Shown here: piece after piece, positions 1-43,625 of the stretch
Layout of the letters: every line of letters starts with the position of its first letter
Position numbering within the stretch: the first letter of the stretch is position 1
NCBI GenBank assembly: GCA_012960845.1
Contig: DUAN01000036.1
Location: 1 to 43,625 of the forward strand
From: Planctomycetota bacterium
Lineage (GTDB): Bacteria; Planctomycetota; UBA8108; UBA1146
DNA length: 43,625 nucleotides
Direction of reading: 5' to 3'
The notes under the pieces: generated by a model
Database searches by the model: none
Seen by the model: only the letters and a program-made list of their open reading frames with translations
What the model was told of the DNA's origin: nothing
Translations under genes and position numbers: made by a program

Positions 1-458
1 GCAATTCGAGATGCTCCCTTGGTCACCACGACGAACTGGATCACCACCAAAATCATGAAGATGATGAAGCCCACCACCACACTGGATCCGGATACGAATT
101 CGCCGAAGAACAGAACGACATCCCCAGCAGCACCGGTACCCTCTTCGCCGGCGCGGCTGAGCACCAGTCGAGTGGTGGCGATGTTGAGGGCCAATCGATA
201 CAGCGTGGCCAGCAGTAGCACGGAAGGGAAGGATGCGAACTCGAGCGGCTTTTTCAGGTACACGACCGTGAACAGTATCAGCACTGATAAACCGATGTTT
301 GCCCCGAGCAGGCCATCCATCAGCTGGCCTGGCAATGGAACCAGGATTGCGATCAACATCCCTGCTAACGCCAGCACCAGCGCAAGGTCTCTATTTTTAG
401 AGATGGAGCCTTTCCAGTCGGACGGCGCCCGTAGTGTCTTGATGTTCGGCGCGCTCAT
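1..458 (-). CDS. flhA: Flagellar biosynthesis protein FlhA, N-terminal part (runs off window edge)
   Basis: My translation from ATG at 458: MSAPNIKTLRAPSDWKGSISKNRDLALVLALAGMLIAILVPLPGQLMDGLLGANIGLSVLILFTVVYLKKPLEFASFPSVLLLATLYRLALNIATTRLVLSRAGEEGTGAAGDVVLFFGEFVSGSSVVVGFIIFMILVVIQFVVVTKGASRI, the typical FlhA/SctV N-terminus. Start overlaps flhB stop by 4 bp. Confidence 0.95.
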   Translation of the reverse strand, partial: MSAPNIKTLRAPSDWKGSISKNRDLALVLALAGMLIAILVPLPGQLMDGLLGANIGLSVLILFTVVYLKKPLEFASFPSVLLLATLYRLALNIATTRLVLSRAGEEGTGAAGDVVLFFGEFVSGSSVVVGFIIFMILVVIQFVVVTKGASRI

Positions 459-1291
459 CGAGAGTCCCTTCTGGGTCCTTCTTGTAGAGACACTTCGGTG
501 ACGGGCTCCAGGGTTCGATCGGACAGGATCTTCTTGTGTGTGTCCCTACGTTTCCGACGAATCTGTGGATTCCCGAGCAGTTCTTTTCTTTCATCCTCAA
601 CTTCTCTTCGACTCATCATCAACGAACGACGATACACCCAGCGTCTGTGTGCCCAGTCCAACGTGGAAATGATCAACAACACTCCGCAACTCTGAAGTAT
701 CAAGTTCATCGCCAACAGGCCTACCGGGATCAATCCGACAAACCCCTCGGTGGTCATTGCTGCGCCGACCTCTTCAGACCGTTCCAGTATCCCCCAGATC
801 CCTGGCACCAGTACGACACCGATCGCAACCAGTTTGAGGAGTGCCATCATGATTCTGCCGACACCTTTGAAGCCGAAGATTGTGCTGGCTCCACGGACCG
901 GGTCGATCCTCGACAGGTCGGGAAGTACTTCGCCGAACCGGATACGAAATCCCACCTGCAACCAGGTCATGACGATTGCGGCGATCAGCATCAGCAACAT
1001 CAGCGGCGAGATGATCTGGAGAATCTGCTCGATCGTTCGTTGGACCAGGCCGGAAGCGGCCTGAGTATTCAATCGCAAGGTTGCGAAGTTACCGAGACTC
1101 GTCCGTGTGATGGTGAGAAGCGCCGAGAAGATGCTACCGGAGAAGAGCAGGACGCTTCCAGCTGCCACTCCCAACACCACCGAACCGACCAGATCCTGGC
1201 TGAGTGCCGCCTGACCATTCATGCGGGCGTCTTCCAGACGCTTGCGCGTCGGAGCTTCAGTTCTCTGGTCGTGGTCATTCATCTGAAGCAT
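455..1291 (-). CDS. flhB: Flagellar export protein FlhB, short form lacking the NPTH autocleavage domain
   Basis: 278 aa; N-terminal 'DQRTEAPTRKRLEDARMNGQAALSQDL', four hydrophobic segments, 'SRREVEDERKELLGNPQIRRKRRD' linker typical of FlhB/YscU; then stops without an NPTH motif. Confidence 0.9.
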   Translation of the reverse strand: MLQMNDHDQRTEAPTRKRLEDARMNGQAALSQDLVGSVVLGVAAGSVLLFSGSIFSALLTITRTSLGNFATLRLNTQAASGLVQRTIEQILQIISPLMLLMLIAAIVMTWLQVGFRIRFGEVLPDLSRIDPVRGASTIFGFKGVGRIMMALLKLVAIGVVLVPGIWGILERSEEVGAAMTTEGFVGLIPVGLLAMNLILQSCGVLLIISTLDWAHRRWVYRRSLMMSRREVEDERKELLGNPQIRRKRRDTHKKILSDRTLEPVTEVSLQEGPRRDSR

Positions 1292-1295
1292 CGGA

Positions 1296-2130
1296 TCAGC
1301 TCCCCCCGATTCGGTCGAGGATCAGCTGCGATCCTTCCAGTCCGGTATTCACAACGACTCCGAAGAGGTCCGCGATGAAGGGAAGAGTCATGAATAGAGC
1401 CAGCATCCCGACTCCTGTCCGCACTGCAAATCCAACTGCAAACACATTCATCTCGGGAATCATCCGCGCCAGGATTCCTAACCCTATGGTCGTCACCAGA
1501 AGTGCGACGCTCGCAGGGAAGGCGATTTGTAAACCCAGCAACCAGGTCTGACCTCCGATTTCTCGGGTGACCTCGGTGGCCGTTTCTACCGGAATCCCGG
1601 TCAGGAGGATTTTCCCGATCGATCCTGGGGGTACCGAATCAAAGGAGCCGCAGAGGGCAAGAATCACCAGTCGATGCCCCTCCAGCGCCAGAAAAACCAG
1701 TCCAGCAAAGATCGTCATCAAGGTTGATGTCGGTGTGTTGGCCTGGCCGGTCGTCGGATCCACCACCTGTCCAAATGCCAGGCCTGAATCCTGTCCGATC
1801 AATTGACCACCGAGGTGGGCACCCCACATCAAGATCGCTGCAGTGGCACCGAGAACCCAGCCGATCGCCAGTTCTCCGCCGATGGAGACGGCTCCAGCCA
1901 GCGGCGTCGCGATCAACTGGCCCATTTCAAGGGTTCCTCCCCCGGGCGAGGAGGAGAGGGCGATGGGCGCCACACAGAGTGCAATCAACGCGGCGATGGC
2001 AGCCTTGATCCGCATCGGGATGACCGACGACGAAAAGATCGGTAGCACCATCATCGCTCCAGAGATTCTCGTGAAAACCAGCAGCCAGCAGGTCCAGGTC
2101 GCAGTGGAGTACTCGAATAGTTCGACCATC
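1296..2130 (-). CDS. fliR: Flagellar biosynthetic protein FliR
   Basis: ORF 1296..2198; start more likely ATG at 2130 (MVELFEYSTATWTCWLLVFTRISG) just after the fliQ stop. 'PEMNVFAVGFAVRTGVGMLALF' is the FliR/SctT signature region. Confidence 0.93.
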
Positions 2131-2134
2131 TCGG

Positions 2135-2413
2135 CTATCCCCCACCCAACGCTGTGGCCGAAGCCTGGATCATCTCCCGGGTGAAGTCGGTGGCCCAACC
2201 GAGTAGCAATGGCATCAGAAGGAGCATCGCCATCGCCACTGCCAGGATCTTCGGAACAAAGGTCAGGGTGGGATCCTGAAGATGGGTCAATGCCTGGATC
2301 AGGCTTACCGCGATTCCTACCACCAGCATCACCAGCAAGATCGGCAATGAAAGTTGCAAGGCAACGAGTAGTGCTTGCTGGAGAATATCCAGTGCCAGGT
2401 CAGCCCGTGTCAT
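2135..2413 (-). CDS. fliQ: Flagellar biosynthetic protein FliQ
   Basis: 92 aa, two TM segments, 'VVGIAVSLIQALTHLQDPTLTFVPKILAV' typical of FliQ/SctS; 4-bp overlap with fliP. Confidence 0.94.
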   Translation of the reverse strand: MTRADLALDILQQALLVALQLSLPILLVMLVVGIAVSLIQALTHLQDPTLTFVPKILAVAMAMLLLMPLLLGWATDFTREMIQASATALGGG

Positions 2414-3255
2414 CCGCTTACCGTCACCATCGAGGAGAACAGCAGCTGTTCCACCACCAGTCCCCAGCCATCCACCAGAACGAAGACCAACACCTTGAAG
2501 GGGAGCGAAACGATTACGGGGGGTAACATCAACATCCCCATCGAAACCAGCATTGCTGAAACCACCAGGTCGATCACCACGAATGGGATGTAGATCATGA
2601 ATCCCATCTCGAAAGCTCGGCGCAGTTCGCTGAGGACAAAGGAAGGGATGATCACCGTGGTCGGCAAGGCATCGACAAATCCTCTGCTGATGACACCATT
2701 TTCCTCGTAGAGTTCTTTCACCTTGGTAGGCGCACCCACTCGAGCCATCAACAACAGGTCTCCCTCGTCGATGGAGTGATACATGAACTCTCTCATGCGT
2801 GTATCTGCGTATTCATAGGCTTGCTGCCCGGAGGGCACCTCACCAGTCGAAGGGGATGGAGTCTGTTCGGCGTAGGGCTGGATGGCATTGGTGTAGATAT
2901 CACCCCAGATCGGCCCCATCACTGCAAGAGTGAGCAGGAATGACAGTCCGATCAGCACCTGATTGGGTGGGGAATCTTGGGTTCCAATCGCCCGCCGGAC
3001 GAAACCAAGCACCACGATGATTCTGGTGAAGCAGGTGGTCAGCATCAGTAATGCAGGCGCGATGGCCAGAACCGTCGTCAGCAAGATCAACTTGATGGAG
3101 ACATCGACATCCGCAGGCGATCCACTCAATACTCGATCGATGATGCCAGCATCCACTCCATCTCCGGCGCTCGCCAGTGCAACGGGTGCAGTGATCAGCA
3201 AGATCACTACCGCTCCGATGACACCCAGAATCAATGAACGCCTGAAGTTGATCAC
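2410..3255 (-). CDS. fliP: Flagellar biosynthetic protein FliP
   Basis: 'LLMLTTCFTRIIVVLGFVRRAIGTQDSPPNQVLIGLSFLLTLAVMGPIW' and 'AFEMGFMIYIPFVVIDLVVSAMLVSMGMLMLPPVIVSLPFKVLVFVLVDGW' are FliP signatures; likely GTG start at 3255 (VINFRRSLILG, signal-peptide-like), GTGA overlap with fliO stop. Confidence 0.94.
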   Translation of the reverse strand: MINFRRSLILGVIGAVVILLITAPVALASAGDGVDAGIIDRVLSGSPADVDVSIKLILLTTVLAIAPALLMLTTCFTRIIVVLGFVRRAIGTQDSPPNQVLIGLSFLLTLAVMGPIWGDIYTNAIQPYAEQTPSPSTGEVPSGQQAYEYADTRMREFMYHSIDEGDLLLMARVGAPTKVKELYEENGVISRGFVDALPTTVIIPSFVLSELRRAFEMGFMIYIPFVVIDLVVSAMLVSMGMLMLPPVIVSLPFKVLVFVLVDGWGLVVEQLLFSSMVTVSG

Positions 3256-4145
3256 TTTTTGACCTCTCCCTCGACGCTGTCGCCGAATCCCTCGAGTCGC
3301 TCCCTGAGCCACTCGATCTCATGTCTCACATCTCTCGAAGCGGTATCCACGGTTTGCGAATCTTCAGCGGTCGTGTCAAAGGTGCCCGTGTCCAAGACGG
3401 TGTCGAATGACTCTGTGTCGTCGAATGACTCTGTGTTGTCGAATGTCTCTGTGTCGTCGAATGTCTGCTTGTGGACTGTATCTGTGCCCGCCACAGTGGG
3501 GACCGATTCGCTGGGGACCGATTCGCTGGGGAGTGGAAATTTGGGTGCCAGACTCTCGCCATGGACCCGATCGATCTCCCGGATGAACTCGACGCCATAA
3601 CTGAGAGCCTCAACCTCTTGAGGATCGGTGATCACACTCAGGCAATCCATCCGACCTGAAGAAGCCCCGACCACCAGCACTCGCTCTCCTACCTTGACGA
3701 CAGTGATGTTCTGACGAGTTCCCATCGGCATTCGCATCAGAACTTTCATTCGAGCATCCTTCCCGGGAATCGCTCCTGGTGCGTATTTCCTGAGCAGGAA
3801 GAATCCACCGATTCCTATTCCCGCAATGACGAAAATCGCTCCGAGTGCCTGCATCGTTCTCCATAGATTCTCACTGCCTGAGGAACTCCCTGCGGAAACC
3901 AGACCGCCATTGGCAAAACGCTCGTCCGGCATCTGAGTTCCGGCTACCTCAGAAGAACTGGCGGAATTGGGAACTGGAAATTGCTGGGCATCGATCACCG
4001 ACGTGGCCGCGATGACCAGGATCGCCAACAGGAGGATCGTCCGGATCCAATTGCTCTCAAATTTCCTGCTGCTTACCTGAAGTTGCATTGTGGTGATCCT
4101 TTCCGATCTCCTGATCTCATCGATCCCCTTTTCAGGAAACCTCAT
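3252..4145 (-). CDS. fliO: FliO-like protein with long repetitive acidic tail
   Basis: Position between fliJ and fliP; TM 'AIFVIAGIGIGGFFLLRKYAPG' followed by 'MPMGTRQNITVVKVGERVLVVGAS', typical FliO domain; start could instead be the internal Met at 4088. Confidence 0.8.
   Translation of the reverse strand: MRFPEKGIDEIRRSERITTMQLQVSSRKFESNWIRTILLLAILVIAATSVIDAQQFPVPNSASSSEVAGTQMPDERFANGGLVSAGSSSGSENLWRTMQALGAIFVIAGIGIGGFFLLRKYAPGAIPGKDARMKVLMRMPMGTRQNITVVKVGERVLVVGASSGRMDCLSVITDPQEVEALSYGVEFIREIDRVHGESLAPKFPLPSESVPSESVPTVAGTDTVHKQTFDDTETFDNTESFDDTESFDTVLDTGTFDTTAEDSQTVDTASRDVRHEIEWLRERLEGFGDSVEGEVKK
3403..3468 (-). repeat. 18-bp tandem repeat inside fliO
   Basis: tcgaatgactctgtgtcg / tcgaatgactctgtgttg / tcgaatgtctctgtgtcg / tcgaatgtctgc...; encodes the [TS]FD[DN]TE repeats. 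Confidence 0.9.
3501..3530 (-). repeat. 15-bp tandem duplication inside fliO
   Basis: gaccgattcgctggg twice, perfect; encodes PSESVPSESV. Confidence 0.9.
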
Positions 4146-4624
4146 CAGGCCGAGTCCGACTGTATTTCTCCTGCGAACCGAGTCGTATTCTGGTCGTCGA
4201 GTTGCTTCTGTACTGTTCTGATATTTCTATCTCGTTCCATCGATTCACGGCGAGCCTTCAACTGCTCGATGATCCGGCAGCGATTCAAGGCCTGCTCGAC
4301 TTCCGATCTCACTGTATCCAGGCGATCAGACATCTCCTGCGCAATGCGAGTCTGAGCATTCGCCTGTTCACGAAGACGCTCCAGGTATCTCCGATGAACC
4401 AACAACTCCTGGCCGGTGACTCCTGAGACTTCACTTCCAGTTCTTCTGTCGCTGTTTCTTAGCTGTGAAACCAATTCTCGGTACTCGCCCTCGGTCGCTT
4501 TTATCTGTTGCCGTTGGTTCTCAAGGCGTTCGATGCAACAGGCCATTTCTTGCAGATGAAGATCCGCATCCTGCTGTCGGATTCGAAGAAGTGATCCAAG
4601 TCTGAATCGATTGCTGGTCATCAC
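4145..4624 (-). CDS. fliJ: FliJ-like export chaperone / coiled-coil protein
   Basis: 159 aa helical coiled coil 'FRLGSLLRIRQQDADLHLQEMA...', directly downstream of fliI with 4-bp overlap. Confidence 0.8.
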   Translation of the reverse strand: MMTSNRFRLGSLLRIRQQDADLHLQEMACCIERLENQRQQIKATEGEYRELVSQLRNSDRRTGSEVSGVTGQELLVHRRYLERLREQANAQTRIAQEMSDRLDTVRSEVEQALNRCRIIEQLKARRESMERDRNIRTVQKQLDDQNTTRFAGEIQSDSA

Positions 4625-5946
4625 GCCTCCTCTCCTTGTGGCCGCTGGGCGATCTCGAGGAGACGCTGCCGTGTCTCCTGAAACGCACTCTTCTCTTGCG
4701 GGGACTGTCGCAGCAGTTCTTCAATCATCGGCATCGCATCGAGAGCCTCGTCCGAGCGCAGATCCTGCCCCCTGACATGGGCCCCGAGTCGAACCATGTC
4801 TTCGATTTCCCTGTAGGTGGCGACCTTTTCCACCAGCCCTTGGGCAGCGGAAAGGTGTGGACCATCGACCACAGATGCCATCGATCGGCTGATGCTGGAG
4901 CAGGGATCAATCGGTGGATACCAGCCCTTGGAGGCGAGTTCTCTCGACAACCACATCTGACCATCGAGGATTCCGCGAACCGTGTCTCCGATCGGATCGT
5001 GCTGGTCATCTCCTTCGACCAGAACCGAATAGAAAGCTGTGATACTTCCCACCTTGCCAGTTCCGGCTCTCTCGAGAAGACGGGGCAGCATCGCGAACAC
5101 GCTCGGGGTGTAACCTCGTGTCGTGGGTGGTTCGCCAGCGCACAGACCCACTTCTCGCTGGGCGAGGGCCACTCGTGTGATGGAGTCGAGCAGCAACAAT
5201 ACATCTTGATCTTGGTCCCTGAACCACTCGGCGATCGAGGTGGCCACCTTCGCAGCCCTCAATCTCATCACAGCGGCTTCGTCACTGGTGGCCACGATCA
5301 CGACACTGCGAGCAAGGCCTTCAGGTCCCAGGTCCCTGTCGATGAAATCACGGACTTCTCGTCCCCGCTCACCAATCAGAGCGATGACCCGTATCGGAAG
5401 ATCCGTATTCCTGGCGATCATTCCAAGCAGGGTCGATTTCCCAACACCACTGCCAGAGAAAATTCCGAGTCTCTGACCTACCCCCACCGTCAAAACGGAA
5501 TCGATGGCTCTCACTCCTGTTTGAACCACTCGATCGATCTTCTTGCGTTGCAGGGCAGGAACCGGATCCGCAGTGATGTTTCGCTTCTCACCACAAGGAA
5601 GTGGACCCAGCCCATCGATGGGGACTCCCCTGGCATTGATGACTCGACCAAGGAGATGCTGCGAAACCTCGATACTCGGCTTCTCACCGTCGTGAACCAC
5701 GACATCTCTGGGGGCGATCCCCTCGCTCCCCGATTCTGGAAGTAGTTGACTTCGACCATCGGAAAATCCGATCACCTCGGCCACCACTTGCTCGCCAGAG
5801 CGAGTCTGGATGGTGCATTCCGCACCGACGGGCAGGGCCAGCCCGACCGCTTCCACGATGACTCCAGAGACCCTGGCAACCGTGCCACGGACCCTGACCA
5901 GGTGATCCTGGTCCATCATCTGTAGTGCATCCATGAAACTCATCAA
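4621..5946 (-). CDS. fliI: Flagellum-specific / type III export ATPase FliI
   Basis: Walker A 'GIFSGSGVGKSTLLGMIAR', 'VIALIGERGREVRDFID', 'LLLLDSITRVALAQREVGL', 'DPIGDTVRGILDGQMWLSREL'. Confidence 0.95.
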   Translation of the reverse strand: MMSFMDALQMMDQDHLVRVRGTVARVSGVIVEAVGLALPVGAECTIQTRSGEQVVAEVIGFSDGRSQLLPESGSEGIAPRDVVVHDGEKPSIEVSQHLLGRVINARGVPIDGLGPLPCGEKRNITADPVPALQRKKIDRVVQTGVRAIDSVLTVGVGQRLGIFSGSGVGKSTLLGMIARNTDLPIRVIALIGERGREVRDFIDRDLGPEGLARSVVIVATSDEAAVMRLRAAKVATSIAEWFRDQDQDVLLLLDSITRVALAQREVGLCAGEPPTTRGYTPSVFAMLPRLLERAGTGKVGSITAFYSVLVEGDDQHDPIGDTVRGILDGQMWLSRELASKGWYPPIDPCSSISRSMASVVDGPHLSAAQGLVEKVATYREIEDMVRLGAHVRGQDLRSDEALDAMPMIEELLRQSPQEKSAFQETRQRLLEIAQRPQGEEA

Positions 5947-6749
5947 CTCTCCTGCTTGTCCTGAATCAGAGCGAGTTCAATCAGGTCCAGTTGCGTTCCC
6001 ACCGTAAGATCTACACTTGAAGAACGACTCTTGACTCGACATCCTCCCGCGCAGATGGAATCCACACCGATCACTTCGGCACCTTCGCACCCTTCGAATT
6101 TTTTCCGAAGAGCGGGGAGAAACTGAACCACGGCAGACAGATCGGAAGAATTGACCTCGATGATGATCTGGCTTCTATCTCCGATTCGCTGAACTGCCAG
6201 CTCGATGTTCTCTACCACCATCTCTGGCAACGATTCGATTTCCCGACGAATCACCTTCTCGGCGATTCCTCGAGCCAACTTCACCGTATCTCGACGAGTC
6301 TCCTCGATCGTGAAGGTCCAGCTCCTGTCGAAATCCTCGATGATTTTCGAGAGCGTTTTTTGCAACGTCCCGCAGGTTTGCTCGACCAGTTCCTGAGCCT
6401 TCGCTTCTACTTCCTGTTCAAAAATGCGACGACTTTCTGCAAGACCACTCTGCATTCCTTCTTCATGGCCTTTCTTGAAACCGTCCTCTTCTCCATTCTT
6501 GAACCCCTCCTGCTTTCTTCCTTTGATCTCCGCTTCAAGTTGCGGAGCCAAGCGACCTTTCATCTTCTTACGCGCAGACTCCTCTTGTTGCTCGAGTTCA
6601 ATCGCCTTGTTCTGACCATCTTCGACCAGCTTCTGCATCAGGTCATGATAGGCCCGCTGCAGCACTTCGAGACGCAACTGCGCCTCCTCTACTGACCACA
6701 ACACCGGGTCGAGACTGGCATCTGCTGAAATGAACTCAGGATCATTCAT
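5943..6749 (-). CDS. fliH: FliH-like export regulator
   Basis: Long charged helix then 'VKLARGIAEKVIRREIESLPEMVVENIELAVQRI...' typical FliH/SctL C-terminal domain; between fliF and fliI. Confidence 0.85.
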   Translation of the reverse strand: MNDPEFISADASLDPVLWSVEEAQLRLEVLQRAYHDLMQKLVEDGQNKAIELEQQEESARKKMKGRLAPQLEAEIKGRKQEGFKNGEEDGFKKGHEEGMQSGLAESRRIFEQEVEAKAQELVEQTCGTLQKTLSKIIEDFDRSWTFTIEETRRDTVKLARGIAEKVIRREIESLPEMVVENIELAVQRIGDRSQIIIEVNSSDLSAVVQFLPALRKKFEGCEGAEVIGVDSICAGGCRVKSRSSSVDLTVGTQLDLIELALIQDKQES

Positions 6750-8665
6750 GACGATTGAACCTCTCTGCTATCCAGCTCATGTCGATGGCTCTCGATCATA
6801 TTGGCCAGCTTTTCATCGCTCGATCGGATGTCATCGATCACGGACCGCTCGACGTCGTCCTGTGTCGGAATCTCGCTAACAAAGCCCTCGAGCTGCTGAC
6901 CATTCACTGGCGCAGCTGTTGAATTCTGGAACAGTTCCAGCGCCGCCAGTGCGTCGATGATCGACTCCTGATCGATCTCCCTGACCTCGCGAATCATGGC
7001 TGACAGGGTGGTGAGTTCTTCGGGATTCAATGTCTCGAAAATCTGCGCCCGGAAGGAACTCTGCTCGAGAACCAGCAACGCCAAGATGTGGCGCCCAGGT
7101 ACGCTGAAACCTGCATCCGAACTGACGAAGCGGATGATCTCGACCGAGGACTCGAACCCGAGATTACTGATCTCTTGAATCGCCTTCTCGGTGAAGGAAG
7201 CTTCGCACTCCTCGAATAAGGAGTTGACCGTTTCTCTTACCTTTGGCGCCGAGAAACGAGCCCCTCCGAACCCAACGATTGCTGGAGTCATCGACGACTC
7301 CACAGGTCCGTATCGGATCACCCAGTAGACGGACACGATTCCTATCAGAAGCATCCAGAGCAAAGAATTCGGGTATCCGGTCATCGATGTCGCGACGGGC
7401 CCCACCACTCCAGCAGTTGCATTGGCTGCCAGGACCCCGCCAAAGTTGCTATGAACTACCTTGGCGACAACCGCAGCCCCTCCACCAAGACGAACCTTGA
7501 GGTGAGACTTGATCCCCGCCACGATCGTTGCAGTGTCCTCACGAAGGGCCTGCGCAGCTGAAGGATCGACCGGGTTGACGCCGCCGGTTCCAGTCGAGTA
7601 ATCGATGGGTGCTCCGGCGATTATCCGATTCATCGCCTCATTTCTGTCGAGCACCACAGTGACTGCAACCTGGTGAACCTCTGCTAGCTGGGGATCGACC
7701 CCGGATCGATCAGGGATCTGCTGGGAGGTCGCCCTGGAGACCACCGACTCAGCAAACTGAAAGGAGATCGGAGCGTAACTGGCCACCTGCTTCTGCAGAT
7801 CATGGAGACCCGGAACCAGCGATGTTGCCTCGTCACGAGGATGGGATTGCTGTTGCGGTTCGAAAAGACTCACATCCACGAGGACCTTGAACATCTCCGG
7901 GGAGAACAAGTTGGAGAGGTACCTCGTCACATACAATTCCACATCATGCTTCTTCTGCACGATGTCTCCCGAGGGAACAGCCGAACTGGACAGGTCATAC
8001 GATAGCCCCGTGGTATCGGTCATGATGATCTTGTCGAGACTGACCCCGTATACTCCAGAGACATGCGACGCGATGGTTCTTGCCATTTGCTGGCTGAGCC
8101 CATCCGCCCAGAATTCTTTATCCAGTTCAGCCTGAACACTGACCGTATTGACCTTGCTGCTCGAAGCCAGAACTGATCGACCGGTCGATTTACTGGAAGT
8201 TACGCTGACCGAATCCACCCCTTCATATCGAGCAAGATCCTGCTCCAGTTTCTCGACTTCCGATTTCTCCCAGCGCTGCTGACTCTGACGAGAGCTCTCG
8301 AACAACGAGCCGGCAAAGGGCTCGGAAGAACCTTCTTCTACTGCAGTTTCACTCAGTTCTCGCTTGACCTGGTCAAAGTCAGACTTTTGAACCTGAAGTC
8401 CTCCATCTTCTGCGAAGCGGAAATCGATGTTCCTGCTCTGGAGAGTCTCCTTGGTCTGGTAAATCTGCGTCGAGTCACCCGACGCAATGTCGACCCATTC
8501 ATTCTTCCCCTGGGAGTTGAAGAAGAAGGCAAATACGAACAGAAGAACGAAGCCAAGCCCCAATCTCCCGCCCGGACCGAGTCCCTGCCAGAAGTTGCCC
8601 AGTTCGAAGGGTGAGCCGATTCTATTCGAATCGTTGGCACCCTGGTTTTCATCCTGATTCACCAT
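6746..8665 (-). CDS. fliF: FliF-like MS-ring protein with C-terminal FliG-like segments
   Basis: 639 aa: TM1 'GLGFVLLFVFAFFFN', FliF ring-building domains, TM2 'LLWMLLIGIVSVYWVIRYGP'; C-terminus 'AQIFETLNPEELTTLSAMIREVREIDQESIIDALAAL' resembles FliG-N and 'VIDDIRSSDEKLANMIESHR' resembles the helix before FliG-C. Confidence 0.87.
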   Translation of the reverse strand: MVNQDENQGANDSNRIGSPFELGNFWQGLGPGGRLGLGFVLLFVFAFFFNSQGKNEWVDIASGDSTQIYQTKETLQSRNIDFRFAEDGGLQVQKSDFDQVKRELSETAVEEGSSEPFAGSLFESSRQSQQRWEKSEVEKLEQDLARYEGVDSVSVTSSKSTGRSVLASSSKVNTVSVQAELDKEFWADGLSQQMARTIASHVSGVYGVSLDKIIMTDTTGLSYDLSSSAVPSGDIVQKKHDVELYVTRYLSNLFSPEMFKVLVDVSLFEPQQQSHPRDEATSLVPGLHDLQKQVASYAPISFQFAESVVSRATSQQIPDRSGVDPQLAEVHQVAVTVVLDRNEAMNRIIAGAPIDYSTGTGGVNPVDPSAAQALREDTATIVAGIKSHLKVRLGGGAAVVAKVVHSNFGGVLAANATAGVVGPVATSMTGYPNSLLWMLLIGIVSVYWVIRYGPVESSMTPAIVGFGGARFSAPKVRETVNSLFEECEASFTEKAIQEISNLGFESSVEIIRFVSSDAGFSVPGRHILALLVLEQSSFRAQIFETLNPEELTTLSAMIREVREIDQESIIDALAALELFQNSTAAPVNGQQLEGFVSEIPTQDDVERSVIDDIRSSDEKLANMIESHRHELDSREVQSS

Positions 8666-9320
8666 GACTCCCTCTTTCCGGTACTGACCCTCAGGTCAGA
8701 CCACAACCTATTTGTTCCACCCGCAGGCGACTGCGGGGCTGAACTTGCGATCGGAAACTGCCTGTCGCGCCAGTTCCTCTCCCTCTGATTCAGTTCGATT
8801 TCGTGGAATGGAGGGGATCCTGGTAGCGTCCGCAGTCGACTCAACGCACCGACCGACGCTGGTGTCCCCCGAAATCTGGCGAGATGGGAAAAGAGTGTCG
8901 AAAGAGATCGGTTCAAATCGACGAATGGATCTCAATGTCTCTCCCTTCCTTTTCGATCGCCTGCGGTGGTCACAACCACAGTGTGCGACCCCTTACCCAA
9001 TGCAGGGTTCATGCCAGAACCACCGGATCCCCACCGATGGCCCGAAGAACCCCACTTCTCGTGTCGATGCCGCTGGCTCTTCCGCCAAAATCAAGCACCC
9101 ACTGCAACCCGATGACGCATCCGCGATCGAATGCGAACAGAGAGGTGGCCCACAACCGACGGAAGCCTGACACATACTTTATAAAGTGTAAAGTGCAAAA
9201 ACGCCCCAGTGTTCCGGTAATCTCATGGGCCCGGATCCGTCGCCGAGGGTGCTATTTCCCAGCGGAATCGAGCGGGTATGCTGGAATCCGAAATCGACAC
9301 CTTCTTGTGGACGGAACCCA

Positions 9321-10412
9321 GTGACTACTCTTCTCCTGGTCGTATCCCTGACCCTCTCCATCTCGTTTCTGTGCTCTCTGCTGGAGGCCACCCTCCTCTC
9401 CGTTTCACTGCCGAGTCTGGAGGAACGGCGAGATCAGAGCCGTGGAATCCGCTGGCTGCTGGAATTGAAGAGAGATCGGCTGAACGAGGCGATCAGTGCC
9501 GTCCTGATCCTCAATACCATCTCCAACACGATGGGAGCCTCGTTCGCCGGTTACCTGGTTCACCAGGAATATCCCGCCTGGGTGGCCCTCTTCACGGCGC
9601 TCTTCACCTTCCTCGTCTTGACCGGTTCAGAGATCATTCCGAAGACTCTCGGGGCGGTTCACTGCCGTAAGTTGTCCGGATTTGTCGGCATCATGCTCAA
9701 ACTGCTCACCTACCTGATGAAGCCCATCCTGGTGCTGACCGGATTCCTGACGCGGATCGTCGGTCAGAGCAAGGCGGAGCACGTCTCCCGCGGCGAGGTC
9801 GAGGCGATGATCGACATGGCCAGGACCGATGGAACCCTCGCTCACCATGAGGAGATGCTCTACGGAAATATCCTGCGACTCGATGAGATTCTGGTCGGCG
9901 ACATGATGACTCCGCGCACCGTGGTCTGGGACATGTCGCAAGCAGCCACCATCGGTGAGCTTCTGGCAGAAAATAAGCGCAGTCAGTTGCCGAGTCGGAT
10001 CCCGATTCACGCCAAGACTCGCGACGAGGTGACCGGCTATGTCTTGCTCCGTGAGATTCTCACCGCCCGCATCGGTGGGTTGGAGGAGTCCACGCCACTC
10101 TCCCACTTCAGGAGGGACATCCGCTTCGTTCCCGAGGTGGCGACCTTGCGTCAGGCGCTGAGCGACCTGACCAGTGGCCATGATCCCATCGCCATGGTCG
10201 CCGATGAACACGGTGGAACCTGTGGCCTTCTCACCACCGAGGATCTGTTCGAGACGATTCTCGGTATCGAGGTGGTCGACGAACACGATCGAGTGGAAGA
10301 TCTCAGGGATCTGGCCCAGGGACTTCGCGAAAAGCGGCTCGCCAGACTGAAGGGGGCACGGGCATTTCACACCTCGTCTGATGATGGTGACCCGAACCAA
10401 GGAAACGAGTAA
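9321..10412 (+). CDS. CNNM-type (DUF21) membrane protein with CBS domain pair
   Basis: ORF 9225..10412, likely GTG start at 9321 (VTTLLLVVSLTLSISFLCSLLEATLLSV). 'VLTGSEIIPKTLGAVHCRKL' DUF21; 'VGDMMTPRTVVWDM' and 'MVADEHGGTCGLLTTEDLFETILG' CBS region. Confidence 0.88.
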   Translation: MTTLLLVVSLTLSISFLCSLLEATLLSVSLPSLEERRDQSRGIRWLLELKRDRLNEAISAVLILNTISNTMGASFAGYLVHQEYPAWVALFTALFTFLVLTGSEIIPKTLGAVHCRKLSGFVGIMLKLLTYLMKPILVLTGFLTRIVGQSKAEHVSRGEVEAMIDMARTDGTLAHHEEMLYGNILRLDEILVGDMMTPRTVVWDMSQAATIGELLAENKRSQLPSRIPIHAKTRDEVTGYVLLREILTARIGGLEESTPLSHFRRDIRFVPEVATLRQALSDLTSGHDPIAMVADEHGGTCGLLTTEDLFETILGIEVVDEHDRVEDLRDLAQGLREKRLARLKGARAFHTSSDDGDPNQGNE

Positions 10413-10444
10413 CCTGAAGCGGCCTGTAGCAATCTCGCAACATG

Positions 10445-10534
10445 GGTGGGGTGGCAGAGTGGTCTAATGCACCGGTTTTGAAAACCGGCAGGGTGTAACA
10501 GCCCTCGTGGGTTCGAATCCCACCCCCACCGCCA
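10445..10534 (+). tRNA. tRNA-Ser(UGA), CCA encoded
   Basis: Acceptor GGTGGGG/CCCCACC, D arm, anticodon stem CCGGT/ACCGG with loop TTTGAAA (anticodon TGA), long variable arm (CAGGGTGTAACAGCCCTC), T arm GTGGG-TTCGAAT-CCCAC, discriminator G + CCA. Confidence 0.96.
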
Positions 10535-10560
10535 ATGCGCGTTCCTCATGGCGGAAGGAA

Positions 10561-11223
10561 ATGTCGATGAAACTCCTCAATGTCCTCGTCATCATGATTA
10601 TTGCTCTGGTCATCTCATTCTTGTGGGCCGGCTCCAAGCACCAGCAACAGATCGACAACATCGAAAAGCAGCAGGCAAATTTCCAATTAGAGGACGAGCG
10701 ACTCTCTGGCGAAGTGAACCGGATCGATGAAGAAGTCATCATCATCAAGACCGATCTTGCGGGAGTGCGGACCGGGGTAGAGAAGTTAGATGAACGGATC
10801 ACCAGCACCACCAGCGAGTGGACCGGAAAACTCGATGCTCACTCGATCCGCTTCGATGCTCTCCAGTCAAAGCTGGAAGAGCTGGACAGTGCATTTTCCG
10901 GGTTCGATGAAATCGCCAGCGCCGAACTGGAACAGATCAAGTCAGCACTCTCTGACGAACTGGAACAGATCAAGTCAACACTCTCCGTCGAACTGGAAGA
11001 AATCAAGTCAACACTCTCTGCCGAACTGGAAGAAATCAAGTCAACACTCTCTGCCGAACTTCAAAAGAGCCAACAAGCGCTGGATTCCGCCCACCAGAAT
11101 CAACTGGAACTGGTTCGACGGCAGCAGGAGACGGAACAAAAACTCCAAGATGTAACCACCCAGATGCAGGAGATTCTGCTGCGTCTGATCGAGCAAGATG
11201 GCACACCACCCGATCCCAGATGA
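10561..11223 (+). CDS. Single-TM coiled-coil protein with 11-residue tandem repeats
   Basis: ATG at 10561 preceded by ggaaggaa RBS; N-terminal TM 'LLNVLVIMIIALVISFLWAG' then coiled coil with ELEEIKSTLSA repeats. Confidence 0.8.
   Translation: MSMKLLNVLVIMIIALVISFLWAGSKHQQQIDNIEKQQANFQLEDERLSGEVNRIDEEVIIIKTDLAGVRTGVEKLDERITSTTSEWTGKLDAHSIRFDALQSKLEELDSAFSGFDEIASAELEQIKSALSDELEQIKSTLSVELEEIKSTLSAELEEIKSTLSAELQKSQQALDSAHQNQLELVRRQQETEQKLQDVTTQMQEILLRLIEQDGTPPDPR
10924..11055 (+). repeat. Four tandem 33-bp units (11-aa hendecad)
   Basis: 10924-10956, 10957-10989, 10990-11022, 11023-11055; consensus gaactggaa[ca/ga]atcaagtcaacactctctgcc; last two units are identical. Confidence 0.95.
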
Positions 11224-11313
11224 CTGCTCCTCTTCCTTCACGATTGGTATCCCCGGCCCCTTCACAGCCCTATACTCGGGCACTCACTTACCCTTCCCGG
11301 AGGCCCTGAAAAG

Positions 11314-14300
11314 ATGTCTTTCGATCCAGCCAAGATCAGCAAGGAACAGGTCAGAGATCAGTTTCTCGCTCACCTACGGGAGAGGATTCTGGTGCTGGAT
11401 GGAGCCACTGGCACCGCACTCCAGGATCTTGACCTCACGGCAGCGGATTTTGGTGGTGAGGATCTCCTCGGCTGTAACGAAAACCTGGTCCTCACTCGTC
11501 CGGAAGTGATCGCCTCGGTTCATCGGCGATACCTGGAGGCGGGAGCCGATTGCATCGAAACCAACACCTTCGGAGCCACCCCCTTGGTCCTCGACGAGTA
11601 CCAGCTCGGAGAAAAAACCGAGGAAATCAACATCCTTGGCAGTCAGATCGCTCGTGCTGAAGCGCAACGATTTGCCACCCCGGAGAAACCTCGTTGGGTC
11701 ATCGGCTCGATGGGCCCGACCACCAAGACCCTTTCCGTTACCGGCGGGATCACCTTCGATGAGTTAAAGGAACATTTCCGCGTTCAGGCTCGAGGATTAT
11801 TGAGAGGCGGTTGTGATGTATTGCTACTGGAAACAGTGCAAGACACTCTCAACCTGAAAGCCGCTCAGTTCGGAATCGCAGACGCATCGAACGATGTCGG
11901 GTTCTCCAGACCGGTGGCGATCTCCTGCACCATCGAGCCGATGGGTACGATGCTGGCAGGCCAGGCGATCGATGCCTTTTATGCCAGCGTCGAGCACTTC
12001 GAGCCGCTCTTCATCGGAATGAACTGTGCCACCGGTCCTCGCTTCATGACCGACCACCTGAGAACTCTCGCAGGGATCTCCGCATTCCCGGTGTCGGTTT
12101 ACCCCAATGCCGGACTTCCTGATTCGGACGGGCTGTACGAGGAAACTCCAGAGATCCTGGCCGACCATGTCCAGCCGTTCCTCGATCAGGGTTGGATCAA
12201 CATTCTCGGCGGATGTTGCGGAACCACTCCAGACCACATCCGCTCGATGGCGCAACGCGCCTCCGCAGCCACACCCCACCGCTGGGAGACCACTTCCCAG
12301 GCGATGATTTCCGGCATTGAACTGGTCGAGGTCAATGAAGACACCACTCCGCTGGTGGTTGGAGAAAGAACCAATGTCATCGGCAGCCGACGATTCAAGA
12401 AGATGATCGGTCGAGAAGAATTCGAGAAAGCAGCGGAAATCGGGAGACGTCAGGACAAGGGGGGCGCACACATCATCGATGTTTGCATGGCGGATCCTGA
12501 CAGAGAAGAACTAGATGACATGATGCAGTTCTTACCGATGCTGAATCGGATGACCAAGGCTCCTCTGATGATCGACTCCACCGATGCCGATGTCATCGAA
12601 GCATCTCTCAAATTGTGCCAGGGGAAATCGATCATCAACTCGATCAACCTGGAAGACGGAGAAGACCGCTTCGAAGCAGTGGTCCCGCTGGCAAAAAGTT
12701 ATGGGACGGCGCTCGTGGTCGGCTGCATCGATGAGGACCCTGAAGATGGAATGGCCGTCACCGTCGCAAGGAAACTGGAGATCGCCGAGCGATCTCACGA
12801 TTTATTGACCAAGAAGTACGGAATTCCTGAGTCCAACATCGTCTTTGACCCCCTGGTTTTTCCAGTGGGCACGGGTGATGCGAAGTACACATCATCGGCG
12901 AGTTCTACCATCGACGGCGTCCGGGCAATCCAGGAGCGCTTCCCGAAGTGCAGTACCGTGCTTGGCATCAGTAATGTTTCCTTCGGATTACCACCTGCGG
13001 GTCGTGAAGTCCTGAACTCCGTGTTCTTGTATCATTGCGTTCAAGCCGGCCTATCGATGGCGATTGTCAATTCGGAACGAATGGATCGCTACGCCAGTAT
13101 CCCTGAGGAGGAGCGCACTCTGTGCGAAAACCTCATCTGGCAACGCTCCGCCGATCCCATCGCAGAGTTCACGGAGCACTTTCGCGGCCGAAAGGTCGCC
13201 ACCGAGGGGCAGTCGCCTCTCCTCGACCTACCGATTCCAGAACGCCTCGCACGAAATATCATCGAAGGAACCAAGGAAGGTCTCGATGACGCACTCCGAG
13301 TCGCACTGGAGATGTACGATACTCCGCTGGCCATCATCAACGGCCCCTTGATGAACGGAATGGCAGAAGTTGGCCGGCTCTTCAACAACAATGAACTGAT
13401 CGTTGCTGAGGTCTTGCAGAGTGCTGAATCGATGAAGGCTGCCGTCGCATTCCTCGAACCACACATGGAATCATCGGAATCCATCTCCAGGGGAAAAGTG
13501 ATGCTGGCGACCGTCAAGGGTGACGTTCATGACATCGGAAAGAACCTGGTGCAGATCATCCTCTCCAACAATGGCTACGATGTCATCGACCTGGGAATCA
13601 AGGTTCCTCCGGCTCAACTCATCGATGCCGTTCAGGAACATCAACCTGACATCATCGGGCTCTCTGGATTACTGGTCAAATCTGCTCATCAAATGGTAGT
13701 CACCGCAGAAGATCTGCAATCCTCCGGAATCGATTTGCCCATTCTGGTCGGAGGAGCTGCACTTTCCGAGAAGTTCACCGCGCTGAAGATACAGAAGAAG
13801 ATCGACTCCCCCGTGATCTACGCTCGGGATGCCATGGATGGATTACGAATTGTCAGCGAGATCATCAATGAGAGCAAACGAGATGCATTTTTCGCCGAGG
13901 TCAAACGAAGCCAGAATCGTATTCTCAGCGGAGGATCTCCCGCGACGAGCACAGCAGTAGCCCAGATCACTCTCCCCGATCGATCCCCTGCGATCTCCAT
14001 CCTGGAAGAAATCCCTGCGATCCCTGACCATGAACTACACATCCGATCGCAGATCGATCCACGTGAGATTTTCCCGTTGATCAATCCTCAGATGCTTTAC
14101 GGCAGACATATGGGTTTGCGGGGCAACTTCACCAAGAAGATCGAAGCCGGAGACGACAAGGCCCAGAGTCTTCAGCGATTGATGGAAGAGTTGCTGGAAG
14201 AGACGATTCAACGGGAACTCCTGATGCCCAAGGCGATGTGGAAGTGTTTCCCTGCGAGTGCCACGGCCACGGATATCACCATTCACGATCCGATCTCACT

Positions 14301-14829
14301 GGAGCCGGTCGAGAAGATCACTTTCCCTCGCCAGGTCAAAGTTCCTCATCAATCGATCTGTGATTACATCTTGCCGCTCGCCGATGATGGAACTCCGCAA
14401 GATCATCTCACGATGCTTGTGACCACTGCAGGTTCAAAGGTACGGGAACAATCCCGTGCATGGATGAACTCCGGTGAGTACTTGAAGTCTCACGCTGTGC
14501 AGGCTCTTGCCGTTGAAATGGCCGAAGGCCTCGCAGAATTTGTTCACCGAGAGATCCGATCCGGCTGGGGCTTCGCTGATCCCGCTGGAATTACAAATCT
14601 CGATCTGTACAGGGCACGCTACCGTGGAAAACGCTTCTCCTTCGGGTATCCGGCCTGTCCCGACCTCTCCTGCCAGGAAGTGATCTGGAGATTGCTCCAA
14701 CCTCAGGAGCACCTGGGTGTGGAGTTGACAGAGGGATTCATGATGGATCCTGAAGCAAGTGTCTCTGCACTCGCCTTCCATCACCCGGACGCCAGATACT
14801 TCGGCGTCGGGAGCAGAGAAGAAGCCTAG
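11314..14829 (+). CDS. metH: Cobalamin-dependent methionine synthase
   Basis: 1171 aa: Hcy-binding domain 'LDGATGTALQ', 'NILGGCCGTTPDHI'; pterin-binding 'VVGERTNVIGSRRFKKMI'; B12-binding 'VKGDVHDIGKNLVQIILSNNGYDVIDLG'; C-terminal activation domain. Confidence 0.97.
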   Translation: MSFDPAKISKEQVRDQFLAHLRERILVLDGATGTALQDLDLTAADFGGEDLLGCNENLVLTRPEVIASVHRRYLEAGADCIETNTFGATPLVLDEYQLGEKTEEINILGSQIARAEAQRFATPEKPRWVIGSMGPTTKTLSVTGGITFDELKEHFRVQARGLLRGGCDVLLLETVQDTLNLKAAQFGIADASNDVGFSRPVAISCTIEPMGTMLAGQAIDAFYASVEHFEPLFIGMNCATGPRFMTDHLRTLAGISAFPVSVYPNAGLPDSDGLYEETPEILADHVQPFLDQGWINILGGCCGTTPDHIRSMAQRASAATPHRWETTSQAMISGIELVEVNEDTTPLVVGERTNVIGSRRFKKMIGREEFEKAAEIGRRQDKGGAHIIDVCMADPDREELDDMMQFLPMLNRMTKAPLMIDSTDADVIEASLKLCQGKSIINSINLEDGEDRFEAVVPLAKSYGTALVVGCIDEDPEDGMAVTVARKLEIAERSHDLLTKKYGIPESNIVFDPLVFPVGTGDAKYTSSASSTIDGVRAIQERFPKCSTVLGISNVSFGLPPAGREVLNSVFLYHCVQAGLSMAIVNSERMDRYASIPEEERTLCENLIWQRSADPIAEFTEHFRGRKVATEGQSPLLDLPIPERLARNIIEGTKEGLDDALRVALEMYDTPLAIINGPLMNGMAEVGRLFNNNELIVAEVLQSAESMKAAVAFLEPHMESSESISRGKVMLATVKGDVHDIGKNLVQIILSNNGYDVIDLGIKVPPAQLIDAVQEHQPDIIGLSGLLVKSAHQMVVTAEDLQSSGIDLPILVGGAALSEKFTALKIQKKIDSPVIYARDAMDGLRIVSEIINESKRDAFFAEVKRSQNRILSGGSPATSTAVAQITLPDRSPAISILEEIPAIPDHELHIRSQIDPREIFPLINPQMLYGRHMGLRGNFTKKIEAGDDKAQSLQRLMEELLEETIQRELLMPKAMWKCFPASATATDITIHDPISLEPVEKITFPRQVKVPHQSICDYILPLADDGTPQDHLTMLVTTAGSKVREQSRAWMNSGEYLKSHAVQALAVEMAEGLAEFVHREIRSGWGFADPAGITNLDLYRARYRGKRFSFGYPACPDLSCQEVIWRLLQPQEHLGVELTEGFMMDPEASVSALAFHHPDARYFGVGSREEA

Positions 14830-14870
14830 CCGCTCGATTGATTCAGTTCAGCCGATTCAGTCCTGCCGAT

Positions 14871-15515
14871 TCAGTCCCATGCCGGCCGCTTGCAATGATC
14901 TGCCAGATTTTCGATCTCTCGCTTCAGTTTTGCCACGAATTCCGTCCGATCTCCGCTCCATGTCATCGGCTGCCCCACCACCGCATCGACGAAGAAGGGC
15001 ACAAAGATAGCTTCCCCGCGCGGCAGTGCTTTTCCACACCCATGCAAGAAGAGTGGATAAACCGGGACCTCTGGATGTCGCTGTGCGAGGTGAGCCACTC
15101 CCGTCTTGAACTCATCCATCATTTCGGCCTCTCCCCGGCTGCCTTCAGGAAAAATGATGAGAATGTCGCCCGCTTCAAGCGCCTCACTACAAGCGGATAG
15201 AGGATCTCCCTCGCTGTGGCGCACCTTTCGGTGCACCGGAATGATCCCGATGATCTTCAGTGAGAACCAAGCGATCCACTTGTTCCTGAGGAAGTAGTCC
15301 GCTGCTGCCACAGGACGAACCTTGTTCATCATCTGCAGGGGAAAGAGGGACTGCAAGATGAAGGAATCGAGATGGCTGTTGTGATTGGCAGCAATGATGG
15401 CTGGACCGCGATCGGGAATCCTCTCCCGGAACCGAACATTGAGACCGATCAAGATCAACACCAGTGGCCGGAAAAACAAGCACTGGAACATCACCTTCAG
15501 CAGTGAACTCATCAT
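14871..15515 (-). CDS. 1-acyl-sn-glycerol-3-phosphate acyltransferase family (PlsC-like)
   Basis: 'AANHNSHLDSF' (NHxxxxD variant) and 'IIFPEGSRGEAE' acyltransferase motifs; ORF 14871..15599, start more likely ATG 15515 near cdsA stop. Confidence 0.9.
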   Translation of the reverse strand: MMSSLLKVMFQCLFFRPLVLILIGLNVRFRERIPDRGPAIIAANHNSHLDSFILQSLFPLQMMNKVRPVAAADYFLRNKWIAWFSLKIIGIIPVHRKVRHSEGDPLSACSEALEAGDILIIFPEGSRGEAEMMDEFKTGVAHLAQRHPEVPVYPLFLHGCGKALPRGEAIFVPFFVDAVVGQPMTWSGDRTEFVAKLKREIENLADHCKRPAWD

Positions 15516-15516
15516 C

Positions 15517-16467
15517 TTAATAGTACAGCCAGAAACTGAAGTGGAAGAAGATCGGTGCAGTGTAGATGAGACTGTCGACACGATCGAGGATTCCGCCATG
15601 CCCCGGCAAAGTGCCGCCTGTGTCCTTGATGTTGAGGTCTCGCTTGATGGCCGACATCACCACATCCCCGATGAAGCCCGCCGTACCGACCAACCCCCCC
15701 GCGATCAGTGCTTGTTGGGTGGTGAATGGTGAAAGGTACGGGCCAATCCAATAGGACAGTGCCACCGTGGTCGCCAATCCTCCGATGAAACCCTCCCAGG
15801 TCTTGTTGGGACTGACCTTGGGAATGATCTTGGTCCGACCAAAAGTCTTTCCCCAGAAATACTGCGCGATGTCATTTCCTTCGGTGAGGATCAAGAGCAT
15901 CACCGTCAGACCCGGCCCACCCGCAACACCCACATGCTCCACATCCAGGGTTCCGAGATAGGCGATGTGGCCGATGCAAAACACACATGTCATCAGGCCC
16001 CACTGGGTGGAACTCGCAGCCCTCAAGAATCCTTCGTTGGCTCCGATGAACACCATTCTCATCGGCAAGAGCAGGAACAGATAGACTGGAATGAAGATGA
16101 TAAACATGTCGTACCATCGATCATGAATCCAGTAGTACTGAACGGGTATCGCAAGATATGCCCAGAAGAGTACGCGCCGATCTGCACGGCGCGTGGGTAT
16201 CATCGAATAGAACTCCTTGAGTCCCAGAAAGCTGACCAGAGCGAAGAACATGATGGAGTATGGCTCTTGAAGAACCAGCGCCACCGTCACCATGGAGACG
16301 ATGATCCACCACGAGAATATTCTTGGAGAAAGGTCCCCAAGGTCCTTATCAGGCTTCAGCCAACCGATCAGCTTCACGATGAAGGTGGATAGGATCAGCA
16401 CCGAGAAGATGGCCCCGAGGGAGTACTCGACCGCTGATGAGAGATTACTGAACCAGTTCACTGGCAC
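15517..16467 (-). CDS. Phosphatidate cytidylyltransferase (CdsA family)
   Basis: Multi-TM; C-terminal 'VGTAGFIGDVVMSAIKRDLNIKDTGGTLPGHGGILDRVDSLIYTAPIFF' is the CdsA signature. Confidence 0.93.
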   Translation of the reverse strand: MPVNWFSNLSSAVEYSLGAIFSVLILSTFIVKLIGWLKPDKDLGDLSPRIFSWWIIVSMVTVALVLQEPYSIMFFALVSFLGLKEFYSMIPTRRADRRVLFWAYLAIPVQYYWIHDRWYDMFIIFIPVYLFLLLPMRMVFIGANEGFLRAASSTQWGLMTCVFCIGHIAYLGTLDVEHVGVAGGPGLTVMLLILTEGNDIAQYFWGKTFGRTKIIPKVSPNKTWEGFIGGLATTVALSYWIGPYLSPFTTQQALIAGGLVGTAGFIGDVVMSAIKRDLNIKDTGGTLPGHGGILDRVDSLIYTAPIFFHFSFWLYY

Positions 16468-17105
16468 TCCTGAAGCGCTTTTCTCGACCGATTCCAGATG
16501 GTCAGTACACCCAATCCGATCAGCACCCCAAGAATCATATCGAGCCAGTGGGAAATATCGTACCCAAGCCCGATGATCCCGCAGAGGAGGCCCACCACTA
16601 GCGCTCGATCACTTTTCCCCATCGGCCCATCGTATCGTCGGCTCGCCCCGATCTGGACTGCAATGACTCCAGCCATCTCTGCAATGATTCCGACGATCAC
16701 CATTGCCACGACCAGTACAGCGTTGAATCCTGCGACGTAGGCCAGGGGCAGATAGAGAGCAGCATCCGAGATGACGTCTCCCAGTTCATTGAGCACTGCT
16801 CCGAGACTCGACTTCATGTCGTGCTCTCTGGCCAGCATTCCATCGATGGCGTTGAGAGCCATCCTGAGCAGCAGGACCACCGGGATTGCCAGCAGCAGGC
16901 AAGGGCTCGAGGCCGAGTCTGAATTCTCTGCCGAAAGAAATGGTAAGGGGTGATGATCATCGAGAATCCAGATTCCCGTGGCGATCGACAGCAACATCGC
17001 TGCAACGGTGACCTGATTGGCGGTCACTCCGATGCGAGCCAACATCTTCACAATCGGTCTGAGCAGATTTTGAAATACCGGTTTGATGTCATAGACGCTG
17101 ACCAA
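16458..17105 (-). CDS. CDP-alcohol phosphatidyltransferase family (YnbA-like)
   Basis: 'RMALNAIDGMLAREHDMKSSLGAVLNELGDVISD', CDP-alcohol phosphotransferase motif with Asn at two Asp positions. Confidence 0.87.
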   Translation of the reverse strand: MVSVYDIKPVFQNLLRPIVKMLARIGVTANQVTVAAMLLSIATGIWILDDHHPLPFLSAENSDSASSPCLLLAIPVVLLLRMALNAIDGMLAREHDMKSSLGAVLNELGDVISDAALYLPLAYVAGFNAVLVVAMVIVGIIAEMAGVIAVQIGASRRYDGPMGKSDRALVVGLLCGIIGLGYDISHWLDMILGVLIGLGVLTIWNRSRKALQECQ

Positions 17106-17181
17106 AGAGCCTCCAGATCGATCGAAGCAGTGCTTCCTTGCGTGGGAGTCTACTCACCCAGGGAAATCTGATCACTTGAAT

Positions 17182-20100
17182 TCAACGCTTTCTCAGGACC
17201 ACATTCACCTCGAAGGTGTCACCCGTTCGTTCGATCACCAGCAACACGGTATCTCCCGCTTCCAACTGTTTCAGAAGGTTCGAGTAGCCCCGGAGGTCAT
17301 CGATGACGGTACCGTCCAGCGAGAGGAGTCGATCTCCCTCTCGCAGTCCCGCCGCCTGAGCAGGAGAATCTTTCACCACTCCTTCAATCCTGACACCCGG
17401 ACCGGTGTCAGCGAAATCTGGAATCGTGCCCAGAAAAACCCTTCTCCCGGCGGTAGGAGTTGTGATTTTGGTTCCCGCCGCCCCAACCAGGGTCGAGGTC
17501 AGCGGCTCGGTACGATCCGATAGATACAACAGCGCTTCCCGCAACCATGTCGCGACCTCAACCATTCCAGCAGTGTCGACCTTGTCGGCAGTATCTCCTG
17601 GACGGTGGTAGTCATCGTGTGGACCCGTGGTCAGTTGAATCCCCGGTACACCTAACTCGTGGAAAGGCACCTGATCCGACCCACCGGGATCATCCTTGAC
17701 CGCCGTGGCTGCAACACCGGTGGTGAAGCCGATCCCGCGGGCGATGTGAATCCATTCGGTCGCGGTGCCGGTTCCCAGTGCCAACAACCTCCCCTGCGAG
17801 AGGCGTCCGACGGCATCGATGCTGATCACCGAGATCGCATCCTTGGCTGGCCACTGCTCCATCGATTCGATGTACCGACGAGCCCCTCGCAAAGCCCACT
17901 CCTCGGCACTGGTGGCGACGAAGATGACGGTCCGTGCTGGACGATGGGTTCCGGCCATCATCCTGGCGGTCTCGAGCATCACTGCCACACCGGAGGCGTT
18001 GTCGTCCGCTCCCGGGTGAATCTTGCCTTCATTTCCTGCCCTGACGTCGGGCCACCCGCGACCGAGGTGATCGACGTGAGCGAGGACCACGACAGATTGC
18101 CCCGACAGCGCTGGATCGTTGCCGGGAATGACTCCGATGACATTTCGAAGCCTCACACCCTTCTTCAACCGATCGTCGAGTTCATCTTCGCTCCAGCAAT
18201 CGAAGAAACTTCCGTCCGGTGCCCCCGGCTGCAGCCCGATCTCGGAAAATCGATCCGCCACCCACTGGGTCGACTGATGCAGTCCTTCTGAACCATTTCC
18301 ACGCCCCTCCCGTTGTGGATCGGCAAGCCAACCGACATCCGAGATCATTCGATCCGCATCGAGGACCGGACCCGGTCGAGCGAGAGGCTCTCTCGCATCT
18401 TCCGGCGCGGCGACCGAAATCCCCGCGGCTGTCCAGGAGAGTGGGGAAGTGCCAGTCGCCCATTCACCCTTGGCCACGTTGGTCGGTTCATCGCCTTCAA
18501 ACAGCAGATAGGAATACTTGCCATAGTGCGGCAGTTTTCGCGCCAGACCCGGAATCGCCGCCTCGCGATAGCAACGGACCAACCCAATCGTCAGATTTTC
18601 ATCGTCGGGATGTCGTTCCACCTGAACTCCGCAGTGATCGAATTGATCCAACCTTGGCTCTACGTACGGCGGCTTCATCGTCGGCAGTTTCCAGGACGAA
18701 TAAGCGAGTTCGAACTTCCTACTCTTCGATCCCTTCTGGAGGATCGCCTTCCGCAAGGTCCCATTCGCAATACCCATCGTCGGCTCGCCGAGGATCCAGA
18801 CCGACCTATCCTGCGGGATTTCTTCCAGTTCGGTGTCGAGGACGATGCGAACATCTCCATCGGTAGCCCACGATTCGGCCAGCGCTCGCCATGCATCGAG
18901 TCTCGGACTCAGAGAAGGCAAGATGATCAATTGGGAAGAGGCACCGAAGATGTCTCCGATGGTCGGTGGGGTTTCCGAACGATCGAGCCTTCGAAACACA
19001 TCGAAGAAGGGATCGACCCTCACCGCGGCCAGTGAACCCTCGACCTCAAAAGATATCTGTCGAGAAATCACTCCATCGTCTCCGGGAGTGAACTCCAAAA
19101 TTTCCTGCAACCACAAGGAGGAAGTCGTCAGTTGGTAATGAACCGGAACCCGAATCCGATACGGGTTCTGCTCCTGAACCTGCTCGATAACGATGCGCGA
19201 CGATTCCTCGCCCGCTTCCACGCTCAGCCGAAACTCCGGTGCTCCAGTCCTTTCGGTCCAGGATTTCATCCAGTCCACGAGATCAGTCCCGGCGACCTCT
19301 CCGATCGATTCGGCAATGTCCTTGAAGGCAGCACTCCGAAAAGAAAAGGACGAGTAGAACTCCTGAAGACCTCTCTTGAACGCTTGCTCGCCAACCTTCA
19401 AGCGGATCATATGCCACAACATCAGGCACTTGCCGTAGCCCACCGCTTCGGAAGCCCCGGAATGGCGACTACGGAAATCTCGTAAGGGAAAATCGAGTCC
19501 CTCCTGTACATAGGATCCGAACTTCTTCAAGACATCGCGGCGGTACTCTGCTCCACGTCCCTCACCTTCCTTCATCAAATGGTCGGCGAGATATGCAGTG
19601 AGCCCTTCGCACCAGTTGCCGCTCGGATAATCGACATACACCGAGTTCCCCCACCAGTTATGTAGCACCTCGTGCGGATAGGATGATCTGATGATGAAGG
19701 GCAGCCGGATCACTTGCGGACCGAGCAACGTGAAAGACGGCATGCCGTAACCGCTCTCCCAGAAGTTTTCGACCAGAGCGAACTTTGAATACGGATAGGG
19801 ACCGATCAATTTCGAGTACATCTCGACATACTGGAGAGTCGCTTCCAGATACTTCGCAGCAAGGTTGGGCTCATCATCTCGCAAATACACCTGAGCCTCG
19901 ACCTGAGCGGTCACTTTGCGATACTCGTGAAAACGGGCAGCGATGAGAAAAATTTCTTCCTGGGGTTTACCCTTCTCACTTCTCCAGTGAACGATGCTCC
20001 GATCCGCTTCACTCGACACGACTTCTCTCGTGCCCTGGCTCACAGCTGTCCAGCCAGCCGGAAGATCGACTCTCAGCGAGAAAGTAAACCTGGTCTCTTC

Positions 20101-20574
20101 CTGAAGGGGTAACCACGATGTCGCTCCCCCCAGAAACACACCCTTCTCTTCGATGGTTCCAGGAGTCGCTGAAAAAGATCTTCCCGCTCCTGAGCCGACC
20201 TGTGTCAGTTGTTCCTGGATGACCCCTGATGCACTGAGGATCACAGGGGAAGACTCCTGGTCCTTGAACTCGACTCTCCACCATCGACGTGACACCGGCC
20301 GCTGGGGGTCGAGTGTCGCTCCAGATCCAACCACTGATGCATCCCGGATCTGAGTCAAGGATCCGGCCGATTCGAGTTGAGGGGTTAAACCAGAATGGAG
20401 AGGGAAATCATAATGCTGCTGCAACGATTCGACCGTCGACAAGGTGGCACGCCAGGAGATCGCACCTGTTGAGGGCTGGAGAATGACCTCAGCGTCCAGA
20501 TGAGGCGGATACCCGGACGAATTCTCGGTAGGAGCGACAGACAGCAAACTGCTCAATATCAGGGTGAGGTACAT
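17182..20574 (-). CDS. Secreted M1-like aminopeptidase + M28 peptidase + PDZ multidomain protein
   Basis: M1: 'PHEVLHNWWGNSVYVDYPSGNWCEGLTAYLADH' (HEXXH-x18-E). M28: 'VVLAHVDHLG', 'GADDNASG', 'SAEEWALRGAR', 'ISIDAVGR', 'GPHDDYHRPGDT'. C-terminal PDZ 'VVKDSPAQAAGLREGDRLLSLDGTVIDDL'. Confidence 0.9.
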   Translation of the reverse strand: MYLTLILSSLLSVAPTENSSGYPPHLDAEVILQPSTGAISWRATLSTVESLQQHYDFPLHSGLTPQLESAGSLTQIRDASVVGSGATLDPQRPVSRRWWRVEFKDQESSPVILSASGVIQEQLTQVGSGAGRSFSATPGTIEEKGVFLGGATSWLPLQEETRFTFSLRVDLPAGWTAVSQGTREVVSSEADRSIVHWRSEKGKPQEEIFLIAARFHEYRKVTAQVEAQVYLRDDEPNLAAKYLEATLQYVEMYSKLIGPYPYSKFALVENFWESGYGMPSFTLLGPQVIRLPFIIRSSYPHEVLHNWWGNSVYVDYPSGNWCEGLTAYLADHLMKEGEGRGAEYRRDVLKKFGSYVQEGLDFPLRDFRSRHSGASEAVGYGKCLMLWHMIRLKVGEQAFKRGLQEFYSSFSFRSAAFKDIAESIGEVAGTDLVDWMKSWTERTGAPEFRLSVEAGEESSRIVIEQVQEQNPYRIRVPVHYQLTTSSLWLQEILEFTPGDDGVISRQISFEVEGSLAAVRVDPFFDVFRRLDRSETPPTIGDIFGASSQLIILPSLSPRLDAWRALAESWATDGDVRIVLDTELEEIPQDRSVWILGEPTMGIANGTLRKAILQKGSKSRKFELAYSSWKLPTMKPPYVEPRLDQFDHCGVQVERHPDDENLTIGLVRCYREAAIPGLARKLPHYGKYSYLLFEGDEPTNVAKGEWATGTSPLSWTAAGISVAAPEDAREPLARPGPVLDADRMISDVGWLADPQREGRGNGSEGLHQSTQWVADRFSEIGLQPGAPDGSFFDCWSEDELDDRLKKGVRLRNVIGVIPGNDPALSGQSVVVLAHVDHLGRGWPDVRAGNEGKIHPGADDNASGVAVMLETARMMAGTHRPARTVIFVATSAEEWALRGARRYIESMEQWPAKDAISVISIDAVGRLSQGRLLALGTGTATEWIHIARGIGFTTGVAATAVKDDPGGSDQVPFHELGVPGIQLTTGPHDDYHRPGDTADKVDTAGMVEVATWLREALLYLSDRTEPLTSTLVGAAGTKITTPTAGRRVFLGTIPDFADTGPGVRIEGVVKDSPAQAAGLREGDRLLSLDGTVIDDLRGYSNLLKQLEAGDTVLLVIERTGDTFEVNVVLRKR

Positions 20575-20709
20575 TCACTCCTCTTTCTCGGGTTGGTAGA
20601 GGATCTTATCTGCTGAACTCGGTTCGGTCCATGTTGACTCTGGTGGCTGGAAACCTTCTCATCCAGGGTACCTTCAGCGGCCCCAGCAGCCTGTACAGGA
20701 GAGCCTCAG

Positions 20710-23121
20710 ATGAACAAGGTGGATCAGTTATTCCTGAAATCGGCGCTCAAGAATGGGCTGCTCGACGAGGCTGGGGTGAAGGCGATCGCAGCGGAGATCC
20801 AGAATGACAATGGAGATGCCAGTAGACACGCGGTAGCTCTCGATCTGCTGACTCAGGATCAATCCAACCGACTCATCTCCGGTATCGAGGCCAAGCTTCC
20901 CCCCGAGGGAATACCTGGATTCGAAATCCTCGACCCCATCGGCAGAGGTGCAACCAGTACCGTGTGGAAAGCAAAGCAGGAATCTCTGGGCAAGGTCGTG
21001 GCGCTGAAGGTGTTCTCCTCGACAGTGACCAATACTACTAGACCCGAAGATTTGATCACAGAAGCGCGGAATGCTGCGCGCTTGAACCACCCTCACATCG
21101 TTCATGCCATCGATGCGGGGATCACAGATGGGAAGTGCTGGTTCGCCATGGAACTGGTGGAGGGGGAAACTCTTCAGCAGAAGCTGGTCAGAAGGGGATC
21201 GCTTTCAGAAAGAGAGCTGGGAGAACTGGCCCTGTGCATCACGCAAGGTCTGTCCCACGCTCATTCTGCAGGCCTGCTCCATCGCGATCTCAAGCCGGCT
21301 AACATCCTGATCTCCGAGGAAGGCGTTCCCAAGATCACCGACCTCGGTCTGGCCCTTGCCGAAGAAGAAGCCGGTGCACTGAACAGTTCTGATCGGCGTA
21401 AGGGAACGCCACTCTACATCTCGCCAGAACAGGCTCTGGGTCAAGATATCGACGCCAGGAGCGATCTCTACTCGCTCGGAGCAACCCTCTACCACTGCAT
21501 GACCGGTAGGCCGCCCTTTCAGGGGAATAGCAATCGAGAGATTCTTCAGAAGCATGTGCAGGAACAGATCATGCCAGTTGCCACCCTGACCGGAGTCGAT
21601 TCTCCACTTGATGAGGTGGTGGAGAAACTGCTCGCAAAGGCTCCGCAGCAACGCTATCAGGATGCAGAGGAATTGCTCACCGCTCTCCATCTCGCCAGCG
21701 GATCATCGAAGGAGCAGAACTCGATCAGTTCTCCCAGGGCCCGGAAACGACCCGCACGCGGTTCTAGATCCTCCGGTACATCCCGCCAGCGGAAAGGATC
21801 GGGGAGCTCCCAAGTTTCGACCCACAGCAAGAACACTCTGATGACCAAGATCGGAATCGGCGTTGGAGTGGCCATATCCGTTTTTATGATGCTCTCTGCC
21901 GCGTCCAAGATGAACCAGGGCACCCCTCAGTTTGATGAACGGTTGGATCAACATCGAAACAAAATCGCAGCACTGAAGATCGTGGAGCGAATGGCAACGG
22001 CCAAGATCGATTTCGACAGATCCGAGGCTCTCGCTGAATCTCATCTGAGATCTATCTTGTCACAAGACCAAGATTTGCAGGTTCGAGCACTCAAACTCGC
22101 ACTCCCAACTCATGGAGGGACGCGAGCTTCGGCCAAGATGAGCATTGCTCTGGATAATATCAGGGTATCGATAGTGCAAACGAGGCAAGCGGATGGTCGA
22201 ACGGTCATGGCTGAAGCCAAACTACTGGCCAGCGATGGTAAGTTGTGGGCCGCCATCACTCGCCTCGATGATCGCCCTTCTTCTGCGCGAAAAGACGAGG
22301 ATCTCAATCGTGACATCGAGATCTTGCTCTCGAACTGGGAGGAGGAAATCGACTCCAGATTCGAAGCAGACCGTCAGAAGGTCACCTTTCACAGGGATCG
22401 CCGAGAGTTTGTCGAAGCGCTGGCACTGATCGATGAGATCGAACTCTACGCAGATCCAGATAACACCAGCAGTGCCGTCAAGTGGCGAGACGAAATCGTC
22501 ATGGCTCGAAGTAAACTGGCGAAGGAAGAGTCGAAGAAGAGACTGGTCGAGGAAAACAGACTGTACCTGGCCCTCTGGACCGAATATCGGGAGAAATCTC
22601 TCCAGCGAGACATCAAGGGAATGGTCAGCATTGCAGTTTCCCTCGATGCCGAGTTGATGGTGGACGATGTGAAGACGCTGATCGAAACCGACCTGCTCGC
22701 CTTCGGCTTACTCGATCAATTCATCAAGAGCGCACTTCAGGAACTGAGGGAAATGGGGCAGGACGGCAAGGAAGTGACCCTCGAACGGGTCCCACTGGAA
22801 GGCCGCAACAGGAGTCGCAAGGACCGAGGAGTCGTCGATCGAATAGACAGCGAGAGTGTCTGGCTTCGACTATCTTCCGAGAACGCCGTGATGCCGATGA
22901 AGATCAGCGAACTCACCGACTCGTTCCTGTTTGGCCTGGTTTCCCAGCGGCACGGGAATTCAAGCGTGGAATACCGCATTCCTCTGGGACTGCTCAGCAT
23001 GTACCGAGGTCTCAATGACATCGCACAGGACAACTTCCGCATCGCCGAGGAAAAGGGCACCAGACCAGACACCTGGTTACAGCATCTGCAGTGGGCCAAG
23101 AATAACGTGTCCGGTTACTGA
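20710..23121 (+). CDS. Ser/Thr protein kinase with TM and long C-terminal extension
   Basis: 'IGRGATSTVWKAKQESLGKVVALKVF', 'HRDLKPANILISEEGVPKITDLGLA', 'GTPLYISPEQALGQDIDARSDLYSLG'; TM 'IGIGVGVAISVFMML'; RBS aggaga upstream of ATG. Confidence 0.94.
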   Translation: MNKVDQLFLKSALKNGLLDEAGVKAIAAEIQNDNGDASRHAVALDLLTQDQSNRLISGIEAKLPPEGIPGFEILDPIGRGATSTVWKAKQESLGKVVALKVFSSTVTNTTRPEDLITEARNAARLNHPHIVHAIDAGITDGKCWFAMELVEGETLQQKLVRRGSLSERELGELALCITQGLSHAHSAGLLHRDLKPANILISEEGVPKITDLGLALAEEEAGALNSSDRRKGTPLYISPEQALGQDIDARSDLYSLGATLYHCMTGRPPFQGNSNREILQKHVQEQIMPVATLTGVDSPLDEVVEKLLAKAPQQRYQDAEELLTALHLASGSSKEQNSISSPRARKRPARGSRSSGTSRQRKGSGSSQVSTHSKNTLMTKIGIGVGVAISVFMMLSAASKMNQGTPQFDERLDQHRNKIAALKIVERMATAKIDFDRSEALAESHLRSILSQDQDLQVRALKLALPTHGGTRASAKMSIALDNIRVSIVQTRQADGRTVMAEAKLLASDGKLWAAITRLDDRPSSARKDEDLNRDIEILLSNWEEEIDSRFEADRQKVTFHRDRREFVEALALIDEIELYADPDNTSSAVKWRDEIVMARSKLAKEESKKRLVEENRLYLALWTEYREKSLQRDIKGMVSIAVSLDAELMVDDVKTLIETDLLAFGLLDQFIKSALQELREMGQDGKEVTLERVPLEGRNRSRKDRGVVDRIDSESVWLRLSSENAVMPMKISELTDSFLFGLVSQRHGNSSVEYRIPLGLLSMYRGLNDIAQDNFRIAEEKGTRPDTWLQHLQWAKNNVSGY

Positions 23122-23721
23122 TCACTCCTCGATCAAGGCTGAGACCCTTATCCAGTCGGCCAGATCGTCCACATCCTCGAGAACCAAGGGGTTCTCAGTG
23201 ACGACATGATCGACCATCAGATCTGGAAGAGCGAACAGAGCCCTGAGGTGCTGCGGGCCATCGGCTTGCAGAAGAGTTTCGATCTTGTCCCTGGTCACGA
23301 TCACAGGGTGACCTCGACGCATCGCATGAGAGATGATCCAGGCATCGAAACGGGGAGGGCTTTGACGGGCGACCCTGGTCAGTTGTTCGACATCCGATTT
23401 CCTGACACCGATGACATCTACCGGATGAATCAGCATTGCATCCCACTGACCTGCCACAGCGACTGCAGTCCTGATACTGCTGACCGGCCCATCACTGGGA
23501 TCATGATTGATCACCAGTGGAGTTCCAATCCGATGCGCCTCTTCCTGCACTGCCGCACAATGAGTGCCTCCAGCCACCACCATCACCTCATCGCACCCAC
23601 CACCGCGCAGGGTCTGATGTAGCCGATCGAGAATCGATCGGCCGTGAATATTGAGCAATGCCTTCGGTGAACCAAACCGACTCGACTCTCCTGCTGCGAT
23701 GATGACGCCTCGAATCTTCAC
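23122..23721 (-). CDS. NTP transferase, MobA/MocA-like
   Basis: 'GVIIAAGESSRFGSPKALLNIHGRSILDR' N-terminal nucleotidyltransferase signature; 4-bp overlap with upstream helicase gene. Confidence 0.85.
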   Translation of the reverse strand: MKIRGVIIAAGESSRFGSPKALLNIHGRSILDRLHQTLRGGGCDEVMVVAGGTHCAAVQEEAHRIGTPLVINHDPSDGPVSSIRTAVAVAGQWDAMLIHPVDVIGVRKSDVEQLTRVARQSPPRFDAWIISHAMRRGHPVIVTRDKIETLLQADGPQHLRALFALPDLMVDHVVTENPLVLEDVDDLADWIRVSALIEE

Positions 23722-26279
23722 CCGGTGTGCTCCTCTACATCCGATTCCGAGAAGAACGCTTCCAGTCCGGTACGGACTTCATCCCATGTGCCAACGATGC
23801 GTCGGCAATCGGGTAAACTCGCCAGAAACCGTTTTCCGTAGGGCTTGTTGACGATCCGTGCATCTCCGATGACCACGACACCCCGGTCATCGAGGGTTCG
23901 AATCAAACGGCCGAATCCTTGACGCAACCCCAACACCGCCCGGGGCAATGCGAGATGAGCAAATGGGCTCTTCCCTCTCGCTTCCAGTTCCTCCGCCCTA
24001 CCTTGTTCGAGCGGGTGATTGGGAATTCTAAATGGCAACCTGGCGATGATCACACAAGACAATGCCGCTCCAGGAACATCGATTCCTTCCCAGTACGACT
24101 GATTACCGAATAGCACTGCATGACCGGAGTCGACGAACCGCCTCAGCAATTCGCTGCGGGGGGCTTCACCCTGAACCAGAAGCGGCATGCCAAGCGCCTG
24201 CAAACCAGAACGAACCATCTCTGCCGTTCGCCGAAGCGCCTGATGAGACGTGAACAGGACGAAGGTTCGGCCGTCTGCAGCACGAGCAGTGTCGAGCACC
24301 ATCTCTGCAATCTTCTGGTCATATCCAGAACGACCCGGGTCTGGAATGTCTTCTGGCAATCCAAGCAAGACCTGACGCTTCCAGTCAAATGGAGATGAGA
24401 AGTCCTCGCGCTTGATCCGCTCACGCTCGACATGATCCCAACCAAGTCTGTCACTGAGAAAGTTCCACGATTCCCCGACTCTCAACGTGGCACTGGTCTG
24501 GATCACTGTAGAAACCGGGCCGTATAGGTGCTCGGCGAGGAGTTCATCGACGCGTAAAGGGGCTGCACGAAGGACCAGTTGCTTGACAGGTTTCGATGCC
24601 ATCTCGATCCATGGCTGGATTCCACCTGCGGCTCCCAGAACGAAATCAATCGATGAGATCTGCTCGACCACAGAACGACATGCCGAACGCATCTCCACCA
24701 GGCCTGCCTGAAATTCTAGTTCCGGTTCGAAGGTCTCCTCTTCAAGAACCTCGAAGCAATGTTGCAACTCACCTCTCAACCCATCGAGGCTCTCCCTCAC
24801 GTCCGCCAGTGGAGGGGAAACCACGGTCATCGGAAGCAGACCTTCACGATCGCCGATTCGCGCCATCAACGACCCGTTTTGCCCCGCAGAGTCTCCCACC
24901 AGGTGAGATGCAGAGAGGACCCTGACTTCCAGGCGATCGAGTGCCGCCTCGATCTCTTGCCGGGCAACGCGCACTCGCGGAAGAACAGTCATCGACAGCA
25001 ACTCGTGGGCGTGCCCCTGGTGGTGGCGGGCGAGGTGACTGCGTAGCCACGGTAGGCGTCCACTCTCCTTGCGGCTCCTCTTGCCACGACTGGCCACCAA
25101 TCGGCCCAGTACCTGAAGAACTCCTCGGCGGGACACTTCTGCTCCCAGGTGGTGACAGGCGACCTCTTCCAGGTGATGACCTTCATCAAAAATGACCTTC
25201 TGATAGCCAGGGAGCACCAGGTCACTATCGAAGTCACCGGTTGATCTCCGCAGTTTGAGATCGGCAAAGAGCAAGTGGTGATTGACCACCACGATATGTG
25301 CACCGAAGGACTTTCGCCTTGCCTCGTAATAGAAGCACTCACGGTAATGCGGGCATCGCGCCTTCAAGGATTGATCGGAAGTGGACTGGAAATCGGACCA
25401 GATCTCAGCAGGAACCTCGCCTAGCATCTCCTGGCGAGTGCCATGCTTTGCCTCCCCGAGACGGTCGATCACATCCGCTACCCAGCTAGCTCGCTCTTCA
25501 TCATCGGAGAAGATCTCGGGTTCCGTCGCCACCTGCTTGGTCTTTCTCCGGCAAGCATAATTGCCACGCCCCTGGATCAGGGCGAATCGGAAATCGATTC
25601 CCAGCACTCTTTGAAGAGCGGGCAGATCCTTGTGAACCAGTTGTTCGCCAAGCGGAATCGTTGCGGTGGAGACCACCACCCTGCTGCGATTTTTGACCGC
25701 CCAGAGAATCGCAGGCACCAGATATGCATAGGACTTCCCGATCCCGGTTCCTGCTTCCAGAGCAGCGATGTCGCCTTGATTGAGAGCCCTCGCGACAGAC
25801 TTCGCCATCTCCACCTGCCCGGGGCGTTGCTCATATCCGGGGAAGGATGTGGAAAAGACTCCTCCGTCAGCAAAGATCTGTTCGATCTCGACGGGATCCA
25901 CTAGCACTTCCTCACGCTCGGGAAACGGCTCGACGACTCGATTCATCTTGCTGCCATCATTATTGACGATGAAGAATCCGAGGCGTCGTCCACCCGCATC
26001 CGAGGCGATCGAGAGGTCGGCGGGACTGGGAGTGAGATCTCCCCCCGGATGATTGTGGATCAGTACCTGAAATCCCTCCTCCGCTCGGGAAAGGAAGACA
26101 GGCACCTCTGAAGAGCGGCCTCGTGCGACCACCTCGACCTGATGGAGTAGGCCCTGGTCATCGACTCGACCGAGGAAGAAGACCTCATTCTGGCCGGCGC
26201 CAGCGATCTCGGAAGCGATCTGCTGTCGAATAGCAGGAGTCATCCACGGTGCAGTGTCGATTCCTTCGGTACGGCCCAA
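23718..26279 (-). CDS. DinG-family helicase with N-terminal JAB/RadC-like domain
   Basis: JAB: 'EVFFLGRVD...VLIHNHPGGDLTPSPADLSIA' (HxHx7SxxD). Helicase: Walker A 'ALEAGTGIGKSYAYLVP', DEGH box 'VIFDEGHHLEEVA', C-terminal 'HAVLFGNQSYWEGIDVPGAALSCVIIARLPF' and 'QGFGRLIRT'. Confidence 0.93.
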   Translation of the reverse strand: MGRTEGIDTAPWMTPAIRQQIASEIAGAGQNEVFFLGRVDDQGLLHQVEVVARGRSSEVPVFLSRAEEGFQVLIHNHPGGDLTPSPADLSIASDAGGRRLGFFIVNNDGSKMNRVVEPFPEREEVLVDPVEIEQIFADGGVFSTSFPGYEQRPGQVEMAKSVARALNQGDIAALEAGTGIGKSYAYLVPAILWAVKNRSRVVVSTATIPLGEQLVHKDLPALQRVLGIDFRFALIQGRGNYACRRKTKQVATEPEIFSDDEERASWVADVIDRLGEAKHGTRQEMLGEVPAEIWSDFQSTSDQSLKARCPHYRECFYYEARRKSFGAHIVVVNHHLLFADLKLRRSTGDFDSDLVLPGYQKVIFDEGHHLEEVACHHLGAEVSRRGVLQVLGRLVASRGKRSRKESGRLPWLRSHLARHHQGHAHELLSMTVLPRVRVARQEIEAALDRLEVRVLSASHLVGDSAGQNGSLMARIGDREGLLPMTVVSPPLADVRESLDGLRGELQHCFEVLEEETFEPELEFQAGLVEMRSACRSVVEQISSIDFVLGAAGGIQPWIEMASKPVKQLVLRAAPLRVDELLAEHLYGPVSTVIQTSATLRVGESWNFLSDRLGWDHVERERIKREDFSSPFDWKRQVLLGLPEDIPDPGRSGYDQKIAEMVLDTARAADGRTFVLFTSHQALRRTAEMVRSGLQALGMPLLVQGEAPRSELLRRFVDSGHAVLFGNQSYWEGIDVPGAALSCVIIARLPFRIPNHPLEQGRAEELEARGKSPFAHLALPRAVLGLRQGFGRLIRTLDDRGVVVIGDARIVNKPYGKRFLASLPDCRRIVGTWDEVRTGLEAFFSESDVEEHTG

Positions 26280-26360
26280 AATTGTTTCCTCTCCGGGTAG
26301 ATGGAATCATCGACCCAGATCAGCCACTCGGCAAGCCCACCGACGCAGTACCGATGAGAA

Positions 26361-26399
26361 AACTCCCCGCCAGGAACCATGGGTTCCTGGCGGGGAGTT
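26361..26399 (-). terminator. Rho-independent-like terminator for the dockerin-protein gene
   Basis: Perfect 18-bp inverted repeat aactccccgccaggaacc-atg-ggttcctggcggggagtt; on the minus strand followed by a T-rich ttttctc. Confidence 0.8.
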
Positions 26400-26436
26400 G
26401 TGAGCCACTGAAAGCAACGACAGGTTCGCTACAGGA

Positions 26437-28197
26437 TTAGCAGCCACCCGTCGGAGATGCACATTCGAGCGAATCGGTATCGGTCGGGTCGATTCCGCAG
26501 TTTCCTCCTGGTGGCGGAGGTGGCGGTCCTCCCGAGAAGAGGAATCCAAGCTCGTAGATCGCATCTGCGATGTTAATCGCTCCATCATCGCTGACGTCTG
26601 CAGCATCATCACAGCCAGGAGCGGTACCACCGGAGAAGAGGAACCCGAGCAGGCTCACTGCGTCACCGATGTTGGTCGCACCATCTGAGTTGACATCTCC
26701 ACGACGGAACTGAATCCCTCCGATATTACAAGCAGGATCGCTGAAGCAGTCGGGGTCATCGCAGTCTGCCAGAGAATCGCCATCGTCATCGACTCCATTG
26801 CTGCAGTCCTCACTCGGCCCCGTGCCCGGAGCTGCGCCGGTGTGGTAGAGACCGCAGGAGATGCCGCCGAACTCGAAGATCGCAGAGTAGGACTCGTTGA
26901 CTCCGTCATTGTCGGCATCGATATCGGGGAAGATATTGAAGGTGTTGAGCAGATCGACCAGCGTTCCTGCGAAGGGCGCGGGAGCGGGCTGGGTGATGAG
27001 GAAGGACTGAGTCAGGAACGCACTCGTCGGAGTACTCTGGAACTCATAGACCCCGGTGAGTGTGCTGGGGAAGAAGTCTGCTTCGACGGTCAGTCCGTTG
27101 AGTGGGATTCCCGAGACGTAGATGGTTCCCGGACCAGCAACCAGGTGCCCCGCGGTCAGTGATCCGCCAGGGAAACTTGAAATCGGCTCTCCTGTAACCT
27201 GGTCATAATCGAGCGGATCGATCACGAAGTCATTGAACCCGTCGCCATTATCGGTGAAATCGCCATCCAGGTCGAAGCCGCCAAAGGCGTTGAGAGTGAT
27301 GTCTCCATCGTCCTGATAGGTGGGATCGTCGAGATCCGCAACCTCGAGGAGGAACGGGAAGTTATCGAGATTAGAAGCCAGTAGATCGTTGAGTCCCGCC
27401 GCGATGGTCGGGTTGGAACCGAGGATTCCGCCGGTCACCACCTGTGAGGTCGCCACAAAACCATCGGCTCTCGGATGGTAGGAATAGTAGAGATCGCAGG
27501 AGATTCCGCCGAACTCAAAAACCGCGGAGTAGGACTCGTTGACTCCGTCACTGTCTGCATCGGTGTCGGGGAAGATGTTGAAGGTATTGAGCAGGTCCAC
27601 CAGCGTGCCGGCAAAGGGTGCAGGAGCCGGCTGGGTGGCGAGGAAGTCCTGGGTCAAGAAAGCATCCGTAGGAGTACTCTGGAACTCGTAGACTCCAGTC
27701 AGGGTGCCCGGAGTGAAGTCCGCCTCGACGGTCAATCCGTTGAGCGGGATGCCCCCGACAATGATGGTTCCAGGCCCAGCGACCATGTGTCCATCGACGA
27801 TGGTTCCATCCGGGAAACTAGAAACGGGTACCCCGGTGTTCTCATCGAAAGAAGTCGGATCAATCGCGAAGGCGTTGGATCCGGAACCGTTATTCGAAGA
27901 ATCGCCGTCCACATCGAATCCACCGAAGGCGTTGAGTGTGATGTTGTCGTCATTGGTGTAGGTCGGGTCATCCAGATCCGCCACTTCCAGAAGGAAAGGA
28001 GAGGTCAATAGACGCTCTGCCAGCAGCTCGTTCAAACCCGCTGCGATGGTCGGGTTGGAACCCAGAATTCCTCCAGTCACCACCTCGGAGGTGGCGACAA
28101 AGCCAGGTCTGGAATTCTGCGCCTGAACTTCTACACAGATCAAAAAGGTAAGAATGACTGCAATGGTGGTAAAAACGCTAGATGTGCGCCGACTCAT
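26437..28197 (-). CDS. Secreted protein with duplicated ~214-aa domain and C-terminal dockerin-type repeats
   Basis: Signal peptide 'MSRRTSSVFTTIAVILTFLICVEVQAQ'; two copies of 'GFVATS[EQ]VVTGGILGSNPTIAAGLN...'; 'CSNGVDDDGDSLADCDDPDC'; dockerin-like 'FRRGDVNSDGATNIGDAVSLLGFLFSGG...DVSDDGAINIADAIYELGFLFSGG'. Confidence 0.9.
   Translation of the reverse strand: MSRRTSSVFTTIAVILTFLICVEVQAQNSRPGFVATSEVVTGGILGSNPTIAAGLNELLAERLLTSPFLLEVADLDDPTYTNDDNITLNAFGGFDVDGDSSNNGSGSNAFAIDPTSFDENTGVPVSSFPDGTIVDGHMVAGPGTIIVGGIPLNGLTVEADFTPGTLTGVYEFQSTPTDAFLTQDFLATQPAPAPFAGTLVDLLNTFNIFPDTDADSDGVNESYSAVFEFGGISCDLYYSYHPRADGFVATSQVVTGGILGSNPTIAAGLNDLLASNLDNFPFLLEVADLDDPTYQDDGDITLNAFGGFDLDGDFTDNGDGFNDFVIDPLDYDQVTGEPISSFPGGSLTAGHLVAGPGTIYVSGIPLNGLTVEADFFPSTLTGVYEFQSTPTSAFLTQSFLITQPAPAPFAGTLVDLLNTFNIFPDIDADNDGVNESYSAIFEFGGISCGLYHTGAAPGTGPSEDCSNGVDDDGDSLADCDDPDCFSDPACNIGGIQFRRGDVNSDGATNIGDAVSLLGFLFSGGTAPGCDDAADVSDDGAINIADAIYELGFLFSGGPPPPPPGGNCGIDPTDTDSLECASPTGGC
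26842..28104 (-). repeat. Intragenic tandem duplication (~642-bp period)
   Basis: Copies start at codons for GFVATSEVV (28104) and GFVATSQVV (27462), both running through 'TLVDLLNTFNIFPD[TI]DAD[SN]DGVNESYSA[VI]FEFGGISC'. Confidence 0.9.
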
Positions 28198-28317
28198 GAA
28201 ACCTCCTCATAATTTGGTTCAAAATAGATCACTCTGAATTTCAGTATCTCTTCAATCTTCCCGTATGAGGCCGAGTACCGATAGTGCCAATCCACACTTC
28301 TCGACAGTTATCTGGCC

Positions 28318-28354
28318 AAAAAAAGTGGCGGCCCCGTCACCGGGATACCGCCAC
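28318..28354 (-). terminator. Rho-independent terminator of ATP synthase operon
   Basis: Minus strand reads GTGGCGG-TATCCCGGTGACGGGG-CCGCCAC-TTTTTTT, just downstream of the atpC stop. Confidence 0.85.
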
Positions 28355-28380
28355 AAGTCTTATTGCTAAAGGACTTTAGG

Positions 28381-28647
28381 TTAAGGCTGCTCGCGCAACC
28401 CCTCGGCCACCACCGAAACATGATTGGCCAGAACCTCGAGGAATCCCCCCGAAACGCTCCAGTTCCGATCCTCCGAGTTCTCAAGGGTGACTCTCAGAGG
28501 ACCCTCTCCCAGTGCAGTGATCAACGGAGCGTGCCCCGGCAAGATCCCGAGACGGCCATCGAGAGCGTGAGCCTCGACGAAGGAAACCTCGCCATCGAAA
28601 ACCTCGCCATCGGGCGAAAGCACCGTGCAGCGTAGAGTGCCGGCCAT
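28381..28647 (-). CDS. atpC: F1 ATP synthase epsilon subunit (short, beta-sandwich domain only)
   Basis: 88 aa 'LRCTVLSPDGEVFDGEVSFVEAHALDGRLGILPGHAPLITAL...' downstream of atpD. Confidence 0.93.
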   Translation of the reverse strand: MAGTLRCTVLSPDGEVFDGEVSFVEAHALDGRLGILPGHAPLITALGEGPLRVTLENSEDRNWSVSGGFLEVLANHVSVVAEGLREQP

Positions 28648-28651
28648 CGGC

Positions 28652-30109
<1,458 letters not shown>

Positions 30110-30148
30110 TCATCCGACGGCATCTGCTCGCCGGAATATCCAGTTAGA

Positions 30149-31033
30149 TCAGTTCAACACCTCGGCGCCACCGATCACTTCCAGGATCTCCTGGGTGATG
30201 GCTGCCTGACGCGTACGGTTGTAGAGCTGAGTATATTTCGTCGCCATTTCCTCGGCATTGTCGGTCGCATTCTTCATCGCCATCCGACGAGCAATCTGCT
30301 CGCTGGCCGCGGCTTCCACCAACGCCTGGAAAAATTGCATTTTCAATGAGAGCGGCAACAGCCGCCCCAGAATCAGTTCCGGACTCGGCTCGAGGATGAA
30401 CTCCCCGCCGCCGCCCTTTGCACTGCTGTCGTCACCCGAATCCTCATCCGTGATCGGCAGCAGGGTACGCACCACCGGCGCCTGACGAGCCGCATTGATG
30501 TAGTGCGTGAACACGACTGACACTCCATCAATCTCACCCTGTTCAAAGCTCGTCATCACCGGTTCCAGGACCGCTTCAGCCTCCTCGAAGGTGGGACGAT
30601 CCTCGAAGTGAATCATCGACTCGGCCGTGTCACGACCCAGGTACTTGAAGCGGCTGATCCCCTTCTTTCCCAGCATGTAGACATCGACGGCAATCCCATT
30701 TGCCGCCTGAGTGTCGATGAACTGCTCGGCGAACTTCAGCGTATTGGTGTTGTAACCACCGCAAAGACCACGATTGGCCGTAACGATGAACAGCACCTCC
30801 CGGGTCGGCTTGTCGACCTCTCTGAGCAGCGGAAAACTACCTGAAAGGCCATCTCCACTGCCACCGAGATCTCGCAGAATCTCTGCCAGTTTATCTCCGT
30901 ATGGCTGGGTAGCCTCGATCCTTCTCTGACACACCACGGCCTTGGCGGTGGAGATCATCTCCATCGTCCGCGTGATCTTCTTGGTGTTATTCACCGATCG
31001 GATCTTGTTTTTCAGCTCTCTCGAGGTGGCCAC
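30149..31033 (-). CDS. atpG: F1 ATP synthase gamma subunit
   Basis: 'ATSRELKNKIRSVNNTKKITRTMEMISTAKAV' and 'ARRMAMKNATDNAEEMATKYTQLYNRTRQAAITQEILEVIGGAEVL'. Confidence 0.97.
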   Translation of the reverse strand: MATSRELKNKIRSVNNTKKITRTMEMISTAKAVVCQRRIEATQPYGDKLAEILRDLGGSGDGLSGSFPLLREVDKPTREVLFIVTANRGLCGGYNTNTLKFAEQFIDTQAANGIAVDVYMLGKKGISRFKYLGRDTAESMIHFEDRPTFEEAEAVLEPVMTSFEQGEIDGVSVVFTHYINAARQAPVVRTLLPITDEDSGDDSSAKGGGGEFILEPSPELILGRLLPLSLKMQFFQALVEAAASEQIARRMAMKNATDNAEEMATKYTQLYNRTRQAAITQEILEVIGGAEVLN

Positions 31034-31050
31034 GCTATCTCCTCGCCTCG

Positions 31051-32574
31051 CTAGCCTTGCGGCAACTTGGCACTGAAGTCCTTGTTGAAGTCAGAGACGA
31101 CCTTGGTGAGATTCGCCTCTTCCTCTTTGTTCATCTCTCCTGCATTGACAATCCCCTCGAGGATCTCGGGGAACTCGCTGCGAATGTGATTGAGCAACTT
31201 GTCCTCGAAATCTGCCAGCGAACTGACCGGCAGATTATCGAGATGGCCATTGGCACCGCACCAGATCACCACCACCTGTTCGGAGATGGGCATCGGCTTG
31301 TACTGTGACTGCTTGAGAATCTCCACCATGCGGAAACCTCGGTCGAGCTGGGCTTGTGTCGCCTTGTCGAGGTCGGTTCCCAGTTGAGCGAAGGCTTCCA
31401 GTTCCCTGAAGGCAGAGAGGTCGAGTCGCAGTGAACCTGCAATCTTCTTCATCGCCTTGATCTGTGCGTTACCACCCACCCTGGATACCGAGATTCCGAC
31501 GTTCACCGCAGGCCGCTGGCCCGCGAAGAACAGGTTTGGCTCCAGGTAGATCTGACCATCGGTGATCGAGATCACGTTGGTCGGAATGTACGCAGAAACT
31601 TCGCCCTCTTGCGTCTCGATCACCGGAAGAGCAGTCATCGAACCTCCGCCGAGATCGTCGGACAGTTTCGCGGAACGTTCCAGCAGGCGAGAGTGCAGGT
31701 AAAAGACATCTCCAGGGTATGCCTCACGTCCCGGAGGACGACGCAGCAGCAGTGACAGCTGACGATAGGCAGCCGCTTGCTTCGACAGGTCATCGTATAC
31801 GCAGAGGGTGTGCCCACCTTTGTACATGAAGTACTCGGCCATGGCAGCACCGGAGTAGGGTGCGATGTACTGCAACGGTGCAGGACTGGATGCCGGAGCG
31901 CTGACCACGATGGTGTAAGCCATCGCACCCTCACGCTCGAGACGATCCACCACGCCCGCAATCGTCGACCCCTTCTGCCCCACCGCGACATAGACGCAGA
32001 TCACGCCACTGTCTCGCTGGTTGATGATGGTATCGATGGCGATGGCGGTCTTGCCGATCCCCCGGTCACCGATGATCAACTCTCGCTGACCCCTTCCGAT
32101 GGGGATCGTCGAGTCGATCGCCTTGATCCCGGTCTGAAGCGGCTCGTGAACCGATTTCCGGTCCGCGATTCCCGGCGCAGCGGATTCCACTGCACGGAAA
32201 TGTTCCGTCTTGATCGGGCCCTTGCCATCGATAGGATTCCCGAGCGGGTCAACGACCCGTCCGAGCATCGCCTCTCCACAAGGGACCTGCATGACGGTGC
32301 CGGTTCTCTTGACTTCGTCCCCCTCCTTGAGGGTCGCGAACTCACCGAGGATTACAGCTCCGATGGAGTTTTCTTCGAGGTTGAACGCGAGACCGTTGGC
32401 GCCATTTGAGAACGCCAGCATTTCACCTGCCATGCAGTTTGAAATACCGTAGATCCGGGCGATTCCGTCTCCCACCTCGAGAATGGTTCCGACCTCATCT
32501 ACTGCGAGGTCAGACTGGTAATTTTCGATCTCCTTCTTGAGAACAGAGGAGATTTCGTCGGCATTAATTTTCAT
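31051..32574 (-). CDS. atpA: F1 ATP synthase alpha subunit
   Basis: '[22 protein letters not shown]', '[46 protein letters not shown]'. Confidence 0.98.
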
Positions 32575-33151
32575 CGATCAGGTCTTTCCCGAATCGAGTT
32601 AACGAAACTTCTTGACGGACCTTCCGCAATTGGGTGCGAAGGCTACCGTCGACAACCAAGTCACCGATCTGGATGGTCACTCCAGACAAGAGGCCAGCAT
32701 CCACCAGTTCGGTAGAGACCACCTCCTTGTTCAATTTCTTCTCGATCGCTGCTTTCAGTGCGTCCGTTACCCCTGCAGAGAGTTCTACTGCAGAAGTGAT
32801 GGTCACATTGACCCTGCCAGCAACTTCATCAATCTGTTCCCTGTAAGCCTGTGCGATGTCCTCGATCAGGGCCTGCCGATTCCGGTCGATCAGAATTCGA
32901 ACCAGGTTCAGAACCGGGTCCGAGACCTTTCCCTGCAGAGCCCGCTCCAACGCTTCCTTCTTGTCCCCACGACGAATCTTGGGGCTTTCCAGGAACACCT
33001 TGAAGCTGGCCTCGGATTCGACCGCTTCTGTCAGAGCATCCAACTGGTCACCGTAAAGTTCAGCCTCGCCGCTGGCGAAGCCCACCTCCATCAGCGCACG
33101 GGCATACGCCTGTGCGACCGGGTGCCGTTGTTTGATGCCGACTGCCATCAC
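32564..33151 (-). CDS. atpH: F1 ATP synthase delta subunit
   Basis: '[28 protein letters not shown]'; C-terminal '[27 protein letters not shown]'; 11-bp overlap with atpA. Confidence 0.93.
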
Positions 33152-33157
33152 AAACTC

Positions 33158-34082
<925 letters not shown>

Positions 34083-34130
34083 TCAGGCGAACCAACTTTA
34101 TTGCCCCCGAAGGGGTCAAGATTCTTCTGA

Positions 34131-34910
34131 CTAATGTTCCGGATGCAAAGCTAACGACAGGAATACCGTCGTCAGGAACGCAAAAATGTAGGCCTGAATG
34201 ACGGCCACCAGTAACTCAAGAAATGTCAACATCACGCTACTCAATACTGACACGACGGTGATCACCGATCCGGTCAGCATATTTTCTTTATAGATGATCC
34301 CGGCAAAGCCGAGGATCACGGCCAGCATGATGTGGCCACCCACCATGTTGGCAAAAAGTCGAATCGCCAGCGCACACGGCTTGATGATGTGTCCACCGAT
34401 TTCGATCGGGATCATCAACGGCCAGAGGTATGCCGGCCCGACCAGAAGATTGGCCTTGAGGTATGGGATCAATCCATTGCGCTGAACTCCGACGAAGTGG
34501 TAGGTCACCAGAGAAATCACAGCGAGTCCTGCGGTGACGCTGATGTTCCCCGTCGCAGTCGCAGACCCAGGTATCAGCCCAATCAAGTTGCAAAACAGGA
34601 TCACGAAGAAGAAGGTCCAGATCAGCGGCAGGAATCTCTGGGTATCGTCGCCGAGAAATGGTTTGACCATTTCATCGCGGATGTAGATCAGCACCACCTC
34701 GAACAGGCTCGCAGCCCGGCCTCCCGGAACTCCGCCGGCAATCTTCTTGCCGATCATCGGGAAGATGGTGATACAGACGAATGCCGAGAGCATGAGCATC
34801 AGAACATGCTTCGTCACCTGCAAGTTGTCGGTGAGCCAGTGCAGGTCGTGATCGAGCACATGGCTCAGCGGATCACTACTTGCGAGGGTCAGCATCAACC
34901 CGTTCATCAA
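34131..34910 (-). CDS. atpB: Fo ATP synthase a subunit
   Basis: 'IKPCALAIRLFANMVGGHIMLAVILGF' and 'LELLVAVIQAYIFAFLTTVFLSLALHPEH'. Confidence 0.97.
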   Translation of the reverse strand: MMNGLMLTLASSDPLSHVLDHDLHWLTDNLQVTKHVLMLMLSAFVCITIFPMIGKKIAGGVPGGRAASLFEVVLIYIRDEMVKPFLGDDTQRFLPLIWTFFFVILFCNLIGLIPGSATATGNISVTAGLAVISLVTYHFVGVQRNGLIPYLKANLLVGPAYLWPLMIPIEIGGHIIKPCALAIRLFANMVGGHIMLAVILGFAGIIYKENMLTGSVITVVSVLSSVMLTFLELLVAVIQAYIFAFLTTVFLSLALHPEH

Positions 34911-35404
34911 CTTGCCTCTTCCTTGGCTCCTTCAGGAGCGTCTTCGGTGTCATTCTTTCCACTCGAGCTTCGGCCACCATCCACCGAGGTGGACAGTTCC
35001 AGCTCTCCGCGCTTCAGCGCCTGGGCGAGAGTCGCAATCTCCACTCCCAGCACCAGTAGATACAGGACCGTGGTCGCCAGCAGCGCTCGTGGGCTCCAGA
35101 GACTTCCGGAACCGTTCACACTCTCGGTGATCGCATGGGCCAGGCCCATGCTCGCAAAGAGCACAAACGCTCTTTGCACCACACCCTTCAACATCTCGCC
35201 AGCCATCTTGTGCGACTCGCAGGTGAGCGTCTTTTTCAAACTGCGAAATCCAAGGACTCCCAGTCCGACCGCCCAGAAGCAACTCCAACTGAGACAAATC
35301 AGCGCACCGTCGCCCCACTCTTCACTCACGAAACTCGCGGCGACTCCGCTGGCCACCAGTACGATCCCGGCACTTCTCGCCAGAAAGACCTGGAAGAGGC
35401 TCAT
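34907..35404 (-). CDS. Four-TM membrane protein in AtpI position
   Basis: 165 aa, about four hydrophobic segments, located between atpZ-like ORF and atpB with 4-bp overlaps on both sides. Confidence 0.65.
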   Translation of the reverse strand: MSLFQVFLARSAGIVLVASGVAASFVSEEWGDGALICLSWSCFWAVGLGVLGFRSLKKTLTCESHKMAGEMLKGVVQRAFVLFASMGLAHAITESVNGSGSLWSPRALLATTVLYLLVLGVEIATLAQALKRGELELSTSVDGGRSSSGKNDTEDAPEGAKEEAS

Positions 35405-35706
35405 TCCCTCTCCTCTGCCGATGAAGATCGAGCCTCGTCTTCACTACCGGGGGACTCTTCATCCTCCCGAACAGTTCGCGGCCCCTGACCTTCTTGCAAC
35501 AAGATCTTTACCATGGCAACCAGTCCCAGTCCGATTCCAGCAAGGATTCCGAACGGAGCGATGTCGAACTTGTCGTCCAACCAATTCCCCCCGAAAGCGA
35601 GGGCGATGAAGGTCAAGACAACCTGGAAACCCAGTGTCGACAGGCGCACCATCGCCGCCGCTTTCGCTGGATCTCCTTCAGGTTTGGAACTCGAGGAATG
35701 ACTCAT
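35401..35706 (-). CDS. AtpZ/AtpI-family protein
   Basis: 'STLGFQVVLTFIALAFGGNWLDDKFDIAPFGILAGIGLGLVAMVKILLQ', typical two-TM AtpZ/AtpI protein at head of ATP operon. Confidence 0.8.
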   Translation of the reverse strand: MSHSSSSKPEGDPAKAAAMVRLSTLGFQVVLTFIALAFGGNWLDDKFDIAPFGILAGIGLGLVAMVKILLQEGQGPRTVREDEESPGSEDEARSSSAEERE

Positions 35707-35878
35707 GCTCGACGCTCCTGATCGGCCTCTGGAAGATGATCAGGAATCCTGTTCATCGACCTCGCAGCAAGGAGGGAAGGTAGCAACGGCTCAGAAAGAG
35801 GTCAAGGAAATCGAGCAATCTCAAAACGACTGAATTCGTACTCCTGTGCCGTCTGAGAGGCGGTTCCTGTCTGACCGA

Positions 35879-38716
35879 TCAGTCTTCCGATTCCAGTGCA
35901 TCCCGGACCTGCTGAGCTCTGACCGATGCCGGGACGAGACGCAGGGCACGGATGGAGAACTTGAGTGCCTTCTCCTTCTCATCCAACTTCCACAACACCC
36001 AGCAATAATCGGGATAGATCTCCTTCAACGCCGGAGTCTCGGCGGCGAGTCTCAGCTCCAGTTCTCTCCGCGCCTTCCCCCACGCCTCGATTTGAATGAA
36101 AGCCCTGGCCAGTAATTCATGACCGTCATCTGCGTAAGGAGAGATGAAGGGCAGATCCCACGCAGCATCGACCACACCTGGCCAGTCTTCCTTCTGTGCC
36201 AATCTCTGTGCCAGTGCCAGTCGCGAAGGGGCATCGTCTCTATTGTTGGCTACCTGTGCTCGCAGCGAGTCGATCGACTCCTCGGTCAATCCGAGATCAT
36301 CCTGAATCGTCGCCAGTTCAATCCATGGGCTACGACCTCCCACCGGTGATCGAGTGGACTTCGGAGCTTTTATTGTTGCCGCAGCGTAGAGCTCCAGCGC
36401 TTCCTGACTATCACCACGCTTTCGCAATTGCTGCGCCAGTAGTATCTGACATCGATAGGTCCAGATCGATTCCCCCGCGATCGCCTTTCGCAGTGATTCG
36501 ATCGCACTATCCACCTTGCCTTCGCTCAGTTGCATCCAGCCCTGAACTGCGGCGAGATCTGCATTGTCTTCAGCGACCTTGCTGGCCCTTCCCATCGACA
36601 ACTCCGCATCGGCCTTGCGCCCCGATCCGAGATACGCCGCCGCTAACCAGGCCCATGCCGAAGCATCGTCAGGAGAATTTTCGGCACGTTCCTTCAGGTG
36701 GTCGACATGCCGTTGCTGGAAACTCGGGCCCACTCCATTGGCGAGGATCCACGCACCCACCCACGCCTTCATCTGAGCATCGAACTGCTCGGTCGATTGG
36801 CCGAGTACTCGACGAATCACTTCAGAAGTCGTATCCCCACGGGAATAGGCCTCCAGCATCTTGCGGATCGCACCGAGGCCGTGTGATTCTCCGATCATCT
36901 CGCAGATCAGGCCACTCTGGACGTATCCGACCATGATCTCATTTCGCCATCGTGGGCTCATGAAAGCCCCCTGGAGATCGTCGATTCCTCGCAGTGTTCC
37001 ACCATGGAACTCAGAAGCGATCAACAGGGGCTCATGACGTTTCCAGCGCGGCTGGGTACGCCCCTCCTCGTAGACAGACAATCCCTCGCCAAACCATCTC
37101 GGAATCCGATGCTTCGCTTTTTGCAAGGTCGCCACGTGGGCAAATTCATGCACTGCAACCGCGCCCCAGTTTCCCGGAATCGCATTCGGAGTGGTCAGAG
37201 TAACGAGCCGACCAAAGCAAACTCCACTGGCTGCAAGACCTGGCAACCCGATCGATCTCGCAGAGAAATAGGAGTGTTCCGAGAAATCCTCCACGGTCAG
37301 AGGCCTGGCGATGGCTGTTTCGTAATCACGATCCAACATCGCTCGAGTTTTCAGAAGCAACGGAAGGATGTAAGGCATCAACCATGGCTCTTCATCACTG
37401 CGCATCCGGATGACCAGTCCGTCTTCTTCCGTGGTGGTGAACTTCTCATCGATATGAGACATCAAGGTTCGAGTATTTTTGACCCACACATTGTACTTAT
37501 CTAGCAGCCACGCCTCTTCGAGAGCGACTCGCCCCTCACTCTCGAGGCCGCTCCGCAGAGCATTGATGGAAAAGATCGCATACGCCCTGGGCAATCCCGG
37601 ATCCAGATCCATCGCCTTCTGGGCGTGTTCAGAGGATTCCCTGTAGAAGAATCGATCGACCAGCCGCTCCGCCAGCGCGACATGGAACACTGCAGGTGCT
37701 GGGTGTGCCTGCTCGACACTGGTTTGCAGTTGCTCGAACTCATCGAGCCGCGCGGTGGCCCACAGTACTGCAGCGAGCAGCCCCTGCGCTTCCTGGTGCG
37801 TGGGGTCGATTTCCAGCACCGCTCTGTACAGTTGTTCCGCCTCTTCCCAGCGCTCCGAGCCAAAGGCCAGGTCTCCCTCGAGGATCAACATCGCCGGGTA
37901 TTCCGTGGAAACGGCCTTGGCCCTGGCGATCAAGTCATGGACCTCCTTGCCCCGTTCTCCCGGAAAGCGATAGTCCGACCAGGTCGAGCGAGCCAATCCG
38001 ATCAAGGATTCGACGTGTCGTGGATTGGTGGATAGTGCATCACGGTAATGGCTTCTGGAGTCGGGGTAGTTGTACTTACTGTTGAGAGCGCGGCCGCTGG
38101 CGGCATGGGCCGCTACCGAGTTCTTGTCGATGAATAATGCACTGTCATACATCACCTCGTAGGCATCTCGGAAACGATTGAGACCTTCACAAGTTTTCCC
38201 GAACCATACGAACTGCTCGGGACTCAATTGTTGTGCTTCTTCCCTCGACATCTTCTTGTAAAGGTCGAGCACCTCTCGAAGTTTCTTCTCTCCTTCAGTT
38301 CGTTTTCCTTGTTTGATCTTCAACAATCCGAGTCTGCTGCCGGCTTCGATGTGCTTTGATTCCGCAGCTAACGCCTTGAGTAAGTAAGCAACGGCAACTC
38401 CATCTCTTCCTCGATCTATCTCCAGCCCGGCAGCGGCCACCAGAAGATCGGGAGTTCCTCCAGCGAACAACGGATGAGAGGTCAAGGATTTCAACGCTTG
38501 CTCTGAGCGACCTGTTTCCCGGAAGAGACGCGCCTCGAGTAACGGAAAGATACCTGGCTCTTCCTCGACCCAATCGCCCGCTTCCTGGTATTGGCCCGTC
38601 TCGATCAGATGAAGGAGTTCCGCTCGCTCATCGAGATCGAAACTGAACAGTTGCACGGTGGCCAGCAGCAGGATCGCCGCTGAACAGATCAAGGAACGGG
38701 CAAATGGATAATTCAT
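35879..38716 (-). CDS. TPR-repeat protein with gluzincin (peptidase MA-like) domain
   Basis: Likely ATG at 38716 ([26 protein letters not shown] signal); multiple TPR-like repeats; '[33 protein letters not shown]' (HExxH plus downstream GE). Confidence 0.85.
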
Positions 38717-38922
38717 CGGTGATCCAACTCCTGCGCTATGGGAATCCGTCGGTCCAATTTGCGATATCTTACACCAGGTACTATCCAAGGGGTGTATTCG
38801 GCCCATATCCCCACTTCCTAAATCACGCCGTGGGCCTGATTTGTCGTCATCGACCTCAGCATCCTAGACTCCTTAGTCGGCGAATGCCGCACCTGGGAGT
38901 GTCTTGCAGGAGGGAGCCCATC

Positions 38923-41370
38923 GTGGCCGTGAAGTTCACTGAAAAAGCCGAGAAGGTCTTGCAGATCGCCAAGAGTGAGGCCAAGCGGCTCGGTCATGGG
39001 TATGTCGGAACAGAGCACATTCTATGGGCTCTCCTGCATCAACCGGACTCCGTTGCAGTACAGGCGATCTTGCGCTGCGACCAGACTGTCAATGACTTGC
39101 TATCCGCACTTCAAGACAGTTTGGGCCGAATCCCTGGAAACACAGCAACTACCCCTCTGGAAACTACTTACACACCACATGCAAAACGCTGCCTTGAACT
39201 GGCGCGCGAACAAGCCGTGATTCTTGACCAGTACTACATCGGCACCGAACACCTGCTGATCGGCCTGGGAAAAGAAGAAGAAGGAGAAGCCTCCCGAATA
39301 CTGTCGGAGAGGGATCTAGGAAAAGACCGACTTCAAAATGTCATACAGAGGATGCTGGGAGGCGAAGTGGACCAAGCACCAGGAAGCACCGTCAAGAGAA
39401 GCGGAGTGGCAACACCGACCCTGGATTCCAACGGTGTGGACCTGACTGCCGTTGCAGCTCAGAACCGCCTGGATCCGGTGATCGGACGTCACAAAGAGAT
39501 CGAGAGAATCATCCAGATTCTCTCCCGTAAGACCAAGAACAACCCGGTGGTATTGGGTGAACCCGGTGTCGGAAAAACCGCCATCGTGGAAGGACTCGCC
39601 CAGCGCATCGCAGACAACGCCGTTCCCGATGTACTCGCGAGGAAAAGGGTTGTCTCTCTCGATCTTGCCTCGCTACTTGCGGGAACCAAGTACCGTGGAG
39701 AATTCGAGAAGCGCATCAAGGCGATCATCAAAGAGATTGCCGAGTCTGGAAATGTGATTCTGTTCGTCGATGAACTGCACACCATCATGGGTGCTGGAGC
39801 ATCCGAGTCGAGTCTCGATGCTTCCAACATTCTGAAGCCCGCCCTCTCCAGGGGCGAGATCCAGTGCATCGGTGCCACTACCCTCGATGAATACCGCAAG
39901 CACATCGAAAAGGACGGCGCCATGGAGCGTCGCTTCCAACCGATCATCGTCGACCCGCCCAACCGGGACGATGCTCTGGAGATCTTGACCGGACTGCGGG
40001 ACACTTTCGAGGCGCATCACCGCGTTCAAATCACTGACTGTGCCCTCGCATCATCCGTTGATCTGTCGATCCGCTACATCTCAAACAGGTTCCTTCCCGA
40101 CAAGGCGATCGATGTTCTGGATGAAGCCTGTTCCCGCGAGCGATTGCAGCGGACCACCCGTCCACCCGACCTGACAGAGGTCGAGGCTCAGATCGAGCAG
40201 TTGCAACGCGAGAAGAACGAGGCCGTGTTCTCACAGGATTTCGAGTTGGCTGCAGAGATTCGCGATCAACTTGAGAACCGCAAGAACTACAAGACTCAGG
40301 TGATTCAGGACTGGAAAGACAGCGCCAAGGAAGTCGACGGCAAGGTGGATAGCTCGAGCATCTCCTACACTGTCGCCGAGATGACTGGTGTGCCGATCCA
40401 GAATCTCCAGGAGGAGGAAGCGACCCGCCTGAAGAAGATGGAAGAAACCATCCACCTCGATGTCGTGAGCCAAGATCATGCGATCAGTTCGATCAGCCGT
40501 GCCACACGTCGTGCCAGAGCAGGTCTCAGAGATCCCCAGCGCCCGATGGGTTCCTTCGTATTCGTCGGCCCCACAGGTGTTGGAAAAACTCTCGTCGCCA
40601 AATCCCTGGCCAAGTTCTTGTTCGGGACTGAAGACGCGTTGCTTTCGATCGACATGTCGGAATACGCAGAGAAACACTCCATCTCGCGCCTGATCGGATC
40701 CCCTCCTGGATACGTCGGATACGACGAGGGAGGTCTGTTGACCGAGAAGGTCAGGAGAAAGCCGTACATGGTGGTGCTCTTCGACGAGATCGAAAAGGCA
40801 CACACCGACATCTCCAATACTCTTCTTCAAGTGCTAGAAGAAGGTCGTCTGACCGACGCCTTTGGTCGCAAGGTCGATTTCCGCAACACCATCGTGGTGT
40901 TCACTTCGAACCTCGGAGTGAGAGAAGCTGAAAACCGCGCTTCCCTCGGATTCGGTGAATCTCAAGAGGACCAGAGTGCTTCGAAAACTGCCGTGCTTGA
41001 AGCGGTGACTTCCTTCTTCCGCCCAGAGTTCCTCAACCGTGTGGATGAAGTGGTGGTCTTTAACGAGTTTTCAGAGGAGGAACTGGTACAGATCCTCGAT
41101 CTTGAGGTCTCCAAGCTGGAAGCCCGGATCGCAGGATTGGATCTGAAGATTCACATCGAGGAAGCGGCAAAGTTGCATCTGGTACGCGAAGGCTCTGGCC
41201 CGGGAACCGGTGCACGAGGCCTACGCAGAGTACTGGAAGATCATCTTCAGGATAAAATCGCTGACCTGATCCTCGATGGAAAGCTCAACAACGGAGGACT
41301 GGTCAAGGTCACCCTCAAGCCAGACCAACAGTTGTCTGTCGATATCGAGGAGCAAGACAAGGTCAACTGA
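38923..41370 (+). CDS. clpC: ATP-dependent Clp protease ATP-binding subunit ClpC
   Basis: GTG 38923 after caggaggg RBS; Clp_N repeats '[16 protein letters not shown]', '[15 protein letters not shown]'; two AAA modules '[15 protein letters not shown]' and '[15 protein letters not shown]'; UVR '[24 protein letters not shown]'. Confidence 0.96.
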
Positions 41371-41403
41371 AGCGAACCACAGGAATCCGAGACAGAGCCC
41401 GCC

Positions 41404-41444
41404 AGGCCCGAGGGTCCTCTTCCATGGGGATCCCGGGCCTTTCT
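41404..41444 (+). terminator. Rho-independent-like terminator after clpC
   Basis: aggcccg-a-gggtcc ... ggatcccgggcct followed by ttctc; stem with one bulge. Confidence 0.6.
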
Positions 41445-41489
41445 CATGCTACGCTGAATCAGCTGTTGTCAGTCGAGTAGAAAGTTGCG

Positions 41490-41813
41490 GTGATGGAACT
41501 TGAGGATTGCCCCCACTGCGGATCGCCGGTGTTGCCTCGGAGCATCTGCTGCAAGTCTTGCGGCAGCGATTTCGAGACGGGGTGGCAGGACCCCGCCGAG
41601 ATCGAGTACTCATCGATCGAGTTGCCCGAATCATCCTCGATGCCTGATTCCGCTCAAGCCAACAGGAGTGAACACCTCAAAAGAATCGGCTTGCTGACCA
41701 TCGGCTTGATGGTTTTTGGAATTGTTTTCACGTTATTTTTCCCCACAAAGGAAGCGATCCTGGTCTGGCTGGCGCTGGGCCTGTTGCTGCGATTGATTCA
41801 GAAACCAGACTGA
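41490..41813 (+). CDS. Small zinc-ribbon membrane protein
   Basis: 'CPHCGSPVLPRSICCKSCGSDF' ribbon and C-terminal hydrophobic segments; start GTG 41490 or ATG 41493. Confidence 0.7.
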   Translation: MMELEDCPHCGSPVLPRSICCKSCGSDFETGWQDPAEIEYSSIELPESSSMPDSAQANRSEHLKRIGLLTIGLMVFGIVFTLFFPTKEAILVWLALGLLLRLIQKPD

Positions 41814-41841
41814 ATCCACTCCTCAGCAATTTTCGCTCTGG

Positions 41842-42801
41842 TCACTTCAATCCCGTCGATGGGACCCGACTTCCCCGCCACACCACCGTCAGGATTCCCA
41901 GCACCACCAGTGGTCCGCCGGACCAGAACGCCTCCGGGGGAGTTTCCCTCAATCCCGGATAGATCCACACGATCATCGGAGCCACCGCCACCTCACCGAG
42001 AAATGCCGTCGAGACCACCGATGGCGGTAAGTGGCGAAGCGCAGCATTGAGCGGAGTATGCCCCAACAGGGTTGGAAACAGCGCCAGCATCGCCGCCAGC
42101 AGCCATTCATCACCATTTTCCGGGAGCAGCAATCCTCCAGATGCTCCGCAGATACCGGAGATGATCAGGTAGCCCGCCAGCACCAGCGCCGCCACCGAAT
42201 AGGCTCGACTGGTATAGACTGCGGTGGATAGTTTCAGAGTGGCGGCCCGTCCGGCAAAGATGTAGCCGACGAAGGCCACCGATCCGATCAGCGCCAGCGC
42301 AATCCCCAGCAACGACTGATCACCGTACCCAGGATCTCTCGCAGCCTCGGTCAGGACCCAGGTTCCGTACAGCGTCACGACCACTCCTACCAGCCGTAGT
42401 CCATCGGCTCGCGCCTGCCTCCTCATCACCTCGATGGAGTAGACGATCACCGGATGCACATACACCAGCACCACCGATGTCGCCACCGAGAGAAACTTCA
42501 GGGAGGCCATCCATGCGCCAAAGTGAATCGCCAGACAAACTCCGGCGATGGAAACCGATCGACTCGCGGTCCACAGCGACGGCTGATTGCCACTCTTCCA
42601 TGCGAACCACCACAACACCGGAGCCGCCAGCAGCAGCCGGCGGAATGCCAGATTGACCTCATCACTATCGGAAAGACGGATCCACAATGTCGATGTGGAG
42701 ACACCGAAGATACCGAGAGCCAGCAGCCACCAGACTGTTACTCCCCGAGGTTTCGAAGAGTTCGGCGGTGGATTCGATGGCGAATTCGATGACTGGCTCA
42801 A
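41842..42801 (-). CDS. EamA/DMT-family transporter
   Basis: About ten hydrophobic segments; 'SLKFLSVATSVVLVYVHPVIV' and 'TPLNAALRHLPPSVVSTAFLGEVAVAPMIVW' typical of EamA repeats. Confidence 0.87.
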   Translation of the reverse strand: MSQSSNSPSNPPPNSSKPRGVTVWWLLALGIFGVSTSTLWIRLSDSDEVNLAFRRLLLAAPVLWWFAWKSGNQPSLWTASRSVSIAGVCLAIHFGAWMASLKFLSVATSVVLVYVHPVIVYSIEVMRRQARADGLRLVGVVVTLYGTWVLTEAARDPGYGDQSLLGIALALIGSVAFVGYIFAGRAATLKLSTAVYTSRAYSVAALVLAGYLIISGICGASGGLLLPENGDEWLLAAMLALFPTLLGHTPLNAALRHLPPSVVSTAFLGEVAVAPMIVWIYPGLRETPPEAFWSGGPLVVLGILTVVWRGSRVPSTGLK

Positions 42802-43625
42802 CGGTTACCAGGATCGTGCCAGACTCCATCGACCCTGCGTCTACCCTGGACCGTCGACCGTAGATCGGCAGGAAGTAATGAATCTGGAAAACCTTGCCAA
42901 CAAACCGGTCGAACAAATCGCTGTATCGATGCCGCACCAACAGATGTCCAGCGCGAGTCGGTGGTGGCTGGCCATGGACCTCCGTGGTGCATCGCCTCCC
43001 CCACCTCGACTCCGGTCGGCATCCCGTTGAACAGGATCCGTCCCACTCGATCCTCCAGTAGGTCGAGCAATGATGTGCACTGCTGCAACTCTTCGGTTGT
43101 GCCTTGCACGGTGGCGGTCAACTGCCCCTCGAGAGAGCGAGCCACCTGGAACATCTGTTCCATACTGGAACACTCCACCAGCATCGTACTGGGGCCAAAC
43201 ACCTCTCCCTGTAGACTCTTGTCCCCGATGAAACTGCTGGCATCGGTCTGTAACAGCGCCGCCTCGGCGTCGCAGGGCCCAGTTCCCGCAGGACCTCGGG
43301 TCACCAGCTCAACACCATGGCTGGCTGCCAATTGCTCCAGCGCCCCCTGGTATCCCTTGCGGATTCCCGGATGAAGCATCGTTCCCGGTGGCTCATCGCA
43401 AAGCGCTGCGGAGAGCGCATCCTTGAATGAGGCGCCATGATCTCCAGCGACGGTGACGACGATCCCCGGAGAGGTACAGAACTGACCGACTCCCAACCGG
43501 ACACTGGCTGCGATCGAGGTCGCGATCTCCTCGCCGCGACTGGCGAGAGCCTCCGGCAGGATGAAGACCGGGTTCGCACTTCCCATCTCTGCGAAGACCG
43601 GTACCGGAACTTCGCGGGCAGCTGC
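42798..43625 (-). CDS. NAD(P)-dependent aldehyde dehydrogenase, C-terminal part (alpha-ketoglutaric semialdehyde DH-like)
   Basis: Continues in frame to the window edge (AAAREVPVPVFAEMGSANPVFILPEAL...); catalytic Cys region 'SVRLGVGQFCTSPGIVV'; 'QGEVFGPSTMLVE'; 'GRILFNGMPTGVEVGEAMHHGGPWPAT'. Confidence 0.88.
   Translation of the reverse strand, partial: AAAREVPVPVFAEMGSANPVFILPEALASRGEEIATSIAASVRLGVGQFCTSPGIVVTVAGDHGASFKDALSAALCDEPPGTMLHPGIRKGYQGALEQLAASHGVELVTRGPAGTGPCDAEAALLQTDASSFIGDKSLQGEVFGPSTMLVECSSMEQMFQVARSLEGQLTATVQGTTEELQQCTSLLDLLEDRVGRILFNGMPTGVEVGEAMHHGGPWPATTDSRWTSVGAASIQRFVRPVCWQGFPDSLLPADLRSTVQGRRRVDGVWHDPGNR

What the first reader, a model, noticed from the sequence alone, without database searches (positions are those of the whole stretch)
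6746..7110. FliF C-terminus carries FliG-like segments without the torque domain
After TM2 the protein continues with 'AQIFETLNPEELTTLSAMIREVREIDQESIIDALAAL', matching the pattern of FliG-N (FKHLS..EVQTLSAAMA.VT.I....L.DVLAEF type), then 'VIDDIRSSDEKLANMIESHR', like the V/I..R..D.ELA..I helix preceding FliG-C, then stops. FliG-M EHPQ and FliG-C are absent. FliF-FliG fusions are known as laboratory/mutant forms in enteric bacteria, but a natural fusion that drops the torque part would make a non-rotating ring adaptor.
Basis: inference. Interest (0 to 1): 0.72.

Follow-up and report, generated by a model that had tools for sequence, protein, structure and literature searches.

The report
FliG stub fused to rotorless FliF
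In a group of uncultured marine Planctomycetota that kept the flagellar protein-export machine but lost the rotating motor and the flagellum itself, the membrane-ring protein FliF carries a small leftover piece of the rotor protein FliG at its end, probably as a static ring-assembly part rather than a motor part.

Summary
FliF (window 8665-6746, minus, 639 aa) has a conserved cytosolic tail. Its residues ~521-583 resemble the first half of FliG-N, and ~601-633 weakly resemble the helix before FliG-C. FliG-M and the torque domain are absent.
The FliG-N match is individually sub-threshold (Pfam 15.3 bits against a cut-off of 25). It recurs in blind tests: FliG tops the PDB profile search, the only FliG_N match at E<=1 in the whole genome is this spot, and the only real hit outside the clade among 393 planctomycete genomes is a FliG N-terminus.
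The tail occurs in 13 of 16 genomes of the family, as one clade under purifying selection. That clade has no detectable FliG, FliM/FliN, rod/hook, flagellin or MotB, but keeps FliF-H-I-J-O-P-Q-R, FlhA and an FlhB lacking its autocleavage domain. A sister genus is fully flagellated.
Verdict: real, a new variant of a known kind. The exact FliG-N homology and its ring-assembly role remain inferences.

The parts
6746..8665 (-). fliF, 639 aa, MS-ring protein with FliG-derived tail
   Evidence: YscJ_FliF 1.7e-9; full-length AF2 model matches FliF rings
7310..7372 (-). second transmembrane helix of FliF (residues ~432-452)
   Evidence: hydrophobic helix 434-452 in model; alignment A1
7106..7183 (-). 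helical linker, residues ~495-520; position of the normal FliF C-tail, but its sequence homology to FliF C-tails was not supported
   Evidence: helices in model; C-tail HMM did not hit
6917..7105 (-). FliG-N-like segment, residues 521-583 (first four helices of FliG-N)
   Evidence: omega 0.00-0.17
6767..6865 (-). C-terminal conserved helices, residues 601-633, resembling the FliG helix preceding FliG-C (weak)
   Evidence: cseg HMM best hit FliG 236-257, E=0.02
5943..6749 (-). fliH, overlaps fliF by 4 bases; fliG missing at this position
   Evidence: FliH 1e-15
4621..5946 (-). fliI export ATPase
   Evidence: ATP-synt_ab 2.1e-81, T3SS_ATPase_C 4.4e-18
4145..4624 (-). fliJ
   Evidence: FliJ 2.3e-5, 25.0 bits, just under its cut-off; synteny
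3252..4145 (-). fliO
   Evidence: FliO 2.9e-10
2410..3312 (-). fliP
   Evidence: FliP 1.4e-69
2135..2413 (-). fliQ
   Evidence: Bac_export_3 6.1e-23
1296..2198 (-). fliR
   Evidence: Bac_export_1 9.2e-56
455..1291 (-). flhB, 278 aa, ends before the NPTH autocleavage domain
   Evidence: Bac_export_2 profile positions 2-250 of 335 only; 262-286 aa in clade members with a complete gene
1..458 (-). flhA, first 152 codons, cut by the contig end
   Evidence: 98-99% identical over 152 residues to the full 729-aa FlhA in G002 and G004

Best explanation
The operon encodes a rotorless, flagellum-derived type III export machine in a clade of marine Planctomycetota. FliF's tail is a natural, truncated FliF-FliG fusion that keeps roughly the first four helices of FliG-N (the FliF-binding part) and possibly one short helix from just before FliG-C. 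FliG-M and the torque domain are deleted. Shown: gene content, synteny, absence of detectable rotor, rod, hook, filament and stator genes, conservation and purifying selection. Well supported but not proven: homology of residues ~521-583 to FliG-N. Inferred: the stub sits on the cytosolic face of the MS-ring, packs in cis with FliF and helps FliF assemble or hold its ring around FliPQR-FlhAB, with the conserved last helices perhaps docking FliH-FliI-FliJ in place of the lost FliM/FliN ring. It does not rotate.
For: FliG-N homology. Collinearity: fliG is missing exactly between fliF and fliH, where its piece is fused. Thirteen of 16 family genomes carry the tail and they are monophyletic. The segment is the best-conserved part of FliF between genera (34-46% against 21-24% for the periplasmic part; omega 0.00-0.17). 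No FliG_C above cut-off apart from MgtE-length frames, no SpoA, rod/hook, flagellin or MotB in this clade, while sister genus g4 has all of them. Precedent for keeping FliG-N while losing the rest: N-only mini-FliGs in five f5 genomes and N+M in g2. Mechanism: FliG-N co-folds with the FliF C-tail (PMC7355467), and Vibrio FliF forms MS-rings efficiently only with FliG or FlhF or when fused to FliG (PMC11481574). FlhF- and FlhG-type genes are kept in relatives.
Against: Each sequence match to FliG is weak, and a profile from genus g5 alone does not find FliG in the PDB. hhalign places the ARM-like segment on FliG-M in one alignment and on FliG-N in another. Foldseek gives FliG chains only at E>=0.28. 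The expected FliF C-tail motif before the segment was not detected. No interaction, ring or secretion data exist, and G034 kept FliG-C instead of N.
Confidence: 0.68

Rival explanations
1. The tail comes from FliG-M (as reported for Chlamydia FliF) or from another FliG ARM repeat, not from FliG-N; function otherwise the same.
For: hhalign of tails against planctomycete FliGs aligned the segment to FliG-M plus the FliG-C linker. FliG-N adopts a FliG-M-like fold when bound to FliF (PMC7355467). The Chlamydia fusion is described as FliG-M (PMC4768692).
Against: The FliG-M HMM does not hit the tail, whereas FliG-N does. Tail and segment HMMs hit the N-terminus of three different FliGs; in G084 the N match scores 17-18 bits and the M match at most 1. 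PDB and genome-wide hits are to FliG-N.
Confidence: 0.12
2. The tail is an unrelated helical domain that replaced FliG's ring-scaffold role; its resemblance to FliG is convergent or chance.
For: All single scores are below family cut-offs; g5-only profile fails; no Foldseek hit at E<0.001.
Against: Blind searches repeatedly single out FliG, in collinear order with the missing gene, and beat shuffles (one shuffle did reach E=0.003 with the whole-tail HMM).
Confidence: 0.15
3. The locus is a decaying flagellar remnant with no function.
For: Motor, rod, hook, filament and stator genes and the FlhB C-terminal domain are not found.
Against: Ten-gene synteny without stop codons across three genera, purifying selection on the tail, intact FliI nucleotide-binding and C-terminal domain matches, 71-99% FlhA identity over its first ~150 residues.
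Confidence: 0.05

Closest known systems
Chlamydiaceae FliF-FliG natural fusion (Bergeron 2016, PMC4768692)
   Same: Natural fusion of a FliG ARM domain to the FliF cytosolic end, no torque domain, organism without a flagellum, PVC superphylum
   Different: Chlamydia FliF is ~330 aa, lacks part of the periplasmic region, is fused to FliG-M and comes with few flagellar genes; here FliF is full length, the piece fits FliG-N and the whole export operon is kept
Salmonella and Vibrio laboratory FliF-FliG fusions (Francis 1992; Thomas 2001; PMC11481574)
   Same: FliG joined to the FliF C-terminus; rings form
   Different: Engineered, keep FliG-M and C and (in Salmonella) a working rotor with altered bias
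Myxococcales NF-T3SS (Abby and Rocha 2012, PMC3459982)
   Same: Flagellum-derived export system without FliG, rod, hook, MotAB or secretin genes
   Different: Injectisome lineage; no fused FliG piece reported; here the genes are plainly flagellar and a flagellated sister genus exists
FliG of flagellated sister genus g4 (G007, G009)
   Same: Same family of organisms, gene located between fliF and fliH
   Different: Full N-M-C FliG with FliM/FliN, rod, flagellin and MotB present

Membership tests
FliF (MS-ring protein) | YscJ/FliF ring-building domain between two transmembrane helices, first gene of the fliFGHIJ cluster | tested here: met
FliG | FliG-N domain above family cut-off | tested here: inconclusive
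   15.3 bits against cut-off 25; specific but sub-threshold
FliG | FliG-M with EHPQ motif | tested here: not met
   no hit in the tail; genome-wide only weak hits in one MgtE-length frame
FliG | FliG-C torque domain | tested here: not met
   absent from the protein and the genome
Natural FliF-FliG fusion (Chlamydiaceae type) | FliG-derived domain fused to the FliF cytosolic tail | tested here: inconclusive
   supported; no confident structural match
Natural FliF-FliG fusion (Chlamydiaceae type) | direct sequence relation to Chlamydia FliF | not tested
Bacterial flagellum | C-ring (FliG/M/N), rod/hook, flagellin, stator | tested here: not met
   in the window genome and 12 others carrying the tail, 83-95% complete
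Flagellar-type T3 export apparatus | FliPQR, FlhA, FlhB, FliHIJ | tested here: met
   FlhB lacks its C-terminal domain
Non-flagellar T3SS (injectisome) | SctJ/SctD pair, secretin, needle, SctQ | tested here: inconclusive
   no SctQ/SpoA homologue; no such genes in the operon; secretin and needle not searched genome-wide
FliF-bound FliG-N fold | tail superposes on FliF-FliG-N complex | tested here: inconclusive
   AF2 mean pLDDT 68; 5wuj_B match poor

The most novel reading that the evidence does not exclude
Planctomycetota repeatedly dismantled FliG once rotation was lost and kept different minimal pieces: fused FliG-N (this clade), stand-alone FliG-N, FliG-N+M, FliG N-half+C, or a FliF-FliG_C fusion. 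This would show that FliG has a rotation-independent role in MS-ring assembly or export, and define a class of export-only flagellar machines without C-ring, rod or needle.
Probability: 0.45. Interest if true: 0.75.

Novelty: new variant of a known kind. Interest (0 to 1): 0.55.

Why it matters
It is a natural experiment separating FliG's structural role from torque generation. If the stub is needed for ring formation or export, FliG-N has a selectable function without motor, FliM/N or filament. The graded series of FliG losses in one phylum, next to flagellated sisters, makes the route from flagellum to pure export machine testable, and it links to the Chlamydia FliF-FliG fusion in the same superphylum.

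Tried and rejected
'Normal FliG elsewhere' rejected. FliG-M and FliG-C origin of the main segment rejected by HMM controls, though hhalign is ambiguous. Expected FliF C-tail motif just before the segment: tested, not found, so I do not claim it. G017/G019 first looked like FliG-FliH fusions because of long open frames; reading the frames showed separate short FliGs. FliG_M hits in ~466-aa frames look like MgtE-type transporters, judged from length only. The G375 hit of the tail profile lies in an antisense-looking frame and is taken as noise. Whole-tail HMM statistics are modest: one shuffle reached E=0.003. My early notes counted eight g5 genomes; the correct number is seven, so 13 genomes carry the tail. 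My note also gave the G005 FlhB motif as GDAR; aligned by eye it is SPGR.

Full report
What is there. The 639-aa FliF (8665-6746, minus strand) heads an operon fliF-fliH-fliI-fliJ-fliO-fliP-fliQ-fliR-flhB-flhA that runs off the contig end. The fliG position between fliF and fliH is empty: the two genes overlap by 4 bases. After TM2 (~432-452) FliF continues for ~185 residues.

Conservation. The tail occurs in 13 of 16 genomes of the family: five of genus g1, one of g3, seven of g5. It does not occur in g4 (two genomes) or g2 (one). GTDB records name ten of the carriers: eight are titled Planctomycetota or Planctomycetia MAGs and two only bacterium. The FliG-N-like segment is the best-conserved part between genera (34-46% identity between g1, g3 and g5, against 21-24% for the periplasmic part between g5 and the others), with omega 0.00-0.17 among g1 members. 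Concatenated FliI, FliP, FliR and FlhA put g1, g3 and g5 in one group, next to a g2+g4 group (89% support), inside the family (unrooted, maximum likelihood).

Is the segment FliG-N? Single-sequence scores are sub-threshold: Pfam FliG_N 15.3 bits against 25, in 5 of 13 members. Specificity is the argument. FliG_N scanned over the window's own genome in six frames gives one match at E<=1, and it is FliF 6944-7063 (E=0.020); the FliF tail is also the best match in G002, G003 and G004. A profile of all 13 tails finds two Salmonella FliG sequences, residues 3-64, as the best of 177,635 PDB sequences. Over 393 Planctomycetota genomes the same profile gives only two hits outside the clade at E<=0.01: the N-terminus of a FliG (355-aa frame, up to 38% identical to other FliGs), and noise. 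A FliG-N HMM ranks g1 FliFs right below true FliGs and above 2,600 composition-matched shuffles; FliG-M and FliG-C HMMs do not. A 63-residue segment HMM finds FliG N-termini (E=1.6e-5 for G084). Against it: a g5-only profile fails, hhalign is ambiguous between N and M, and the AF2 tail model (mean pLDDT 68) gives FliG chains high but non-significant Foldseek ranks (rank 2, probability 0.75, E=0.28).

What the system lacks. In the window genome (90.8% complete) and the 12 other genomes carrying the tail (83-95%) there is no FliMN_C, no Flg_bb_rod above cut-off, no flagellin and no MotB plug. FliG_C is absent except for weak sub-domain hits in 475-aa frames of G008 and G015, whose length suggests MgtE. 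The flagellated genus g4 of the same family is positive in every one of these searches, so the searches work here. FlhB ends at 262-286 residues where the gene is complete, before the autocleavage domain that controls substrate switching (family knowledge). In relatives the operon continues with genes matching FlhF-type GTPase, FlhG/MinD-type ATPase and a sigma-70 factor of FliA/WhiG type.

How it probably works. FliG-N co-folds with the FliF C-tail (PMC7355467). Vibrio FliF needs FliG, FlhF or fusion to FliG to form MS-rings efficiently (PMC11481574). A FliG-N stub in cis is therefore best read as a ring-assembly or ring-stabilising element of an export machine that no longer rotates. The last conserved helices may dock FliH/FliI, since FliN, the usual FliH anchor (family knowledge), is missing. 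This mechanistic step is inference.

A wider pattern. Neighbouring lineages show other FliG fragments: g2 has FliG N+M without C (234 aa); f3 has N-half + C without M; five genomes of f5 g9 have FliG_N matches in 185-225-aa frames without FliG_M (G028 read in full); G034 has FliF fused to FliG_C (FliG_C 8.6e-15). G034 is a single 66%-complete MAG with no family relative to confirm it.

Known or new. A natural FliF-FliG fusion without the torque domain has been described in Chlamydiaceae (PMC4768692), so the kind is known. My literature searches found no report of one in Planctomycetota, with a full-length FliF, with FliG-N, or in an intact export operon, but only open-access papers were searchable.

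Noticed in passing
L133:7321-8892 (G034, family f12): Natural FliF-FliG_C fusion in one 523-aa ORF (YscJ_FliF 2.4e-17, FliG_C 8.6e-15) without FliG-N or M; FlhB only 212 aa. Single MAG, unconfirmed.
   Followed up: partly
L109:5507-6112 (G028) and FliG_N hits in G020, G022, G023, G027: Stand-alone mini-FliG with the N domain only, right after fliF in G028, in genomes without detectable FliM/FliN, rod or MotB.
   Followed up: partly
L131:9845-10369 and L132:10199-10723 (G017, G019): Short FliG made of the FliG-N half joined to FliG-C, middle domain deleted; no FliM/FliN or rod genes detected.
   Followed up: partly
L102:13998-14702 and 7082-8194 (G005): 234-aa FliG with N and M but no C domain; full-length FlhB in which the NPTH autocleavage motif reads SPGR by eye.
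   Followed up: partly
window 455-1291 (-): FlhB lacks the C-terminal autocleavage domain across the clade, so the usual substrate-specificity switch should be absent.
   Followed up: partly
L094:11403-14841: FlhF, FlhG and FliA/WhiG-like sigma genes kept downstream of flhA although no flagellum is encoded; the sigma regulon could reveal the exported substrates.
   Followed up: no
window 9225-10412 (+): CBS-domain membrane protein (CNNM/HlyC-like, by eye) lies divergently next to fliF in most family members, also in g2.
   Followed up: no
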